From positions 1-64,000 of the forward strand of contig NZ_FNID01000014.1 of NCBI RefSeq assembly GCF_900103835.1: a DNA stretch of 64,000 nt, written 5' to 3'. Below, one piece after another: positions 1 to 64,000 of this stretch; within the stretch, counting starts at the first letter, position 1, and each line of letters begins with the position of its first letter. The notes beneath the pieces were generated by a model. It did not search any database, was not told the DNA's origin, and saw nothing but the letters and a program-made list of their open reading frames with translations. Made by a program: the position numbers and the translations under genes. This stretch comes from Acetanaerobacterium elongatum (GTDB taxonomy: Bacteria; Bacillota; Clostridia; Oscillospirales; Ruminococcaceae).

Positions 1-1
1 T

Positions 2-280
2 CGTTTCTCCAGCAGCAAGCGAGATAGTTTTACCCTGTTTGAACAAACGGCACTGAAACTGGGTATCAGACATAAACTTATTCGTCCTTATACACCCCGA
101 CACAACGGCAAGGTAGAACGTAGCCACCGTGAAGACCAAAAGCGTTTCTATGACATACACCACTTTTATTCACTCGCCGATTTTGATGTGCAGCTAGCTG
201 CACATCAAAATCGTTCCAATAACATACCGATGCACCCTCTTTGCTGGCTTTCGCCACTTGAAAAGCTTGCTCTTTCCTAA
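2..280 (+). pseudogene. C-terminal part of an IS transposase (integrase-type DDE), cut by the window edge
   Basis: The reading frame is open from the window edge to a TAA at 278-280 and gives 92 residues. It contains the signature RPYTPRHNGKVERSHR, which is the end of the rve/DDE core of IS481/IS3-like transposases; the E of KVER is the usual third catalytic acid. It is followed by FYDIHHFY and SNNIPMHPL, typical of the C-terminal part of this family. The 5' part lies outside the window, so I cannot tell whether the element is intact. The gene contains a perfect 34-bp palindrome (179-212) that still reads as plausible family sequence. The listed type reflects the truncation by the window; it may be a functional gene. 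Confidence 0.8.
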
Positions 281-283
281 CAC

Positions 284-309
284 TGTCCAAGATGTTTGAC
301 AAACCTACA
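284..309. repeat. Probable right end (terminal inverted repeat) of the insertion sequence
   Basis: Just after the transposase stop lies TGTCCAAGATGTTTGACAAA followed by CCTACA. On the other strand this begins TGTAGGTTTGTCAAACATC, the layout expected for an IS terminal repeat starting with TGT. The matching left end is outside the window, so the assignment rests on position and the TGT/ACA end only. Confidence 0.45.
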
Positions 310-454
310 AGTGCCCACATCGTGTCCTGTCAAGCCAAGTGGGTTCTCTTCAATTTGCAGCACCGAATATCTATATATCCGACACATTTCGAGTCACTTA
401 TGAATAGAATAGAGCGAAGGACGTTCTTCAATTTAAGAAAACAAGGTGAACATT

Positions 455-904
455 ATGCCGTGCAACAACACTTTTCCCCGCCGTCAGGTGGCACTTAACG
501 CAGCCAGCGGTGCAGTAGGCCCCCTGCCTATTATAACCACCCTGTTTGCCGAGCCCCTAAACGTAGTTTCCACCACCATTGATACCCGGAATATCGGCTT
601 TTCCAACATCCTGTTACACTTTTCAGGTATTGTAAACCTGCCGCTGGGTATCTCGGTAACCCTTAACTTCCAGATTCGCCGTTCCAGCGAAAACGGCACT
701 GTTGGGGTAGGTTCTACCTACACCTTCTCCACTCTGGTGGATGTGCTGGAGGCAGAGGCCTTCTCGTTCCAGTTCCTGGATGCCGATGTGGAACCCGGCT
801 TCTACACCTATTCTGTTCAGCTATCTACCAACTCCATTATCGACATTACTCCCGGTGCCTCGGTTCAGAATGCAGTACTCAGCGCTCTGGCAGTTGCCGA
901 CTAG
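455..904 (+). CDS. Small DUF4489-like protein, possibly spore or surface associated
   Basis: 149 residues. The start is ATG 455, with AAGGTGA five bases upstream; the in-frame GTG at 446 lies inside that ribosome binding site and is unlikely to be used. The protein has no signal peptide or membrane segment. A C-N-P-rich start is followed by a beta-strand pattern (TTIDTRNIGFSNILLHFSG, LNFQIRR, FSFQFLDADVEPGFYTYSV). This resembles DUF4489-type clostridial proteins, which I infer have a jelly-roll-like fold; function unknown. It stands alone between the IS remnant and the convergent pullulanase gene. Its strands also recall the globular ends of the collagen-like proteins at 9.5-14 kb, so a role on the spore or cell surface is possible but unproven. 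Confidence 0.6.
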   Translation: MPCNNTFPRRQVALNAASGAVGPLPIITTLFAEPLNVVSTTIDTRNIGFSNILLHFSGIVNLPLGISVTLNFQIRRSSENGTVGVGSTYTFSTLVDVLEAEAFSFQFLDADVEPGFYTYSVQLSTNSIIDITPGASVQNAVLSALAVAD

Positions 905-923
905 CCATTGCGCATAGGCCGAA

Positions 924-946
924 AAGCAGCATCAAAACTGCTGCTT
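924..946 (+). terminator. Weak hairpin after the DUF4489-like gene
   Basis: AAGCAGCA (924-931) pairs with TGCTGCTT (939-946) around a seven-base loop, 20 bases after the stop codon. There is no strong T-tract, so it may act as a 3' end stabiliser or a weak terminator. Confidence 0.4.
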
Positions 947-1024
947 AAGGCTGTTAGGGTGTAGTTTAAAAGCATCGCGCTGCAGAGCTGATGGGAAAAA
1001 CACATAAAACGGGATAATAAACAA

Positions 1025-1070
1025 CAAACAGCGGCATTTTAAAACCTAGGTTTTAAAATGCCGCTGTTTG
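1025..1070. terminator. Perfect 46-bp palindrome between convergent genes, possible bidirectional terminator
   Basis: Positions 1025-1047 are exactly complementary to 1048-1070, centred on CCTAGG (1045-1050). The arms contain CAGCGGC and then TTTTAAAA, so a transcript in either direction forms a long hairpin with a GC base and an AU-rich top. It lies between the convergent DUF4489-like gene and the pullulanase gene, where a shared terminator is expected. No T-run follows the stem on either strand, so the mechanism is uncertain. Confidence 0.5.
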
Positions 1071-1356
1071 CGAAAACTTGCATGGAAGAATGCAAAGTGT
1101 GAAATAATCAGAGATGTCGTTGTGCTTTGCCTGTTAAAATATAAATATAAGCATAGTGATGGTTTTTTCTTCGATGCAGCCTGCAACAGGTGGCCAATGT
1201 CCCTGTCTGTTTTTGTATTTATAAAATCATATTTAGTCATACCGGTCTAATTACTTCTCTTGGCAGACCGGCAGCGACCTTTTTCGACAATTATAACATA
1301 AATATATTCTTGTTTCAATTAGTTGTACTGTTAAAAGGTAAAATTTTATTCTAATC
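1071..1356. other. AT-rich intergenic spacer between convergent genes
   Basis: I see no supported gene here. The small frames on both strands lack ribosome binding sites and family resemblance. One imperfect hairpin, CCGGTCT (1242-1248) with AGACCGG (1265-1271), lies 90 bases past the pullulanase stop and could help end that transcript. Confidence 0.5.
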
Positions 1357-3576
1357 TTACTGTTCTTTTACCAGAATCATGGCGCTGATCGGCGGCACAG
1401 CAGCCTCGCCGTTTGAAATCATATACAACGGGGTATTTCCGGCATGTGTGCCATCCGCATATACGCCGTACTGTTCCCCCGGGATGTCGGTTTCGGTGGT
1501 GAAGCGGCAGATAAAGGCTTCGTTTGTGGGGTTGATGATGACGACGATACGCTGGGCCGTATCTCCCGCGGCATCGGCGGTAAGCCGAAAACAGATGCGA
1601 TTCTCCGGCTCGGTATACATAAACTTTAAGAATTTTGCGGTATCCTCGGCAGTGGTCATACGCAGCGCCTTGTGGGCACGCCTAAAGCGGATAAGCCCCT
1701 GATAGTACTCAAATACTTCGTGATATCGCTGCTTATTGCTCCATGTAATCTCGTTTACACTGTCGGGCGAGCGGTAGCTGTTATGCTCCGGCGTTCCGTC
1801 CGGCAGCAGCTTGCGCCTTAAAAATTCCTCTCCCGCATGCAGAAAGGGGATACCCTGTGCGGTAAGCACCAGCACCGCCGCCAGCTTGTTAAGGCTTATC
1901 AGTTCCTTTTCGCTCAAATCGGGGTTTGCCAGCATCAGCTTATCAAACAGCGTGTAGTTGTCATGGCAGGATTCATAGGTAACCGTTTGGGTGGGGCGCT
2001 TGGCAAACGGCGGCTTATCGGGGCGGTACATCACATGCGGGTGTGCGGTAGCGCCTACAATCCCTGCCTTAATAAGCTCTGAAAAACCCCCGTAGGTATG
2101 TGCGGCAAGACACCCGCCAAGGTAACCGCGCTCCTCCGAGCGGAAGGCGCTTCCCTTGATGGCGTCTCGGTAATCGTCATTAAACAGCGCTATGCGATCG
2201 CTAAGCTTCTCGGCATTATACTTGGTGGCGGCGAGATCTCCTCTCAGTGCGGACGGGCCGCCCTGCCAGCCCTCGCCGTAGGCCAGTATGCGGCTGTCGA
2301 TCTCATCCAGCTTGTGACGGATATAATTCATGGTTTGAATGTCGTGCACACCCATCAGGTCAAACCGGAAGCCATCAATGCCGTATTCCTCCACCCAATA
2401 GAGCAGCGAATCGGTCATCAGCTTGCGTACCATGCTGCGCTCGCTGGCAAGCTCGTTGCCGCAGCCCGAACCGTTGGAAAATCTGCCGCTGGTCTTGCGA
2501 TAGTAATAATCGGGCATTACAAGGTTGAGCGGCGAGGTTTCGGTAAAATAGGTATGGTTGTACACCACATCCAGCACCACGCCGATATTGTTGCGATGCA
2601 GCGCTTGGATAAGTGTCTTTAGCTCAAAAATGCGTGCGCTTGGGTCGGCGGGGTTGGTGCTGTAGGAGCCATCGGGCACAAAATAGCTAAAGGGATCGTA
2701 CCCCCAATTGTAGCCGCCCGCAGCAAGATTCTCCTCATCCACCGTCGCGTAATCCATAATCGGCATCAGGTGAACATGGGTAATACCCAGTTCCTTGAGG
2801 TGTGCTATTCCGGTTTTCACCCCAAGCGGGCCCTTGGTGTTCTCCTCGGCAAAGCCAAGGAATTTACCCTTGTGCTCTACGCCCGAATCGGGAGATACCG
2901 TAAAGTCGCGCACATGTACCTCGTAAAGCACAGCATCGGTGGGGTTGTGGGGCAGAACATGGCTATCCTTTATCCATCCTCTGGGGTTGGTTTCGGAAAG
3001 ATTGAGCACCACACCCAGCTTTGCGTTTTCGGTGGAGGCCTTGGCATAAGGGTCTACACACAGGGCGGTTTTCTCCGCCACCGTTACGGCATAAGCATAG
3101 CAAATGCCGTGCAGGTCCCCTTCTACCGTTGCCTGAAAAACGCCCCTTGCGCCGCGCGAAAGCTGCACACGCTTAAAGGGCTGGGAACCGGCCCGGGCGT
3201 AGAGTTGCAGCTCCACCTCGCTTGCAAGCGGCGACCAAAGCCTGAATGTTGTGCTCTTTTTTGTATACTCGGGGCCTAATGGGCCCCCGTAAAAGTAACG
3301 GGCATCAAACTCCGGTGTGTCAAACAGCGAATAGCCTGCCCGGGCAATCATCTCCTGCGCACCGCCCATGTTTACCTTTACAACGCTGCCCAGCTCCAGC
3401 TCCGCGGCAAGGCTTATATCAAAACCTGTTCCGTCAGTGTATAAAGATACCCCCGTCACCTCTGCGGGCGAGCCTGCAACGGCAACGCGCACCTGAGAGG
3501 CAGAAAAACCATCCGCGCCCTCCGCTTTGATTGAGAGCTTTTTAAAGTCCGTAATCCATGCTGAAATCAGATTCAT
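1357..3576 (-). CDS. pulA: Type I pullulanase (alpha-1,6-glucan debranching enzyme)
   Basis: 739 residues from the chosen ATG at 3576, which has GGTGG eight bases upstream; an ATG five codons earlier (3591) has no ribosome binding site. It hydrolyses alpha-1,6 branches in pullulan, starch or glycogen. Domains: an N-terminal beta-sandwich/CBM48 region (about 90-190), then a GH13 barrel. The pullulanase signature YNWGYDP is at about 289-295. The catalytic aspartate is in DGFRFDLMGVHD (about 406), the acid glutamate in AYGEGW (about 435), and the third aspartate in SCHDNYT (about 539). No signal peptide, so probably cytoplasmic, where it would complement the glycogen operon at 49-55.5 kb by debranching stored glucan. 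It is transcribed alone. Confidence 0.93.
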   Translation of the reverse strand: MNLISAWITDFKKLSIKAEGADGFSASQVRVAVAGSPAEVTGVSLYTDGTGFDISLAAELELGSVVKVNMGGAQEMIARAGYSLFDTPEFDARYFYGGPLGPEYTKKSTTFRLWSPLASEVELQLYARAGSQPFKRVQLSRGARGVFQATVEGDLHGICYAYAVTVAEKTALCVDPYAKASTENAKLGVVLNLSETNPRGWIKDSHVLPHNPTDAVLYEVHVRDFTVSPDSGVEHKGKFLGFAEENTKGPLGVKTGIAHLKELGITHVHLMPIMDYATVDEENLAAGGYNWGYDPFSYFVPDGSYSTNPADPSARIFELKTLIQALHRNNIGVVLDVVYNHTYFTETSPLNLVMPDYYYRKTSGRFSNGSGCGNELASERSMVRKLMTDSLLYWVEEYGIDGFRFDLMGVHDIQTMNYIRHKLDEIDSRILAYGEGWQGGPSALRGDLAATKYNAEKLSDRIALFNDDYRDAIKGSAFRSEERGYLGGCLAAHTYGGFSELIKAGIVGATAHPHVMYRPDKPPFAKRPTQTVTYESCHDNYTLFDKLMLANPDLSEKELISLNKLAAVLVLTAQGIPFLHAGEEFLRRKLLPDGTPEHNSYRSPDSVNEITWSNKQRYHEVFEYYQGLIRFRRAHKALRMTTAEDTAKFLKFMYTEPENRICFRLTADAAGDTAQRIVVIINPTNEAFICRFTTETDIPGEQYGVYADGTHAGNTPLYMISNGEAAVPPISAMILVKEQ

Positions 3577-3681
3577 AACGTTAACCACCATTTTTAAGGC
3601 TTTGAGAACTGCTTTTAGCCTGATAGATTCTACAATATGTTAGGGTGTCATTCTGTATGATTCATAGCTATGTAAACTTGT

Positions 3682-4485
3682 CTATACACCCATTTGGGTG
3701 AGAAACTCATCGGTTACCTTTTTATAACGGGGATAATCCACCGCTATAGAGTTGGCATGGGTGGCACCGGGTATCTCCTCATACCGGAACAGCTTGTTTG
3801 ATTGGGCCAGTTGCCGCCCCATCTCGGTAGGCACCTTCTGATCCGCCCCGCCGTGGATGATAAGCGCAGGGATTTGAAGGCTCTGTGCTGCCTGGAGTAT
3901 GTTTACATCCTTCACCCGTGCGCCGGAGGCTATCCGGATAAACGCCCTTGCCAGCGGCAGCGCCAACACAAGCAAGCGCGGGTAAGCGGTAATAATCTGG
4001 TGGCGGATAATCTCATTCCACGAGGTATAGCCACAATCGGCTATGCAGAAGCTTAGGCGGCTATCCTTAGCCGCCATCAGCAGCGAGATAGCTGCACCCA
4101 TCGACTCCCCCATCACACCGAAAACGGGGTGCTCCACTCCGTCAGCCTTTGCAATTTCCTGAAGCTTTCCTATCCACGCCATGGAATCGCGGTGCTCGTA
4201 GAAGCCAAAGGTCACAAAACCATCATCACTTCTGCCATGACCCACATGGTCAGGAATGATTACGTTAATTCCCCTAGGCAGAAAAAGTGGCAGGTATTTA
4301 ATCGCACTGATATAAGGGTAGGTATGCCCGTGGTTGAAAAGAACATACACGCCCTTGGGTTTTTTCGCACGGTAATAGTGCGCGCACAGCCGATAGCCGC
4401 GCTCACTTTGCAGGTATAGCTCTTCATTTTCAAGGTGATAATAGTCGGGCTCAAGCATATTGCCGCAGCTTTGCTCGCTTTTCAA
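3682..4485 (-). CDS. Alpha/beta hydrolase (serine aminopeptidase/lysophospholipase-like, S33), probably a truncated product
   Basis: 267 residues if translated from TTG 4485. The fold is clear: an oxyanion loop FNHGHTYPYIS, DHVGHGRSDD, the nucleophile elbow GESMG, and late acid and histidine elements (IHGGADQKVP, GATHAN). This matches monoglyceride lipase-like hydrolases of the Hydrolase_4 family; the substrate is unknown. No ribosome binding site precedes this TTG. The reading frame continues upstream through a TAA at 4525-4527 into an ATG (4599) with AGAGG seven bases before it, encoding a hydrophobic helix. So the natural product was probably a membrane-anchored hydrolase, now interrupted by a nonsense codon. 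Translation of the hydrolase part alone is uncertain. Confidence 0.8.
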   Translation of the reverse strand: MKSEQSCGNMLEPDYYHLENEELYLQSERGYRLCAHYYRAKKPKGVYVLFNHGHTYPYISAIKYLPLFLPRGINVIIPDHVGHGRSDDGFVTFGFYEHRDSMAWIGKLQEIAKADGVEHPVFGVMGESMGAAISLLMAAKDSRLSFCIADCGYTSWNEIIRHQIITAYPRLLVLALPLARAFIRIASGARVKDVNILQAAQSLQIPALIIHGGADQKVPTEMGRQLAQSNKLFRYEEIPGATHANSIAVDYPRYKKVTDEFLTQMGV

Positions 4486-4524
4486 AACCGCATCATAGTC
4501 CCGTTTTTGCGGGCGGAGAACCGT

Positions 4525-4599
4525 TTATGCGATTACTGCCGCCGCAGCCGAAAAAGCAGCCGCCAGCAGCACAGCGATAAGTATATATAACCACCACAT
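4525..4599 (-). CDS. 24-residue hydrophobic peptide; detached membrane anchor of the hydrolase
   Basis: ATG 4599 has AGAGG seven bases upstream and encodes MWWLYILIAVLLAAAF followed by SAAAAVIA, then TAA at 4525-4527. The peptide is one transmembrane helix with little else. Fourteen sense codons in the same frame separate this stop from the TTG at 4485, and no other stop intervenes. Read through, the two pieces make a 305-residue type II membrane hydrolase, a known arrangement for S33-like enzymes. I therefore infer a nonsense mutation (or sequencing error) rather than an independent small gene, though a standalone membrane peptide cannot be excluded. Confidence 0.6.
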   Translation of the reverse strand: MWWLYILIAVLLAAAFSAAAAVIA

Positions 4600-4699
4600 A
4601 AATGAACCTCTGTCCGTATTAAATTGTCAGGTTGTATTGCTAATATTATAACATATTAACGGTATTATTTCACTGGTGGACGCAAATTAGGTTACAGAA

Positions 4700-5326
4700 T
4701 CAGCGTTTACGTGGGATATAAACCGGCATACCGGTGCGGATATCGGTTACCGAAAGGGTACGGCTGCCTTTTCGCTCCAGCTTTAAGAGGGTGGAAAGGG
4801 CATTTACCGGGTCAAGCACCGCTTTATACTGCTCGCTAAGCTCGGTTTGATTCAGGATGGTTTTATCTGTGCAGTTGATTTCGGTATGCTCACAAAAACC
4901 CGCAAAGGTGATTTCTATGCAGTTGTTTACAATTTCGGCATTACCGGTAACCGGCAGGGTTCTCTTCAGATAGTTATGGTGCAGCAGCACGCGCCCCGGC
5001 CTGTGAGGGCAGATATAGAGGCCGATATCTGCGTTTTGGGTTAGCGCCCCGCTGAAACGGTTGATGGTGTCCTCCCCCGCCTCGGTATACCGGTAAACCG
5101 CATTAATCTGCCGGTTGTTTACACCAAGCGAAAGCGTTCCGTTTTCATACATGCCCTGAACCACCAACCCGCTAATCCGGTAGCTGCCGCCGAAGCTTAC
5201 CTGTGTCACCCATTCCCCCGATTCCAGCAGGGATATCACATTCACATTTTCGGGCAGCTGCTTGCCAAACGACAGTATCTCGGGGTTCTTCATGACGGTA
5301 AAGCCTGGGGTATGTCCTGAACTCAT
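4700..5326 (-). CDS. Unrecognised 208-residue cytoplasmic protein
   Basis: The ATG at 5326 has GGGGAGGA a few bases upstream, so this is very probably a real gene. I do not recognise the family. There is no signal peptide or membrane helix. The middle (about 45-150) is rich in predicted beta strands with aromatic and glycine positions (QVSFGGSYRISGLVVQGMY, FAGFCEHTEINC). The C-terminal end is basic (VYIPRKR). Three cysteines fall in the second half. It is monocistronic, divergent from degV, with the split hydrolase downstream on the same strand. Confidence 0.7.
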   Translation of the reverse strand: MSSGHTPGFTVMKNPEILSFGKQLPENVNVISLLESGEWVTQVSFGGSYRISGLVVQGMYENGTLSLGVNNRQINAVYRYTEAGEDTINRFSGALTQNADIGLYICPHRPGRVLLHHNYLKRTLPVTGNAEIVNNCIEITFAGFCEHTEINCTDKTILNQTELSEQYKAVLDPVNALSTLLKLERKGSRTLSVTDIRTGMPVYIPRKR

Positions 5327-5519
5327 AGGATATCCTCCCCATTGTAATTCTTTTTACAAATGTATATTGGTAAGGCTTACATTTTATACGAATTACAGAG
5401 AGTTAACCGTGGGCTAGGTTGGTACGACATCAACTGTTTTTGGAGAAAGGTTCAAAGTAATTGCTTTGTTTTCGTAAAGCTGATGAAAAGAACAGTAGTA
5501 TTTTCCATAGAAAATATGA

Positions 5520-5525
5520 TATAAT
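5520..5525 (+). promoter_or_regulatory. -10 box TATAAT upstream of degV
   Basis: A perfect TATAAT lies 37 bases before the degV start codon. The best -35 candidate, TAGTAT with 18 bases of spacing, is weak. Confidence 0.45.
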
Positions 5526-5562
5526 AACCGCAAGGACACCCTGACGTTGGAGGAAGCAACCT

Positions 5563-6402
5563 ATGATTAAAATCAGTGCAGACAGCACCTGCGATCTCTC
5601 ACCCGAGCTTGTAAAGGCTTTAGACATTACAATCACACCGCTTGGAATTGTTGTGGGCGGCGAGAATTTTCACGATGGGGTAGACATCTTCCCTTCCGAT
5701 ATCTTCCGCTATGTGGACAAAGAGAACAAAACCTGCAAAACTGCGGCGGTAAACGTATATGAGTACCAGCAGGTTTTCAAACGGCTTTCTTCTCAGTATG
5801 AGGCGGTAATACATATCTGCATCAGTGCCGATTTCTCTTCCTGCTTTCAAAACGCCTCGGTTGCCGCGCAGGATTTTGATAATGTTTATGTGGTAGACTC
5901 CCGCAATCTTTCCACCGGTAGCGGGCATGTGGTTTTCGACGCGGCGCTGATGGCCCGCGAGGGGCTGGCACCCGAAGAGATTGTTCGCAGGCTTCAGGCT
6001 CTTGTTCCAAAGGTGGAGGCTAGCTTTGTCATCGACAGGCTGGAGTACCTGCATAAGGGCGGGCGCTGTTCCACTGTGGCCAAGCTCGGTGCAAATCTGC
6101 TGCAGCTTAAGCCCTGCATTGAGGTCATCAACGGGAAGATGACGGTAGGCAAAAAATACCGCGGCCGTTTTGACACCTGCCTTGAGGCCTATGTGAAAGA
6201 CCGCCTCTGTGATCGTACCGACATCGATTACAGCCGCCTTTTTATTACCCATCCTCAGTGCACGCCCGAAACCGTAGCACTTGTAAAAAGAACGGTGGAA
6301 CAGTATGCGCACTTTGATGAGGTCTATGAAACCAACGCGGGCTGTACCGTTTCCAACCACTGCGGGCCGTTTACGCTCGGCATCCTGTTTAAGCGGAAGT
6401 AG
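5563..6402 (+). CDS. DegV family fatty acid-binding protein (FakB-like)
   Basis: 279 residues. ATG 5563 is preceded by GGAGGAAGC at good spacing. The protein begins MIKISADSTCDLSPELV, the DegV signature, and has VDSRNLSTGSG at about 125 and YLHKGGRCSTVAKLGA at about 165, both typical of DegV proteins that cradle a fatty acid. Members of the family deliver acyl chains to the fatty acid kinase FakA for phosphorylation and use in phospholipid synthesis; no fakA is seen here, so the partner would be encoded elsewhere. Two small genes follow on the same strand before a strong terminator, so they may share a transcript. Confidence 0.9.
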   Translation: MIKISADSTCDLSPELVKALDITITPLGIVVGGENFHDGVDIFPSDIFRYVDKENKTCKTAAVNVYEYQQVFKRLSSQYEAVIHICISADFSSCFQNASVAAQDFDNVYVVDSRNLSTGSGHVVFDAALMAREGLAPEEIVRRLQALVPKVEASFVIDRLEYLHKGGRCSTVAKLGANLLQLKPCIEVINGKMTVGKKYRGRFDTCLEAYVKDRLCDRTDIDYSRLFITHPQCTPETVALVKRTVEQYAHFDEVYETNAGCTVSNHCGPFTLGILFKRK

Positions 6403-6461
6403 TATCCGTGCTTGGCTGTACAGCTTGCAGAATAACATAATTATAGAAAGAAGTGTTTTAC

Positions 6462-6686
6462 ATGCCCGATATAAAATACGAAATTGTAAAGGAATTAGGT
6501 GTTCTGGCCGAGGGACGCAACGGCTGGACCAAGGAGCTAAACCTTGTAAGCTGGAACGACCGTGAGCCGAAATATGACCTGAGAGAATGGGCCCCCGACC
6601 ATGAGAAGATGGCAAAGGGTATTACCCTTTCAAACGAAGAAGCTGCCGAGCTAAAAAAGCTGCTCAATGCCATCCGCGACCTGTAG
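6462..6686 (+). CDS. YdbC/PC4 family single-stranded nucleic acid-binding protein
   Basis: 74 residues from ATG 6462; a purine stretch AGAAAGAAG lies about ten bases upstream. The sequence has the compact PC4 (transcriptional coactivator p15) pattern of the YdbC group: a start IKYEIVKELGVL, then KELNLVSWNDREPKYDLREW in which the PKYDLREW strand is characteristic, and a C-terminal helix. YdbC of lactic acid bacteria is a homodimer that binds single-stranded DNA and RNA; the cellular role is unclear. It lies 59 bases after degV. Confidence 0.85.
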   Translation: MPDIKYEIVKELGVLAEGRNGWTKELNLVSWNDREPKYDLREWAPDHEKMAKGITLSNEEAAELKKLLNAIRDL

Positions 6687-6714
6687 TTTCTGCTCTTGAA
6701 AGAGGTGAACCGTA

Positions 6715-6897
6715 TTGAATTACGGTATATTTAAGGGCGGTAAGTTTACAGGCGGTGAAGACAGGCCTTCGGCTATCCGCCGCCATATGGGTAACGAGAA
6801 AAAGCCAAAACTGCGCAGACGTTTTGGCTGCCTGATGCTGGTGCTGCCTGTAGCAGCAATTCTGCTTTACCTTGTTCTACGGTCCGGCATACGTTGA
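6715..6897 (+). CDS. Small single-pass membrane protein, unknown function
   Basis: 60 residues. The start codon is TTG 6715, with AAAGAGGTGA six bases before it, a strong site that decides the start. The first 35 residues are polar and basic (HMGNEKKPKLRRRFG) and are followed by one membrane helix, CLMLVLPVAAILLYLVL, and a short tail. The positive-inside rule puts the N-terminus in the cytoplasm. No family recognised. It ends 13 bases before a strong terminator and is probably co-transcribed with the upstream gene, 28 bases away. Confidence 0.7.
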   Translation: MNYGIFKGGKFTGGEDRPSAIRRHMGNEKKPKLRRRFGCLMLVLPVAAILLYLVLRSGIR

Positions 6898-6906
6898 AAC
6901 CAGAAC

Positions 6907-6945
6907 AAAAGCACCCGGGAGTTCAGAGGCTCCCGGGTGCTTTTT
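6907..6945. terminator. Strong intrinsic terminator, probably bidirectional
   Basis: GCACCCGGGAG (6911-6921) pairs perfectly with CTCCCGGGTGC (6930-6940) around an eight-base loop and is followed by TTTTT. AAAA on the other side lets it also end the convergent permease transcript. Confidence 0.93.
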
Positions 6946-6956
6946 AGTCTATCGGT

Positions 6957-8129
6957 TTAGATGAATAACGCCGCGAGCTCGTAAAGGTACCCGCTTAGGA
7001 TGCCGCCGAGCACCACAAAGGCCAGATACAGCCCGACAGCACGCTTTTTCATAAAGGTGCTGATGCCTGCGATTACCCATGCACTGGTAGCAGAGCCGGT
7101 GATGATAAAGGCCAGCATCGCCCCTTCACTCGCGCCGCTTTGCAGCAGCGAGGTGATAATGGGAATACCCGATTCGGTTGTTACATACAGTGGCAGACCA
7201 ACCACGGCAGCAAGCGGAATTGCTGCAAGACTGCCCTTCCCCAGCAGCACCGAAACAATTGAGGACGGAATAAAGTAGTTGATTGCATAGCCGATTGCTA
7301 CAAAGATGGCAAAGTTCAGCAGTATCTGCCGCAAGCCAAGGCTTACAAAGGTTTTTCCCAATTCTCGCAGCTTCAGCTTTTCCTTGATGATTCGCCAGTT
7401 CCTGCTGCAGCACTCTTTTATTCTGCAGCACAATGATTTTCTTTCATCATCTACAAAGATGGCATCAATTTTGCTGAGCGTTGCACTGTAAGAGGGCTCT
7501 CCACTCTGACAAGCTGAATCAGCCGAACCACATGAACACCCAGCAAGCGCGGGCTGTGATGTGCAGGCGCAGCTTACTGAAGGGGTGGGAGCACAAAAGG
7601 AACAGCTTGCAGCGGGTGCCGGGGTGCAGGAAGAGCAGCCGGAAGCAGCCGAGTTATCCTGATATCGCGTTTGGTTATCGAGATAATGGGTTTTTCTCTC
7701 GATCAGATGTGTTAAGAAGCCGGATGCCAACCCGATGACAATTGATGCAACGGTTAATGCTATGGCAAACTGCGGCCCGATTACACCCCAGATCATGATA
7801 AAGCCATCCGGGCTCATGAGCGGCGATGAGGTTAAAAAGGCCATAATAGGTCCCCACGGCAGCGTGGTGGTTAGCATGCCAAGGATAACTGCTGTGGTTC
7901 CGCAGGCACAAAATGGTGTAAAGGCACCTAGCAGTACACTGCCCACAATCGAAACCTTGGTTCTCTTGAGCAAAATCTGCTTGAGTTTATCGGAGTTCAC
8001 ATAGGTTTTCAACGCCACCGCCATCATTACCGCCAACAGCAGCGGCAACCAGTTGTGGCTGAAGGATTGAACAACAGCCAGCACCGTGTTCACCAAAAAA
8101 TCCTTAACAGCAATCAGAATAGCCTCCAA
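6957..8129 (-). CDS. ArsP/YraQ-type permease (DUF318) with a cysteine-rich loop
   Basis: 390 residues with about eight membrane helices in two halves. The first half carries GAFTPFCACGTTAV (C74, C76), the conserved cysteine motif of ArsP/YraQ permeases; ArsP exports trivalent organoarsenicals. Between the halves is a soluble loop with nine cysteines at about 165-207 in CxxC, CxC and similar spacings, plus CCRIKECC at about 234-241. This loop is far richer in cysteine than the family needs and suggests binding of a soft metal or metalloid. The gene lies downstream of an ArsR repressor, with an operator-like palindrome between them and another just before the start. Substrate is inferred, not shown. 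Confidence 0.85.
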   Translation of the reverse strand: MEAILIAVKDFLVNTVLAVVQSFSHNWLPLLLAVMMAVALKTYVNSDKLKQILLKRTKVSIVGSVLLGAFTPFCACGTTAVILGMLTTTLPWGPIMAFLTSSPLMSPDGFIMIWGVIGPQFAIALTVASIVIGLASGFLTHLIERKTHYLDNQTRYQDNSAASGCSSCTPAPAASCSFCAPTPSVSCACTSQPALAGCSCGSADSACQSGEPSYSATLSKIDAIFVDDERKSLCCRIKECCSRNWRIIKEKLKLRELGKTFVSLGLRQILLNFAIFVAIGYAINYFIPSSIVSVLLGKGSLAAIPLAAVVGLPLYVTTESGIPIITSLLQSGASEGAMLAFIITGSATSAWVIAGISTFMKKRAVGLYLAFVVLGGILSGYLYELAALFI

Positions 8130-8147
8130 AACAATTTCCTCCTTTAT

Positions 8148-8177
8148 ATCGTGTATCGTCTATTGACGATATACGAT
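8148..8177. promoter_or_regulatory. ArsR operator-like inverted repeat A, next to the permease start
   Basis: ATCGTGTATCGTC (8148-8160) faces GACGATATACGAT (8165-8177) across four bases with one mismatch. It contains the TATCGT/ACGATA core shared with two other sites around arsR and lies 19 bases upstream of the permease start codon. Confidence 0.7.
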
Positions 8178-8215
8178 GGTACTAATATCTCTCATAAATG
8201 ATAAAGCAGCTCGCA

Positions 8216-8237
8216 TATATCGTAATATTACGATATA
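8216..8237. promoter_or_regulatory. ArsR operator-like palindrome B, between arsR and the permease
   Basis: A perfect 22-bp palindrome with the core ATATCGTAATATTACGATAT. It lies after the arsR stop codon and before the permease, so it probably controls a separate permease promoter in this gap. Confidence 0.75.
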
Positions 8238-8252
8238 CTACATCAAAAATAA

Positions 8253-8564
8253 TTACTTTTCGGTAAGCAGATCGTCCTTCATCTCCTTTAAAAAGGCGGA
8301 AAGAACATCCTCGTTTAAAAAGTAACAGCTCCACAGCTCCCGCTTTTCCTTACGGATAAGCCCCGCGCTTTCCAAAACCGCCAGATGCTGCGAAACGGTT
8401 GATTGTGCAAGGCCGGTGTATTTTACTACATCCCCCACGCTTACGCCGCTTTCAAAGAACTCTATTCGGTCACAGCAGGTGCCGATTGCCTTTTCTTTCA
8501 AAGCCTTAACAAGCTGGTAGCGCGTTTTGTTCCCCAAAGCCGCACAGATTGCCGCAGTATCCAA
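8253..8564 (-). CDS. ArsR family metal(loid)-sensing repressor
   Basis: 103 residues from TTG 8564, preceded by AGGAGAGGGGGAGAAGG; an upstream in-frame ATG (8639) would add 25 poor-quality residues and run through operator C, so I reject it. The winged helix-turn-helix is clear (VVKYTGLAQSTVSQHLAVLE, SAGLIRKEKRELWSCYFLN). A vicinal cysteine pair at about 30-31 (GTCCDR) and C7 could bind arsenite or another thiophilic metal; the classical ELCVC site is not present. In this family the metal-free protein represses and metal binding releases it. The repressor and permease form an efflux unit; palindrome C suggests autoregulation. Confidence 0.88.
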   Translation of the reverse strand: MDTAAICAALGNKTRYQLVKALKEKAIGTCCDRIEFFESGVSVGDVVKYTGLAQSTVSQHLAVLESAGLIRKEKRELWSCYFLNEDVLSAFLKEMKDDLLTEK

Positions 8565-8599
8565 GCCTTCTCCCCCTCTCCTGTAACTGATGCCCTCAT

Positions 8600-8621
8600 T
8601 ATATCGTATTTTTACGATATA
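8600..8621. promoter_or_regulatory. ArsR operator-like inverted repeat C, upstream of arsR
   Basis: TATATCGTA and TACGATATA flank four T residues, matching the core of sites A and B. It lies 36 bases before the chosen arsR start, a normal place for autoregulation. Confidence 0.75.
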
Positions 8622-8657
8622 GTCAATACTCTTTACCAAATTTGTGTGCAGAAATTA

Positions 8658-9341
8658 TTATTTAATTTTACTGCATTTTACCTTAAGCTTCACACAGTCA
8701 TTCAGATGTACAATCTGGTGACGGGTTATAGGCATTTGACACAGCCCCGCAACCGTCTTCTTTCCCCAGAAATCCAGCAGCCAATTTGATTGCGGGTGTT
8801 CTGTTACGCCGCCCTCATTGAGTATGCGGTCAAGCTGGTCCTTGCGCATCTTTCTCTTCAGGCTGCTTAACGTAAGAAAGCTAAGAATTTCGCGCGTTCT
8901 TCTCCCTACGGCAACGCGATATTCCAGCAGCGCGTCTTTATTAACTGCATTGCTAAAGGCGATAATCTCCTCATCGGTCATCGCATTTCCGGTATCCTTT
9001 ACCGCGACGCCGAGCCGCTTCAGCCATGCATCATTCAGCACCTGTTCCCCGTCGGCAATCAGGATATTGGCGGTCAGGTCTTCAATCCGGGTAATGTGCC
9101 ATATATCCCACGCAACGGTAACATCCTTCTTAGTAGGCATGGTGCGGAAGGCCGGCTCAGTAAGGCCGCTTACTACCTCATCCAGATACGTGGTCTGCCC
9201 CCCTCCGTAAACCGCTGCGGCGTGTACTAGGCTGTGCATCTTGTGCAGCAGCGCAACGGTTTCTTCAATATACTCAGGCTTCAGGATAATCTCTTTAAGC
9301 CGGGTCTGCATAGGATTCCAATCTGTTGTAACCTGAAACAC
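8658..9341 (-). CDS. DinB superfamily protein
   Basis: 227 residues. The start is GTG 9341, with GGGGATTG about seven bases before it. The four-helix pattern with WDIWHITRIEDLTANILIA near 80-100 and ITRHQIVHLND near the C-terminus fits the DinB/YfiT superfamily; the histidines in these segments are the likely metal ligands. Members are metal-dependent and often thiol or detoxification related, but this one cannot be given a reaction. It is transcribed alone, on the same strand as and upstream of arsR, with the collagen-like gene divergent. No membrane segments. Confidence 0.75.
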   Translation of the reverse strand: MFQVTTDWNPMQTRLKEIILKPEYIEETVALLHKMHSLVHAAAVYGGGQTTYLDEVVSGLTEPAFRTMPTKKDVTVAWDIWHITRIEDLTANILIADGEQVLNDAWLKRLGVAVKDTGNAMTDEEIIAFSNAVNKDALLEYRVAVGRRTREILSFLTLSSLKRKMRKDQLDRILNEGGVTEHPQSNWLLDFWGKKTVAGLCQMPITRHQIVHLNDCVKLKVKCSKIK

Positions 9342-9437
9342 CTGTCAATCCCCTTCCATGTCATTGATGACATTATAATGTATTGGGGCCCTATTGTAAA
9401 TTGTCTGCGTGTTTTCCCCGATTTTCTATCAATTTTA

Positions 9438-9464
9438 ACCCTTACCTTTACATCCTCATACAAT
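9438..9464 (+). promoter_or_regulatory. Possible SigK-type promoter of the first collagen-like gene
   Basis: CATACAAT at 9457-9464 fits the SigK -10 consensus CATANNNT, with AC at 9438-9439 seventeen bases before it. SigK drives late mother-cell genes, including the exosporium collagen BclA in Bacillus. The match is short and could be chance. Confidence 0.35.
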
Positions 9465-9511
9465 GGTATAGACAATATTTTGGTCAAGTTTATATAAAGG
9501 AGATATGGGGT

Positions 9512-10942
9512 ATGAGAAGATTTCCATATTCAGGCGGTATGCGGGTGGCTAACGCCCGGCAGCGGGCACCAGCCGTTATGAACTCTGCCGCCACCAAACA
9601 GGGGGCAAAACCCCGGAGTAACACAACTATCCCCGTAGCAGCTAATAATCTGCAAAATGCAGCTGAAGCTGCTGCCGTCATCGCTGCCCAAGCAGCAAAT
9701 GAAGTAACAGCGCTTACAGTTAACACGATTACCCCTGCTGTTGCAGATAATCTGCAGGATGTGGTTAAGGACACTGCTGCCACAGCCGCCGAAGCAATTC
9801 AAGAAATACTTTTACGTTACGATTCCGTTTCTGATCAACACGATTCTTCAGGTGAGAATCTGCCGGTTTTACCGGCTGAACCCCCGCCTGCAGCGCTGCC
9901 CACCGCACCGCCGTCAGACGACTTTGCCGATTGCGGCGGTAATAGATGCTTACTCTGCCCGGTACGCTTTGTATGTACCAAAAGCCCGTTCTGCTGCTTT
10001 TTAACCGGTCCAACAGGCCCCACCGGGCCGAGCGGTACTCCCGGGGCTGCAGGGGCGACCGGACCAACCGGGCCTGTGGGACCAGGTGGTACTCCGGGCA
10101 CACCAGGTTCCACGGGGCCTACCGGGCCTACTGGACCGCAGGGTACACCGGGCATTAACGGCCCAACCGGGCCTACCGGGCCGATTGGACCAACCGGGCC
10201 GGGTACTGGCGATACCGGCCCAGCGGGACCAACGGGGCCAACAGGGCCTCTTGGGCCTACTGGACCGACGGGGTCACTCGGTCCCACAGGGCCTACCGGG
10301 CCACAAGGCTTGCTGGGTGAAACAGGACCCACAGGGCCCTTCGGGCCTACCGGGCCTACCGGGCCTCAAGGCGAACAGGGTATAACAGGGCCTACCGGGC
10401 CTCTTGGACCTACTGGGCCGGGCACCGGAGACACCGGGCCGACGGGGCCGCTTGGGCCTACTGGGCCGACGGGGCCGCTCGGGCCCACAGGGCCCACAGG
10501 GCCTACCGGGCCACAAGGCGCAACCACCATGATTCGCGGCGTGGAGTATCAGGCCCAGACCCGTCAGGCTGAGGGGGTTGCCACCGGCAGCAATGTTTTG
10601 TTCGATACCATGGTAAACGGTCAGGATCTCACCATCACCTACAACAATGCTACCGGCGTTTTCACCATACCAAGAACCGGCAACTTTCTTGTGAACTGGC
10701 AGGTAGCCATCGACGGCTCCGATTTAGGCCCATCGGCGACCTTTACGTTAATTGAAACAGGTGCTGTAAGCATTAGCATCGCGGCCTCCACGCCGGTAAT
10801 ACTCGGGCAGGTTTCCGGCAGCGCGCTGGTTACCGTTTCAGGCTCTGCAACCCTGCGTCTGGCAAACAGCAGCGGGTATACCATCTTCCTTGCCGATATA
10901 CCGGTTCAGGCAAACATTACGATTATAGATGTAAGCATCTGA
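9512..10942 (+). CDS. Collagen-like surface protein with C-terminal BclA-type globular domain
   Basis: 476 residues from ATG 9512, with AAGGAGATAT upstream. Residues 1-150 are alanine/proline rich without a signal peptide. A cysteine-rich segment ([15 protein letters not shown], then FCCF) follows at about 145-163. Residues 166-337 are GXX triplets, mostly GPT/GPX, a collagen-like triple helix. The last 140 residues form a beta-rich domain like the BclA C-terminal trimerisation domain. Similar proteins form hair-like filaments on spores of Bacillus and Clostridioides. Threonine in the X-Y positions is the usual O-glycosylation site, and two glycosyltransferases follow downstream. The cysteine cluster may anchor or crosslink the base. 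Confidence 0.9.
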
Positions 10943-11062
10943 TGAATGCCAAATCGCAGCTTGTGTTACAAACATCCTCTAGCCGTATTGGTGATTAAAA
11001 GTAAAAGTTATTAATTGAAATTTGTTGAGCATAAAAGATAAGAGATTTTTAGGAGGATAAAA

Positions 11063-14029
11063 ATGAGCAACAACGCATTGCAGCTGGAACGCACCATGAC
11101 CGGTTCCGTTGCTGCGGGTGGAAACGTCGTGTTCAACACGCCCGTTTATACCGCCGGAAATATCGGATACAATCTGAATACAGGTGTCATCTCGCTGAAT
11201 GACCCTGGTCGTTATATTGTCAACTGGTGGGTTGCAATACAATCTACCCCAGGGGGAGCATCTGCCGTCTTCGCGCTCTCTTCCTCTCTGGGAGATCGTA
11301 TCAAAGGGAACTCTCCCAATAAAACAGATGAAGTCGTAGGTCTTGGCATCATCAATGTAACGGGCGATCCCGTAACGTTGTCACTGATTAACGCTACTAC
11401 TGTGAATGTGACTTATTCCAGCCAGGTTCCGGTTCAGGCCACCATTATGATTGTTGAGGATGACGAGGGCATTATCGGGCCGACGGGGCCTACCGGCCCG
11501 CAGGGCCTGCAGGGTAATGGTGATACAGGACCAACCGGGCCTCAGGGACCAACCGGGCCCGGAAACGGCGATACCGGACCAACCGGGCCTACCGGGCCTA
11601 TGGGTCCCACCGGTCCCGGCACCGGGGATACCGGGCCGACCGGCCCTACCGGCCCTGCCGGAATAGGTGATACCGGTCCTACCGGACCGATGGGGCCAAA
11701 TGGTACCGCAGGCGCAACCGGCCCTACCGGGCCACAGGGCCGGCAAGGCTCACAGGGTGCACAGGGGCCTCTTGGACCTGTAGGGCCTGTGGGTGATACC
11801 GGGCCTACGGGAGCTCAGGGCATACAGGGTGTTCAGGGCCCGACTGGGCCTACGGGGCCAATGGGCCCAACCGGGCCGGGAACCGGTGATACCGGACCGA
11901 TGGGCCCCACCGGGCCAACGGGGCCTCAGGGCAATCAAGGGCTTCAGGGGCCAACCGGGCCAACAGGCGCTCAGGGTAATCAGGGATTACAGGGACCAAC
12001 CGGACCAACGGGCGCTCAGGGTGATCAAGGATTACAGGGGCCCACCGGGCCTACCGGCGCTCAGGGCAATCAGGGATTACAGGGGCCCACCGGGCCAACG
12101 GGCGCTCAGGGCAATCAGGGATTACAGGGGCCCACCGGGCCTACCGGCGCTCAGGGTGATCAAGGATTACAGGGGCCAACCGGACCCACCGGCGCTCAGG
12201 GTAATCAAGGACTTCAAGGACCCACCGGTGATACTGGCCCAACAGGGCCTATGGGACCCACCGGGCCGGGAGTTGGTGACACTGGCCCAACCGGGGATAC
12301 CGGCCCAACCGGGCCTGGAGGGCCTACTGGTGCAATCGGGCCTACCGGCGACATTGGCCCAACCGGGCCTATCGGCCCTACCGGGCCAACCGGGCCAACC
12401 GGGCCAACCGGTTCCGTGGGGGCAAGCGGAGCTGTGGTAGGCGCCGCATACTACCTTGATAATACCGATTCGGGCTATATGGAGGATGTCAAGACGCTGC
12501 TGCGAGACCCTGATTTAAATCAACCGGAGGTTATCGTAAGCGTTAACAACACGCCGGAGGAGCCCTCCACTGTTCTGGGCAACTTTATCACGATAGCTGG
12601 CGACCCGGATATCTCAATCATTCCATCCGGCAGATGGCAGCTAAACCTTTGGGCAAGATCAGCCGCCGGATTAAGCTCTGTGATTACCTGTACCGTTTAC
12701 TACGAAAGAGCCGCTTCCATTTTCCCACTGCTGACCTTCACAACACCTGTATTATCCCAAACCTTCCCCGTAAGCCCATACACGTTGAATTTGGATGAAC
12801 CCAGCTTTACTATTCAGAAAACCGACCGGTTGTTTGTGCAATTCTCTGCATTAACGGAAAGCGGCTCCGATACGGTTTACCTGGCATATAACGGCACTCA
12901 GCGGTTTACCAACCTGGTTACACCCATCGCCGCCGGCCTGCCCGGACCAACAGGCCCAACCGGGCCGACTGGGCCTATGGGACCGACCGGACCTACGGGG
13001 CCGACCGGACCGGCGGGAACCGGCGATACCGGACCCACAGGGCCGACTGGGCCGATAGGGCCAACCGGAGCAAGCGGCAATATTGCTGGTGTGCTCTATT
13101 ATCTTGACGATTCGGCATCGGGCATTTCAGGTTACTACAATCTGCTGCGTGATCCGAACACTTCTATCACAGAACAAGAAGATTCCGCTACTTCTAATGG
13201 TACCGAAGTTCTCATCGAATCCTATATATCGGCGTCCGGAGACCCGGGAATAGCCGCTATTCCCGCCGGGGTGTGGAATCTAAATGTTTGGGCAAAAACC
13301 AGCGGCGGTAACAGTTCCTATCTTGTATGCAGGGTATTCACCAGAACCCAGGCCGGCGCTGAAACCGAGCTATTCAGATTACAGTCACCGTCATTAACCA
13401 CTTCTTATCCAGTAAATGCTTATTCGCTGCAGAGTGTACAGCCCAACAGAATCATTAACGCCACCGACAGACTTGTTTTCAAGTTCTATGCTTATGCAAC
13501 CGACAGCGCCAGGACTATTACCTTTACGCATAACGGCACTGCCAGATACACCTATATGGTCACCCCCATCTCGGTATCCCTTCGCGGATCAACCGGGCCG
13601 ACCGGGCCGACTGGGCCGACCGGGCCCGCTTCTGCTGCACTATACTACGGCTATACTACCAGCACAAATAATGCATTCCCGCCACTAACCACAGAGGTGG
13701 AGGCAATCAGGATAAATGTTTCAGCAAACAACCAACAGAAGATAAAGCTGGATTATTCCTTGGACTATACGATTAACTATTTAGATTATGCCAATTCCAC
13801 TTCGATACAGGTTAGACTGTATCGCGATACCCAGCTGCTTTGGTCGAATACCAACGCATTGACTGAATCAGGAATGGGAGACCAAAGATACACCTTAAGC
13901 GGGACATTTGTAGATTCTGCGCCTTCAAGCTCAACCTTCTCATACAACCTGCAAACCTACGTTTCTGTTGCCAATAATGTAAGCTCGATTATAATCACGA
14001 ATAGAAGTATTAATGCAATTGTTATCTAA
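11063..14029 (+). CDS. Large multi-domain collagen-like surface protein
   Basis: 988 residues; ATG 11063 has AGGAGG upstream. Order: an N-terminal globular domain (1-135) resembling the C-terminal domain of the preceding protein, a long collagen-like stretch (136-455), a globular domain (456-625), a short collagen segment (626-671), a second copy of that globular domain (672-838), a short collagen linker, and a C-terminal beta-rich domain (about 856-988). Within the long stretch a 15-residue unit [15 protein letters not shown] is repeated seven times. No signal peptide, so export may be by assembly on a spore surface. It follows the first collagen gene by 120 bases and ends in a strong terminator. 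Confidence 0.9.
11903..12217 (+). repeat. Seven tandem 45-bp units within the collagen-like gene
   Basis: Seven in-frame units encode GPTGPT, G(A/P)QG, (N/D)QGLQ. The units differ only at a few synonymous or N/D positions, which points to recent expansion by slippage or unequal crossing-over. Copy number is likely to vary between strains. Confidence 0.92.
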
Positions 14030-14037
14030 CCTTTATT

Positions 14038-14072
14038 GGGGGAGAGCCATAAAACGCTCTCCCCTTTGTTTT
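14038..14072 (+). terminator. Intrinsic terminator after the large collagen-like gene
   Basis: GGGGAGAGC (14039-14047) pairs with GCTCTCCCC (14056-14064) around an eight-base loop, followed by TTTGTTTT. Confidence 0.92.
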
Positions 14073-14147
14073 AGTAGTCTGGTATCAAGTACCTGACCCG
14101 CAACATAAAATGCTTATTAGGGACTATTCTGATAAGCGGGTGAAAAA

Positions 14148-15260
14148 TTGAGCAGCTATAAAATCTGTGTATATGCCATCTGTAAAAACGAGGAGAAGTT
14201 TGTAGACCGCTGGATGGACGCGGTCAGCGAGGCCGATTTGGTAGTCGTTACCGATACCGGCTCTACTGACGGTACCGTGGAAAAGCTGCGGGCTAGAGGC
14301 GCGGTGGTTTATGAGGAAAAAATCAGCCCGTGGCGGTTTGATACGGCGCGTAATCTTGCCATGGATCACATCCCAGACGATATGGATATCTGTGTTTCCA
14401 ACGACTTGGATGAGGTTTTTGAAAAGGGGTGGCGGCAAAAGCTGGAAGACGCTTGGAAGCCCGAGCACACGCGTGCCCGCTACCTGTTCACCTACAGCTT
14501 TCATCTTGACGGCACACCGAATAAGCAGTTTGACATGGAAAAAATCCACCGCAGGCACGGCTTTCGATGGGTGCACCCGGTGCATGAGGTGCTGGAATAC
14601 AGCGGTACCGACCCGGATAATGTCGTAAGGGTGAATATGGTGCTCAACCACTACCCCGACTACGCCAAATCCCGCGGGCAGTATCTTCCTCTGCTTGAGC
14701 TCTCGGCCGCCGAAAACCCGCAGGATGACCGCACCGCCTTCTGGCTTGGGCGCGAGTATGTTTACAATCGGGAATACGATAAGGCAATCGAAGCCTTAAA
14801 ACGGCACCTTGATCTGCCCACCGCGTTGTGGAACGAGGAACGCAGCGCCTCCATGCGCTTTCTTGCAAGAAGCTATGAAGGCAAGGGCGACCTGCAAGAG
14901 GCAAAAAACTGGTTGTTCCGGGCGATTGCCGAGTGCCCCGCTGTTAGAGAACCCTATATTGATACCGCACGTCTTGGCTACCGGATGCGGGATTGGCCGC
15001 TGGTGTTTTTGATGACGGAAAGCGCGCTTTCGATTACACAAAAAAGCGGCAGTTATCTAACAGAAGAGTTGTGCTGGAGCTACCAACCTTACGATTTCGG
15101 TTCGATTGCCTGCTTCTGGCTTGGGCTGTACGATAAAGCCGCCCACTATGCAAAAATCGCATGCAAATATAGCCCATATGACGAACGATTAAAAAAGAAT
15201 TTAGAGTTGATTGAGTTAAAACAGAATGAAGGGAAGCCACAGCATGGAGAATCGTTATAA
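14148..15260 (+). CDS. Family 2 glycosyltransferase with C-terminal TPR-like region (first paralogue)
   Basis: 370 residues; the start is TTG 14148 with GGGTGA upstream, and the alignment with the next gene supports it. The GT-A domain is clear: VYAICKNEEKFVDRW, the nucleotide-binding VTDTGSTDGT, and the metal-binding SNDLDEVFE, followed by WVHPVHEVLEY. Residues 180-370 are helical repeats of TPR type. Such GT2-TPR enzymes transfer sugars to proteins or polysaccharides in the cytoplasm. Adjacency to the collagen-like genes suggests O-glycosylation of their threonines, as with SgtA next to bclA3 in Clostridioides difficile. The donor sugar cannot be read from the sequence. Confidence 0.88.
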   Translation: MSSYKICVYAICKNEEKFVDRWMDAVSEADLVVVTDTGSTDGTVEKLRARGAVVYEEKISPWRFDTARNLAMDHIPDDMDICVSNDLDEVFEKGWRQKLEDAWKPEHTRARYLFTYSFHLDGTPNKQFDMEKIHRRHGFRWVHPVHEVLEYSGTDPDNVVRVNMVLNHYPDYAKSRGQYLPLLELSAAENPQDDRTAFWLGREYVYNREYDKAIEALKRHLDLPTALWNEERSASMRFLARSYEGKGDLQEAKNWLFRAIAECPAVREPYIDTARLGYRMRDWPLVFLMTESALSITQKSGSYLTEELCWSYQPYDFGSIACFWLGLYDKAAHYAKIACKYSPYDERLKKNLELIELKQNEGKPQHGESL

Positions 15261-16338
15261 GGTTTGCGTATATGCCATCTGCAAAAATGAGGCGCAGTTT
15301 GTCGACCGCTGGATGGACTCGATGAACGAGGCCGACATGATAATCGTGACCGATACCGGTTCTACCGACGATACGGTCGAAAAGCTTCGCGCGCGGGGCG
15401 CCTTGGTATTTGAGGACGAGATTAAGCCTTGGCGGTTTGACGCAGCCCGCAATGCTTCACTCAGCCATGTGCCGGAGGATGCGGATATCTGTGTTTGCAC
15501 CGACCTTGATGAGGTACTAAATACAGGCTGGCGGCAGCATCTTGAGCAGGCGTGGACGGATACCGCCACCAACGGCAAATATCTGTATAACTGGAGCTTG
15601 AAGCCCGACGGAACACCGGATATCCAGTTTACCTATTTTAAGGTGCACAGCCGCAAGGATTACAAATGGGTATGCCCTGTTCACGAGTGCATCAGCTATA
15701 TCGGCAGCGGAGTACCGCAGGTAGTTTTTATCGAGGGTATGGTGCTCAACCACTATCCAGACCCTTCAAAATCGCGCGGATCGTACCTGCCGCTGTTGGA
15801 GCTTGCCGTACAAGAAGACCCGGAAAATGACCGCATGGCCTATTACCTTGGGCGCGAATATATGTACCATGAGCGCTGGCAGGAGTGCATCAACACCTTA
15901 ACCCAATATCTGAAGCTGAAAACCGCCACCTGGAAGGAGGAGCGCAGCGCAGCCATGCGCTGGGTGGCAAAAAGCTGCTGCGGCCTGAAACAATATAAGG
16001 AGGCCGTACGCTGGTACTTTAGGGCTATCGCTGAGGCACCTCATATGCGCGAACCATATGTGGAGCTTGCCCGAGCCGCTTACGAGCAGGCCGATTGGCC
16101 GATGGTATTTTGCATGACAGATCAGGCGCTGCAGATTAAGCAGAAATCCCTAAGCTATGTAACCATGGGCTATGCGTGGGATCAAACCCCCTACGACCTT
16201 GCGTCACTTGCGTGCTACTATCTTGGCATGTACAGCAAGGCACTTGAATATGCTAGAGAAGCTGCTCGCCTTGCTCCCGACGACACCCGCATTTTGAACA
16301 ACCTGCATTTAATTGAGAGTCGGGTTAATCAAGCCTGA
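15244..16338 (+). CDS. Family 2 glycosyltransferase with C-terminal TPR-like region (second paralogue)
   Basis: 364 residues. The chosen ATG at 15244 aligns with the start of the first paralogue and overlaps its end by 17 bases, so the pair is translationally coupled; an ATG six codons earlier is the alternative. The motifs are the same as in the first copy: VYAICKNEAQFVDRW, VTDTGSTDDT, CTDLDEVL and WVCPVHECISY, and the TPR-like C-terminus is also shared. The two are diverged tandem duplicates, which could mean two sugars of one glycan or two acceptor proteins. No terminator separates them. Confidence 0.88.
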   Translation: MENRYKVCVYAICKNEAQFVDRWMDSMNEADMIIVTDTGSTDDTVEKLRARGALVFEDEIKPWRFDAARNASLSHVPEDADICVCTDLDEVLNTGWRQHLEQAWTDTATNGKYLYNWSLKPDGTPDIQFTYFKVHSRKDYKWVCPVHECISYIGSGVPQVVFIEGMVLNHYPDPSKSRGSYLPLLELAVQEDPENDRMAYYLGREYMYHERWQECINTLTQYLKLKTATWKEERSAAMRWVAKSCCGLKQYKEAVRWYFRAIAEAPHMREPYVELARAAYEQADWPMVFCMTDQALQIKQKSLSYVTMGYAWDQTPYDLASLACYYLGMYSKALEYAREAARLAPDDTRILNNLHLIESRVNQA

Positions 16339-16370
16339 TGAAATAATTATCGTAAGCCATTCCCTGCCAC

Positions 16371-16410
16371 CAAAAAAAACGCCTGCCGGCATTGTTGATG
16401 AAGGCAGGCG
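16371..16410 (-). terminator. Intrinsic terminator of the cheX gene
   Basis: CGCCTGCC (16380-16387) pairs with GGCAGGCG (16403-16410). On the minus strand a run of eight T follows the stem after one G. Confidence 0.88.
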
Positions 16411-16427
16411 GTATAGTTTGTAAGCAT

Positions 16428-16871
16428 TTATGAAAGCAGTACATGCTCATACAGCTGTCCAACCTCAGACTGAAGGCATAGATATACAACAGTATCGTCG
16501 ATTTTTGCCGTATTATTACGGATTGTAATCTGCGGAGGCCGGATATCACAGTTGCAGTTATAGCTTGAAAGGATGGTTACCGCGTTTCCGCTGATGATAT
16601 TTGAAATCTCTCCCAGCATCGAGGTGGCAAACTCATCGATTGCACCGCTCTCCATACCCGAGAGTGTTTTAACTATGTTAAGCGCCGTGGTTTTCGGAAA
16701 GCTGTAAACCACACTGCCCGTCAGGTCACCGATCAGTTCTATGGCTATCTGCACAGTCTCTTCGCCATCCGCTGCGGAATAAGTCTCAAGCTGTGCAATA
16801 TCCAACCCTAGCATCATCTTAAAAACATCCCGGGTGGCTTCATAAAATGTACTCCCCTGCTGGTCTGTCAT
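16428..16871 (-). CDS. cheX: CheX-like chemotaxis phosphatase
   Basis: 147 residues from ATG 16871, which has GGAGG nine bases upstream. The protein shows the CheC/CheX/FliY phosphatase motif ExxN as GEISNIISGN (E88, N91), the residues that dephosphorylate CheY-P or another receiver. There is one copy of the motif, as in CheX, which acts as a dimer. No other chemotaxis gene is in the window, so its target receiver is unknown. Proteins of this fold also occur outside chemotaxis, next to signalling genes; the divergent HD-GYP gene makes a broader signalling role possible. Confidence 0.82.
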   Translation of the reverse strand: MTDQQGSTFYEATRDVFKMMLGLDIAQLETYSAADGEETVQIAIELIGDLTGSVVYSFPKTTALNIVKTLSGMESGAIDEFATSMLGEISNIISGNAVTILSSYNCNCDIRPPQITIRNNTAKIDDTVVYLCLQSEVGQLYEHVLLS

Positions 16872-17355
16872 AAACGCTTTTCCTCCATAATAATAAGGTA
16901 ATGTTCTATTACGAGCCGTTGTATCATTTTCTAACACGAAACGGACAATTACTATTAAATAGTACTAGCTGTAAATCGGTTTAAGAAATTTTTAATGAAT
17001 TTATGTAAAACAATGTAGCACCACTTTCTATTTTAGTCAACTTTTTTCGAGTTACTTTTACATTATTCGCCTTCTTAATTGTTTGAAAATGCCTAAGGTT
17101 TGTGGTAGAATAAAAACATAAGTGTAATTTGACACAAGAAAATTTATATTGTCTTTTTTTGCTAAAGTGGATCACCTTATGCTGAATACCGGGGGTATAA
17201 TCTAAACTTCTTCTGAGGTAGCAAGGAAAATGATGATTACCCATATTATCTTTCCAATTCTTTTACTATCTCTATCGAAGTTCAGTACGACATTTTAGGA
17301 CATAATCGGTCTTTATCTTTGGCACTGACACATTTCTGAGGCCGGTTAGGATTGG
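16872..17355. other. AT-rich divergent intergenic region between cheX and the HD-GYP gene
   Basis: 484 bases without a supported gene. A minus-strand frame at 16981-17244 has no ribosome binding site and a composition typical of random AT-rich translation. The region must hold the promoters of both genes, but I found no pair of boxes convincing enough to list. Confidence 0.5.
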
Positions 17356-18438
17356 ATGAATATGATTTTTCTACCTACTCATCAACTTGCAGCTGGCATG
17401 GTAATATCACGCGATATCCGACTGTATGATTACGAGAATTATACTACCGTATTGCTTAGAAAAGGCGAGGCACTTACAGAGAACTACATTAAGCGCCTGA
17501 TGGCCTGCGGCTTTGCAGGTGCCTATGTAAACGACGGTGTCAACGATGATGCCACCATTGAAGGCAGTATTAACGAAGAGCTTCGTATGAAGGCCGTTGC
17601 GGGAATTAAGCAGCTGTATGTTAATTTTAAGGGCACCAGCGATGCGATGGTAGTGAAACAGATTGATTCCATCGGCGAGATTACAGAAAATCTAATCCGT
17701 GATATCTCCAGCAACAGCCAGTTCATGGCCAATATCATCGACCTAAAGATGTATGACGATTACACCTATCATCATTCTCTCAGTGTTGCGGTTCTGTCTC
17801 TGGCCATGGGCATTACAATGGATTTTGATTTTAACACCCTGTATGAGCTTGGCTTATGCGCCATACTGCACGATATCGGCAAGCTGGATGTACCGTTGGA
17901 TATTATCAATAAACCTGCCAAGCTTACCACTCAGGAATACGAAATTATTAAGCTGCATCCGGTATATGGGGCTAACTACTTTAAAGGCAAGAAGATGATT
18001 CCGCTTAACACCTATGACGGTATTCTGAGCCACCATGAAAAATTCGACGGAACCGGGTACCCATACGGCATAGCGGGTTCGAATATTCCCTTGTTCGGCA
18101 GAATACTGATTATAGCCGACGTTTATGATGCGCTTACCTCAAACCGCCCCTACCGCCGGCCCAATCTGCCCTCGGAGGCAATAGAGTATATCATGGGCGG
18201 TGTTGGTACATTCTTTGACGAAGAGCTTGTTAAGGTGTTTTTGAAAAAGGTTGCTCCCTACCCCGTGGGTACCTGTGTTCGCCTTAGCAACGGTATTATC
18301 GGTGTCGTGGTGAAAAACCATGAATCGCAGCCTCTGCGCCCTGTTGTTCGAAACATTGAGGATGAAACCCTGCTTTACGATCTCTTTAACGATTCTGAGA
18401 TGCGCAGTGTTGTAGTAACCGGGCTTGGATATAACTGA
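17356..18438 (+). CDS. HD-GYP domain protein, probable cyclic-di-GMP phosphodiesterase
   Basis: 360 residues. An N-terminal domain (1-125) resembles the DUF3391-type region found before HD-GYP domains. The HD-GYP domain follows, with LHDIGK (H172, D173), HHEKFDGTGYP (H226, H227, G234-Y235-P236) and ADVYDALTSNRPYR. The metal ligands and GYP residues are intact, so the enzyme should hydrolyse cyclic-di-GMP to pGpG or GMP. A C-terminal tail of about 80 residues includes a small beta-rich region (VGTCVRLSNGIIGVVVKN). No membrane segment. It precedes a ParA-like ATPase and a ComFB-domain protein on the same strand. Confidence 0.92.
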   Translation: MNMIFLPTHQLAAGMVISRDIRLYDYENYTTVLLRKGEALTENYIKRLMACGFAGAYVNDGVNDDATIEGSINEELRMKAVAGIKQLYVNFKGTSDAMVVKQIDSIGEITENLIRDISSNSQFMANIIDLKMYDDYTYHHSLSVAVLSLAMGITMDFDFNTLYELGLCAILHDIGKLDVPLDIINKPAKLTTQEYEIIKLHPVYGANYFKGKKMIPLNTYDGILSHHEKFDGTGYPYGIAGSNIPLFGRILIIADVYDALTSNRPYRRPNLPSEAIEYIMGGVGTFFDEELVKVFLKKVAPYPVGTCVRLSNGIIGVVVKNHESQPLRPVVRNIEDETLLYDLFNDSEMRSVVVTGLGYN

Positions 18439-18474
18439 CACCTTAGGTAGCATAAATATTGGGTATGACCCTTC

Positions 18475-18568
18475 CTGCCGCTACGCGGCGCCGTACTTTT
18501 TTATTATTGGTTTTATGCCCTTTCTATCGGGCGTAAAGCCCAATAGAAAGGGCATGAATCTTTATATG
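18475..18568 (+). promoter_or_regulatory. Repeated leader element (copy 1): two hairpins ending at the parA-like start codon
   Basis: A small GCCGC/GCGGC hairpin is followed by an AT-rich linker and a long hairpin. In the latter, 18515-18527 pair with 18543-18555, and GGGC (18529-18532) pairs with GCCC (18538-18541) around GTAAA. The element ends at the ATG at 18566. A close copy precedes glgD on the minus strand (52087-52180); stem differences are mostly compensated. No other ribosome binding site is visible, only the AAAGGG in the 3' arm. Confidence 0.75.
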
Positions 18569-19348
18569 AAGAAGATTACCGTTATCACCAACCAAAAGGG
18601 TGGCGTTGGAAAAACGACCACCACCTGCTCTATGGCGGGCGGGTTGAGTATGCGCGGCTACAAGGTGTTAGCCATAGACCTTGATCCTCAGGGGAATCTG
18701 AGCTTCAGTGTGGGCGCCGAAACCGACGACAGCCCCACAGTTTATGAGGTAATGAAGGGCCAGGTACCCATACGCGATGCCATACAGCAAACCAAAACCT
18801 GCGATATCCTCCCCTCTAACATTCTTTTGAGTGGTGCGGAGCTGGAGTTTAATCGTCCTGGGCGCGAGCATATCCTGAAAGAGGCCATGGGGGATATAGC
18901 CGATGAATATGATTATGTCTTTATCGATACCCCACCGGCCTTAAGTATTCTTACCGTAAACGCCTACACCGTAGCCAACAGCATTATTATTCCGATGGTT
19001 CCCGAGATTCTGAGCCTTCAGGGAATTTCTCAGCTGAAGGAAACCATTGATACCGTACGAAAATACTATAACCACAGTCTTACCATAGAAGGCATTCTTC
19101 TTACTAAATACAATAACCGAACCAATCTTACAAGGGATGTTGAAGACCTTGCGAAGATTGTGGCCCGGCAGTTGAATACCAGCGTTTTAAATGCAAAGAT
19201 CAGGACAAGCGTTTCAGTGGCGGAAGCACCTGCCCACTGCGAGAGCGTACTGACCTTTGCTCCTCATGCTGCTGCCGCCAAGGATTATAAATCTCTGATT
19301 GATGAACTGCTGAAACGGGGTGAACCGAATGGGACGAAAGAGCAGTAA
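18566..19348 (+). CDS. ParA/MinD family ATPase (Soj-like)
   Basis: 260 residues from ATG 18566, where homology to ParA begins. The deviant Walker A KGGVGKTT is at 11-18, DLDPQGNLS at about 39, and the Walker B-like region VFIDTPPALS at about 115. The C-terminal region (LLTKYNNRTNLTRDV, SVAEAPAHCESVLTFAP) is Soj-like. The family positions DNA, protein clusters or chemotaxis arrays. No parB partner follows; instead the next gene, overlapping by 20 bases, encodes a ComFB-domain protein, so this ATPase probably positions something other than the chromosome. The frame is open upstream through the leader element, but that extension is not ParA-like. Confidence 0.9.
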   Translation: MKKITVITNQKGGVGKTTTTCSMAGGLSMRGYKVLAIDLDPQGNLSFSVGAETDDSPTVYEVMKGQVPIRDAIQQTKTCDILPSNILLSGAELEFNRPGREHILKEAMGDIADEYDYVFIDTPPALSILTVNAYTVANSIIIPMVPEILSLQGISQLKETIDTVRKYYNHSLTIEGILLTKYNNRTNLTRDVEDLAKIVARQLNTSVLNAKIRTSVSVAEAPAHCESVLTFAPHAAAAKDYKSLIDELLKRGEPNGTKEQ

Positions 19349-19997
19349 AACCGCTCATGTATTAAATCTTCTAACTGCCGGTGCAAACGACGAGGTGCTT
19401 ACCGAAAGCGATCAGCCCGAAGAGGAGCTTTCTGTGGCCAAAATGGTGCAAAAACAGCCTGCTCGTGCCAAGAAAGCCTCTTCTGCTAAGGACACTTCAG
19501 AGCCAGCCGCTACCGCTAGGCAAACAAATCAGCCTGCTGCCCGTGCTATAACGCTGCCAAAGACAATGCCAGAACCTAGCCCGATACCGGCAGAAGCTAT
19601 GCCTGAACCACAGCCTGCTCCGCCGTTACCGCCTACCGAAGCGACTCCACCAATATCCAGCCCTGCCCCCACGCCTGCGCCAAGCCCGGTTGCGGTGCAG
19701 GAACCGGCGCCGGTGCTCAATGCTCCCAATACACTTCATAATCTGGTCAACATCGCCGAGTATGCCATCGCAAATAAGGTGGATGAGATTATCGAGCGCA
19801 TGAATGTGTGCCGCTGTAATTTATGCAAAAAGGATATCATTGCCGCTGCGCTAAACCTCGTTCCCGTACAGTACGTTTTAGCTGAAGACCTTCAGGGCAA
19901 TGCATTGGAGCTTTACCTTGAGGAAAACGGCAAAGAAGTAACAGCAGCGCTGGTAAAGGCCTGCATTAAAGTTAAAACGAATTCGCGCCACCAATAG
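19329..19997 (+). CDS. Proline-rich protein with C-terminal ComFB domain
   Basis: 222 residues from ATG 19329, with GGGGTGA five bases upstream; it overlaps the parA-like gene by 20 bases. Residues 1-45 are polar, 45-135 are a proline/alanine-rich linker, and the last 88 residues match the ComFB (late competence) domain: LVNIAEYAI, then NVCRCNLCKKDIIAAALNLV with cysteines C161, C163 and C166, then PVQYV. ComFB-domain proteins have been described as cyclic-di-nucleotide receptors in cyanobacteria. With the HD-GYP enzyme two genes upstream, a cyclic-di-GMP-responsive adaptor for the ParA-like ATPase is a reasonable inference. Confidence 0.8.
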   Translation: MGRKSSKTAHVLNLLTAGANDEVLTESDQPEEELSVAKMVQKQPARAKKASSAKDTSEPAATARQTNQPAARAITLPKTMPEPSPIPAEAMPEPQPAPPLPPTEATPPISSPAPTPAPSPVAVQEPAPVLNAPNTLHNLVNIAEYAIANKVDEIIERMNVCRCNLCKKDIIAAALNLVPVQYVLAEDLQGNALELYLEENGKEVTAALVKACIKVKTNSRHQ

Positions 19998-20011
19998 CAT
20001 AAAACCCGTTA

Positions 20012-20046
20012 AGCCCGTTCTAATACAAATTTAGAACGGGCTTTTT
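20012..20046 (+). terminator. Intrinsic terminator of the HD-GYP/parA/comFB run
   Basis: AGCCCGTTCTAA (20012-20023) pairs perfectly with TTAGAACGGGCT (20031-20042) around a seven-base loop; TTTT follows. Confidence 0.93.
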
Positions 20047-20067
20047 GCTGTCTTTTATTCAATACAT

Positions 20068-20100
20068 AAAAGGAAGGCACCCTTTAAAAGAGTGCCTTCC
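20068..20100 (-). terminator. Intrinsic terminator of the surface protein gene
   Basis: GGAAGGCAC (20072-20080) pairs with GTGCCTTCC (20092-20100); on the minus strand TTTT follows the stem. Confidence 0.9.
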
Positions 20101-20149
20101 TACGACAGTTATTCAAGCTATAAGCTTATAACCAACCTGTTAGGGTTAA

Positions 20150-21268
20150 TTATTTGCTAGCCTTCTTTACTGCTACGAAGCCAGCAGCTGCAAGAGCAAC
20201 TACAGCAAATACGATAGCAATGTTAACGATGTCGTTAGCGCCGGTCTCGGGGATAGCGGGCTTCTCAGCGTCGCCCATAGCCTTGTCGCCGTAAGCAGCG
20301 AAGGTGCCGAGAGCTGTGCCAGCGGGAACGGTGAAGATTACGCTGTTGTGGTTAACAACGGCGCCTTCGATAGCTTCGCCAGTGGGCTTGCCATCAACGA
20401 GAGCGTATACCCATACTTTCTCGCCATAGAGGTTCTCGTTATCAGCGCTGATAGGCATGGTAACGGTAGCAGCATCCTTAACGCGGGTAGGCTGGAAAGC
20501 GATAGAAGCGATAGACTTGGTAGGAGCAGCTACAACGCCGGTCTTAGCCCACAGATAAAGAGAAGTATTCTGGTTGGTAACTTTTATGAAGTTTACAGCA
20601 TACTTCTGAGCGTCGTAGTTGATGGAAAGGGCAGAACCCTTAGCCTGCTCAAATACGTCAACATCGATTACTCTTGCATCGGTTGCGGTAGGAACCTTGA
20701 GCTGATTCTTGCCAGTGAAAACATTCCACTTGCCGTTAGCATCCTTGAACATATCGTTGAAGGTAGCTCTGGAGTTGCCAACAGTGCCCTCAAACGTATA
20801 GTCAGCAGATACATTGCTCTTGTTCTTAGAGTCAGCCTGTACAACCTTAGCGGTTACTTTGAAGCTCTTGAAATCTTCAACAGTGAACTTCTCGCTCAGA
20901 GACTTAACAGTTAACTGAATAGCAACAGCATCTCTAGCAGTGTTCTTGAAGAGTCTGGTTTCAACGGTAACATCAGAATTGTTGGTCGCAGCAGAAACGC
21001 TCAGCGAGTAGTCGCCGGTGTTCTTAGCAGCATCAACGTCAACAGTATTGTTAACATAAGAGTCACCGAGTACGAAGCCGTCAGGTAAATCGAGGAAGAA
21101 GCTTACTGCTTCCTCACCGAACTCAAGCACGTTATTGTCAATAACAGAAGAGCCAACGTCGGTGGAGCCAGGGGTGTTAGGATAAAGAATGGTGGTGCCA
21201 GCGGATACAACTGTTGCAAGGCTGAGAGCCATAACAGCTGCAAGTACTAATGCAAGTACTTTTTTCAT
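20150..21268 (-). CDS. Secreted surface protein with an LPXTG-like (IPETG) sorting signal
   Basis: 372 residues. ATG 21268 has AAGGAGGAAAT upstream. A signal peptide (1-23, MKKVLALVLAAVMALSLAT) is followed by a beta-rich extracellular region without cysteines and with many K/D/N/T residues. The C-terminus is a cell wall sorting signal: IPETGAND at 339-346, a hydrophobic helix (IVNIAIVFAVVALAAAGF) and the basic tail VKKASK. Isoleucine replaces the usual leucine of LPXTG. A sortase would link it to peptidoglycan; none is in this window. Function unknown; a strong promoter and terminator suggest high expression. Confidence 0.85.
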   Translation of the reverse strand: MKKVLALVLAAVMALSLATVVSAGTTILYPNTPGSTDVGSSVIDNNVLEFGEEAVSFFLDLPDGFVLGDSYVNNTVDVDAAKNTGDYSLSVSAATNNSDVTVETRLFKNTARDAVAIQLTVKSLSEKFTVEDFKSFKVTAKVVQADSKNKSNVSADYTFEGTVGNSRATFNDMFKDANGKWNVFTGKNQLKVPTATDARVIDVDVFEQAKGSALSINYDAQKYAVNFIKVTNQNTSLYLWAKTGVVAAPTKSIASIAFQPTRVKDAATVTMPISADNENLYGEKVWVYALVDGKPTGEAIEGAVVNHNSVIFTVPAGTALGTFAAYGDKAMGDAEKPAIPETGANDIVNIAIVFAVVALAAAGFVAVKKASK

Positions 21269-21326
21269 GGGTAATTTCCTCCTTAAAAAAATAGTTTTTG
21301 TTGGGTTAGTTTCTAACCACAGCCAT

Positions 21327-21355
21327 AGTATAACCCATTAACATGAAAAAAGCAA
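21327..21355 (-). promoter_or_regulatory. SigA-type promoter of the surface protein gene
   Basis: On the minus strand, -35 TTGCTT (21350-21355), 17 bases, -10 TATACT (21327-21332). The 5' leader has a small hairpin, GGTTAG AAA CTAACC, near 21303-21317. Confidence 0.75.
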
Positions 21356-21569
21356 TAGGGTTTGTAATTTTTTTGTAGTAATTTTGTAATAATATTTTGT
21401 CTGATTTAACAATGCCGCCTAATCGCCAAATAAAATCGGTCTTTTAATGGCATTCATCACAGTATACTGCCTGTTTTGATTACTGTTTGTTACTCTTTTG
21501 TTATTAAATTTACACTTCTATAGTAATGCTTGTTTCGTTTTGCTTATAAATGTTTACCCGCATTTATAA

Positions 21570-23219
21570 TCAGCTGTCCTTCTCCACCCTGCGCATCTCC
21601 AGGTTCTGCACCCTATCCGCAATCTCCCTGAAAACAGGGGCCGCGTAGTCGCCGCCGGAATTCATTCCCTCGTTGAGCACCACCACCACATACTTCGGGG
21701 TTTGTGCGGGGAAAAAGCCCGCAAACCACGCGTGCACAATCTCCTTATCCGCTTCATACACTCCTGTTTGCGCCGAGCCGGTTTTGCCGCCCGCACCGTT
21801 TTTGATGGGCTTTGCGTTCTTACCGCTGCCCTTTTCCACAACGTTTACCATCATCTGTTTTACCGTTTCGGCAATCGACTGCGAAATTATCTGATAAGCC
21901 TGCGGCCGCTCATAGGGGGTGGCAAGCTGTGAACCGGTTGTATCCGAGATGCCCTCCACCACCGAGGGGTACACCATTTTGCCCCCGTTTGCAAATACCG
22001 CCACCAGCTTGGCAATCTGCACAGGCGTTGCGGTAAGCTCCCCCTGCCCGAACGAGAAGTTGGCCAGCACCGCCTTGTTCTGCAGGGTTGCCATCTCCGG
22101 TAAAGAGCCGGATGCCGTTTTTATGCCCTGCCCCAGCTCATCCGCACGCCCGAACCCCATGCGCACCGCCATCTCGTACAGCTTGTCGTAGCCCGTTTGC
22201 TGCCCAAGGTTGATAAAATAGGGGTTGCAGGAATGCTCCAGCGCGCCGTTCATATCCAGCTCACCGTGTCCCGCGCGGTTGTGGCAAAAAAAGTTCAGGG
22301 TATCGACTGTTATATTCCCCCCGCAGGTATATTTATAGTCGGTGGTAATGCCCGCCTCCAGCGCCGCGGCAAGGCCGGAGAGCTTAAAGGTGGAGCCGAC
22401 ATTATAGGCCGCAAAGCAGCGGTTTACAAGTGGGGCATTTTTATCGTTTAGGCTTGCCGCAATATCGGTGGGTGAAAAGCTCGGGAACGAGGCCGCAGCG
22501 CGAATCTTGCCCGTTTCAGCTTCCATGATTACCACAGCGCCCTTCTGTATCATGCGGGCGCCCTCTTCCTCGGCAATCTGCTGCAGCTCTTTATCCAAGG
22601 TAAGCACCACGCCCTGCGGGTTTTCATAGCCTTCACGCGTAACCTCCGGGGCAATGCTGGCAAGCGGGTGCCGCAGCGCGTCAACCGTATAGGTAACTGA
22701 AAGCCTGCCGCTGTTTGCGGTAAGCAGCTCGTCATACGCACGCTCAATACCCATGGCACCCTTTCCCTCGCTGTCAAGATGCCCGATAATATGCGCCGCA
22801 AGCTGTTTTGTCGCATACCGGTGCTTAACGGTGAATACATCGATTCCCTTGGCATAGATATACGGGGTATCCGCCTTCTGCAAAAACGGCTTGCCGCTTT
22901 CAAACAGTGTGAGCGCCTTTATACGCTCCTCTGCGGGCAGCGCATCGGCAATTGCCGCGGCAGCCTCGTCACTGGGCAGGATAGAGAGCACATAGCTGCT
23001 TTCGCTGTTTACCAGCGGCTGGAAGTTACAGTCGTAGATGGTGCCGCGGCTTTCATCCACCGTAAGGGTATAGGAGCTCTGGCTTTTGGCCACCGATTGC
23101 AGCTCATCCCCCGTCGCCACCAAGAAAACGCGCAGAAAAAGCAGCGCAAAGCAAAGGATTACGCTCGAGAAGATCACCGCCGTGCGCTTCTGCGAACGTG
23201 ACATGCCAAATTCGCTCAT
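21570..23219 (-). CDS. Class B penicillin-binding protein (FtsI/SpoVD/PBP2-like transpeptidase)
   Basis: 549 residues; ATG 23219 has GGGGTGA upstream. One N-terminal membrane helix (about 14-36) anchors it. A dimerisation region follows (SRGTIYDCNFQPLVNS at about 57, IIGHLDSEGKGAMGIERAYD at about 144). The transpeptidase domain has SxxK (S276, K279 in VGSTFKL), SxN (S330-C-N332) and KTG (479-481, GGKTGSAQTG), so it should be an active DD-transpeptidase. At 549 residues it lacks C-terminal PASTA domains. It crosslinks peptidoglycan for division or sporulation; which of the two cannot be settled without its partner SEDS protein. It lies after the pur operon terminator and is transcribed alone. 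Confidence 0.88.
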   Translation of the reverse strand: MSEFGMSRSQKRTAVIFSSVILCFALLFLRVFLVATGDELQSVAKSQSSYTLTVDESRGTIYDCNFQPLVNSESSYVLSILPSDEAAAAIADALPAEERIKALTLFESGKPFLQKADTPYIYAKGIDVFTVKHRYATKQLAAHIIGHLDSEGKGAMGIERAYDELLTANSGRLSVTYTVDALRHPLASIAPEVTREGYENPQGVVLTLDKELQQIAEEEGARMIQKGAVVIMEAETGKIRAAASFPSFSPTDIAASLNDKNAPLVNRCFAAYNVGSTFKLSGLAAALEAGITTDYKYTCGGNITVDTLNFFCHNRAGHGELDMNGALEHSCNPYFINLGQQTGYDKLYEMAVRMGFGRADELGQGIKTASGSLPEMATLQNKAVLANFSFGQGELTATPVQIAKLVAVFANGGKMVYPSVVEGISDTTGSQLATPYERPQAYQIISQSIAETVKQMMVNVVEKGSGKNAKPIKNGAGGKTGSAQTGVYEADKEIVHAWFAGFFPAQTPKYVVVVLNEGMNSGGDYAAPVFREIADRVQNLEMRRVEKDS

Positions 23220-23229
23220 AAAAAATCAC

Positions 23230-23263
23230 CCCATACCAGATTTGCATTTTAATCTAGTATGGG
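23230..23263 (-). terminator. Terminator at the end of the pur operon
   Basis: Positions 23230-23242 (CCCATACCAGATT) pair with 23251-23263 (AATCTAGTATGGG), 13 pairs with one wobble. On the minus strand the stem is followed, after four bases, by a T run that also overlaps the leader of the penicillin-binding protein gene. Confidence 0.7.
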
Positions 23264-23299
23264 ATAATTTTCTAAATTTATTTAGCTTTATGACTAAGC

Positions 23300-24562
23300 C
23301 TACTTTTTACCGATATCGGTGCGGAAATGCGCACCCTCAAAACGGATTTTATCCACCGCTTCGTAGGCCTTGGCAAGTGCTGCGGAAAGGTTCTTTCCCT
23401 TCGCGGTAACGCCCAATACGCGCCCGCCGGCGGTATAGTACCTGCCGTCGTCATACTTGGTGCCCGCGTGGTAAACCGTCACGCCGCGCATAAACGAAAC
23501 CTCCTGCAATCCGGTAATCTCCTTGCCGGTTTCGTATTTCTGCGGGTAACCGCCCGAGGCCATTACCACACAGGCTGCGGCGCCCTGTTCCCATTCGATA
23601 TCAACGGTATCCAGGCGTTCCTCCGCCACCGCCTCAAAGATGGTGAGCAGGTCGGTTTTTAAAAGCGGAAGTACCACCTGCGTTTCGGGGTCGCCAAAGC
23701 GGCAGTTGTATTCAATTACATACGGGCCCTTGGGGGTGAGCATCAGGCCGAAATACAGGCAGCCCTTAAAGGGGGCACCCTCCTTGCGCATAGCCTCAAT
23801 GGTGGGCAGAAAGATGCGCTCCATACACTCTTTTGCAAGCTCTTCGGTGTAGTGCGGGTTGGGTGCGATGGTGCCCATACCGCCGGTATTCAGGCCCTTA
23901 TCGCCATCCAATGCGCGCTTATGGTCCATGGAGGAAACCATCGGCTTTAGGGTTTTGCCATCGGTAAACGCAAGCACCGAAACCTCGGGGCCGGTTAAAA
24001 ACTCCTCAATTACCACGCGGCTTCCGCTCTTGCCGAACGCACCCTCGTCGATCATGGAATGAATCGCCGCCTCTGCCTCGGGTAGATCCTGCGCGATGAT
24101 AACGCCCTTGCCTAAGGCAAGCCCGTCCGCCTTGATCACTACCGGAAAACGGCCCTGACTTTTCACATAATCAATCGCCGCCTTGGAATCCTCAAATACC
24201 TCATAGGCCGCGGTGGGGATGTTATACTTCTTCATCAGATTCTTGGCAAATGCCTTGCTGCCCTCAATCTGCGCAGCTTTTTTAGAAGGGCCGAAGCTCT
24301 TGATGCCCATACCCTCCAGCTTATCCACCAAGCCCAGCACCAGCGGGTCATCGGGGATTACCGCCGCAAAATCAATATCATGCTGCTGCGCAAACGCGGC
24401 AATCATATCCACGTCGGTGGCCTTAAGGTTCACACACTCGGCCACCGCGCTGATGCCGCCGTTGCCGGGCGTGCAGTAAAGCTTGGTAATACGCTCGTTC
24501 TCGAGCAGCTTATTTATCACGGCATGCTCACGGCCGCCTCCGCCAACCACCAATACCTTCAT
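23300..24562 (-). CDS. purD: Phosphoribosylamine-glycine ligase (GAR synthetase)
   Basis: 420 residues from ATG 24562, which has GGGAGG seven bases upstream and is where homology begins (MKVLVVGGGGREHA). It joins glycine to phosphoribosylamine with ATP, step 2 of purine synthesis. The ATP-grasp domain is complete: FGPSKKAAQIEGSK, FPVVIKADGLALGKGV, GSRVVIEEFLTGPEVSVL, HKRALDGDKGLNTGGMG and YFGLMLTPKGPYVIEYNCRFGD (read as separate segments). It is the last gene of the operon, 42 bases after the AICAR formyltransferase gene, and is followed by a hairpin terminator. Confidence 0.95.
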   Translation of the reverse strand: MKVLVVGGGGREHAVINKLLENERITKLYCTPGNGGISAVAECVNLKATDVDMIAAFAQQHDIDFAAVIPDDPLVLGLVDKLEGMGIKSFGPSKKAAQIEGSKAFAKNLMKKYNIPTAAYEVFEDSKAAIDYVKSQGRFPVVIKADGLALGKGVIIAQDLPEAEAAIHSMIDEGAFGKSGSRVVIEEFLTGPEVSVLAFTDGKTLKPMVSSMDHKRALDGDKGLNTGGMGTIAPNPHYTEELAKECMERIFLPTIEAMRKEGAPFKGCLYFGLMLTPKGPYVIEYNCRFGDPETQVVLPLLKTDLLTIFEAVAEERLDTVDIEWEQGAAACVVMASGGYPQKYETGKEITGLQEVSFMRGVTVYHAGTKYDDGRYYTAGGRVLGVTAKGKNLSAALAKAYEAVDKIRFEGAHFRTDIGKK

Positions 24563-24604
24563 CGTCTGCCTCCCTATCCTTTTCCTCATATGGTCGTCGC
24601 CGCA

Positions 24605-25783
24605 TTAATGATGGAACAGCCGGATACCCGTAAACGCCATGGCAATGCCGTATTTATTACAGGTTGAAATAACATGGTCGTCGCGAATAGAGCCGCCGGG
24701 CTGTGCAATAAAGCTCACGCCGCTCTTGTGGGCGCGCTCGATGTTGTCGCCAAACGGGAAGAACGCGTCGCTGCCAAGCGCAACTCCCGAAACCTTGTCC
24801 AGCCATCTGCGTTTCTCAGCTAAGGTAAGCCGCTCGGGGCGAACGGCGAAAAGGTTCTGCCAAACGCCGTCGGCCAGCACGTCTTCGCACTCCTCCGAGA
24901 TATAAACATCTATTGTGTTGTCGCGGTCGGCACGGCCAAGGCCCTCTTTAAACTTTAGGCCGAGCACCTGCGGGTGCTGGCGTAAAAACCAGTTGTCGGC
25001 CTTGCTGCCGGCAAGACGGGTGCAGTGGATGCGCGACTGCTGCCCCGCGCCGATGCCGATGGCCTGCCCGTCATAGACATAGCAAACAGAGTTGGACTGC
25101 GTATATTTCAGCACTATCAGCGAGATTACGAGGTCGCGCTTTGCGGAATCGGGCAGTGACTTATTCTCGGTGATGATATTCTCAAGCAGGCTCTCATCAA
25201 TTTTTAGCTCGTTGCGCCCCTGCTCGAAGGTGATGCCGAACACATCCTTGTGCTCGATGGGCGCGGGGGTGTAGGTAGGGTCAATCTTTATGATATTGTA
25301 GCTGCCCTTGCGCTTACCCTTTAGCAGCTCCAGCGCCTCCGGCTCGTAACCGGGAGCGATTACACCGTCGGAAACCTCTTTTACAATCAGCTTGGCGGTG
25401 GGCACGTCGCAGATATCGGAAAGGGCGATAAAGTCGCCGTAGGAAGACATACGGTCTGCACCTCTTGCACGCGCGTAGGCGCAGGCAAGCGGCGAAAGCT
25501 CCATGTCACCCACAAAGTAGATCTGCCGAAGGGTATCGGAAAGCTCCAGCCCTACCGCGGCGCCTGCGGGGCTTACGTGCTTAAACGAAGCGGCGGCGGG
25601 AAGGTTGGTGGCCGCCTTCAGCTCCTTTACCAGCTGCCAGCCGTTAAAGGCATCCAGGAAGTTAATATACCCCGGTCTGCCGCACAATACCTCGATAGGC
25701 AGGTTCTCGCCGTTTTTCATAAAGATTTTCGCGGGCTTCTGGTTCGGGTTGCAGCCGTATTTCAGTTCCATTTCGTTACTCAC
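24605..25783 (-). CDS. Stand-alone AICAR formyltransferase (PurH transformylase domain without IMP cyclohydrolase)
   Basis: 392 residues; GTG 25783 has AGAGGTG upstream. The protein starts directly with the transformylase part (LKYGCNPNQKPAKIF, ASFKHVSPAGAAVG, YTQSNSVCYVYDGQAIGIG, FFPFGDNIERAHKSGV) and lacks the N-terminal MGS-like cyclohydrolase domain of bifunctional PurH. It transfers a formyl group from 10-formyl-THF to AICAR. The final cyclisation is supplied by the PurO-like gene just upstream at 26036. The pairing of a lone transformylase with PurO is a less common layout and is fully consistent here. Confidence 0.92.
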   Translation of the reverse strand: MSNEMELKYGCNPNQKPAKIFMKNGENLPIEVLCGRPGYINFLDAFNGWQLVKELKAATNLPAAASFKHVSPAGAAVGLELSDTLRQIYFVGDMELSPLACAYARARGADRMSSYGDFIALSDICDVPTAKLIVKEVSDGVIAPGYEPEALELLKGKRKGSYNIIKIDPTYTPAPIEHKDVFGITFEQGRNELKIDESLLENIITENKSLPDSAKRDLVISLIVLKYTQSNSVCYVYDGQAIGIGAGQQSRIHCTRLAGSKADNWFLRQHPQVLGLKFKEGLGRADRDNTIDVYISEECEDVLADGVWQNLFAVRPERLTLAEKRRWLDKVSGVALGSDAFFPFGDNIERAHKSGVSFIAQPGGSIRDDHVISTCNKYGIAMAFTGIRLFHH

Positions 25784-25830
25784 TTTATCTGCACCTCTCT
25801 ATTTATATTGCAATTTCTGTCTATGCCTTC

Positions 25831-25902
25831 TGTAGGGGCGCGCATTGCGCGTCTCTCCGATGAACATATGAATACCACGGACGGCCAATGACCGCCCCTA
25901 CA
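25831..25902. repeat. Short MITE-like element with terminal inverted repeats
   Basis: A 72-bp element with ends TGTAGGGGCG (25831-25840) and CGCCCCTACA (25893-25902). The similarity between the ends extends inward to about 22 bases with four mismatches (a CATTG core on both sides). It lies in the only long gap in the pur operon, between the PurO-like gene and the formyltransferase gene. Nothing is encoded. Confidence 0.6.
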
Positions 25903-26035
25903 ATCCACCCTTTGACATACCGTAGAGGCGGGGCCTCCCGGATTAAAAACGGGGGGTGGGGGTGGGTTTCGAGAGGATAGAATTCAGGGGTTAATTTTAT
26001 TACAAAAATATATTCTTTCCTCTTAAAAGCCAAAT

Positions 26036-26749
26036 TTATCGATTCTTATTTACAATACGGGTTTGTGCTGTGCCATCTTTTAGGCTGATGTAACGCACAA
26101 ACAGCGAAACCTTGTTCTGCTCGTTTAAGCTTTCCCATAAAAGGCCTGTAAATTCGTCGATGCCGCCCTTGATAGCCACCCGCTCCGGCTCGCCCTCAAA
26201 CGAGGGGATGGGGTTGCCGTCGCAGCGGTAGGTGTGAATAAACCGGCCCTCGCCCGCCAAAGGCTGGGGGTAATCGTAGAAAAAACGCTCGGCAGAGGCT
26301 TCAATGCCGCTGCTGCTCTTTAAAATCGAGAGCTTGTACTCAAAGGTGCCGTCTTTTACCTTCACCAACCCCGAGACACGAGGCGTAAAGTTCGGCGGAT
26401 CGGGCTCAAAGGTGCGGGTGCGCAGTGCGTCCTCAAACGCCTTGCCCTGTAAAAGATAATCACAAACCGTATCGGTCTGGTCGCCGTTGGTCACGACGGT
26501 TGTATCCCCCAGCACACGCACGGGGGCGTAGATGATAAGCGATGGGTCACTCAGCTTGGATTCATCGAACGCCTTGGTTTTAATACCGCCGTCACACTCT
26601 ACAAACACACGATTGCGGCTGTTCTCGCTGCGTCCCATGATGAAATAGACAATCACGGCAGAGGCGCCGTCCTCGCTCTTACCGATGATAATCCCTCGGC
26701 CCGGGTAGGTATTCGCGGTTAGCTCTTTTTTCAAATCAAGCATCTGCAT
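26036..26749 (-). CDS. purO: IMP cyclohydrolase, PurO type
   Basis: 237 residues from ATG 26749; the frame is open for 28 codons upstream, but that part overlaps the previous gene and is not family-like. The sequence matches the archaeal-type PurO cyclohydrolase: NTYPGRGIIIG at about 12-22, VIVYFIMGRSENSRNRVF, LIIYAPV and a C-terminal WESLNEQNKVSLFVRYI. It closes FAICAR to IMP, the last step of the pathway. It sits beside the stand-alone formyltransferase, which lacks the bacterial cyclohydrolase domain, so the function is well supported by context. Confidence 0.87.
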   Translation of the reverse strand: MQMLDLKKELTANTYPGRGIIIGKSEDGASAVIVYFIMGRSENSRNRVFVECDGGIKTKAFDESKLSDPSLIIYAPVRVLGDTTVVTNGDQTDTVCDYLLQGKAFEDALRTRTFEPDPPNFTPRVSGLVKVKDGTFEYKLSILKSSSGIEASAERFFYDYPQPLAGEGRFIHTYRCDGNPIPSFEGEPERVAIKGGIDEFTGLLWESLNEQNKVSLFVRYISLKDGTAQTRIVNKNR

Positions 26750-26790
26750 GGTATTAACCAGCCTTTCCGGTTTTACTGATGCACTCTTTA

Positions 26791-27258
26791 TTATGTAAGC
26801 TGCAGCCGCATTTCCGTTTCCGGCTGCTGCCACACTTGAAAGCCCAGCTTTTCGTAAAGCGGCTTACCCGCCTCGGTGGCGGAAAGCTCGATATAGGATA
26901 TGTTCATATTTTTAGCGCACTGTATCAGAAGCTCCAGCACCTGAGTGGCACAGCCCCTCTTGCGGTACTCGGGGTAGGTATATACATTTAAAACGGTTGC
27001 GGTCTTACCCGTAATAAACCTTGGGTTCGCGGGTTTTTCGTTGATTGCAAGATACGCTGTGGAAACCACCTTGCCGCTATCCTCACACAGGACGGCTAAA
27101 AAGTCGTGGTTCAGATGTGCGGAAAAATAGCCTTGCAGTTGCGCGCGCAGGGCTTGTTCGGCCTTGGGCTCCAGCCGCCCGAAATGGTGAGCCAGATACT
27201 CCAGGCGCAGCTTAATCAGGGTATCGATGTCCTTCGTTTCAGCCACTCGTACCGTCAT
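26791..27258 (-). CDS. GNAT family N-acetyltransferase
   Basis: 155 residues from ATG 27258, with AGAGGG upstream. The GNAT fold is visible: an N-terminal strand TVRVAETKDIDTLIKLR, the strand TATVLNVYTYPEYRKRGCA that carries the acetyl-CoA pyrophosphate loop (RKRGCA, a form of QxxGxG/A), and the C-terminal YIELSATEAGKPLYEKLGF. It lies inside the purine operon between purN and the PurO-like gene, with 23-base and 41-base gaps. The substrate is unknown, and I see no obvious link to purine synthesis. It may simply be carried along in the operon. Confidence 0.87.
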   Translation of the reverse strand: MTVRVAETKDIDTLIKLRLEYLAHHFGRLEPKAEQALRAQLQGYFSAHLNHDFLAVLCEDSGKVVSTAYLAINEKPANPRFITGKTATVLNVYTYPEYRKRGCATQVLELLIQCAKNMNISYIELSATEAGKPLYEKLGFQVWQQPETEMRLQLT

Positions 27259-27281
27259 ATACAAACCCTCTTTCGATGAAG

Positions 27282-27884
27282 CTAGCGTGCCGCGTCCAGT
27301 TCGGCACTGAGCATGGCAACCGCCTTGGGCAGAATCACCCACTCGGCCTCCTGCATCACACGCTTTTGCAGTACCTCCGGGGTATCGCCCTCCTGAATCT
27401 CCACTGCCTTTTGCAGCAGAATTTTGCCGCCGTCGGTAACCTCATTCACCAGATGCACGGTAGCGCCGGTTACTTTAACCCCATAGCTGAGCGCCGCCTC
27501 GTGCACCTTTAAGCCGTAAAAGCCGTCGCCGCAGAACGAGGGAATAAGCGACGGGTGAACATTTACAATACGGTCACGGTACGCGTTTATTACAGCCGGG
27601 CCAAGGATGCACAAAAACCCTGCCAGTACCACCAGCTGAATATCGTGTTCTTTCAGCACCTTCGCCAGAGCCTCGTCAAACGCCTGTGCGGTTTCGTACT
27701 CCTTGCGCGCCACCACGGCGGTTGGAATGCCGTGCGCCCCCGCACGTTCAAGCGCGTAGGCCTTATGGTTGCTTGCCACCACAAGGGTAACCGTGCCGCA
27801 GGGGTTTTCGCCCCTGTCCTGCGCATCCAAGAGTGCCTGCAAATTGGTTCCGCCGCCCGAAACCAGCACCGCGATGTTTATCAT
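27282..27884 (-). CDS. purN: Phosphoribosylglycinamide formyltransferase
   Basis: 200 residues. It transfers the formyl group of 10-formyl-THF to GAR, step 3 of the pathway. Motifs: VLVSGGGTNLQALLD at the N-terminus, VVLAGFLCILGP at about 85, and the catalytic NVHPSLIPSF with HPSLIP at about 108-113. The histidine and later aspartate (VTDGGKILLQ) of the active site are present. The position between purM and the GNAT gene is normal for a Firmicute pur operon. Confidence 0.95.
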   Translation of the reverse strand: MINIAVLVSGGGTNLQALLDAQDRGENPCGTVTLVVASNHKAYALERAGAHGIPTAVVARKEYETAQAFDEALAKVLKEHDIQLVVLAGFLCILGPAVINAYRDRIVNVHPSLIPSFCGDGFYGLKVHEAALSYGVKVTGATVHLVNEVTDGGKILLQKAVEIQEGDTPEVLQKRVMQEAEWVILPKAVAMLSAELDAAR

Positions 27885-27933
27885 ACTTATCCCATGCCTT
27901 TCAAAGTGTCGCGAAATCTGGCGCGCCGCCTGT

Positions 27934-28968
27934 TTATGCGATGATTACGCCTTCATCACCCACAACAACCTCGCCGATTACCCTGGCGGTCTCGCCGGCT
28001 TCGGTGAGTACTTTCAGGGCTGTTTGAGCCTCGCTCTGCGGCACAATCACGCACATACCGGTGCCCATGTTGTAGGTGTTGAACATATCGCGCTCGTCAA
28101 TGCCGCCCTTTTGCTGAATGAGCTTGAAGATGGGCGGAATCACAAGGCTTTTTTTGTCAATCTTCGCCGTTAAGCCCTTGGGCAGCGCGCGGGGGATATT
28201 CTCGTAAAAACCGCCGCCGGTGATATGGCTGATGCTCTTAATCTTTACCGCATCCATCAGCGCAAGAATTGCCTTCACATAGATGCGGGTAGGGGTGAGC
28301 AGCTCTTCGCCCAGTGTTTTGCCAAGCTCGGGGTAGTATTCGCCAAGGTTTGCGTTCTCGATATCGAATACCTTGCGTACAAGCGAGAAGCCGTTGGAAT
28401 GCACACCGGAGGAGGCTAAAGAGATGATTGTATCGCCAGCCTTCACGTTCTCGTTATCCAGAATGCGCGCTTTATCCACCACGCCCACAGAAAAGCCCGC
28501 AAGGTCGTACTCGTCGGGGGAATAGAAGCCGGGCATCTCGGCGGTTTCGCCGCCTACCAGTGAGGCGCCTGCCTGACGGCAGCCGTCGGCTACGCCCGAA
28601 ACGATGTCGGCCACCCGCTCGGGGATATTCTTGCCCACCGCAACGTAATCCAAAAAGACGAGCGGCTTTGCACCCGAGCAGATAATGTCGTTTACGCACA
28701 TCGCCACGCAGTCGATACCCACGGTGTTGTGCTTATTCATTAAAAAGGCCAGCTTAAGCTTGGTGCCTACGCCGTCGGTGCCCGAAACCAGCACCGGCTT
28801 TTCAATGCCGGTTAAATCCAGCTCAAAAAGCCCGCCGAAGCCGCCGATACCCGAAAGCACCCCTTTGGTAAAGGTAGACGCCACCGAGCTTTTCATCAGT
28901 TCCACAGCCTTGTACCCCGCGGTAACATCCACGCCCGCAGCCTTGTAGCTTTCGCTGAAGCTCTTCAT
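27934..28968 (-). CDS. purM: Phosphoribosylformylglycinamidine cyclo-ligase (AIR synthetase)
   Basis: 344 residues. It closes FGAM to AIR with ATP, step 5. The PurM features are clear: [20 protein letters not shown] at the start, [49 protein letters not shown] and [16 protein letters not shown]. No purL is seen in this window, so FGAM synthase must be encoded elsewhere. Its leader (28969-29020) begins with a TCGGC GAA GCCGA hairpin that recurs before the glnQ-like gene. Confidence 0.95.
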
Positions 28969-29061
28969 TTAATTGACCATCCTTTCGCTATTTCGGAAGT
29001 TTTGATCTGTCGGCGAAGCCGATTGCTCCATGTATATCCCGCTACACTGGGGTAAAACGGG

Positions 29062-30492
29062 TTAGTCGTTTTTAGCACTGATCTTGCTTTCAAACTTATC
29101 CTTGCTGATATTAACGGGCGTTTCCACCGGGTAGTTGCCCGTAAAGCAGGCGTCGCAGAAGCCGCAGCGCGCGCCCTCGGCAATCCGCCTTACGCTGTCG
29201 GTGCTGATGAAGCCGAGGCTGTCTACGCCGATCTCCTTCGCAATCTCGTCAATCGACATCTTGCAGGCGATGAGATTTTCCTTACTGTCGATATCGGTGC
29301 CAAAGTAGCAGGGGTTCATAAACGGCGGCGCGGAGATGCGCATATGTATCTCCTTGGCACCCGCCTCGCGCACCAGCTTTACAATCCGAGCACTGGTGGT
29401 ACCGCGCACGATGGAGTCATCCACCAGCACCACGCGCTTGCCCGCCACGGTGGCCTTAAGCACGTTGAGCTTGATTTTTACCGCGTCCTCGCGCTGCGCC
29501 TGAGAGGGCTGGATGAAGGTTCTGCCCACATAGCGGTTTTTGATAAGCCCGATACCGTAGGGGATACCCGACTGCCGTGAATAACCGATGGCGGCGTCCA
29601 GCCCCGAATCGGGCACACCAACCACTACATCTGCCTGTACAGGGTGCTCCAGCGCAAGGTATGCGCCCGCCCGCAGACGTGCATTGTGCACCGAAGCCCC
29701 TTCTATTACCGAATCGGGCCGTGCGAAATAGATAAACTCAAATACGCACAGGCTGCCCTTCTGCCCCTTGCAGTGACCCTTGAGGCTGCGGATGCCGTTT
29801 TTATCCACCACCACAATCTCGCCGGGGTCAAGGTCACGGATAAACTCGGCACCGAGGCTGTCTAATGCGCAGCTTTCAGAGGCAAATACAATGTCCTCTC
29901 CGCGTCTGCCCATGCAGAGCGGCCTGAAGCCCACCGGGTCACGCGCCGCGATAAGCTTTTGCGGTGACATGATAATCAGCGAGTAGGCGCCCTTAATCTT
30001 CTCCATTGCCTTTTCCACGGCAGCCTCGATGCTGGGGGCATTTAAGCGCGCCTGTGTAATAATGTAGGCAATAACCTCGGTATCGTTGGTGGTGTGGAAG
30101 ATGGCCCCGCCCATTTCAAGCTCCTCGCGCAGGGTATCGGCGTTCACAAGATTGCCGTTGTGCGCCAGCACCATCTTGCCCTTTACATGCTTAATCACCA
30201 GCGGCTGCGCATTTAAGCGGCTCTGGTTTCCGGTGGTGGAATAGCGTACATGCCCCACCGCCATATTGCCCTCGCCGAGCTTTTTGAGCACATCGGCATT
30301 AAACACCTCGGGCACAAGACCGATGTCTTTATGTGCGGTAATCACACCGTCGTCGTTAACCGCAATACCGCAGCTTTCCTGCCCGCGGTGCTGCAGCGCG
30401 TACAGCGCAAAATAGGCGCTGGCCGCAACCGGGCCGCGCTCCTTGGAATAGATTCCAAAAACGCCGCATTCCTCATGGATGGTATCAAACAT
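29062..30492 (-). CDS. purF: Amidophosphoribosyltransferase
   Basis: 476 residues. It makes phosphoribosylamine from PRPP and glutamine, the committed step. A short propeptide MFDTIHEE is removed to expose C9, the Ntn glutaminase nucleophile (ECGVFGIY). The phosphoribosyltransferase domain has VVLVDDSIVRGTT at about 365. Cysteines in NPCYFGTD and GFCDACFTGNYP fit the Fe-S-containing Bacillus-type enzyme, which is oxygen sensitive and suits an anaerobe. It lies between purC and purM, with a 10-bp hairpin in the purC-purF gap. Confidence 0.95.
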   Translation of the reverse strand: MFDTIHEECGVFGIYSKERGPVAASAYFALYALQHRGQESCGIAVNDDGVITAHKDIGLVPEVFNADVLKKLGEGNMAVGHVRYSTTGNQSRLNAQPLVIKHVKGKMVLAHNGNLVNADTLREELEMGGAIFHTTNDTEVIAYIITQARLNAPSIEAAVEKAMEKIKGAYSLIIMSPQKLIAARDPVGFRPLCMGRRGEDIVFASESCALDSLGAEFIRDLDPGEIVVVDKNGIRSLKGHCKGQKGSLCVFEFIYFARPDSVIEGASVHNARLRAGAYLALEHPVQADVVVGVPDSGLDAAIGYSRQSGIPYGIGLIKNRYVGRTFIQPSQAQREDAVKIKLNVLKATVAGKRVVLVDDSIVRGTTSARIVKLVREAGAKEIHMRISAPPFMNPCYFGTDIDSKENLIACKMSIDEIAKEIGVDSLGFISTDSVRRIAEGARCGFCDACFTGNYPVETPVNISKDKFESKISAKND

Positions 30493-30544
30493 GGTAAACC
30501 GCCATTTCTCCGGCTGAAAAACGAAAGATTCTTTATAGATGCTC

Positions 30545-30575
30545 TGTATCCCCTTTTGCCGGAACAGGGGATACA
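30545..30575 (-). other. Intercistronic hairpin between purC and purF
   Basis: TGTATCCCCT (30545-30554) pairs perfectly with AGGGGATACA (30566-30575). It lies within the operon and has no T-tract, so it is more likely an RNA processing or stability element than a terminator. Confidence 0.5.
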
Positions 30576-30643
30576 GGAAACATTCAACTATATCAAAATT
30601 ACATTCAGGCCGTAACGCCAGACAATCTGCCAGCGCGGCAGGA

Positions 30644-31354
30644 TTATTCGCCCAGCAGGCGCTTCATAATCTCGTGGTAGGCATCCTCTACGCCGCCAAG
30701 GTCGCGACGGAAACGGTCTTTATCCAGCTTCTCGCCGGTTTTACTGTCCCAGAAGCGGCAGGTGTCGGGCGAAATCTCGTCGGCCAGCACGATGGTGCCG
30801 TCAGCAAGGCGGCCAAACTCCAGCTTGAAGTCGATGAGCTCAATGCCAAGGTCTTTTAAATAGTCGGTTAAAATCTGGTTCACCTTAAAGGAGTACGCGG
30901 CTATCGTAGCAAGCTCTTCGCTGGTGGCAAGCTGCATGGCGTAGATGTGGTAGTCGTTGATCATCGGGTCGCCCAGTTCGTCATCCTTATAGCAGTACTC
31001 CAGCACGGTGCGCGCAAGCTTTGTGCCCTCGGGCAGACCGAGGCGTTTGGAAAGCGAGCCTGCCGCGATGTTGCGCACAATAACCTCAATGGGTACAATC
31101 TTAACCTTCTTTACCAGCGTCTCGCGGTCGGAAAGCTCCTTTACCAGATGGGTGGGGATGCCCTTGCTCTCAAGCAGCTTCATCAGGTGGTTGGTTACGC
31201 GGTTGTTGATAACGCCCTTTTCAGCGATGGTGCCCTTTTTCAGGCCGTTAAACGCGGTGGCGTCGTCCTTATAATCTACGATAAAAAGATTGGGGTCATC
31301 GGTGGCAAATACCTTCTTGGCTTTTCCTTCATAAACCTGTTCCAGCTTCTGCAT
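30644..31354 (-). CDS. purC: SAICAR synthetase
   Basis: 236 residues. It joins aspartate to CAIR with ATP. The N-terminal [19 protein letters not shown], the middle [15 protein letters not shown] and the signature [20 protein letters not shown] (as separate pieces) are all present, along with [12 protein letters not shown]. Length and order are standard. It follows purE by 26 bases. Confidence 0.96.
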
Positions 31355-31380
31355 GTTAAATTCCTCCGTATATTTAAATT

Positions 31381-31884
31381 TTAAAGATTCTTAAGCTTCT
31401 CCTGTACGGCCTTATCGGCGGCAAGTACGCCTTGCTCCATCTCGGCCTTATAAGCGGCAAGCTTGTCCGCAAGAGCGGCATCGCTAACGCCCAGTATCTG
31501 TACCGCCAGCAGCGCCGCGTTGTCGGCCCCGTCGATGGCCACTGTGGCAACCGGAACGCCCTTGGGCATCTGCACGGTGGAAAGCAGTGCGTCCAGCCCG
31601 TCAAGGGTAGACGATTTAATCGGAACCCCGATTACCGGCAGGGTGGTATGCGCCGCCAATACACCAGCCAGATGCGCCGCCTTGCCCGCCGCCGCAATGA
31701 TGGCGCCGTAGCCGTTTTCGCGCGCGTTTTTAGAAAAGGCGCAGGCCTGCTCGGGGGTGCGGTGTGCCGACATCACATGCACCGTAGCCTCTACCCCAAA
31801 TTTTTTAAGTGTTGCTATCGCGCCCTGCATGGCGGCAAGGTCGCTGTCGCTGCCCATAACAATCGCCACTTTTTTATTCTGCAT
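31381..31884 (-). CDS. purE: 5-(carboxyamino)imidazole ribonucleotide mutase or AIR carboxylase
   Basis: 167 residues. The PurE core is clear: [44 protein letters not shown] and [19 protein letters not shown]. It provides CAIR for PurC. Two forms exist: class I works with PurK on N5-CAIR, class II carboxylates AIR directly. No purK is present in this operon and the segment [20 protein letters not shown] looks more like class II to me, but that needs an alignment. It is the first structural gene of the operon, 66 bases downstream of a leader terminator. Confidence 0.92.
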
Positions 31885-31949
31885 TTTACACTCATACCCT
31901 TTCCAATGATGCTTCCTTTTATTATTGACCTAATCACACACCAAAATCA

Positions 31950-31992
31950 CTTAAAAACAAATACAGGCTATGGTGGGATACACCATAGCCTG
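31950..31992 (-). terminator. Intrinsic terminator in the pur leader, upstream of purE
   Basis: CAGGCTATGGTG (31964-31975) pairs perfectly with CACCATAGCCTG (31981-31992) around a five-base loop. On the minus strand TATTTGTTTTT follows. It lies between the short leader ORF and purE, so transcription into the operon requires readthrough or a separate promoter in the next 60 bases. Confidence 0.88.
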
Positions 31993-31995
31993 CAG

Positions 31996-32133
31996 CTATT
32001 CTATCGTCCTATCGCAGGATGCACTTAAGGCCTTGCAGATGCTCGACGCCCTTTTGGCTGCACTACACCCGCAGCAGTTTCCGGGGCCTATCCGCCTATT
32101 GTTTGAAAAAGCCATCGCACCCATATGGTTCAT
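31996..32133 (-). CDS. 45-codon cysteine-containing ORF in the pur operon leader
   Basis: ATG 32133 is preceded by GGAGGG nine bases upstream, and a good promoter lies 61 bases further up, so translation is likely. The product begins MNHMGAMAFSNNRRIGPG, continues NCCGCSAAKRASS and ends in two more cysteine-containing turns (five cysteines in all); it is basic and has no membrane segment. The stop lies four bases before a strong terminator that precedes purE. I do not recognise the family. It could be an independent small gene or a leader peptide whose translation affects the terminator. Confidence 0.6.
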   Translation of the reverse strand: MNHMGAMAFSNNRRIGPGNCCGCSAAKRASSICKALSASCDRTIE

Positions 32134-32193
32134 AACGAAGCACCCTCCGCAACATACGACATACGGACATATTACGCTATTAATCAGAATTCT

Positions 32194-32222
32194 ATTGTAA
32201 TGTATCCGTAAATTAAAAGCAA
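32194..32222 (-). promoter_or_regulatory. SigA-type promoter of the pur leader
   Basis: On the minus strand, -35 TTGCTT (32217-32222), 17 bases, -10 TACAAT (32194-32199). Transcription would start near 32187, giving a leader of about 300 bases before purE. Confidence 0.75.
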
Positions 32223-32300
32223 TGTCATTTCGGTAAAATCGTTTAGTTGCAGTAAAACGCCAGCGCTTTAGGTGGGTAAATTGTGCACAAATACAAGCTG

Positions 32301-33239
32301 TTACTGCTCAATATTCTTATCGGTGAGCAGCTCCTTTACCGAGGTGGTTAGCCCGGCAAGCGACTGAATCTCGGAAGGGATGATAATCTTGGTAGCCTTA
32401 CCGTCGCAGGCCTTCACAAGCGCTTCAAAGCTCTTAATCGCCAATACCCGGTCGCTGGGATTGGCTTCGTTAAGCATTTTAATACTGTCAGCCAGTGCCT
32501 TCTGTACCATCATCACCGACTGCGCCTCGCCCTCGGCCTCGCGGATCTTCTGCTCCCTTACCGCGTCGGCACGCAGAATGGCGGATTCCTTCTCTGCCTC
32601 AGCCTTTAAGATTGCCGACTCCTTCATACCTTCCGCCACAAGAATCTGGCTTCTCTTTTCACCCTCGGCGCGCAGGATGGACTCACGGCGCTCACGCTCG
32701 GCCTTCATCTGCTTTTCCATCGCGTCCTGAATCTCACGCGGGGGCAGAATATTCTTAAGCTCTACGCGGTTAACCTTAATGCCCCACTTATCGGTGGCGA
32801 TATCAAGGATGGTGGTCATCTTGCTGTTAATCGTATCGCGGGAGGAAAGGGTGGCATCCAGCTCCAGCTCGCCGATGAGGTTACGCAGGGTGGTGGCGGT
32901 TAAAAACTCGATGGCAGACATGGGGTTTTCCACGCCGTAGGCATAGAGCTTCGGGTCGGTAATATAAAAGAACACCACCGTATCAATCTGCATAGTTACG
33001 TTATCCTTGGTGATTACAGGCTGGGGCCTAAAATCGGCAACCTGTTCCTTTAAGGTAACACGCTTTGCTATGCGATCAATAAACGGAACCTTGAAATGCA
33101 GGCCGGTCTGCCATGTTGTCTTATAGGTTCCCAAACGTTCCACTACATAGGCGCTTGCCTGCGGTACAATCTTGATGTTGGCAATGATAAATAAAAAGAC
33201 AACCAGCGCGATAATCCCAATAATAATTTCACCAGGCAT
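32301..33239 (-). CDS. SPFH/Band 7 membrane protein (stomatin/QmcA-like)
   Basis: 312 residues. One N-terminal membrane helix (4-22) is followed by the SPFH domain (VPQASAYVVERLGTYKTTW, VPFIDRIAKRVTLKEQ, DARLS-type ELDATLSSRDTINSKM). A long alanine/glutamate-rich coiled coil (about 185-265) follows, and then a short C-terminal tail. These proteins form oligomeric cages or microdomains and often pair with NfeD proteins; an NfeD gene lies directly upstream in the same direction, which supports that pairing. No protease is encoded next to it. Confidence 0.92.
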   Translation of the reverse strand: MPGEIIIGIIALVVFLFIIANIKIVPQASAYVVERLGTYKTTWQTGLHFKVPFIDRIAKRVTLKEQVADFRPQPVITKDNVTMQIDTVVFFYITDPKLYAYGVENPMSAIEFLTATTLRNLIGELELDATLSSRDTINSKMTTILDIATDKWGIKVNRVELKNILPPREIQDAMEKQMKAERERRESILRAEGEKRSQILVAEGMKESAILKAEAEKESAILRADAVREQKIREAEGEAQSVMMVQKALADSIKMLNEANPSDRVLAIKSFEALVKACDGKATKIIIPSEIQSLAGLTTSVKELLTDKNIEQ

Positions 33240-33344
33240 AGTTACTCCATTCTGCCGCTTTGCACCGGCACTTGCTTATGTATCCCTGCTCCGTCCCCAT
33301 GCAAAGATGATTTGGGGAGGAGCTAAACTACCAGCTTATGAGCA

Positions 33345-33791
33345 TTATTGCTCTTTCTTCGGCTTCTCTACAAAGAGCTTAACCCCTTCAATGCGCTTGA
33401 TAACCACCGTTTCGTCGGCGGCAATCTCGCTGCCGTCCTCGCTGCGCGCCGCCCACGAAAGCCCGTTAGCAAACACCCTGCCAGTTTCGTGCAGATTGTT
33501 AATCGTCTGCTCCACAATTCCGGTGCTGCCAATAACCATATCTGCATTGGTTGCAACCTTTTTGGTACCGATGAGCTTTTTGGCAATCGGTCGTGTTGCT
33601 ATCAGCAATATGCCCGTTCCGACAAAAAACAGGGTTACCTGCAGCCACACTGGCGCACCCAGCATACTGGAAACCAGCGCAATCAGCGACCCTGCCGCAA
33701 ACCAGATAGAGATAAGCTGCACAGTAACGGCCTCCGCTACACTGAATACAATGGTGGCAATCAGCCACACAACCGGCATATAACCCTGCAT
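33345..33791 (-). CDS. NfeD family membrane protein
   Basis: 148 residues from ATG 33791, with AGAGG seven bases upstream. Three to four membrane helices (about 5-75) are followed by a soluble OB-fold domain (STGIVEQTINNLHETGRVF, GLSWAARSE, VVIKRIEGVKLFVEK). This is the short NfeD1b-type arrangement without the ClpP-like domain. NfeD proteins act with SPFH partners in membrane microdomains; the partner gene lies 105 bases downstream and is probably in the same operon. Confidence 0.9.
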   Translation of the reverse strand: MQGYMPVVWLIATIVFSVAEAVTVQLISIWFAAGSLIALVSSMLGAPVWLQVTLFFVGTGILLIATRPIAKKLIGTKKVATNADMVIGSTGIVEQTINNLHETGRVFANGLSWAARSEDGSEIAADETVVIKRIEGVKLFVEKPKKEQ

Positions 33792-33973
33792 AACAAAACC
33801 TCTTTTCAATGATTATACGAAATCTTCCCAATAGACAAATATTCAATAAAAAATCATAAACATATTATGGTTTATTATACCACAAAAGTACGTTTACAAC
33901 AACAGATATTGAAATTGGCACGCAAAAAACGGCGCAATCGTTTGATGCAGTGTTTATCCTAATATATAAGCCA

Positions 33974-34001
33974 AAGAGGCGGGCATCGCTGCCCGCCTCT
34001 T
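33974..34001 (-). terminator. Terminator of groESL
   Basis: AAGAGGCGGGCA (33974-33985) pairs perfectly with TGCCCGCCTCTT (33990-34001) around TCGC. It lies 30 bases after the groEL stop on the minus strand. The following bases are AT-rich rather than a pure T run. Confidence 0.8.
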
Positions 34002-34030
34002 GAATCTGTATTTTATTGAACCCTTGGGAA

Positions 34031-35662
<1,632 letters not shown>

Positions 35663-35689
35663 TTATGCCCCCTTAATTTTTCTAATATT

Positions 35690-35977
<288 letters not shown>

Positions 35978-36053
35978 CTATTCCTCCTAGATTAGAATCT
36001 GCACGGGGTTCCATCATCCGCGCCCTGCGTATATGGATACCGTGTGCTTATTT

Positions 36054-36080
36054 TTAGCACTCAAAGTTATTGAGTGCTAA
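36054..36080. promoter_or_regulatory. CIRCE operator (HrcA binding site)
   Basis: TTAGCACTC, nine bases, GAGTGCTAA: a perfect match to the CIRCE consensus, just downstream of the groESL -10 box. Confidence 0.97.
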
Positions 36081-36090
36081 TCTATGTACT

Positions 36091-36118
36091 ATTGTATCCG
36101 TTTTTTTCGAAAAATCAA
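36091..36118 (-). promoter_or_regulatory. SigA-type promoter of groESL
   Basis: On the minus strand, -35 TTGATT (36113-36118), 16 bases, -10 TACAAT (36091-36096), directly before CIRCE. Confidence 0.85.
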
Positions 36119-36184
36119 GGGGAGTTTATTTAACGGGTCTATTTTTTACAAATTGTTAAAAAATATAAGCCAATTCCTGAAAAT

Positions 36185-36213
36185 AAAGAACGGGCGGCTG
36201 ATTACAACCGCCC
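36185..36213 (-). terminator. Terminator of the lipid kinase gene
   Basis: GGGCGG (36192-36197) pairs with CCGCCC (36208-36213); on the minus strand GTTCTTTATTTT follows. Confidence 0.75.
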
Positions 36214-36243
36214 AAAAAATACAGTATATAATGATATCGACTT

Positions 36244-37206
36244 TTAACAAATACCCTTTGCACTGGCACTGCCCGCAAGCTTGGGCTGTGCGCCCTTTAC
36301 ATGCGCAAGCGGCAGCGAAAACGCGATGGCCCCGGGTAAAACCTCCGCCGACATCTCGCGGGTAACCTCGCATTCGCCGTCGTAGTTTACCACCGCATCC
36401 TGCGCCGACGAGATATGCAGGCTACGGGCACGGGTATAAAACACCACGTCGGAAAAGTTCTTATCATCAAGGTGCTTGCCGTTTTTGTATGTGCCAATCA
36501 GCTTTAAAAACCGTGCGCGGTTAATCTTTCTTACCATCACAATCTCCAGGAGGCCGTCCTCTAAGCTCGCGCGCGGCGCTGCATAAAAACCGCCCCCGTA
36601 GCACATGCCATTACCGCATACACCAATGGCAAAGTCCTCTGTGGGCAGGGTCTCTCCGTCTATCGTCAGGGTTAGTGTATTGCCAAGCCTTTGAAAGAAA
36701 AAGCACTGTATAATCGCCATGATATACGCCATGCTGCCGGTAACCAGCGGCATCTTTTTATAGCGCACCATGTTCATGCACACTGCCGAGTCAAAGCCGA
36801 TTGAACACAGATTCGTACAGATACCGTGATTGGTTTTAATCAGGTCAAGATGGTGGACATCCCCCGCCAGCTGCGCGGCGATATCGTGAAAGGGAACCCC
36901 CGCAAAGCTGCGCACAAAATCGTTGCCCGTGCCGCAGGGCACCACCGCCACCTGAGCATTTGAATAGCCATAAGCCCCCGCTACCACCTCGCTGAGGGTT
37001 CCGTCCCCCCCGCAGGCATAAAAACGCGTTTCGCCACCTGCCTCACAGGTGCTTTTTACAAATTCGGCGGCGTCGCCAACGGCCTTGGTGATATAGATTC
37101 CATAGTCGGCACCCTTTTCTTTGCACACGGTATGTATCGTTTCAATCAGCGCGGTAACATGCTTGCCTTTGCCTGCCACAGGGTTTATGATAAAGATATG
37201 CCGCAT
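36244..37206 (-). CDS. Diacylglycerol kinase family lipid kinase (DgkB/YegS type)
   Basis: 320 residues. The DAGK catalytic signature is present: INPVAGKGKH at 6-15, GGDGTLSEVVAG at about 85-96, and PCGTGNDFVRSF at about 111. The C-terminal beta-sandwich domain has GNGMCYGGGFYAAPRASLEDGLL (read in parts) and YDGECEV. It phosphorylates diacylglycerol or a related lipid; in Gram-positive bacteria DgkB recycles diacylglycerol from lipoteichoic acid synthesis. The gene stands alone with its own terminator. Confidence 0.92.
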   Translation of the reverse strand: MRHIFIINPVAGKGKHVTALIETIHTVCKEKGADYGIYITKAVGDAAEFVKSTCEAGGETRFYACGGDGTLSEVVAGAYGYSNAQVAVVPCGTGNDFVRSFAGVPFHDIAAQLAGDVHHLDLIKTNHGICTNLCSIGFDSAVCMNMVRYKKMPLVTGSMAYIMAIIQCFFFQRLGNTLTLTIDGETLPTEDFAIGVCGNGMCYGGGFYAAPRASLEDGLLEIVMVRKINRARFLKLIGTYKNGKHLDDKNFSDVVFYTRARSLHISSAQDAVVNYDGECEVTREMSAEVLPGAIAFSLPLAHVKGAQPKLAGSASAKGIC

Positions 37207-37379
37207 TAAAAAACCCCCGAACCGTAAAAGATGTGTATAACTTCAGTATATAGCATTTTAACACATTTTCCAATAAGCAGCGTAAGATTTTTTATTTCCT
37301 TTGTACTAAAACCGTGGCAGATGAGCACCCTGCTTTCCGCAGACTAACAGACAGTCATAGCTTCTGATAATTTGTTTAG

Positions 37380-37407
37380 TAGACATTACGTTAAAAACTG
37401 ATATAAT
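37380..37407 (+). promoter_or_regulatory. SigA-type promoter of the GtrA-like gene
   Basis: -35 TAGACA (37380-37385), 16 bases, -10 TATAAT (37402-37407). Transcription would start about 30 bases before the TTG start codon. Confidence 0.75.
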
Positions 37408-37445
37408 AAAAAACCGAGATGTTTTATGTTTGGAGATGTTATAAT

Positions 37446-37892
37446 TTGAAACAACTTTACGAGAAGTGCCTGGAGCTGTTTAAAAAATATAAGGAAACTA
37501 TCCTCTACCTGGTGTTCGGGGGGCTGACTACGCTCATTAACATCGTTTCCTTCTGGGCGCTGAACAAGCTGCTTGTATTGAGCATGGATAAGGACACCGC
37601 ACTGATGGTGAGCAACGCCGCCGCGTGGGTAATTTCGGTACTGTTTGCGTTTGTGACCAACAAGCTGTTTGTGTTCGAGAGCAAAAGCCTGCACGTTGGC
37701 CTTGTTTTAAAGGAACTGGTGCTGTTTGTGGGCGCGCGCCTGTTCTCCGGTGCCTTGGATATGGGCATTATGTACCTGTTTGTAAGTATTCTCGGCTTTA
37801 ACGAGCTAGTGATTAAGATTCTCTCGAACATCCTTGTTATCATCATCAACTATGTGCTCAGCAAGCTGATTATCTTTAAGAAGAAAAAATAA
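37446..37892 (+). CDS. GtrA-like family membrane protein
   Basis: 148 residues. The start is TTG 37446 with GGAG nine bases upstream; the longer frame from 37419 would begin before this site. Four membrane helices (YLVFGGLTTLINIVSFWAL, the segment around AAWVISVLFAFVTNKLFVF, and two more) fit the GtrA/DPMS family, which flips or handles polyprenyl-linked sugars. The conserved N-K-x-F-V-F at the end of helix 2 (NKLFVFES) and the lysine-rich tail IIFKKKK are typical. No glycosyltransferase is adjacent, so the sugar is unknown. Confidence 0.88.
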   Translation: MKQLYEKCLELFKKYKETILYLVFGGLTTLINIVSFWALNKLLVLSMDKDTALMVSNAAAWVISVLFAFVTNKLFVFESKSLHVGLVLKELVLFVGARLFSGALDMGIMYLFVSILGFNELVIKILSNILVIIINYVLSKLIIFKKKK

Positions 37893-37983
37893 ACTGAAAA
37901 TCAGCTATACCGCCAATTTTCGGTTTAGATGCACTGAAAGAAGTACTCTTGTGTGAATGGATTATATATAGAATTAACGAGGG

Positions 37984-38093
37984 TATAATCTACGCCTTGA
38001 AGTTCGCTTGTAGGTTGGTCGGCGGTATATATCTGCTCCGATGAAATAAAACTGATTAAGGAAATCCTCATGGTTTCTTACGAGGAGCTTTTT
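37984..38093 (+). ncRNA. Candidate small RNA of about 100 nt with its own promoter box and terminator
   Basis: A TATAAT box (37984-37989) is followed, from about 37996, by sequence with several possible hairpins: AAG-TTCG-CTT near 38000-38010, and TCGG/CCGA near 38019-38041. It ends with TCCTC (38065-38069) pairing GAGGA (38082-38086) before GCTTTTT. There is no ORF with a ribosome binding site. It matches no RNA family I know. The -35 is weak. Confidence 0.4.
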
Positions 38094-38101
38094 ATATAAC
38101 A

Positions 38102-38142
38102 AAAACGCAGCGTGAATGTACTGATCTTCAACGCTGCGTTTT
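38102..38142. terminator. Bidirectional intrinsic terminator
   Basis: AAAACGCAGCGT (38102-38113) pairs perfectly with ACGCTGCGTTTT (38131-38142). It ends the minus-strand ABC transporter operon and can serve the plus strand too. Confidence 0.88.
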
Positions 38143-38171
38143 AATAATTGTAGCTTAAAAATAATTCAACC

Positions 38172-38936
38172 CTATTGGTTAAAAAATCGGTTCAAAAACA
38201 GCTTGGTGCGCTCCTGCTGCGGGTTGTTGATCAGCTCCTGCGCGTTGCCCTGTTCTACAATCACGCCGTCGTCCATAAAGAGGATATGGTCGGCCACATC
38301 GCGTGCAAAGCCCATCTCGTGGGTGATAATCACCATCGTCATGCGCTCGCTGGCAAGCTCGCGGATGACCTTTAAAATCTCGCCCGTCAGCTCCGGGTCG
38401 AGTGCGCTGGTGGGCTCGTCAAAAAAGAGGATATCCGGCTTTAAGGCCAACGCCCGCGCAATGGAAACACGCTGCTGCTGCCCGCCCGAAAGCTGGTAGG
38501 GGTAGGCGTCCTCCTTATCCTCCAGCCCCATCTGCCGAAGCAGCCTGCGCGCGTTTTCCACGGCCTGCTCCTTCGTCTGCCCCGCCACATGAATAGGCGC
38601 CTCGGTGATGTTTCTGAGCACCGAGAAGTGGGGAAACAGGTTAAAGTTCTGGAACACCAGCCCGAAATAGGAGCGTATCCTTTTAATGTCTGCGGGGGGG
38701 GCATAAACCGCGGTGCCTGCCTCGTCGGTATGCACCAGTGTCTCACCCTTGTAAAGGATGGTACCGGTATCTACCTTCTCAAGCAGCGTGGCACAGCGCA
38801 GCAGGGTGCTTTTGCCCGAGCCGGAAGGCCCGATTACGCCCAGCACCTCTCCCTCTTCTACCGAAAGCGAGATGTCTTTAATCACCTCAAGGCCGTCAAA
38901 CGCCTTGCCGATATTCTTCATTTCAAGCAAATTCAT
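38172..38936 (-). CDS. Polar amino acid ABC transporter, ATP-binding protein (GlnQ-like)
   Basis: 254 residues with Walker A GPSGSGKSTLLR (36-47), Q-loop GLVFQNFNLFPH, signature LSGGQQQRVSIARAL and Walker B ILFFDEPTSALDPE. The short length, ERMTMVIITHEMGFARDVAD and the C-terminal QERTKLFLNRF are typical of polar amino acid importers. It powers uptake together with the permease and binding-protein genes upstream. Transcription order is binding protein, permease, ATPase. A TCGGC GAA GCCGA hairpin lies in the gap before it. Confidence 0.93.
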   Translation of the reverse strand: MNLLEMKNIGKAFDGLEVIKDISLSVEEGEVLGVIGPSGSGKSTLLRCATLLEKVDTGTILYKGETLVHTDEAGTAVYAPPADIKRIRSYFGLVFQNFNLFPHFSVLRNITEAPIHVAGQTKEQAVENARRLLRQMGLEDKEDAYPYQLSGGQQQRVSIARALALKPDILFFDEPTSALDPELTGEILKVIRELASERMTMVIITHEMGFARDVADHILFMDDGVIVEQGNAQELINNPQQERTKLFLNRFFNQ

Positions 38937-39044
38937 TTTAAATGACCATTCCTTTACGGGAATTGTGCGGTTTCGGCGAAGCCGAAATTTCAGTCTTCAG
39001 GCTGAAAAGCACAAAACCTAAAACCGAAAGATTTATCTTTCAGT

Positions 39045-39752
39045 TTACCGGTAGTAGTTCATGCGTTTTTCAATGAGCTCCATGCCCCACGCCACCACAT
39101 AGTTCATGATATAGTAGAAGATACCCGCCACCACCAGCGGTATTACCGAAACCTGCGCCGAGGCCAGCGCCTGCGCGTTGGTGAACATCTCGCTTACCGA
39201 TATTACCATCGCAAGCGAGGTATCCTTCACCAGCGTAATCACCTCGTTGGTAACGGGCGGCATGATGCGCTTGAACACCTGCGGCAGAATAATGCGCATA
39301 AAGGTCTGCTGTCGGCTGAAGCCCAGCACCTGGGCGGCCTCGTACTGCCCCGCGGGCATTGATTCAATGCCGCCGCGGTAGATTTCGGCAAAATAGGCCG
39401 CGTAGTTGAGCACAAACCCGATGACTACGGCCACAAAGCGGTACTCGCTGCTGATATTGATGTGAAAGATGTAGTAAGGGCCAAAGTATACCACCATCAG
39501 CTGCAGCATCAGCGGCGTGCCGCGCATGATGGAGATATAGATCTTTACCACCCAGCGCAGAATGCCGATTTTAGACATCCGCCCAAACGAAACCAGCAGC
39601 CCAAGCGGCAGCGAGAGTGCCAGCGTGAGCACAAAGATTTCAAGGGTGGTGAGCAGCCCCACTGAAAGCTGGGTGAATACCGCCGTCAGCTTTTGAGAGA
39701 ATGTACTGCTCTGCGCAGCAAGAAGCGCCGCCGTATGTACCGTGAGCATCAT
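39045..39752 (-). CDS. Polar amino acid ABC transporter, permease
   Basis: 235 residues with about five membrane helices. The HisM/GlnP-type motif is clear: EIYRGGIESMPAGQYEAA followed by the EAA loop AAQVLGFSRQQTFMRIILPQ. One gene is present, so the permease should be a homodimer. It lies between the binding protein (24 bases upstream) and the ATPase. Confidence 0.93.
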   Translation of the reverse strand: MMLTVHTAALLAAQSSTFSQKLTAVFTQLSVGLLTTLEIFVLTLALSLPLGLLVSFGRMSKIGILRWVVKIYISIMRGTPLMLQLMVVYFGPYYIFHINISSEYRFVAVVIGFVLNYAAYFAEIYRGGIESMPAGQYEAAQVLGFSRQQTFMRIILPQVFKRIMPPVTNEVITLVKDTSLAMVISVSEMFTNAQALASAQVSVIPLVVAGIFYYIMNYVVAWGMELIEKRMNYYR

Positions 39753-39776
39753 GAAGGTTCCTTCCTTTTAGGGCTA

Positions 39777-40553
39777 TTATTTACCGATGGTGGTAATATC
39801 CTTGCCGAACCAGTCGGTGGAGATCTTGGCGTTGGCGCCATCCTTAGCCATCTCAAGCAGGGTTTTCTCTACCTGATCGCGCAGCGCGGTATTGCCCTTC
39901 TTAAAGCCTACGCCGAATTCTTCGGCGCCTACTACCTCGTCAAGCACCGTGAAGCCCTTGCCCTTTTTCTCTATGTTATAGCGTGCCACGCACTCATCCA
40001 TTACAACAGCGTCCACCGATCCGGCCTCCAGCTCCATCAGCGCCTTCATGTTGGAGTCGGTCTTTACAAGCTGCTTGGGCAGACTCTTGAAGTTTGCGTT
40101 GTTCTCGATAGCCGAAAGGGCGCTGGAATCCTCCTGCACACCCACAACCTTATCCTTGATATCCGCAAAGGCTTTGATGGGGGAATCCTTAAGCACCACA
40201 ACAATCTGGTTGTTGTTCATGTAGGGCTTTGTCCACTCGTATTCATTCTCGCGCCCGTTGATGGTGAAGCCGTTCCAGATGCAGTCGATGTTGCCGGAAT
40301 CCAGCTCCATGTTCTTAGAGTCCCAGTTAATCGGCTGAAGCTTCAGCTCCATGCCCATACGCTTGGCGGCTTCCTTCGCAAGGTCAAGGTCAAAGCCGGT
40401 GTAGGAGCCGTCGTCGGCTACAAAGCCCATAGGGGGGAATTCCTTATCAAACCCAACAGTAAAGGTTTTTTTGCCTGCGTTCTGAGCACAGCCCGAAAGC
40501 AGCAGTACCATTGCCATAACTGCCGCCAGAATTATACTAACTCTCTTTCTCAT
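39777..40553 (-). CDS. Amino acid ABC transporter, substrate-binding lipoprotein
   Basis: 258 residues from ATG 40553, with GGAGG upstream. A lipoprotein signal peptide ends in LLSGC (C22). The mature part is an SBP_bac_3 domain: FTVGFDKEFPPMGFVADDG, YTGFDLDLAKEAAKRMG, WDSKNMELDSGNIDCIWNGF and VMDECVARYNIEKKG. The features suit a polar or sulphur-containing amino acid; the exact ligand cannot be read. It is the first gene of the three-gene transporter. Confidence 0.93.
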   Translation of the reverse strand: MRKRVSIILAAVMAMVLLLSGCAQNAGKKTFTVGFDKEFPPMGFVADDGSYTGFDLDLAKEAAKRMGMELKLQPINWDSKNMELDSGNIDCIWNGFTINGRENEYEWTKPYMNNNQIVVVLKDSPIKAFADIKDKVVGVQEDSSALSAIENNANFKSLPKQLVKTDSNMKALMELEAGSVDAVVMDECVARYNIEKKGKGFTVLDEVVGAEEFGVGFKKGNTALRDQVEKTLLEMAKDGANAKISTDWFGKDITTIGK

Positions 40554-40769
40554 ATACCATAATCCTCCGTACAAAATGTTCAACCACTCAGCCCATTGCC
40601 GTCAGACCATGCGCCGAATTTGCTGCTTTACTATTGTAATACATCATCTTGACAAAAGTCAATTGCAGAGACTAAAGCGCCTGTATCTTTTCAGATAAAT
40701 AATTCAGCCGGCAGGAGTTCATTTCTGCCGGCATGCTATTTTATGGTGAAACTTTCGCGGCTGCGGCAT

Positions 40770-41015
40770 TTAGCGGTTAGCTTCCACCAGCTCAACAATA
40801 TTCCTCGGCGTACGCCAGCACTCCCGCTTCACCTGTGAGGGCTGAATAACAATGTTAAGCCGCTCCTCCAGCTCATCAAGCAGATTAATGAGGGCAAGCG
40901 AATCGAGCAGGCCGGTTTCAAAAAGGTCCAGCTCGTCGTTTTGAAGAATCTCCCGCTCTCCGCAAACCTGCGCGAGGATGGCTAAAACCTCTTCTCTCAT
41001 ACTGTTAACGTCCAT
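40770..41015 (-). CDS. dltC: D-alanyl carrier protein-like (DltC type)
   Basis: 81 residues from ATG 41015, with AGAGGGG upstream, four bases after the dltA-like stop. The carrier motif LFETGLLDSLALINLLDELE gives the phosphopantetheine serine at about 39. It most resembles DltC, which carries D-alanine activated by DltA. No dltB (acyltransferase) or dltD is found in the cluster, and the gene is followed by a non-coding gap, so the fate of the carried group is open. dltC is the most likely name from its pairing with a DltA-like enzyme, but a different amino acid or acceptor is possible. Confidence 0.75.
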   Translation of the reverse strand: MDVNSMREEVLAILAQVCGEREILQNDELDLFETGLLDSLALINLLDELEERLNIVIQPSQVKRECWRTPRNIVELVEANR

Positions 41016-41019
41016 AACA

Positions 41020-42507
41020 CTACCCCTCTTCCCGGTTGAGCCGCATCTTGAGCGCCATCCGGTCACACTTGCCGTTTGCGGTAAGCGGCAGCGACACCAT
41101 CAAATGTATACGGTTGGGCAGCATATAGGCGGGAAGACGCTGGGCCAGTTGCCTGCGTACCTCTGTGGCTGTAGTATCGGAGTCTGCCTTTGGCTGCACA
41201 AAGGCGTGCAGCACCAGCCTGCCGCCCTTCTCCTCCGCCACCACCGCACTCTTGGCCACGCCGTCCTGCTGATTAAGATTCTGCTCGATATCCTGCAGCT
41301 CTATGCGGTAGCCACCGCGTTTAACCTGTGTATCGGCCCTGCCGCTGAAATACAGCTCTGCGTTTTTCAGAAAGCCGTAATCTCCCGTTAAATAGGCGGG
41401 CAAGCCGTTATATTCCATAAACCCGCCCTGCAGCCCGCCCGCGTAACCCTTTGCCACCGCGGAACCTACAATCAATATCTGCCCTGTCTCACCGTTCGGC
41501 AGGGGGGCGAGCGCTTCATCCACAATAATAATATGGGTTTTCTCCCTTGCACAGCCCAGTGATAATCTCTGCTGCCGCACCATTTCGCCGTCAATCTCCG
41601 TCGCCGTCACCGCCACCGTCGCCTCGGTGGGGCCGTAGGCGTTGATTACCCGCAGCCCCGTAAAGCGCTCCTTCAAGCGCTGTACGGTAACAGGGTGCAG
41701 CGTTTCCCCGCAGAAGAAGATACACCGCAGGTTCGGCAGCAGGCGCTCGTTAAACAGCTCATCCGCAAGGCAGAGTTCGGCAAATGAAGGTGTCATCACC
41801 GCAATTCCCGCTCCGCTCTCTTTTAAGCGTGAAAAAAACAGGGGGTAATCCTGCTGAACCGTTTTCTCCAGTACAAACAGCGTTCTTCCGGTGGAGAAAG
41901 CAAGGTAGATGTCTGCTGCCGAAAGGTCGAAGGAGAACGCTGCCTGATTAAGCACCACAGCACAATCGGTCTCCCGAATTGCGGGGAGCTGCCGCAGCCA
42001 TTCGATAAAGCCGTCAAGATTCCCGTAGCTCACCATTACCCCCTTGGGCATTCCTGTACTGCCCGAGGTAAATAGGATATAAGCAAGGCTATCCGCCGAC
42101 GGTTCTTTAAACTGCCGCGCCGGATATTGCTGCTTTATACAGGCACTTTCCATATCCCGCAGGGCTAAAGAAGGCAAGCCCCTGATCTCAAGCTCCTCCA
42201 CCGCCAGCAGCAAGGTACACCCCGCCTGCTCCGCCATCTGCTTGATGCGTGCAGGCGGGGTGCCGCTATCGGCCGGAACATATGCCCTGCCCAGCAGCAG
42301 GCAGGCCAGAAAGCACACCGGCATCATCGGCTGCTTATGCCCGTAAACCAATACCGGCTCCTCCCCCGGGGAAGCCTGCCGTATCGCCTCGGCTACCGCA
42401 AGGGCAGCGTTCACCAGCGCATCGTAGCTTAGGCACCCTTGTTGGGAGCTGTATGCTGTTCTGTTAGGGTATAGACGGCAGTTTTCAAGAATCTGCTGTA
42501 ACAGCAT
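41020..42507 (-). CDS. dltA: DltA-like amino acid adenylating enzyme
   Basis: 495 residues. An ANL-family adenylation domain with ILFTSGSTGMPKGVMVSYGN (A3), AFSFDLSAADIYLA (A4), INAYGPTEATVAVT (A5), YLTGDYG (A7), GRADTQVKRGGYRIELQDIE (A8) and the catalytic lysine in TANGKCDRMAL (A10). The pocket region FSFDLS, CGETLHP and YGPTEATVAVT are close to D-alanine ligases, so D-alanine activation and loading on the carrier protein is likely. It overlaps the vanW gene by 23 bases and is followed by the carrier gene. The usual dltB/dltD genes are absent here. Confidence 0.82.
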   Translation of the reverse strand: MLLQQILENCRLYPNRTAYSSQQGCLSYDALVNAALAVAEAIRQASPGEEPVLVYGHKQPMMPVCFLACLLLGRAYVPADSGTPPARIKQMAEQAGCTLLLAVEELEIRGLPSLALRDMESACIKQQYPARQFKEPSADSLAYILFTSGSTGMPKGVMVSYGNLDGFIEWLRQLPAIRETDCAVVLNQAAFSFDLSAADIYLAFSTGRTLFVLEKTVQQDYPLFFSRLKESGAGIAVMTPSFAELCLADELFNERLLPNLRCIFFCGETLHPVTVQRLKERFTGLRVINAYGPTEATVAVTATEIDGEMVRQQRLSLGCAREKTHIIIVDEALAPLPNGETGQILIVGSAVAKGYAGGLQGGFMEYNGLPAYLTGDYGFLKNAELYFSGRADTQVKRGGYRIELQDIEQNLNQQDGVAKSAVVAEEKGGRLVLHAFVQPKADSDTTATEVRRQLAQRLPAYMLPNRIHLMVSLPLTANGKCDRMALKMRLNREEG

Positions 42508-43345
42508 CGAGGGTTTCCTCCTGCTTTATCTGTTCGGGCGGGATGAGACTATGGTCGTACAGTACGCGAGAATGGTTCTGTAAAACCAGCTCGCGCCCAA
42601 GGGTTTCACCCGTTAAACGGCTGATAATCCGCCTGTAAACGCGGCTGGTACGGTAATAGTCTTCCCCTTCTTTTACAAAGCAATGCCCCTCCTCTTCTAT
42701 ACGATAACGGTTGGGGTAAGGGGTCTGTGAGCGCAGCTCGCCGCAGAGGTCGGTCTCATCCAGCCACACCCGCAGCTGAACGGGCTGATTGGTGGTATTT
42801 TTAAATCGGTAGTCGATATTCTTGTAAAACACCGAGGTGCCGGTGCCAAACGGCACACGGCGTCCGCTGTCGGGGAAAACCGCGTCGCCGTGGTGGTGGA
42901 GCTCGGTTACCGTAAGCGGGCTGTTAAGCACCAGCCAGTGAACCATATTGGCAAGCTGACAAAGTCCGCCGCCCACATCGGCCTTCGGGCGGCCCTTCAC
43001 CAAGGTCATGCCCATGCTGTAGCCCTTCGCCGCGCTTACCTTACCTACCGTTTTCCAAAAAGAGAAGGTCTCACCCGGGTAGATGGTTAGTCCGTCCACC
43101 TTAGCGGCGGCCAGCCTAAGGTTGATTACCTTATTGCGCTGCAGCTGCATATCCACCCCCGTCAGCTGTCTTAACAGCATGGAACGGTGCCCTTTTACGA
43201 TATGCTCTAGGCTCTGCGGCGCATGGGCTTTCGCAAAGCGTTCGCCGGAGAGCAGGTCTTTTATATCTCTTAGCAGATATTCCTTCAGCAGCGAGATTTT
43301 ATAGCACAGCGGCCCGCATTCACAAAACAGCATGCGTTTTTTCAT
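42485..43345 (-). CDS. VanW family protein
   Basis: 286 residues from ATG 43345, with GGAAAGGG upstream. The VanW domain is clear: RSMLLRQLTGVDMQLQ, IYPGETFSFWKTVGKVSAAKG, KADVGGGLCQLANMVHWLVL and LTVTELHHHGDAVFP. VanW occurs in some glycopeptide-resistance clusters and widely in Clostridia; its activity is not established, though a link to cell wall peptides is usual. No membrane helix. Its gene overlaps the dltA-like gene, so the two are co-transcribed and probably act in one wall-modifying pathway. Confidence 0.85.
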   Translation of the reverse strand: MKKRMLFCECGPLCYKISLLKEYLLRDIKDLLSGERFAKAHAPQSLEHIVKGHRSMLLRQLTGVDMQLQRNKVINLRLAAAKVDGLTIYPGETFSFWKTVGKVSAAKGYSMGMTLVKGRPKADVGGGLCQLANMVHWLVLNSPLTVTELHHHGDAVFPDSGRRVPFGTGTSVFYKNIDYRFKNTTNQPVQLRVWLDETDLCGELRSQTPYPNRYRIEEEGHCFVKEGEDYYRTSRVYRRIISRLTGETLGRELVLQNHSRVLYDHSLIPPEQIKQEETLDAVTADS

Positions 43346-43512
43346 AGCTATGTATCCCTTTCCGACATTGTACTGCAAATTAGCTTATATATTATTTTGA
43401 ATTATATCAATATTTTTACATTTAATCAACAAAATTTTTTGATGAAAAAATAGCGGCAACACCTGCTAAAAAGTAAACATTGCTGCTATTCGCCTATGAA
43501 GAACCCTCACTT

Positions 43513-43872
43513 TTACTGCTGAGAAAATTCCACATATTCCGCTACGGTGCCGTCGGGGTGCCGCACCGTCATATTCCATCCGGTGGGAACCTTGGTGATA
43601 TCCCGTATAATCTCCGCGCCGCTATTTAAAAGATACTCTTTGTATTCCGCAACCGAATCCACCTGAAAGGTTACCCTGGTTTGAGCAAAGGGCTTGAGAG
43701 CCTCCTCCGAGCCGCTGAGTATCAGCACTTGCGCCACCTGCGCCAGCGTTAAGCCCGTCTGCTTATATTCAAACCGCAGCCTGCATTTTTCCCCATAAAG
43801 CTCTTCGTAAAAGGCAACAGTATCGTTGATGTCCTGCGTGTATACCCTGCAAAGGGTTTGCTTGATTGTCAT
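43513..43872 (-). CDS. VOC superfamily (glyoxalase/bleomycin resistance-like) protein
   Basis: 119 residues with two beta-alpha-beta-beta-beta modules typical of VOC proteins: RVYTQDINDTVAFYEELYGE, RFEYKQTGLTLAQVAQVLIL, VTFQVDSVAEYKEYLLNSGA and a final VRHPDGTVAEYVEFSQQ with the E of YVEF as a possible metal ligand. The substrate is unknown; relatives act on small molecules or sequester them. It lies downstream of the two-component system (20 bases from the response regulator) and may be part of that operon. Confidence 0.82.
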   Translation of the reverse strand: MTIKQTLCRVYTQDINDTVAFYEELYGEKCRLRFEYKQTGLTLAQVAQVLILSGSEEALKPFAQTRVTFQVDSVAEYKEYLLNSGAEIIRDITKVPTGWNMTVRHPDGTVAEYVEFSQQ

Positions 43873-43891
43873 TTGTCATTACTCCTTTATA

Positions 43892-44518
43892 CTACTGTCT
43901 TACGTTGCGGTAATAGAAAATTGCCAGCTGCGTGCGGTCGCGCAGGTGCAGCTTTTCAAGAATCACGCTGATGGTGTTGCGCACCGTACCCTCGCCCATG
44001 TAAAGCGATGAGGCTATCTCCTTATTGCTCTGTCCGTCGGCAATCAGGGTGAGGATTTCGGTTTCCTTTTCCGTAAGCCCAAAGGCGGCAAAGTCGGTGT
44101 GCGTGCTTTCCTGCATCAGCTGTGGCAGCTTTGCGACAATATCCTCGCCGAATACGGTCTGTCCGCTGTATACCGCCTTCAGTGCCGGTACAATGCTCTC
44201 GAAATTCTGCTTTAATATGTACCCCTTCGCACCGATCTTGAGCGCGCGGATGATGTATTCGTCGTCGGCAAAGGTGGTTAAAAAGAGCACCCTTGCCTGC
44301 GGGTGGGCTTTCAGTATAACATCCGCAGCCTCCAGCCCTGTCATGTTGTCCATGCGGATATCCATCAGCAGAATATCGGGCTGTTGGTCTTCATAAAGCG
44401 AGACAGCCTCCCGTCCGCTGCCGCCGGTGGCCGCTACCTCAATATCCCCCGAGGCCTCTACAATGGTTTTCAGCGACATGCTCACCAGCCGGTCGTCATC
44501 CACTATTACAATCCTCAT
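43892..44518 (-). CDS. NarL/LuxR family response regulator
   Basis: 208 residues. The receiver domain has D53 (LLMDIRM) as the phosphoacceptor, with IVDDDRLV at the start. The LuxR-type helix-turn-helix is in the last 60 residues (TEKETEILTLIADGQSNKEI, LYMGEGTVRNTISVILEKL). It overlaps the kinase gene by four bases (ATGA), so the pair is translationally coupled. The ABC exporter lies divergent to the pair and is the probable target. Confidence 0.93.
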   Translation of the reverse strand: MRIVIVDDDRLVSMSLKTIVEASGDIEVAATGGSGREAVSLYEDQQPDILLMDIRMDNMTGLEAADVILKAHPQARVLFLTTFADDEYIIRALKIGAKGYILKQNFESIVPALKAVYSGQTVFGEDIVAKLPQLMQESTHTDFAAFGLTEKETEILTLIADGQSNKEIASSLYMGEGTVRNTISVILEKLHLRDRTQLAIFYYRNVRQ

Positions 44519-45618
44519 ATCTGCAATCCTGCCTTTCCCGCAGCGGTTTCATTATCCGGGCCCTTCGGCACCGAGATAAACAGCTCAAAGCCGTTTTCTT
44601 TTGTGATGTGCAGGATGCCCCCTAAGCTGTCTACCCTGTCACGGATATTCTTAAGCCCAAGCCCCTCATTGTTTATACGGGTTTTCATGCTGCCGTTATC
44701 CCGTACAATCAGCTGGTAAAGGGCGGGGTGCTCGCGTATAATCACCTGCACCTGTGTGGCGTTGGAATGCTTTGATACGTTGGAGAGCGACTCTTTTAAT
44801 ATCGCGATAAACGCATATTTTACGGCGCGCTCCGGGTTCTCCTGCACGTCGTATTCCAGTGTTGCGGGGCAAAAACGAAAGCCGTTTACCAGCGCCTGCA
44901 CCTCTGAAAGCAGGTCTACCGATTCATCATGCAGGTCGTGGATGCTCTTGCGCACACTGTCCATCCCCTTCGAGAGGGTGTCCTTTAGTTGCCTAAGGCT
45001 CTCGCGCTGAGCCTCATCCTTAGTGATTGCCAGCAGCGCGCCAATCTGCAAAATGGCGCTGGAAAGCAGGTGCCCCACCGTATCGTGCATCTCGCGCGAG
45101 ATTCGGTTGCGCTCGCGCAGGGTGGCAAGGTTCACCTCATAATCCTGCTTCTCCAGCAGCTCTCTGTTCTTCTCCTGCAGGCTGATGGAAAGCTCCTTTG
45201 CGCTGTCGCGCAGGGAGATAAACTCGCTTCTGAGCCTTTGCTGCGTCGCGGTCTGGTATTTCATCAGGCAGGCAAGCCCGCAAAATACGGCAATCAGCGC
45301 CGCATTCAGCAGGCCCACCGCGCTCACCTGAAGCGCAAGCGGAACAGCTGCCAGAAACACCGCCCATTTAGGCTTTAAAAACCCGATATCGTAACAGATA
45401 AGCGGCAAAAAGCACAGGGGCTGCTTTATAAAGATACACAGCGCCGAATAGGCCAAAAACAGGATGAGCTTTACCCTATCCTGCCCAAGGTATTCATTGA
45501 GTGCAGTAACCATTACGGCTAAGATTACCCACGCCACCGCATACAGGCTGCCGCTGACAGGAAGAAACACCAGCATACACAGCACAAAAAGGATTGTCTT
45601 GTTCAAAAGCCCGTACAC
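44515..45618 (-). CDS. Membrane sensor histidine kinase (HisKA_3, NarX/DesK-like)
   Basis: 367 residues. The chosen start is GTG 45618, with AGAGGGG eight bases upstream; a GTG three codons earlier sits against that site. Five to six membrane helices occupy about 1-120, with hardly any extracellular loop, as in intramembrane-sensing kinases. A coiled coil follows, then the phosphoacceptor in RISREMHDTVGHLLSS (about H178) and a HATPase_c domain (LKESLSNVSKHSNATQV, GLGLKNIRDRVDSLGG). This type often senses cell-envelope stress through an ABC transporter partner, and one is divergent here. Confidence 0.9.
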   Translation of the reverse strand: MYGLLNKTILFVLCMLVFLPVSGSLYAVAWVILAVMVTALNEYLGQDRVKLILFLAYSALCIFIKQPLCFLPLICYDIGFLKPKWAVFLAAVPLALQVSAVGLLNAALIAVFCGLACLMKYQTATQQRLRSEFISLRDSAKELSISLQEKNRELLEKQDYEVNLATLRERNRISREMHDTVGHLLSSAILQIGALLAITKDEAQRESLRQLKDTLSKGMDSVRKSIHDLHDESVDLLSEVQALVNGFRFCPATLEYDVQENPERAVKYAFIAILKESLSNVSKHSNATQVQVIIREHPALYQLIVRDNGSMKTRINNEGLGLKNIRDRVDSLGGILHITKENGFELFISVPKGPDNETAAGKAGLQI

Positions 45619-45706
45619 CTTGCGCACCCCCTCTAATCTATTGTAAATACTAGCATAAAAAGAGCAGGGCTACAACCACCTGCTTAAACATCCGTCATTC
45701 GGGGTG

Positions 45707-45720
45707 ATGACATTTGTCAT
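45707..45720. promoter_or_regulatory. Possible response regulator site between the kinase and the ABC exporter
   Basis: ATGACA TT TGTCAT, an inverted repeat with a two-base centre, in the divergent 198-base region. A TATAAT-like box lies about 45 bases downstream, before the exporter. Confidence 0.4.
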
Positions 45721-45816
45721 GTCCAAACGGGAGGCATCTCACTCCCAAACGAACCGTCAAGGGTTTATAATTCAATCATAGATTAAACGCACGACATGGA
45801 AAGGACTGTGACCGGT

Positions 45817-46755
45817 ATGGTAGTAAAGGTAGAAAACCTGGTAAAGAGATATGGAGACCTGATTGCGCTCGACCATCTGAACCTCTCGGTTGGCGAGGGC
45901 GAGGTGTTCGGTCTGCTGGGCCCCAACGGCTCGGGTAAAACCACCGCAATCAACTGCATTTTATCGCTGCTGAAATATGATAAGGGCGATATTGAGGTAT
46001 TTGATAAGCCCATGACCCCCACCGCCTACGAACTTAAGCGCAACATCGGCATCATCTTTCAGAACGTGGCGGTATTTGAGGAGCTCACCGTTTATGAGAA
46101 TATCGACTACTTCTGCGGGCTGTATGTAACCGATAAACTCAAGCGCAAGCAGCTGGTGGAAGAAGCCATCGACTTTGTCGGCCTAAACGACTTTTGCAAA
46201 TTCTACCCCAAAAAGCTCAGCGGCGGCCTGCTGCGGCGTTTAAATATCGCCTGCGGCATCGCCCACAAGCCAAAGCTTATTATCCTAGATGAGCCCACTG
46301 TTGCGGTAGACCCGCAGAGCCGCAATAATATTCTTGAGGGTATTCAAAAGCTCAACCGTCAGGGCACCACCATCATTTACACCTCGCATTACATGGAGGA
46401 GGTAGAGCAGATCTGCACCCGCATCGCCATTATGGATAAGGGCAAGATCGTAGCCTCGGGCACCAAAGAGGAGCTCAAGGGGATGATTAAAACCGGCGAA
46501 AAAATTACGGTAGAGATCTTTGGTGCCGAATGCGCACAAACCGTAGGTATTAAAAATATCGCAGGAGTAAACTCGGTGGAGTGTGTTGGGAACACACTGG
46601 TGGTAAAGTCGCAGCGCGGCAAGAACAACCTCACCGAGGTTGTAGAGTACTTAAAGCAGCACAGCATCGGCTACGGAAAGATTTTCTGCGAGCTGCCCAC
46701 CCTCAACGATGTTTTCCTTGAGATTACCGGCAAACAGCTTCGTGATAACGCATAA
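45817..46755 (+). CDS. ABC exporter ATP-binding protein
   Basis: 312 residues from ATG 45817, preceded by AAAGGA. The order is VENLVKRYGDLIALDHLNL, Walker A GPNGSGKTTAINC, Q-loop IIFQNVAVFEELTVYENID, a signature KKLSGGLLRRLNIACG (LSGGL, the usual Q replaced by L), and Walker B LIILDEPTVAVDPQ. The last 90 residues are a DUF4162-like extension. It is typical of the DrrA/CcmA-type exporters of antibiotics or lipids. Two permease genes follow within 15 bases and an overlap. Control by the divergent two-component system is likely. Confidence 0.92.
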   Translation: MVVKVENLVKRYGDLIALDHLNLSVGEGEVFGLLGPNGSGKTTAINCILSLLKYDKGDIEVFDKPMTPTAYELKRNIGIIFQNVAVFEELTVYENIDYFCGLYVTDKLKRKQLVEEAIDFVGLNDFCKFYPKKLSGGLLRRLNIACGIAHKPKLIILDEPTVAVDPQSRNNILEGIQKLNRQGTTIIYTSHYMEEVEQICTRIAIMDKGKIVASGTKEELKGMIKTGEKITVEIFGAECAQTVGIKNIAGVNSVECVGNTLVVKSQRGKNNLTEVVEYLKQHSIGYGKIFCELPTLNDVFLEITGKQLRDNA

Positions 46756-46768
46756 GGAGGATTAGGCT

Positions 46769-47911
46769 GTGTTTCTTCATATATTTACAACCAGGTTGAA
46801 ATGCCTTATGCGCGATTTCGGGATGATGTTCTGGACCGCACTCTTTCCTATTTTGCTGGCAACCCTGTTCGGGCTTGCATTTACCAATCTCTCAAGCCTT
46901 GACACATTTAAAGAGATACCGATAGCGGTAGTGGATAACGCCGCCTACCAGATGAGCCCGGGGCTGAAGCCGGCACTTGAAGGGGTATCAAGCGAAGGCG
47001 AGAATAAGATGTTCCTGCTTACTGCCTGCAGCGAAGAAAAAGCAGCACAGCTTTTAAAGGATGACAAGATCAAGGGCTACCTGCTGCCGCTTGAGGGCGA
47101 TAAGCTTCGTGTGGTGGTAAAGGAATCGGGCATTTCGCAAACAATCCTAAAATCCTTCGCCGACCATTACCTGCAGGTGAGCTCTGCATATAAAGAAATC
47201 CTTATGCAAAACCCCTCTGCCATTCAGGCCCTCATGGACACTACACAGAAAGATGTAAACTATTTTAAAGAGGTAAGCACCGACGCGAAACCTGACGATA
47301 CCCTTGTTTACTACTTTGCGCTGATTGCCATGGCCTGCCTTTACGGCGGATTTCAGGGCCTAAAGGAAGTTTCGGCGGTTCAGGCAAACCAAACCTGTCA
47401 GGGGGCGCGCGTAAACCTTGCCCCGGTGCACAAGATGAAGGTGTTCGGCTACTCGCTGCTAGCGGCGGTTCTGATACAAATTCTTACCATTCTGCTGCTT
47501 ATCTGCTACCTCTATTTTGTTATCGGCGTACAATTCGGCGATAAGCTTGGGTATATTATACTGGCAGTCGTAGCAGGAAGCTTTATGGGTGTAGCCTTCG
47601 GTGCCATGGTAGGCGCCGTTATGAAAAAGCGTGAAGGAATTAAGATTGCTGTTATTATCGGCCTTTCCATGATTTTCTCGTTTCTCTCCGGCTTGATGTT
47701 CCCCGCCATAAAGTATATCGTGGCCAGAAACGTGCCTATCCTTTCGTATCTCAACCCTGCCAGCCTCATCTCTGATGCGTTCTATGCGTTATACTATTAC
47801 GACACCCTGAATCGTTACTTCTTAAACATCGGTCTGCTCTTCGGCTTTTCAGGGCTGCTGTTTTTGATTGTTTACTTCATCATGAGGAGGCAGAAATATG
47901 CAAGTCTTTAA
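46769..47911 (+). CDS. ABC-2 type exporter permease (first)
   Basis: 380 residues; the start is GTG 46769 with GGAGG upstream. One membrane helix near the N-terminus (MMFWTALFPILLATLFGLAF), a soluble extracytoplasmic domain of about 150 residues, and five C-terminal helices form the ABC-2 (YhgE/DrrB-like) layout. It shares this plan with the next gene, so the transporter is probably a heterodimeric permease. It overlaps the next gene by 14 bases. Confidence 0.9.
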   Translation: MFLHIFTTRLKCLMRDFGMMFWTALFPILLATLFGLAFTNLSSLDTFKEIPIAVVDNAAYQMSPGLKPALEGVSSEGENKMFLLTACSEEKAAQLLKDDKIKGYLLPLEGDKLRVVVKESGISQTILKSFADHYLQVSSAYKEILMQNPSAIQALMDTTQKDVNYFKEVSTDAKPDDTLVYYFALIAMACLYGGFQGLKEVSAVQANQTCQGARVNLAPVHKMKVFGYSLLAAVLIQILTILLLICYLYFVIGVQFGDKLGYIILAVVAGSFMGVAFGAMVGAVMKKREGIKIAVIIGLSMIFSFLSGLMFPAIKYIVARNVPILSYLNPASLISDAFYALYYYDTLNRYFLNIGLLFGFSGLLFLIVYFIMRRQKYASL

Positions 47912-49058
47912 GGTTTATTTCAAGGTTATACGCAAAAACCTTTCTATTATGCTGGTTTATGTGATAATATTCCTCTCCCTTGCCGTAATGACCACGCTTT
48001 TTAATAAGCCCGCTGCGGTTACAGAATTCTCTTCTACCAAGTGCCGTATTGCGGTAATAAACGACGATGCAGGCGCCGTATTCGCACAAGGGATGGAGAA
48101 TTATCTTGCCGAAAATGCTGAAATAGTAAGTGTTAAAACCGATAAGCAGAGCCTTCAGGATGCGCTGTTTTTCGGAGACGTGGAGTATATCCTGCACATT
48201 CCAAAGGGCTTCAGCGAGGACTTTTTAAAGGGCGGCCATAATATCCTGCTTGAGAAAACAACCAAGCCCGATTCCACCGCAGCCGTTCAGCTCGACTTTC
48301 TGCTCACCCGTTACCTGGGGCTGGCTTCCACCTACTCCGCTGCTCTGCCCGATATTACAACCACGCAGCTGATAACCAATGTGAAAAACGACCTGAAAAA
48401 TACCGCCGAGGTAACGCTTTCCACCCAGCAGAAAGCTGTAGACAATACTGATAACACCTTTTATAGCTACTTTATCTACCTCACCTATTCTATGATGGCT
48501 GTGATGATTCTTGGGGTTACCTCCATCATGATGGTGTTCATGAACTCCGATGTTCGAAAGCGCAATATGGCCTCTACCCTGCCAAACCTAAGCTTTAACC
48601 TGCAGCTGTTTTTAGGCAATATCGTGTTCTCGGTTGCTGTATGGGCAATTTTATGCGGCTTTGTTTATGTGCTGCACCCCGCTCAAATCGGCAATGCCGA
48701 TATGGTTATGCTCTTTGTAAACTCTTTGGTTTATACCCTTGTCTGCCTGAGCATCAGCTTTTTAATCGGCAGCCTTATCAAGAGCAAAAACGTACAGAAC
48801 ATTATTGCTAACGTCTTCTCCCTTGGTTTAAGCTTCATCAGCGGCGTATTTGTACCTCAGGAGCTTCTGGGGGATACGGTAACGAAAATCTCAAGCTTTA
48901 CCCCCACCTACTGGTATGTTAAGACCATTCTTAACCTGAAGGCCGCCTCTGATACGCTGCCGATTGTTTACGGTATTCTGATTCAGCTGGGCTTCGCGGC
49001 CGCATTCCTGATTATAACGCTTGTTATCTCCAAGAATAAGCGCGCCACCAACGCGTAA
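47898..49058 (+). CDS. ABC-2 type exporter permease (second)
   Basis: 386 residues. ATG 47898 has AGGAGG upstream inside the previous gene. The layout is the same: one N-terminal helix (SIMLVYVIIFLSLAVMTTLF), an extracytoplasmic domain, and five C-terminal helices with FISGVFVPQELLG near the end, a motif of ABC-2 permeases. It completes the exporter; the substrate is not evident. A strong terminator follows. Confidence 0.9.
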   Translation: MQVFKVYFKVIRKNLSIMLVYVIIFLSLAVMTTLFNKPAAVTEFSSTKCRIAVINDDAGAVFAQGMENYLAENAEIVSVKTDKQSLQDALFFGDVEYILHIPKGFSEDFLKGGHNILLEKTTKPDSTAAVQLDFLLTRYLGLASTYSAALPDITTTQLITNVKNDLKNTAEVTLSTQQKAVDNTDNTFYSYFIYLTYSMMAVMILGVTSIMMVFMNSDVRKRNMASTLPNLSFNLQLFLGNIVFSVAVWAILCGFVYVLHPAQIGNADMVMLFVNSLVYTLVCLSISFLIGSLIKSKNVQNIIANVFSLGLSFISGVFVPQELLGDTVTKISSFTPTYWYVKTILNLKAASDTLPIVYGILIQLGFAAAFLIITLVISKNKRATNA

Positions 49059-49073
49059 TAATTCAACCATAGC

Positions 49074-49105
49074 AAAGGCCGCAGGGTGCTGTTCCCTGCG
49101 GCCTT
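49074..49105. terminator. Bidirectional intrinsic terminator between the ABC exporter and glgA
   Basis: AAGGCCGCAGGG (49075-49086) pairs perfectly with CCCTGCGGCCTT (49094-49105). The genes on the two sides are convergent. Confidence 0.88.
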
Positions 49106-49123
49106 ATTGTTATACTTAACTGC

Positions 49124-50809
49124 TTAAATAGACTGATACAAATCCTTATAAGCCTTTGCTGATTTCCCCCATGTAAAGTCGGAGGTCATGGCCGCACGCT
49201 GCAGCGCTGTCCACGCCTCTTTATTGAGATAACAGCCCCTCGCACGCTCCACCGCACCCAGCATATCGTGGGCGTTGTAGGTTTTAAAGGTAAAGCCGTT
49301 GCCGTCGCCGCTGCCAAAATCGCGGATGGTATCCTTCAGCCCGCCCGTTTCGCGTACAATCGGCGCCGTACCGTAGCGTGCCGCTATCATCTGGGCAAGG
49401 CCGCACGGCTCGCTCTTAGAGGGCATCAGGAACATATCGGCGCCCGCATAGATCTTATGGGCGAGTGCCGGAATAAAGCCCGCGATAAACCGCACGTTCT
49501 GCGGGTATTTATCCTGCATGCTGCGGAAGAACTCCTCATACATATGCTCACCGGAGCCAAGCACCACCACCTGTGTGCCGACGCGCAGCATATCCTCAAA
49601 CACATACTTAATCAGGTCTAACCCCTTGTGTGCCACCAAACGGGATACCACCCCGATGAGCGGCGTGTTCTCCATTGGCTGCATTGAAAGCTCGCGCAGC
49701 AGCGCCTCTTTGTTGACGGCCTTTTTATCAAGGGTGTTTACATCGTAGCATTCATAGATCAGCGAATCGGCGGCTGGGTTATACATATCGGTGTCCAGCC
49801 CGTTTAAAATACCCGAGAGCTTGAATCGACGAGCCTGCAAAAAGCCATCCAGCCCATGCGAGAACCATGGGTCAAGAATCTCCTCCGCATAGGTGGGGCT
49901 TACGGTGGTTACGCGGTCGCTCATCTCGATAGCGGCCTTCATAAAGTTTATTGCGGCACCATACTCCAAGAAACGAGCGTCGCGCTTGTCAACGCCCAGC
50001 ACGTCCCCCAACAGTTCCATGCCGTACATTCCCTGATACTGGATGTTATGGATGGTGAACACGGTTTTTACCCGCTGCAGGCTAGGCACCCCGCGGTAAA
50101 ACAGGTTGAGGTAAAGCGGCACAAGCGCCGTCTGCCAGTCGTTGGCGTTTAGAACATCGGGCTCAAAATCTATATGGCGCAGCATCTCCAGCACTGCCTT
50201 AGAGAAGTAGGCAAACCGCTCGGCATCGTCAAAATAGCCGTATAGCCCGGGGCGCTTGAAGTAGTACTCGTTATCGATTAAATAATAGGTAACCCCATTC
50301 TCGATGGCCTCAAAGATACCGCAGTACTGCTTGCGCCAGCTTAAATCCACCTCAAAGCTGGTAAGAAAGTGCAGGCCTTCACGCAGGGCGGGCTTGATAT
50401 CACTGTAAAGTGGAATTACCACACGGCAATCTACGTCCTCGTCTTTCAGCGCCTTAGGCAGAGAACCCGCCACATCGGCTAACCCCCCCGAGGCGATAAA
50501 CGGCTGCGCCTCGCTGGCGATAAACAACACCTTTAACGGTGCCGGTGCCGAAACCGGAGGCATCGTCGGCTCCATAATCGGGTGCACCATTTCTGCAACA
50601 GGCGTCTCCACGGCCTTGGCGGGCTTTGGTGCCTTTTTAGCCTTGGGCGCCGCGGATTCCGCCGTTTTTTTTGCAGCGCGTTTTGCGGGAGCTTTTTTCT
50701 CCGTTGTTTCGGCGGCTGCCTTTTTTGCCGCACCGCTCTTGGCAGATGCCTTCGCCGCGGGCTTCTTTTCCTCCTGCGCCTTTTCCTGCTTTCCTTTTGT
50801 TTGGCTCAT
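49124..50809 (-). CDS. glgA: Glycogen synthase (ADP-glucose dependent) with a lysine/alanine/proline-rich N-terminal extension
   Basis: 561 residues, about 85 longer than usual. Residues 1-90 are a basic, low-complexity tail (AAKKAAAETTEKKAPAKRAA-type) that resembles histone H1. The GT5 domain starts near 92 (LKVLFIASEAQPFIASGGLA). The usual KTGGL lysine that contacts ADP-glucose is alanine here (ASGGL). Later parts are normal (VVSRLVAHKGLDLI, AGADMFLMPSKSEPCGL with the catalytic glutamate region). It elongates alpha-1,4-glucan. It is the last gene of the glg operon, 152 bases after glgD. Confidence 0.93.
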   Translation of the reverse strand: MSQTKGKQEKAQEEKKPAAKASAKSGAAKKAAAETTEKKAPAKRAAKKTAESAAPKAKKAPKPAKAVETPVAEMVHPIMEPTMPPVSAPAPLKVLFIASEAQPFIASGGLADVAGSLPKALKDEDVDCRVVIPLYSDIKPALREGLHFLTSFEVDLSWRKQYCGIFEAIENGVTYYLIDNEYYFKRPGLYGYFDDAERFAYFSKAVLEMLRHIDFEPDVLNANDWQTALVPLYLNLFYRGVPSLQRVKTVFTIHNIQYQGMYGMELLGDVLGVDKRDARFLEYGAAINFMKAAIEMSDRVTTVSPTYAEEILDPWFSHGLDGFLQARRFKLSGILNGLDTDMYNPAADSLIYECYDVNTLDKKAVNKEALLRELSMQPMENTPLIGVVSRLVAHKGLDLIKYVFEDMLRVGTQVVVLGSGEHMYEEFFRSMQDKYPQNVRFIAGFIPALAHKIYAGADMFLMPSKSEPCGLAQMIAARYGTAPIVRETGGLKDTIRDFGSGDGNGFTFKTYNAHDMLGAVERARGCYLNKEAWTALQRAAMTSDFTWGKSAKAYKDLYQSI

Positions 50810-50961
50810 AATCCGTCGTCTCCTTTACTGAGGCTTGTTTGAAATAAGATCCTTTTGCTATACAAACAGGCCTGCCATCCTTATTCCACCGCCTATGTAT
50901 ACGGTTATCTGTTTTATGATAGCATACAAGAGGGCAGTAAACTGTCGCAATATTAAAGCAG

Positions 50962-52089
50962 TTACACCACACTGGCCTTGGAGATAAACACGGGGTAGGA
51001 AAGGTAACCCATCAGCATTCGGTTGTCCTTTATAGTCACATCCTTATCGGTGATGCAGTAGTTCAGCACGCTCTTTTCGCCGATGCTGGTATCCTGCATG
51101 ATAATAGAGTTGGAAATCTTCGCACCTTTGCCAACGGTAACCCCGCGGAACAGCACCGAGTTTTCAACCTCTCCCTCAATCATACAGCCGTCGGCTATCA
51201 ACGAGTTGGTTACCTTGGAGTTGAGGCCATACTTGGCGGGCATATCGTCGCGCACCTTGGTATAGATGGGGCCGTTGTTGATGAACAGCTCGTCGCGTAC
51301 TTCTTTGTTCAGCATCATCATGTTGGCGTCAAAGTAGTCGCGCATGCTGTCAATCTTGGCGCAGAAGCCCTTGTATTCATACCCGTAGAGCCTCATGGCA
51401 GAGGCCTTCGCCTGCAGCACGTCCTTTTCCATGCTGAAAAGGTTGCGGCTCATGTTCTCGGTTACCAGCCGCTCCAGCAGCGCCTTTTCCATAATCATCA
51501 GATTAAGCGATACGTTGCACTCGCCCTGAATGCCGGGGTTAATCATTACATCGGTAATCCGCCCGCTTTCGTTGCAGCTGAATACCGTGGCATCGCGGCA
51601 GTTTTGGGCATTGAGCTCCTTTCTCTGGTAAACGGCGGTAATCTCGGCCTCTTTTTCGATATGCTCGTTAAGGATGGTTTTGATATTGTAATTGCAGATC
51701 GTATCACAGTCGGCCAGCACCACATAGCGCGCGTCGGAATGCTTAATAAAGCCCATAATGCCCGCCAGTGCCTCAATACGACCGCGGTAGATACCCGAAA
51801 CCCCTGCATTGCCGAACGGCGGCAGGATATACAGCCCCTCGCGCTTTCTGGCAAGGTCCCACTCACGGCCGGAGCCGAGGTGATCCATCAGCGACTGATA
51901 GTTGCTTTTGGTAATAACCCCCACCGACTGGATGTTGGAGTTTACAAGGGATGAAAGCGTAAAATCTATAAAGCGGTAGCGCCCGCCAAACGGCACGGAT
52001 GCCATCGTTCTTTTTTCGGTCAGCTCCCTGAGCATCTCATCGTGCATATTGGAGAAGATAATCCCCAGAATCTTTTTTCTATCTTGCAT
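50962..52089 (-). CDS. glgD: Glucose-1-phosphate adenylyltransferase, GlgD subunit
   Basis: 375 residues from ATG 52089, where similarity begins (MQDRKKILGIIFSN). The nucleotidyltransferase domain has MASVPFGGRYRFIDFTLSSL and a C-terminal left-handed beta-helix (GCMIEGEVENSVLFRGVTVG). The N-terminal nucleotide-binding GGxGxRL motif of GlgC is missing, so it is the regulatory or non-catalytic partner that Firmicutes pair with GlgC to make ADP-glucose. The copy-2 leader element lies directly before this start; the frame is open through it, but that extension is not family-like. Confidence 0.93.
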   Translation of the reverse strand: MQDRKKILGIIFSNMHDEMLRELTEKRTMASVPFGGRYRFIDFTLSSLVNSNIQSVGVITKSNYQSLMDHLGSGREWDLARKREGLYILPPFGNAGVSGIYRGRIEALAGIMGFIKHSDARYVVLADCDTICNYNIKTILNEHIEKEAEITAVYQRKELNAQNCRDATVFSCNESGRITDVMINPGIQGECNVSLNLMIMEKALLERLVTENMSRNLFSMEKDVLQAKASAMRLYGYEYKGFCAKIDSMRDYFDANMMMLNKEVRDELFINNGPIYTKVRDDMPAKYGLNSKVTNSLIADGCMIEGEVENSVLFRGVTVGKGAKISNSIIMQDTSIGEKSVLNYCITDKDVTIKDNRMLMGYLSYPVFISKASVV

Positions 52090-52180
52090 AGTAAGATCCA
52101 TGCCCTTTCTTTTAGGCTTTATGCCCAAAAGAAAGGGCATAAAACCGATTATAAAAAGTGTCGATGCCGCTTTGCGGCAG
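52087..52180 (-). promoter_or_regulatory. Repeated leader element (copy 2), before glgD
   Basis: Minus-strand copy of the element before the parA-like gene. It has a TGCCGC/GCGGCA hairpin (52165-52170 with 52174-52179), an AT-rich linker, and a long hairpin (52100-52140) whose arms pair over 14 bases, then GGGC with GCCT around ATAAA. It ends at the glgD ATG. About eight differences by eye in the last 60 bases compared with copy 1; several stem differences are compensated. Confidence 0.75.
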
Positions 52181-52235
52181 AAGCGGTTATACTGCGAAAG
52201 ACATTTTTCAACGCTTAAAAGAATGTTCTTTCAAG

Positions 52236-53447
52236 CTATTCCTCCTGCCGGTCGGCGTCGATCATCTGCTTGGGTTTCACCACACTGCCCGCTTTGAGCT
52301 TTGCCCCGGCGCCGATAACGGCAATGCCCCAGTCGTCCTTGTTTTCCACCTGCTCGGGGCGCATACCCACCACGCAGTTTTCGCCGATTATAACATCCTC
52401 GGCCACAATGGCATACTGCACCACCGCGCCGCTTTTAATAACCGTACCGGGCATGATGATACTGTCGCGCACCACAGCGCCCTTTTCAATAGTAACCCCG
52501 GCAAACAGCACCGAGAAATCCACCGTACCGAAGATATTGCAGCCCTCGGCAATCATAGCGTTCTGAACGTTAGCCTCCTCGCCTACATAGTGCGGCGGCA
52601 TAACGGGGTTGCGCGCATAGATCTTCCACGAAGGGTCGTGCAGCTCAAGCGGCACCTTGGGGTCGAGCAGGTCCATGTTGGCCTCCCACAGGCTGTCGAT
52701 GGTGCCTACGTCCTTCCAGTAGCCCTCAAACGGGTAGGCCACAAGCTTCTGCCCGTCAGCAAGCATGGCGGGGATAATGTCCTTGCCGAAGTCTTTGGAG
52801 GCGTTCTGGTCGCGCTCGTTCTCCTCCAGATACTTTTTCAGCTTCTTCCACGAGAAGATGTATACACCCATCGAGGCAAGGTTGCTCTTGGGCTTTTGGG
52901 GTTTCTCTGCAAATTCAAAGATCCTGCTGTCCTCATCCGCTGCAATAATACCGAAGCGGGAGGCCTCCTCCCACGGCACGGTGATTACCGCAATGGTGCA
53001 GTCGGCGTTCTTTGCCTTATGAAAATCGAGCATCTTCTCGTAGTTCATCTTATAGATATGGTCGCCGGAAAGCACCGCAATGTACTCGGGGTCGTAGCCC
53101 TCGATGAAATGGATGTTCTGGTAGATGGCATTGGCCGTACCGCGGTACCAGTCGGAGCCGGTAGCCTTCTGGTAGGGGGAAAGCACATGTACACCGCCGT
53201 GGCTGCGGTCTAAATCCCACGGCTGGCCGTTTCCGATGTATTCGTTAAGCTCCAGCGGCTGGTACTGAGTGAGGATGCCGACGGTGTCTATGCCGGAGTT
53301 CACACAGTTGGAAAGTGTAAAGTCGATGATGCGATACTTTCCGCCGTAGGGTACCGCGGGCTTTGCAAGGTTTTTTGTGAGCACATGCAGTCTGCTGCCC
53401 TGCCCTCCGGCAAGAAGCATTGCAATCCATTCCTTTTTGCGAATCAT
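52236..53447 (-). CDS. glgC: Glucose-1-phosphate adenylyltransferase, catalytic subunit
   Basis: 403 residues. It makes ADP-glucose from glucose-1-phosphate and ATP, the first committed step of glycogen synthesis. Motifs: [20 protein letters not shown] at the N-terminus, [32 protein letters not shown]-like [13 protein letters not shown], the metal aspartate in [13 protein letters not shown], and a C-terminal beta-helix. The pyrophosphorylase motif, absent in GlgD, is intact. It is the second gene of the operon, 65 bases after glgB. Confidence 0.95.
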
Positions 53448-53512
53448 AGTTTAGTCTTCTCCTTTTTCTGCCTGATATTGCGGGGGAGGATTCGTTGGGC
53501 ATCGGCAATGAA

Positions 53513-55498
53513 TTACACCTTGCCTTTTCCCTTTTTTGCGGTGGTTTCCGCGGTTTTATGCGAAGGCTTTTCTGCCCGCAGCGCCGACCTTGCCGCTGCG
53601 GCCGATGGCCTTAAATACAAGATAGAGGAGGGCGGGATATCCAGCTCTGCCGACTGTGCAAACCCGTGCCACGGCTGCTTTTCGGCGGTGTACTGGGTAA
53701 GCACCGTGCAGCCGGTACCGCCGTATTCGGTGTCATCGGTGTTAAACACCACACGCCAGCGGCCCTTATAGGGAAGCCCCACACGGTAGCCGCTGCGCCT
53801 TACGGGGGTAAAGTTGCACACTATCAGCAGTTCTTCACCCGCAGCCTCGCCCTTTCGGCGAAAGATGATCATGCTGTGCTGCGTGTCGTCACCCGCCACC
53901 CACGCAAAGCCCTCGGGGCTATCGTCGTTCTGCCATAGCGCAGGCGTTTGCAAATAGTAATGGTTCAGGGTTTTTACATAGTGCTGCAGCTTGCGGTGCG
54001 GCTGAAAATCCAGCAGCAGCCAGTCGAGGCCCTTTTGAAAGTCCCACTCAATAAACTGCCCGAACTCCTGCCCCATAAACAGCAGCTTCTTACCGGGGTG
54101 CGCTGCCATAAACGCCAAAAACGCGCGCATCTGAGCAAACTTTTCTTCATACTCGCCGGGCATTTTAGAGATGAGCGAGCACTTGCCGTGCACCACCTCG
54201 TCGTGCGAGATGGGCAGGATATAGTTCTCGGAAAAGGCATATACAAACGAGAAGGTAAGCTTGTTATGGTTATATTTGCGGAACAGCGGGTCGGTAGAAA
54301 CATACTGCAGCATATCGTTCATCCAGCCCATGTTCCACTTAAAGCTGAAGCCTAAGCCCCCGTCATAGGGCGGCTTGGTTACCATCGGCCACGCGGTGGA
54401 TTCCTCGGCAATCATCATGGCATCGGGGAACGCCTCGTATACCGCCTGATTGAGCTTTCGCAGAAAAGCAACAGCCTCCAGGTTCTCGCGGCCGCCATTT
54501 ATGTTCGGTGTCCACTGCCCGCGCTCGCGCCCGTAATCCAGGTAGATCATTGAAGCCACTGCATCTACGCGAAGCCCGTCGATATGGTAAAGGTCAAACC
54601 AGAACAGTGCACTTGATACCAGAAAAGACTGTACCTCGGTTTTGCCGTAGTCGAATACCCGCGTGCCCCAGCCCTCGTGCTCCATCTTCTGCTTATCGGC
54701 ATATTCATAGCACTTGGTACCGTCGAACTCGAATAACCCGTGTTCATCCTTGGGAAAGTGCGCCGGAACCCAATCCAGTATTACACCGATGCCCGCCTGA
54801 TGAAAGCGGTCTACAAAGCGCATAAAGTCATGCGGCGTGCCAAAGCGAGAAGTGGGCGCAAAATAACCTGTCACCTGATACCCCCACGAGCCGTCGTATG
54901 GGTATTCGGTAACCGGCAGCACCTCTATATGGGTATACCCCATCTCTTTTACATAGGGCACAAGCTCGTCGGCCAGCAGCTCATAGCTTAAAAGGCTGCC
55001 GTCGGGGTGGCGCTTAAACGAACCCAGATGCACCTCATACACGTTCATCGGGCTTTTAAAGATATTGCGGTTATGTAGCCCCTGCCTATAGCGCTCATCA
55101 TGCCAGGTATAACCCGAAAGGTCGTAGGCCTTGGAGGCCGTTTGCGGGCGGGTTTCGCAGTGATAGCCAAACGGATCGGCCTTCAGCAGCTCCCGGCCGT
55201 CGGCGGTGAAAACGCAGTATTTATAGCTGTCATACTGCTTGATACCGGGGATAAAGCACTCCCATATTCCTTCCTCGGTAAGGCGGGTCATGAGGTTACG
55301 CTCTTTATTCCAGCCGTTAAAGTCGCCCACCACCGAAACCTGAGCGGCGCGGGGCGCCCACACCCTGAACATCGCACCTTCCGCTGTTAAATGGCACCCC
55401 AAAAAGTGATACGCCCGGTAGTTCGTACCCTCATGGAATAAAAACACCGACAGATCATTTTCACCTTTATTAGGGGCTGTGTTGTCCTTCTTTTTCAT
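53513..55498 (-). CDS. glgB: 1,4-alpha-glucan branching enzyme
   Basis: 661 residues from ATG 55498, with AGGAG upstream; an ATG six codons earlier is less well placed. The CBM48 domain (GAMFRVWAPRAAQVSVVGDF at about 45) precedes a GH13_9 barrel: VLDWVPAHFPKDEHGLFEFD, catalytic D in GLRVDAVASMIYLDYGR, E in AMMIAEESTAWP, D in PISHDEVVHGKCSL. The C-terminal beta domain is followed by a short basic tail (ETTAKKGKGKV) that recalls the GlgA extension. It introduces alpha-1,6 branches into glycogen. First gene of the glg operon; a promoter lies at 55641-55668. Confidence 0.95.
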   Translation of the reverse strand: MKKKDNTAPNKGENDLSVFLFHEGTNYRAYHFLGCHLTAEGAMFRVWAPRAAQVSVVGDFNGWNKERNLMTRLTEEGIWECFIPGIKQYDSYKYCVFTADGRELLKADPFGYHCETRPQTASKAYDLSGYTWHDERYRQGLHNRNIFKSPMNVYEVHLGSFKRHPDGSLLSYELLADELVPYVKEMGYTHIEVLPVTEYPYDGSWGYQVTGYFAPTSRFGTPHDFMRFVDRFHQAGIGVILDWVPAHFPKDEHGLFEFDGTKCYEYADKQKMEHEGWGTRVFDYGKTEVQSFLVSSALFWFDLYHIDGLRVDAVASMIYLDYGRERGQWTPNINGGRENLEAVAFLRKLNQAVYEAFPDAMMIAEESTAWPMVTKPPYDGGLGFSFKWNMGWMNDMLQYVSTDPLFRKYNHNKLTFSFVYAFSENYILPISHDEVVHGKCSLISKMPGEYEEKFAQMRAFLAFMAAHPGKKLLFMGQEFGQFIEWDFQKGLDWLLLDFQPHRKLQHYVKTLNHYYLQTPALWQNDDSPEGFAWVAGDDTQHSMIIFRRKGEAAGEELLIVCNFTPVRRSGYRVGLPYKGRWRVVFNTDDTEYGGTGCTVLTQYTAEKQPWHGFAQSAELDIPPSSILYLRPSAAAARSALRAEKPSHKTAETTAKKGKGKV

Positions 55499-55860
55499 TC
55501 GCTCTCTCCTCGACATCCGTAACCCTATCTATTATGAACGAAATCGCTTGCCATTTTTGGCGACTTTTGTTTTTCATAATAATTAACGTTATTGTTTTTA
55601 CTCCCCCAAGCTTACAGCTTAGCAGGAAAGTTTTTCTTTTATTTTACCACATCCATACCATTTTTCAATAGTTTTTTAGTAAAAATAAATTAAGTTTGTA
55701 TTTCATTTTGCCTGATGTTTATCTAAAATTCACATATGAATTCCACATTCCCATCAATTTTAACCAATGTGGTATTCGAGCTTTCAGCCGTGCGCAAAAC
55801 ATACATATTTTATTCGGGAATTTATGTAATTATTACCCATATTCAAGTATTCCCACACAA
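55499..55860. other. AT-rich region upstream of glgB
   Basis: Holds the glg promoter and a leader of about 140 bases with a small AAGCT-TAC-AGCTT hairpin near 55608-55620. The frames seen on the plus strand have no ribosome binding site. Confidence 0.5.
55641..55668 (-). promoter_or_regulatory. SigA-type promoter of the glg operon
   Basis: On the minus strand, -35 TTGAAA (55663-55668), 16 bases, -10 TAAAAT (55641-55646). Confidence 0.75.
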
Positions 55861-55862
55861 CA

Positions 55863-55890
55863 ACAAAAAGCCCCCGGAAGTTCCGGGGGC
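55863..55890 (-). terminator. Terminator of the surface lipoprotein gene
   Basis: GCCCCCGG (55870-55877) pairs with CCGGGGGC (55883-55890); on the minus strand TTTTTGTTG follows. Confidence 0.92.
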
Positions 55891-55913
55891 AACGATGTTA
55901 CAATATTCGGCTG

Positions 55914-56933
55914 TTAAGCTTGCTTAATGTTGTTAGGGCTGAAATAGCTGATAGCAGCCTTATCCTCGGTTACCGGAAGGTCTTTGCCCAAAGCCGTGAT
56001 CTTATCAGAGAGCTCGGTACCCTTCAGGGCTGAGAGAATGCTTGACTTCACCTTCTCAAATTCAGCGGTGTCGCTCTTGGTATCCTTGCGGACAGCCACA
56101 AACACATAGTCCTCTTTATCAAAGATAAACGGCTCATCGTTCTTCGCGGCAAAAACTGCGTCGCGCAGGGTCTGCGGGTAGTTTGAATCGTCCTTCTTCA
56201 CGATCATCTTATAGTTGTCGTCGGTATCGTTTGCGGTTACCTCATACTTGGGGTTAATCTCCTTGTTAAAGGCAGCGGCAGCCTCGGTAATCTTCTTACC
56301 GGACTTAACACTTGCAAGGGCGTTGTTGGCGGCGGTTTTGGTCTTGGTCTTGGTGGCGTCGTCCGCTCCGCTAACGCTGGTGCCAAAGGCATAGATAATC
56401 GCATAGTTGTTTACAAAGTAATCCTTCAGGGTTTCCTCTTTAACCTCTTCAAGGCCGCCCTTGCCGTAGTATTTGTCAAAGATGGCGGTGTTCTTCTGCT
56501 CCACCGTAATGGCGCTCTTCAAAGTCTCCTTGCCGATACCGTTCTTCTCGTATACAGTGCCGTAAAGGGAAATTGCATATTCGGTGGATTGATCAATGGA
56601 GGCCTGATCTTCGGCGGTAAGGGCAAGGCCAAGCTTCTCGAACTCACGTTCAATGGCTACCTTGCGTTTGCACTGCTCGATGGTCTTGTTATAAATCCAC
56701 ACCTTGGCGTCCTGATCCTCAATCTTCTGCTTGAGCACGTCGGTCTTGGTATCGGTAATCTTGCTGGCGGCCTGCTGATAGGCGCTAAACTGATAATAAA
56801 GGTACAGGCCGGTGGGTATCTGCACGCCATCAACCGTAACCACCCATTTGGCATTGGCGCCGGCGCAGGCGGTAAGCGCAAACATCATCATTGCAGAGAG
56901 TGCCAGAGAAATAAAACGGATTACTTTTTTCAT
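55914..56933 (-). CDS. Surface lipoprotein of the SurA/PrsA (foldase) type
   Basis: 339 residues. A lipoprotein signal peptide ends in ALTAC (C23). Then an alpha-helical N-terminal region (VVTVDGVQIPTGLYLYYQ at about 30, KIEDQDAKVWIYNKTIEQC) resembles the SurA_N domain of foldases. I do not see the parvulin PPIase motif; the C-terminal part (TDDNYKMIVKKDDSNYPQTL to DYVFVAVRKDT) may be a degenerate PPIase or a plain chaperone domain. It would help folding of exported proteins on the outer face of the membrane. Monocistronic, with a long structured leader. Confidence 0.75.
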   Translation of the reverse strand: MKKVIRFISLALSAMMMFALTACAGANAKWVVTVDGVQIPTGLYLYYQFSAYQQAASKITDTKTDVLKQKIEDQDAKVWIYNKTIEQCKRKVAIEREFEKLGLALTAEDQASIDQSTEYAISLYGTVYEKNGIGKETLKSAITVEQKNTAIFDKYYGKGGLEEVKEETLKDYFVNNYAIIYAFGTSVSGADDATKTKTKTAANNALASVKSGKKITEAAAAFNKEINPKYEVTANDTDDNYKMIVKKDDSNYPQTLRDAVFAAKNDEPFIFDKEDYVFVAVRKDTKSDTAEFEKVKSSILSALKGTELSDKITALGKDLPVTEDKAAISYFSPNNIKQA

Positions 56934-57120
56934 GGTCTATCTACCCTTTCAAATATCAAGGAATCGGGGTGAAAATCCACCCATAATACTAGTCAGCGAT
57001 TGCTGGAACAGGAGGATACGATGATCAAGTCGTAAGGCAGCAATTCAAAGCCGCGAAAATTCGTCACTGAGCGGATTATGAATTGCTTTAATCAGCGTTT
57101 CCTTTACACAATACTTGTAG
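56934..57120 (-). promoter_or_regulatory. Long structured leader of the lipoprotein gene
   Basis: A leader of about 180 bases. AGCAATTCA (57039-57047) pairs with TGAATTGCT (57079-57087); inside it CCGC (57051-57054) pairs with GCGG (57071-57074). A second hairpin GGGTG-CACCC lies about 35 bases before the start. No known riboswitch family recognised. Confidence 0.5.
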
Positions 57121-57149
57121 ATTATACACCTTTTGCATAGGCTTGTCTA
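57121..57149 (-). promoter_or_regulatory. SigA-type promoter of the lipoprotein gene
   Basis: On the minus strand, -35 TAGACA (57144-57149), 17 bases, -10 TATAAT (57121-57126). Confidence 0.82.
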
Positions 57150-57240
57150 TACCGCCCATGAGGCAAAGGATTGAAGTTTTTTTGAATTTTTTCAGTGCTT
57201 TATCGCAAAAAAGATTTACATTCTTTTGTTAGCCTAAAAA

Positions 57241-60200
57241 TTATTGCTGCTTCAGCGCGGCTTCATCCAGCGCGTTCAACACGGTGGTGATGGTATCCAC
57301 CGGCTGCTCGTTCTGAAGCATCTTTACCGCGATATAGGGCTTGCTGCCCGCGTTTACCAGTACCCGCCCCTTTAAAGCCGCAACCAGCATACTTGCCGTC
57401 TGCATCGAAAAATGCTCCATGTAGAGGATTAAACTGTCGGCCTTCTGGGTGATTTCGCTGATGCCCAAACGCTGCGCCTTGTTGCGCACCAGCGCTACGT
57501 CAATCAGCCCCTTAACCGCCTGCGGTGGCTCGCCGAAGCGGTCGATGAGCTCGTCGATTACATCCATTACGTCGTTTTCATCGCGGATGCTCGCAATACG
57601 GCGGTAAATCTCAATACGCTGGGTGAGGTTCTCGATGTATTTTTCGGGGATATGCGCCTCGATGCGCACATCGATGAGGCACTCGCTGCTGCCAAGCTGC
57701 GGAGCCTCGCCGCGCTCCTCCAGCACCGCGTCGTTTAACAGCTTTACATAAAGGTCGTAGCCCACCGATGCCATGTGCCCGTGCTGCTGGGCACCCAGGA
57801 TGTTGCCCGCACCGCGGATTTCAAGGTCGCGCATCGCGATGCGGAAGCCCGAACCGAACTTGGTAAACTCGCGTATCGCGGTAAGGCGTTTGGCGGCGAT
57901 ATCGCTTACCACCTTGCCGCGCCGGAAGGTCATGTAGGCAAACGCACGGCGTGAAGAGCGCCCTACCCGTCCCCTCAATTGGTACAATTGCGAAAGGCCC
58001 ATGTAGTCTGCGTCCTCGATAATCAGCGTATTGCAGTTGGCAACATCCACGCCCGTTTCAATGATGGTGGTACACACCAGAATATCTATTTCATGGTCTA
58101 CCAGCTTGCGCCAAACCTCCGAAAGCTCCTCCTCGCCCATACGCCCGTGCGCTACGGCAATGCGCGCCTCGGGTATCTCATTTAAGATGCGCGCGCCGCA
58201 CTGTTCGATAGAATCGATGCGGTTGTGAATATAGTATACCTGCCCGCCGCGTCTGAGTTCCCTTCGCATGGCCTCGGCCAACACGCCGTCGTCATGCTCC
58301 AGCACATAGGTCTGCACGGGGTGTCTGTCCTGCGGAGCTTCGTCGATCACCGACATATCGCGTATGCCCGACATCGCCATATTTAAAGTACGCGGGATGG
58401 GGGTAGCCGAAAGGGTGAGTACATCCACGTTGGTGGCAAGCTCCTTCAGGCGTTCCTTCTGCGCCACGCCAAAGCGCTGCTCCTCGTCTACAATCACAAG
58501 GCCGAGGTCTTTGAACTTTACGTCCTTCTGCACCAGTCGGTGGGTACCGATGATAATATCCACATCACCCCGTGCGAGCGCGCGCAGGGATTTCTCCTGC
58601 TCCTTGGCCGAGCGGAAGCGTGAAAGCAGCTCCACCTTGATAGGGTAACCCTCAAACCGTTTGAGCACCGTCTGGTAATGCTGCCATGCCAGAATCGTGG
58701 TGGGCACCAGCAGCGCGCACTGCTTGCCGTCCTGCACACACTTAAACGCGCCGCGCAGCGCCACCTCGGTTTTGCCGAAGCCCACGTCGCCGCACAAGAG
58801 CCTATCCATCGGCACCCCGCTCTGCATGTCACGCTTAATCTCCGAGATACAGCGCAGCTGGTCGTCGGTTTCATCAAACTCAAACCGCTCCTCAAACTCG
58901 CGCTGCCACTCGTTATCAGGCGAAAAGGCGTACCCCTTGAGCTGCATACGCTTGGAATAAAGCGCTATCAGCTCCTTGGCCATATCTGCAACGGCCTTTT
59001 TCACCTTGGCACGGGTGCGCGACCACTCGGTGCCGTTAAGCTTGTTCAGCCGCACCCCGCCGTCTTCCTTGGGGCCGATGTATTTCGAAACAAGGTCAAG
59101 CTGCGTTACCGGAACATATAATATATCCGAGCCCTGATAGCGTATCTTGATATAATCCTTGATTAAGCCCTGTACCTCAAGCTTGTGAATACCCTCAAAC
59201 AGGCCGATGCCGTGCGAAACATGCACCACATAGTCGCCAATCGTCAGGTCGCTGAGGTTGCGGATAATCTCCTTTGCCGAACGCTTCACCTTGTTGCGGC
59301 TCTTAGAAACGCTTAGCGCCCTGCCGTGGGTAATCAGCACCGCCTTCGCGTCGGGCAGCTCGAAGCCGGAGGAAAGCGCTCCCTCCGCCACAATCACCCT
59401 GCCGTTTTCAAGGCTGCCCGCAGTTTCATGGGTAACGGCGGGCAGGCCCTCGCGCTGCAGGTCCTGCATCAGTGCCTTGGCGCCGCGCTGGGTTGACGCC
59501 AGCACCACGCAGGCAAAGCCGCGCTTTAAGTACCCCTCCAGGTCCTCTTTCAATAACGAAAGCTCGCCGCCCCAGGAGGAAAGGGAGGTAGCGTTGATAT
59601 GAATAAGCTCCTCTATTCTGATATCAGCTATGCTGCGCGCAAAGGTGTTCAGGTGCACAGCGGCGCCCTTTTCAAACCGCAAGGCAAACTCGTCAAAGCC
59701 GGCAGTATAGGTATCCAAACCCTTAAACAGGATACCCTCGGCAAACAGCTGCTTGATATCCTCGTTCAGCTGCCAGGAAACGTTCTTGAGGGTATCTTTA
59801 ATCTTAAAGGTTTCAGACACAAACAGCATATCCTCGGGGCAGTAGTCAAAGATGGTAGCAGGCTGTGGGTAGATGAGCGGCAGGTATTTATCAAGGCTTC
59901 CCTGATAGGTGCCGGTTTCCATCTGTACAAGGTCCTGCTCGCAGTTTTGCCTTACATCGGCGGCAGTTTTGCCGCGCACCTTGGCCGCAAGCTCACGGAT
60001 ATCCCTGCAAAGGCGCGCAAAATCGGTGCAGATAACCTCGGTAGCCGGGGTGATATGCACCTTCTTCATGGTATCGGTTCGGCGCTGGCTCTCGAGCTCA
60101 AAGCTGGAGATGGTGTCGATCTCGTCGCCCCAGAACTCGATTCTTACAGGGTTCGGCAGGTCGGGGGGGAAGAAATCGAGGATACCGCCGCGGTGGGAAA

Positions 60201-60720
60201 ACTGGCACACACCCTCCACCTGGTCGCTTCGCTGGTAGCCCGCCCCCACCAACGCCTTCAGTGCGTCGTTCAGGGTGCAGGTCTCCCCCGTTTTCAGGGT
60301 AACCGAGGCCTGTTTTAACCGCTCGGGCGGTACGGTAAGCTGCATGGCTCCCTCGGCGCTTGCCACAATCAGGCGGTAATCCCTTGCCAAAATCCGCCCC
60401 AGCACCGCCAGACGCGCGTGCTCAAACTCGCCGGAAACCCCCTCCATATGCCTAAAGGTAAAATCGCGCGAGCAGAACAAAAGCGCCGCATCCTCACCGG
60501 ACATGGCGTTATAATCCTCACATAAGCGCCGCCCCTCGGCCTCATCGGCCACAATACATAGCGCTCTTCTGCCGCTTTCGGCGGTAAGCGCGTAAATAAT
60601 GCCGGCCTTGTGGATGGGGGAAAGCCCCACCACGTCGCAGGGGACTCGTCTTTCACAGGCCGCTGCCCGAAGCCTTGGGTATTCCGGCAGCCTTTTTACA
60701 ATGTCGTAATACAGTTGCAT
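57241..60720 (-). CDS. mfd: Transcription-repair coupling factor
   Basis: 1159 residues, full length. It removes RNA polymerase stalled at DNA lesions and recruits UvrA. Domains: a UvrB-like N-terminal part (GVCQFSHRGGILDFFPPD at about 160), the RNA polymerase-interacting CarD-like domain (IGDYVVHVSHGIGLFEG at about 495), and a superfamily 2 translocase with GDVGFGKTEVALRGAF (Walker A), VDEEQRFGV (motif II, DEEQ), GTHRLVQKDV and LRGRVGRSSRRAFAYM. A TRCF C-terminal domain (FGEPPQAVKGLIDVALVRNK) completes it. It lies 42 bases after pth on the same strand. Confidence 0.97.
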   Translation of the reverse strand: MQLYYDIVKRLPEYPRLRAAACERRVPCDVVGLSPIHKAGIIYALTAESGRRALCIVADEAEGRRLCEDYNAMSGEDAALLFCSRDFTFRHMEGVSGEFEHARLAVLGRILARDYRLIVASAEGAMQLTVPPERLKQASVTLKTGETCTLNDALKALVGAGYQRSDQVEGVCQFSHRGGILDFFPPDLPNPVRIEFWGDEIDTISSFELESQRRTDTMKKVHITPATEVICTDFARLCRDIRELAAKVRGKTAADVRQNCEQDLVQMETGTYQGSLDKYLPLIYPQPATIFDYCPEDMLFVSETFKIKDTLKNVSWQLNEDIKQLFAEGILFKGLDTYTAGFDEFALRFEKGAAVHLNTFARSIADIRIEELIHINATSLSSWGGELSLLKEDLEGYLKRGFACVVLASTQRGAKALMQDLQREGLPAVTHETAGSLENGRVIVAEGALSSGFELPDAKAVLITHGRALSVSKSRNKVKRSAKEIIRNLSDLTIGDYVVHVSHGIGLFEGIHKLEVQGLIKDYIKIRYQGSDILYVPVTQLDLVSKYIGPKEDGGVRLNKLNGTEWSRTRAKVKKAVADMAKELIALYSKRMQLKGYAFSPDNEWQREFEERFEFDETDDQLRCISEIKRDMQSGVPMDRLLCGDVGFGKTEVALRGAFKCVQDGKQCALLVPTTILAWQHYQTVLKRFEGYPIKVELLSRFRSAKEQEKSLRALARGDVDIIIGTHRLVQKDVKFKDLGLVIVDEEQRFGVAQKERLKELATNVDVLTLSATPIPRTLNMAMSGIRDMSVIDEAPQDRHPVQTYVLEHDDGVLAEAMRRELRRGGQVYYIHNRIDSIEQCGARILNEIPEARIAVAHGRMGEEELSEVWRKLVDHEIDILVCTTIIETGVDVANCNTLIIEDADYMGLSQLYQLRGRVGRSSRRAFAYMTFRRGKVVSDIAAKRLTAIREFTKFGSGFRIAMRDLEIRGAGNILGAQQHGHMASVGYDLYVKLLNDAVLEERGEAPQLGSSECLIDVRIEAHIPEKYIENLTQRIEIYRRIASIRDENDVMDVIDELIDRFGEPPQAVKGLIDVALVRNKAQRLGISEITQKADSLILYMEHFSMQTASMLVAALKGRVLVNAGSKPYIAVKMLQNEQPVDTITTVLNALDEAALKQQ

Positions 60721-60762
60721 AGTCTTACCTTTCGGATATTATAGAAACTGCGCTTTTATTTT

Positions 60763-61368
60763 TTAAGAATTAAACTTTCCCATGGCAGCTTCAATATCGC
60801 CCGTAAGCATTATTCTCACCGCTTCGGCGGCTCTTTTAAAAACCTCCTCCAGCTTAGCCCCCTCTTCCTTGGTAAAGCGGCTGGTCACCCATGCGGCAAG
60901 GTCGTAATCGGGGTACGGCTTTGCTCCGATACCCAGCTTCACACGCGGGAATTCATCGCTGCCGGTAAGGTAGATGATATTCTTCATGCCGTTGTGCCCG
61001 CCGTCGCTGCCCTTGCGGCGAATACGCATTCGGCCCACATCCAGCGAGATATCGTCGAAGATAATCACCACTCGCTCGGGCGGCACCTTGTAAAAGTGCA
61101 TCGCCTCCACCACCGCCTCACCGCTCAGGTTCATATAGGTTTGCGGTTTCAGCAGCAGCACCCCTGCTCCATCGATAGAGCCGGTGCCGCAGAGCGACTT
61201 AAACTTTAACCTGTCCACCTTAATGCCATGTGCCTGTGCAAGCTCATCCAGTGCCAGAAAGCCCGCGTTATGGCGGGTGAATTCATACTGTTTGCCGGGG
61301 TTTCCCAACCCGACTATAATATACTCCACGCTGCCCGCGGGTTTTGTCTTATCCTGTTTTAAAAACAT
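60763..61368 (-). CDS. pth: Peptidyl-tRNA hydrolase
   Basis: 201 residues. It releases peptides from peptidyl-tRNA. The signature IIVGLGNPGKQYEFTRHNAGF has the catalytic H at about 34. KPQTYMNLSGEAV, IIFDDISLDVGRMRIRRKG and GSDGGHNGMKNII are normal. The start gives an extra 15 residues before the usual beginning; the ATG at 61368 is the first. It lies between glmU (14 bases upstream) and mfd in the common glmU-pth-mfd order of Firmicutes. Confidence 0.96.
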   Translation of the reverse strand: MFLKQDKTKPAGSVEYIIVGLGNPGKQYEFTRHNAGFLALDELAQAHGIKVDRLKFKSLCGTGSIDGAGVLLLKPQTYMNLSGEAVVEAMHFYKVPPERVVIIFDDISLDVGRMRIRRKGSDGGHNGMKNIIYLTGSDEFPRVKLGIGAKPYPDYDLAAWVTSRFTKEEGAKLEEVFKRAAEAVRIMLTGDIEAAMGKFNS

Positions 61369-61382
61369 TGCTGTAGCTCCTG

Positions 61383-62753
61383 TTACTTCTTATTATAGCG
61401 CCCGTTTGCGTAGCCCTTTTTGTTCACCTGACGCGCACGGGCAATGGCCATATCACCGCTCTCCACGTCCTCGGTGATGGTGGAGCCTGCTGCGATATAT
61501 GCGCCGTCGCCAACGGTAACCGGGGCAATCAAATTGGTATTGCAGCCCACAAAGGCATTGTTACCTATGGTAGTTCGGTATTTATTCTTGCCGTCGTAGT
61601 TTACGGTAACCACACCGCAGCCGAAGTTCACCCCGCCGCCCACGTCGCTGTCGCCGATATAGGTAAGGTGCGCGATGCTGGTTTTCTCGCCGACTACCGA
61701 GTTCTTCACCTCTACAAAATCGCCAATCTTGGCGCCGTCCTTAATATCGCAGCCCACACGCAGCTGGGTGAACGGGCCAATCTTCACCTTATCACCTACA
61801 CGGGAACCATAAACCTGCGAGGCATTGATTACCGTGCCGCTGCCGATTCGGCTATTTTCAATCAGCGTGTTGGGGCCGATGGTGCAGCCACTGCCGATGA
61901 TGCAGCCCGGCTTGATGATGGTGCCGGGCAGGATGTCGGTGTCCGGGCCGATCTGTGCGTCGGCGGCGATCACAACACCGTCAAGGCTTACAAAACGCAC
62001 ACCCTTCTCCATCTGTGCGCGGATGCTCTTTTCGTTTGCAATGCGGTTAAGCTCATAAAGCTGAATGGGGTCGTTTGCGCCCAGCACAATCTGCTCGTCC
62101 TGCGCGTCAAACGCATCGGCGCGCCCGCCGTTTCTCAAAATAACATCTATCGTATCGGTAAGGTAAAACTCCCCCGCCGCGTTTTGGTTGGTTAGGCCGT
62201 TAAGTGCCGTAAGCAGGCTGTGCGCATTGAACACATAGGCCCCAGAGTTAATCTCGCTAATCAGCGCCGTTTCGGCATCGGCATCCTTCTGCTCCACAAT
62301 CCGCTCCAGACCGCCGTTGCCGCGCACAATACGGCCGTAGCCAAAGGGGTTTTTAACCCGGGCGGTGATAACGGTTACATCATTTTTCCTTTTAATATGA
62401 AATTCGCGCGCCGCACGGATGGTTTCCCCGCCGCAGAAGGGTGCATCGCCGTTTAATACCACAATCTCCCCGCCCATATGCTGCTCGATAAACGAGCGGG
62501 CCTGCATCACGGCATGCCCGGTGCCTAGCTTCTCGCGCTGTACCGCAATCTTACAGGTGGCTGAAAAGAATTCTTGCATTTTATCGTTTTGTGGGCATAC
62601 TATACACAAGTCCTCAATTCCCGCCTGCCTTACAGCATCGGTAACCCAAACCGCCATCGGCTTAAACAGCACCTCCAGCATCGGCTTGGGGCTTGCACTT
62701 TTCATCCTTTTGCCTTCACCGGCGGCTAATATAATCGCTCCCGCTGTTCCCAT
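61383..62753 (-). CDS. glmU: Bifunctional UDP-GlcNAc pyrophosphorylase / glucosamine-1-phosphate acetyltransferase
   Basis: 456 residues from ATG 62753, with AAAGGA ten bases upstream; TTG 62762 is the alternative. The pyrophosphorylase domain has IILAAGEGKRMKS (K where T is usual) and EKLGTGHAVMQ; the left-handed beta-helix acetyltransferase domain follows from about 255 (ILPGTIIKPGCIIGSGCTIG, then VEVKNSVVGEKTSIAHLTYI). It makes UDP-GlcNAc for peptidoglycan. First gene of the run with pth and mfd. Confidence 0.95.
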   Translation of the reverse strand: MGTAGAIILAAGEGKRMKSASPKPMLEVLFKPMAVWVTDAVRQAGIEDLCIVCPQNDKMQEFFSATCKIAVQREKLGTGHAVMQARSFIEQHMGGEIVVLNGDAPFCGGETIRAAREFHIKRKNDVTVITARVKNPFGYGRIVRGNGGLERIVEQKDADAETALISEINSGAYVFNAHSLLTALNGLTNQNAAGEFYLTDTIDVILRNGGRADAFDAQDEQIVLGANDPIQLYELNRIANEKSIRAQMEKGVRFVSLDGVVIAADAQIGPDTDILPGTIIKPGCIIGSGCTIGPNTLIENSRIGSGTVINASQVYGSRVGDKVKIGPFTQLRVGCDIKDGAKIGDFVEVKNSVVGEKTSIAHLTYIGDSDVGGGVNFGCGVVTVNYDGKNKYRTTIGNNAFVGCNTNLIAPVTVGDGAYIAAGSTITEDVESGDMAIARARQVNKKGYANGRYNKK

Positions 62754-62977
62754 GTTCTTCAAGTCCTTTCTCTGCCGACAAATGTTCTTCTATTTTAGTT
62801 CAGTATTTTTACCTTGAATCGTAATGGCTGCTCACCTTATTATATTCGCTGGATGATAAAAAAACAAGCAATTACCATGTTCAGGAAGGCTTTGCAGAAC
62901 ATCTTCTGATTACAGTAAAATCGTATGAATAGTACAAAACAAAATTGAAAGTCAAGATTGTTACAATATTCACAAAT

Positions 62978-63003
62978 CAAGCTGCTTAAACCAGCTTGTT
63001 TTT
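62978..63003 (+). terminator. Intrinsic terminator upstream of the V-ATPase operon
   Basis: CAAGCTG (62978-62984) pairs with CAGCTTG (62992-62998), followed by TTTTT. With no ORF before it, it may end a short RNA or act as an attenuator. Confidence 0.75.
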
Positions 63004-63072
63004 CGCGAAATAGCTATTGATATTTGCAGGTTTTAGGAATATTATTAAGGCATTAATTCCAACAGTAATAGT

Positions 63073-63101
63073 TGTACACCTTGTTTTTTTAGATTATACC
63101 A
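63073..63101 (+). promoter_or_regulatory. SigA-type promoter of the V-ATPase operon
   Basis: -35 TTGTAC (63073-63078), 17 bases, -10 TATACC (63096-63101), 67 bases before the first start codon. Confidence 0.6.
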
Positions 63102-63167
63102 TTTAAAATAGGTTTATTGTCATATTTTCTCGTTCTTTATACCGAAACCTGTCTCGGGAGGTGCCTT

Positions 63168-63497
63168 ATGGAAACCAATGATCTAAACATTATACGCCAG
63201 CTGCTTGACATGGATAAGAAAGCGCGCATGCTGGTTGAAAATGCCGAAAAGGAAAGGCAGAAGGCTGAATCGAATTTGGCAGATGAAAAAGCGCGTGTTG
63301 AGGCAGACATCCTGTCTAAGGCACAGAACCGCATTGTTAAGCTGAAAAACCAAACTGCCGATGAAACCTCAAAAGAAACAAACTCTATTGAGGAAGAAGG
63401 CCGGCAGATGATGCAGCGGTTAGAGGCAAACTTTGCACAACACCACACACAGTGGGAGGATGAACTGTTTAAGCGCTGTGTTTCAATGAGCAGGTAA
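63168..63497 (+). CDS. V-type ATPase subunit G/H-like coiled-coil protein
   Basis: 109 residues from ATG 63168, with GGGAGGTG upstream. Nearly the whole protein is one amphipathic, charged coiled coil (DKKARMLVENAEKERQKAES, then LADEKARVEADILSK). This is the pattern of the peripheral stalk subunit H/G (NtpF-like) of prokaryotic V/A-type ATPases. The next gene encodes subunit C, so the identification is supported by position. No membrane segment. Confidence 0.75.
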   Translation: METNDLNIIRQLLDMDKKARMLVENAEKERQKAESNLADEKARVEADILSKAQNRIVKLKNQTADETSKETNSIEEEGRQMMQRLEANFAQHHTQWEDELFKRCVSMSR

Positions 63498-63532
63498 GCA
63501 TTACTTATCACAGTATGGGGGGCGGGTACGGC

Positions 63533-64000
63533 TTGATTACAGATAATTTAAGCTACACCATTTTAGCAAAGGCCAGAGCCATGTATGGCAAACGGCTGAA
63601 GCCCGAGAACTATAAAGACCTTTTGCAGAAGCATTCGGTCAGTGAGGTTGCTGCTTATCTGAAAAACGAAACCTCTTATTCCAAGGCGCTTTCCGGCATT
63701 CAGGAGAACCTGATTCACCGTGGACAGCTTGAAAACCTCATCCGCAGAGACACCCTTATGAAGTTCCTGCGCCTTTCTCGGTACGATAGTTCCCGCGATA
63801 ACGGCTTTTACCACTATTACATGCTTAATATTGAAGCGGAACAGATTTTGGCGTGCCTGCGGCTGTTAAACTCCGGCCTGCTCGAAAGCTATATTGAAAC
63901 CCTGCCCGGTTACCTGCTGAACTACATCACATTTGACATTATTAAGCTTGCTCATGCAAATAACTTTGACGAGGTTTTAGAATCGCTCAGAAAAACCGAA
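63533..64000 (+). CDS. V-type ATP synthase subunit C, N-terminal part, cut by the window edge
   Basis: 156 codons to the window edge, no stop. The start is TTG 63533 with a G-rich site upstream; an in-frame ATG at 63515 is the alternative but has no ribosome binding site. SYTILAKARAMYGKRL at the start, YLKNETSYSKALSGIQ and LIRRDTLMKFLRLSRY are typical of the NtpC/AtpC (vATP-synt_AC39) family, the socket that joins the central stalk to the membrane ring. It follows the coiled-coil stalk gene by 35 bases; other subunits should lie to the right. Confidence 0.85.
   Translation, partial: MITDNLSYTILAKARAMYGKRLKPENYKDLLQKHSVSEVAAYLKNETSYSKALSGIQENLIHRGQLENLIRRDTLMKFLRLSRYDSSRDNGFYHYYMLNIEAEQILACLRLLNSGLLESYIETLPGYLLNYITFDIIKLAHANNFDEVLESLRKTE

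What the first reader, a model, noticed from the sequence alone, without database searches (positions are those of the whole stretch)
18475..18568. Repeated two-hairpin leader element before the parA-like gene (copy 1)
A roughly 95-nt sequence upstream of the ParA-like start is closely repeated, in the same orientation to the gene, before glgD at 52 kb. Both copies have a GCCGC-type small hairpin, an AT linker, a 13-14 bp hairpin starting ATGCCCTTTCT, and both end exactly at the start codon. Several differences in the long stem are compensated (TAT/ATA versus TTT/AAA), which points to selection on structure. The genes served are unrelated. It may be a cis-regulatory RNA that masks or presents the start, or an intergenic mobile palindrome. 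I know no named family that fits.
Basis: partly seen in the sequence, partly recalled or inferred. Interest (0 to 1): 0.72.

Follow-up and report, generated by a model that had tools for sequence, protein, structure and literature searches.

The report
Mini-transposon lodged before start codons
The repeated leader looks like a short, transposase-less relative of RNA-guided IS110-type transposons that insert between a gene's ribosome-binding site and its start codon and bring a replacement ribosome-binding site, so that the gene can still be read.

Summary
It is best explained as a MITE-like derivative of IS110-type (bridge-RNA) insertion sequences. Both its ends match the ends of ~1.55-kb IS110 elements found elsewhere, which lie between a gene's own Shine-Dalgarno (SD) and its ATG. 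In 17 of 20 such elements, one strand of the predicted guide RNA matches the three bases next to that copy's own start codon (shuffled mean 1.8); the other strand is SD-like (GUGGAGGUGAG). In this genome 21 of 25 copies with a recognisable 5' end still have an SD-like stretch upstream (controls 30 of 100). The gene-side end supplies a new SD in a hairpin that can refold into an SD-freeing form; covariation supports the closed form better than the open one. PF02371 transposases were not found in the genome. Trans-mobilisation and translational switching are inferred, not shown.

The parts
18476..18490 (+). Copy 1, small hairpin TGCCGC-TAC-GCGGCG (P3 of the three-way junction seen in other copies)
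   Evidence: sequence; alignment A3
18515..18555 (+). Copy 1, long hairpin, state A: sequesters the SD; corresponds to the left (LE) end of IS110-type elements
   Evidence: IS ends
18509..18540 (+). Copy 1, alternative pairing, state B: GGTTTTATGCCC (18509-18520) with GGGCGTAAAGCC (18529-18540); would free the SD
18545..18551 (+). Copy 1, element-borne Shine-Dalgarno AGAAAGG
   Evidence: sequence; AGAAAGG is invariant in alignment A3
18566..19348 (+). ParA-like gene, start codon 18566-18568; no displaced SD or 5' (RE) end was recognised upstream of this copy
52241..52246 (-). Copy 2, displaced original Shine-Dalgarno AGGAGG of glgD, at the end of glgC, just upstream of the element
52092..52237 (-). 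Copy 2, whole element: 5' (RE-like) end AGCTTGAAAG... to 3' (LE-like) end ...GCATGGATCTTA; limits approximate by a few bases
52214..52235 (-). Copy 2, hairpin H1 CTTGAAAGAACATTCTTTTAAG (RE-like terminus)
52153..52208 (-). Copy 2, three-way-junction module X (closing stem P1 AAAAATGTC / GACACTTTTT, P3 52165-52179)
   Evidence: fold and alignment of copies
52100..52140 (-). Copy 2, long hairpin, state A
52115..52146 (-). Copy 2, alternative pairing, state B: GGTTTTATGCCC (52146-52135) with GGGCATAAAGCC (52126-52115)
52104..52110 (-). Copy 2, element-borne Shine-Dalgarno AGAAAGG
50962..52089 (-). glgD, start codon 52089-52087

Best explanation
The element is a non-autonomous (MITE-like) derivative of IS110-type, bridge-RNA-guided insertion sequences. 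Shown by sequence: autonomous relatives lie between the SD and the start codon of host genes; their predicted bridge RNA carries an SD-like strand (GUGGAGGUGAG) and, further on in the same stem-enclosed region, a strand that matches the start-codon flank of the individual copy; and the end next to the gene carries a replacement SD (GAAAGG) at working distance from the ATG. The copies in this genome share the termini and the insertion position. Inferred: they were inserted by an IS110 transposase and bridge RNA acting in trans, since lost or not assembled; the carried SD keeps the host gene translatable; and co-transcriptional folding (state B first, then state A) sets how open that SD is.
For: 33 of the 42 own-genome loci I read carry the element's SD end directly before an ORF start (my reading). 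Of 25 with a recognisable 5' end, 21 have an SD-like 4-mer in the 18 nt upstream, versus 30 of 100 control windows (Fisher 1.1e-6; anti-SD duplex Wilcoxon 8.9e-8). The same holds for 16 of 18 foreign mini-elements and 12 of 15 IS110 elements. Full-length (~1.55 kb), internally deleted and short forms share the LE end; L163 is close to an RE end joined to an LE end. Transposases hit PF01548 and PF02371 (two tested). Guide versus junction triplet: 17 of 20 distinct elements exact in a scan of all loci held (permutation mean 1.75, maximum 9 in 100,000); the 18 first chosen gave 15 of 18. In relatives glgD follows glgC closely with an SD just before the ATG, e.g. L243, L249, L250, L251; here the element lies between that SD and the ATG. 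Published work moved a mini-IS with 29 bp LE and 16 bp RE for an IS110-family element, and cargo between ends with transposase and non-coding region in trans for an IS1111-type one (PMC11187229, passages).
Against: No PF02371 protein in this 97.2%-complete genome, so no present mobiliser is known. Module X was not seen in the IS110 elements I read, but occurs alone or in tandem in other genera. The type-1 copies (both window copies) have a divergent LE tail, GCATGGATCTTA instead of AATGGTCATA. Copy 1 has lost its 5' end. 4 of 25 own copies lack an upstream SD-like 4-mer, and 3 of 20 guides do not match exactly. The SD-like strand matches the individual upstream SDs only loosely in several elements. 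Single-sequence folds of the predicted RNA show the consensus closing stem in 1 of 3 (L169, not L139 or L150). No empty site of the same species could be compared; no genome of the same genus was among those listed.
Confidence: 0.85

Rival explanations
1. A true trans-responsive cis-regulatory RNA regulon (riboswitch-like or protein-bound): the three-way junction senses a ligand or protein and flips the SD hairpin between state A and state B.
For: Conserved junction residues TGTC/TCC/TC and a three-way fold in several copies; two exclusive pairings, each possible in most cells: 93-95% for B, 88-94% for A; of 21 single-sequence folds with the hairpin, by my reading 16 show state A and 5 (L008, L011, L036, L038, L042) state B.
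Against: Genes served are unrelated. Module X occurs apart from start codons and in tandem in other genomes. Covariation for state B does not exceed shuffles in type 2 (180 of 500 reach it) and is modest in type 1 (19 of 500 for both-sided changes). Targeted insertion already explains the placement.
Confidence: 0.15
2. An ordinary dispersed repeat (REP/BOX-like) that lands anywhere, of which only start-codon copies survive or are detected.
For: Dispersed, palindromic, many copies; 7 of 42 own loci have module X without the usual SD end, at least one of them (L079) not before a start codon as printed.
Against: Fixed orientation and near-fixed spacing in 33 of 42 loci; SD left on the far side; guide-target matches copy by copy.
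Confidence: 0.05
3. Locally evolved inverted duplications of the common SD context in each lineage (convergence, no mobility).
For: Some genes of this genome have AGAAAGGGCATG-like SD contexts without the hairpin (L015, L018, L019), though these may be relics.
Against: Homology extends over about 150 nt to H1 and module X with both ends shared, and the ends occur on full IS110 elements.
Confidence: 0.02

Closest known systems
IS110-family insertion sequences with bridge RNA / seekRNA (PMC11208160, PMC11187229; passages, and section 13 of the latter)
   Same: DEDD transposase (PF01548 + PF02371) in the relatives, long non-coding end upstream of the transposase, predicted guide RNA, guide-target match
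   Different: Target is the gap between SD and start codon; the gene-side end carries a replacement SD; the window element has no transposase and no recognised guide RNA. The passages I read name REP elements as the IS621 target and varied logos for other IS.
MITEs of bacterial IS
   Same: Short, non-coding, multi-copy relatives of an autonomous IS, able to form hairpins
   Different: No terminal inverted repeats linking the two ends and no target duplication were noticed; placement is specific to translation starts
Pneumococcal BOX and RUP repeats (PMC3049150; only the start of the abstract seen)
   Same: Short interspersed repeats of a Gram-positive genome; that BOX copies upstream of genes are structured is recalled
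   Different: No sequence or end similarity was tested

Membership tests
IS110-family insertion sequence (autonomous) | DEDD / Transposase_20 transposase gene inside the element | tested here: not met
   The element is about 145-170 nt and non-coding; PF02371 not found in the genome. Met by the relatives L150 and L139. PF01548 was not searched in the genome.
Non-autonomous derivative of IS110-type elements | Shares both ends with an autonomous IS110-type element | tested here: met
   Type-2 LE end matches IS LE ends; RE end AG.TTGAAA matches. Type-1 LE is more divergent and is linked through module X and the RE end.
Non-autonomous derivative of IS110-type elements | Same target position as the autonomous element (between SD and ATG) | tested here: met
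   21 of 25 own copies, 16 of 18 foreign mini-elements, 12 of 15 IS110 (2 of them deletion derivatives) have an SD-like 4-mer upstream
Non-autonomous derivative of IS110-type elements | Moved in trans by an IS110 transposase with bridge RNA | not testable with these tools
   needs an experiment
Bridge-RNA targeting | Guide strand in the RNA matches each copy's own target flank | tested here: met
   17 of 20 distinct elements exact; these are the IS110 relatives and one deletion derivative, not the window element
Bridge-RNA targeting | Element itself encodes a bridge RNA | tested here: inconclusive
   No homology of module X to the IS non-coding end was noticed; no dedicated search was made
Classical MITE | Terminal inverted repeats and target-site duplication | tested here: inconclusive
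   H1 is a hairpin inside the 5' end, not a repeat of the 3' end; no duplication was noticed, no dedicated test was made, and none is expected for IS110 (recalled)
Known RNA family (Rfam 15) | Match at gathering score | tested here: not met
   None in the window or in 16 related loci; 7 sub-threshold matches in 5 loci at E up to 5

The most novel reading that the evidence does not exclude
A lineage of bridge-RNA transposons has adopted the Shine-Dalgarno itself as part of its target guide. It can therefore insert before almost any gene, and carries a replacement SD with a built-in sequester/anti-sequester hairpin. In this genome the mini-elements outlived their transposase and now form a shared translational control layer over some 33 genes.
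Probability: 0.35. Interest if true: 0.9.

Novelty: new variant of a known kind. Interest (0 to 1): 0.76.

Why it matters
IS110 elements are the natural bridge-RNA systems behind programmable DNA insertion. Here nature appears to use a guide that reads a near-universal feature of bacterial genes (SD plus start codon) and to soften the damage by giving the gene a new SD. That would be a distinct way for a transposon to live with its host, and a source of ready-made, structure-controlled translation leaders spread over a genome. Because guide and target can be compared copy by copy in public genomes, the idea is directly testable.

Tried and rejected
Riboswitch or known RNA family: Rfam gave nothing at gathering score and 7 weak matches at relaxed E-value. 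Pattern search of 198 relatives with a mis-spaced pattern (NNN where NNNN was needed): its zero is void and not used. G036 hit of model R1 (L053): a plain terminator-like hairpin, rejected by eye. L239 (own genome): rejected by eye as a chance match; L233 left as doubtful. Of the 13 order-level transposase hits one (L271) is the L150 element again, and L273, L276 and L282 gave no guide comparison. Some of the 12 other family genomes matched by R2, such as L091, L093 and L095, are weak and belong clearly to neither part. Internal promoter (TATAAT in the linker of L005, L006 and L007): not conserved in type 2, left open. H-type pseudoknot between the state-B loop and the SD: loops too short, rejected by reasoning alone. 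Group I or II intron end: considered when contig ends suggested a longer repeat, replaced by IS110 once the transposase was read. Which guide strand is LTG and which RTG in the sense of IS621, and the exact core dinucleotide, were not settled. The 42 own-genome loci leave out weaker R2 hits (those with E above 0.1 and a few others) that I did not read. Literature: (open PMC papers only; one search failed). None of the listings showed an IS110 element aimed at SD/start-codon gaps; I read only passages of PMC11208160 and PMC11187229 and section 13 of the latter.

Full report
OBSERVATION. They are 81% identical (E=1.6e-19) and fold far better than shuffles (z -7.5 and -6.1). Both reach the start codon (ATG 18566 for the ParA-like gene, ATG 52089 for glgD). 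The claimed compensated difference is one both-sided change (pair 56/74).

COPIES IN THE GENOME. A DNA search found eight good copies. A covariance model (R1) found the same eight at E <= 1.4e-11 plus weaker hits that proved to be a second subfamily. A model of that subfamily (R2) gave 55 hits at E <= 5, including reverse-strand echoes and weak ones. I read 42 loci. In 33 the element's SD-bearing end lies directly before an ORF start, in the gene's orientation; in L071, L236 and L237 the 5' arm of the hairpin is lost or changed. In 24 of the 29 copies scored automatically the start codon lies 17-20 nt from the start of the SD motif found; the other five gave 13-16. Its pattern failed for L003, L004, L006 and L038, read. 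The genes differ: ParA-like, GlgD, V-type ATPase A, GatC, a response regulator, LeuB, biotin carboxylase, a ClpC-like protein, ABC proteins and others (names by my recall from the printed sequences; only transposases were run against Pfam). Seven loci (L066, L073, L076, L079, L083, L234, L238) have the upstream module without the usual SD end. One (L239) is chance and one (L233) doubtful.

ANATOMY. From 5' to 3': a short hairpin H1 starting AG.TTGAAA; module X, which can form a three-way junction (P1 AAAAATTGC/GCAATTTTT or AAAAATGCC/GGCATTTTT, P2, P3 TGCGGC/GCCGCA) with nearly constant TGTC, TCC and TC; a T-rich linker; and hairpin Y holding the SD. In Y the 5' arm can pair with the SD strand (state A) or with the middle strand (state B), which would free the SD. 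State A: 94.2% of cells paired in type 2 with three both-sided changes (1 of 500 shuffles reaches this); 88.0% in type 1, covariation score reached by 3 of 500 shuffles, number of both-sided pairs by 34 of 500. State B: 93.3% and 94.8% of cells paired, far above slid controls, but both-sided changes are reached by 180 of 500 shuffles in type 2 and 19 of 500 in type 1. So state B is possible nearly everywhere, but covariation for it is weak. In the 21 single-sequence folds with Y, by my reading 16 show state A and 5 state B; in L042, one of the five, the freed SD then pairs with the linker.

RELATIVES. R1 matched this genome and one chance hit among 396 family genomes. R2 matched 13 of 396, own genome included: module X alone or in tandem in some genera, hairpin Y before start codons in others, and a few weak hits. 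Of the 80 listed loci I dropped 28 as chance; from the rest, 60 oriented matches passed a lenient start-codon filter, antisense echoes of palindromic copies included. They include Oscillospiraceae, Pelotomaculum, and MAGs labelled Synergistaceae, Tannerella and Family XIII.

THE IS110 LINK. For several of these, homology covers the whole 1 kb compared upstream, and the long elements span about 1.55 kb. They carry a transposase; the two tested hit PF01548 and PF02371. It reads away from the leader and starts roughly 210-290 nt from it. L149 and L175 are internally deleted. L163 is close to an RE end joined to an LE end. Mini-elements in other genomes (UBA1734, UBA1741 and others) begin with the same (A)AG.TTGAAA end.

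WHERE THEY SIT. In all three groups the 5' end mostly follows an SD. One of seven SD-like 4-mers lies in the 18 nt upstream in 21 of 25 own copies (controls 30 of 100), 16 of 18 foreign mini-elements (19 of 72) and 12 of 15 IS110 elements, two of them deletion derivatives (22 of 60). Fisher p is 1.1e-6, 1.7e-6 and 0.003. Duplex energy with the anti-SD tail gives Wilcoxon p of 8.9e-8, 3.8e-6 and 6.1e-5. The copies tested are those in which I could recognise the 5' end. In relatives, glgD follows glgC closely and has its SD just before the ATG (clear in L243, L249, L250 and L251 among the 27 relatives viewed; others are less clear, and G021/L247 has a separate element of its own kind there). Here AGGAGG (52246-52241) and the ATG (52089) are separated by the element.

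THE GUIDE. The strand opposite the LE end encodes a predicted RNA. In an alignment of 11, the consensus fold encloses two strands under one closing stem, with a small cap hairpin between them: GUGGAGGUGAG or close variants, i.e. an SD, and (A/U)AU-NNN-UAUG. More distant elements have (A/U)AU-NNN-AAUC instead. The consensus also draws a 3-bp hairpin over the SD-like strand, and of three single-sequence folds only L169 shows the closing stem, so the fold is provisional. The NNN was compared by script with the NNN between the host's start codon (CAT on this strand) and the element. In the 18 elements I first chose, 15 were identical and 50 of 54 bases agreed; permutation means 1.7 and 23.7, maxima 10 and 40 in 200,000. 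A scan of all loci held found 20 distinct elements, adding L212 and L220, both exact: 17 of 20, permutation mean 1.75, maximum 9 in 100,000. The misses are L131 and L175 (one base each) and L279 (two bases). This is the behaviour described for bridge RNA / seekRNA (PMC11208160, passages; PMC11187229, passages and section 13), and it argues that placement is by RNA-guided targeting, not by survival of random insertions.

MECHANISM. Shown: position, shared ends, guide-target agreement in the relatives, replacement SD at normal spacing. Inferred: insertion in trans (mini-elements of IS110 and IS1111 types have been moved in the laboratory, PMC11187229, passages), later loss of the transposase (PF02371 not found; PF01548 not searched), and maintenance of translation by the carried SD. 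Whether states A and B form a working switch is open.

NOVELTY. IS110 elements, guide RNAs and MITEs are known. I found no report of IS110-type elements or derivatives aimed at the gap between SD and start codon in searches, which cover only open PMC papers. I therefore rate it a new variant of a known kind.

Noticed in passing
L086, L098, L107, L087, L100, L084, L101 (genomes G115, G295, G004): Module X (three-way junction) occurs alone, partly in tandem arrays with promoter-like sequence between copies, not tied to start codons in what I read; its own nature and how it joined the IS110-type ends are unexplained.
   Followed up: partly
L007 1425-1475: The type-1 copy before a response-regulator gene lies just after AAGAAAGGAATGGTCAT, itself like a type-2 LE end with SD: probably a nested insertion that used an earlier element's SD as its target.
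   Followed up: partly
L247 (G021, before glgD); L090, L099, L104, L108: Another genus has its own family of SD hairpins (such as GTTTTGTCC..GGACAAAAC..GGAAAGGATGGTCATA) before several genes, glgD among them: probably an independent insertion at the same gene.
   Followed up: partly
L166, L168, L188 (WRIZ01): Three 99-100% identical LE ends lie within about 100 nt of the end of the fetched contig stretch, each before a different gene, as expected of a recent multi-copy element that breaks the assembly.
   Followed up: no
L116, L173, L191: Mini-elements in one MAG (JAITSR) have a hairpin whose loop (ACCATTCC or ACCATTTC) is antisense to the SD-side sequence GGAATGGT; possible loop-SD contact.
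   Followed up: no
window 9383-14029: Two long ORFs with collagen-like Gly-X-Y repeats.
   Followed up: no
window 14148-16338: Tandem pair of 370-aa ORFs sharing stretches of 71-73% DNA identity.
   Followed up: no
window 1025-1070 and 178-213: Perfect palindromes of 46 and 36 bp without a spacer.
   Followed up: no
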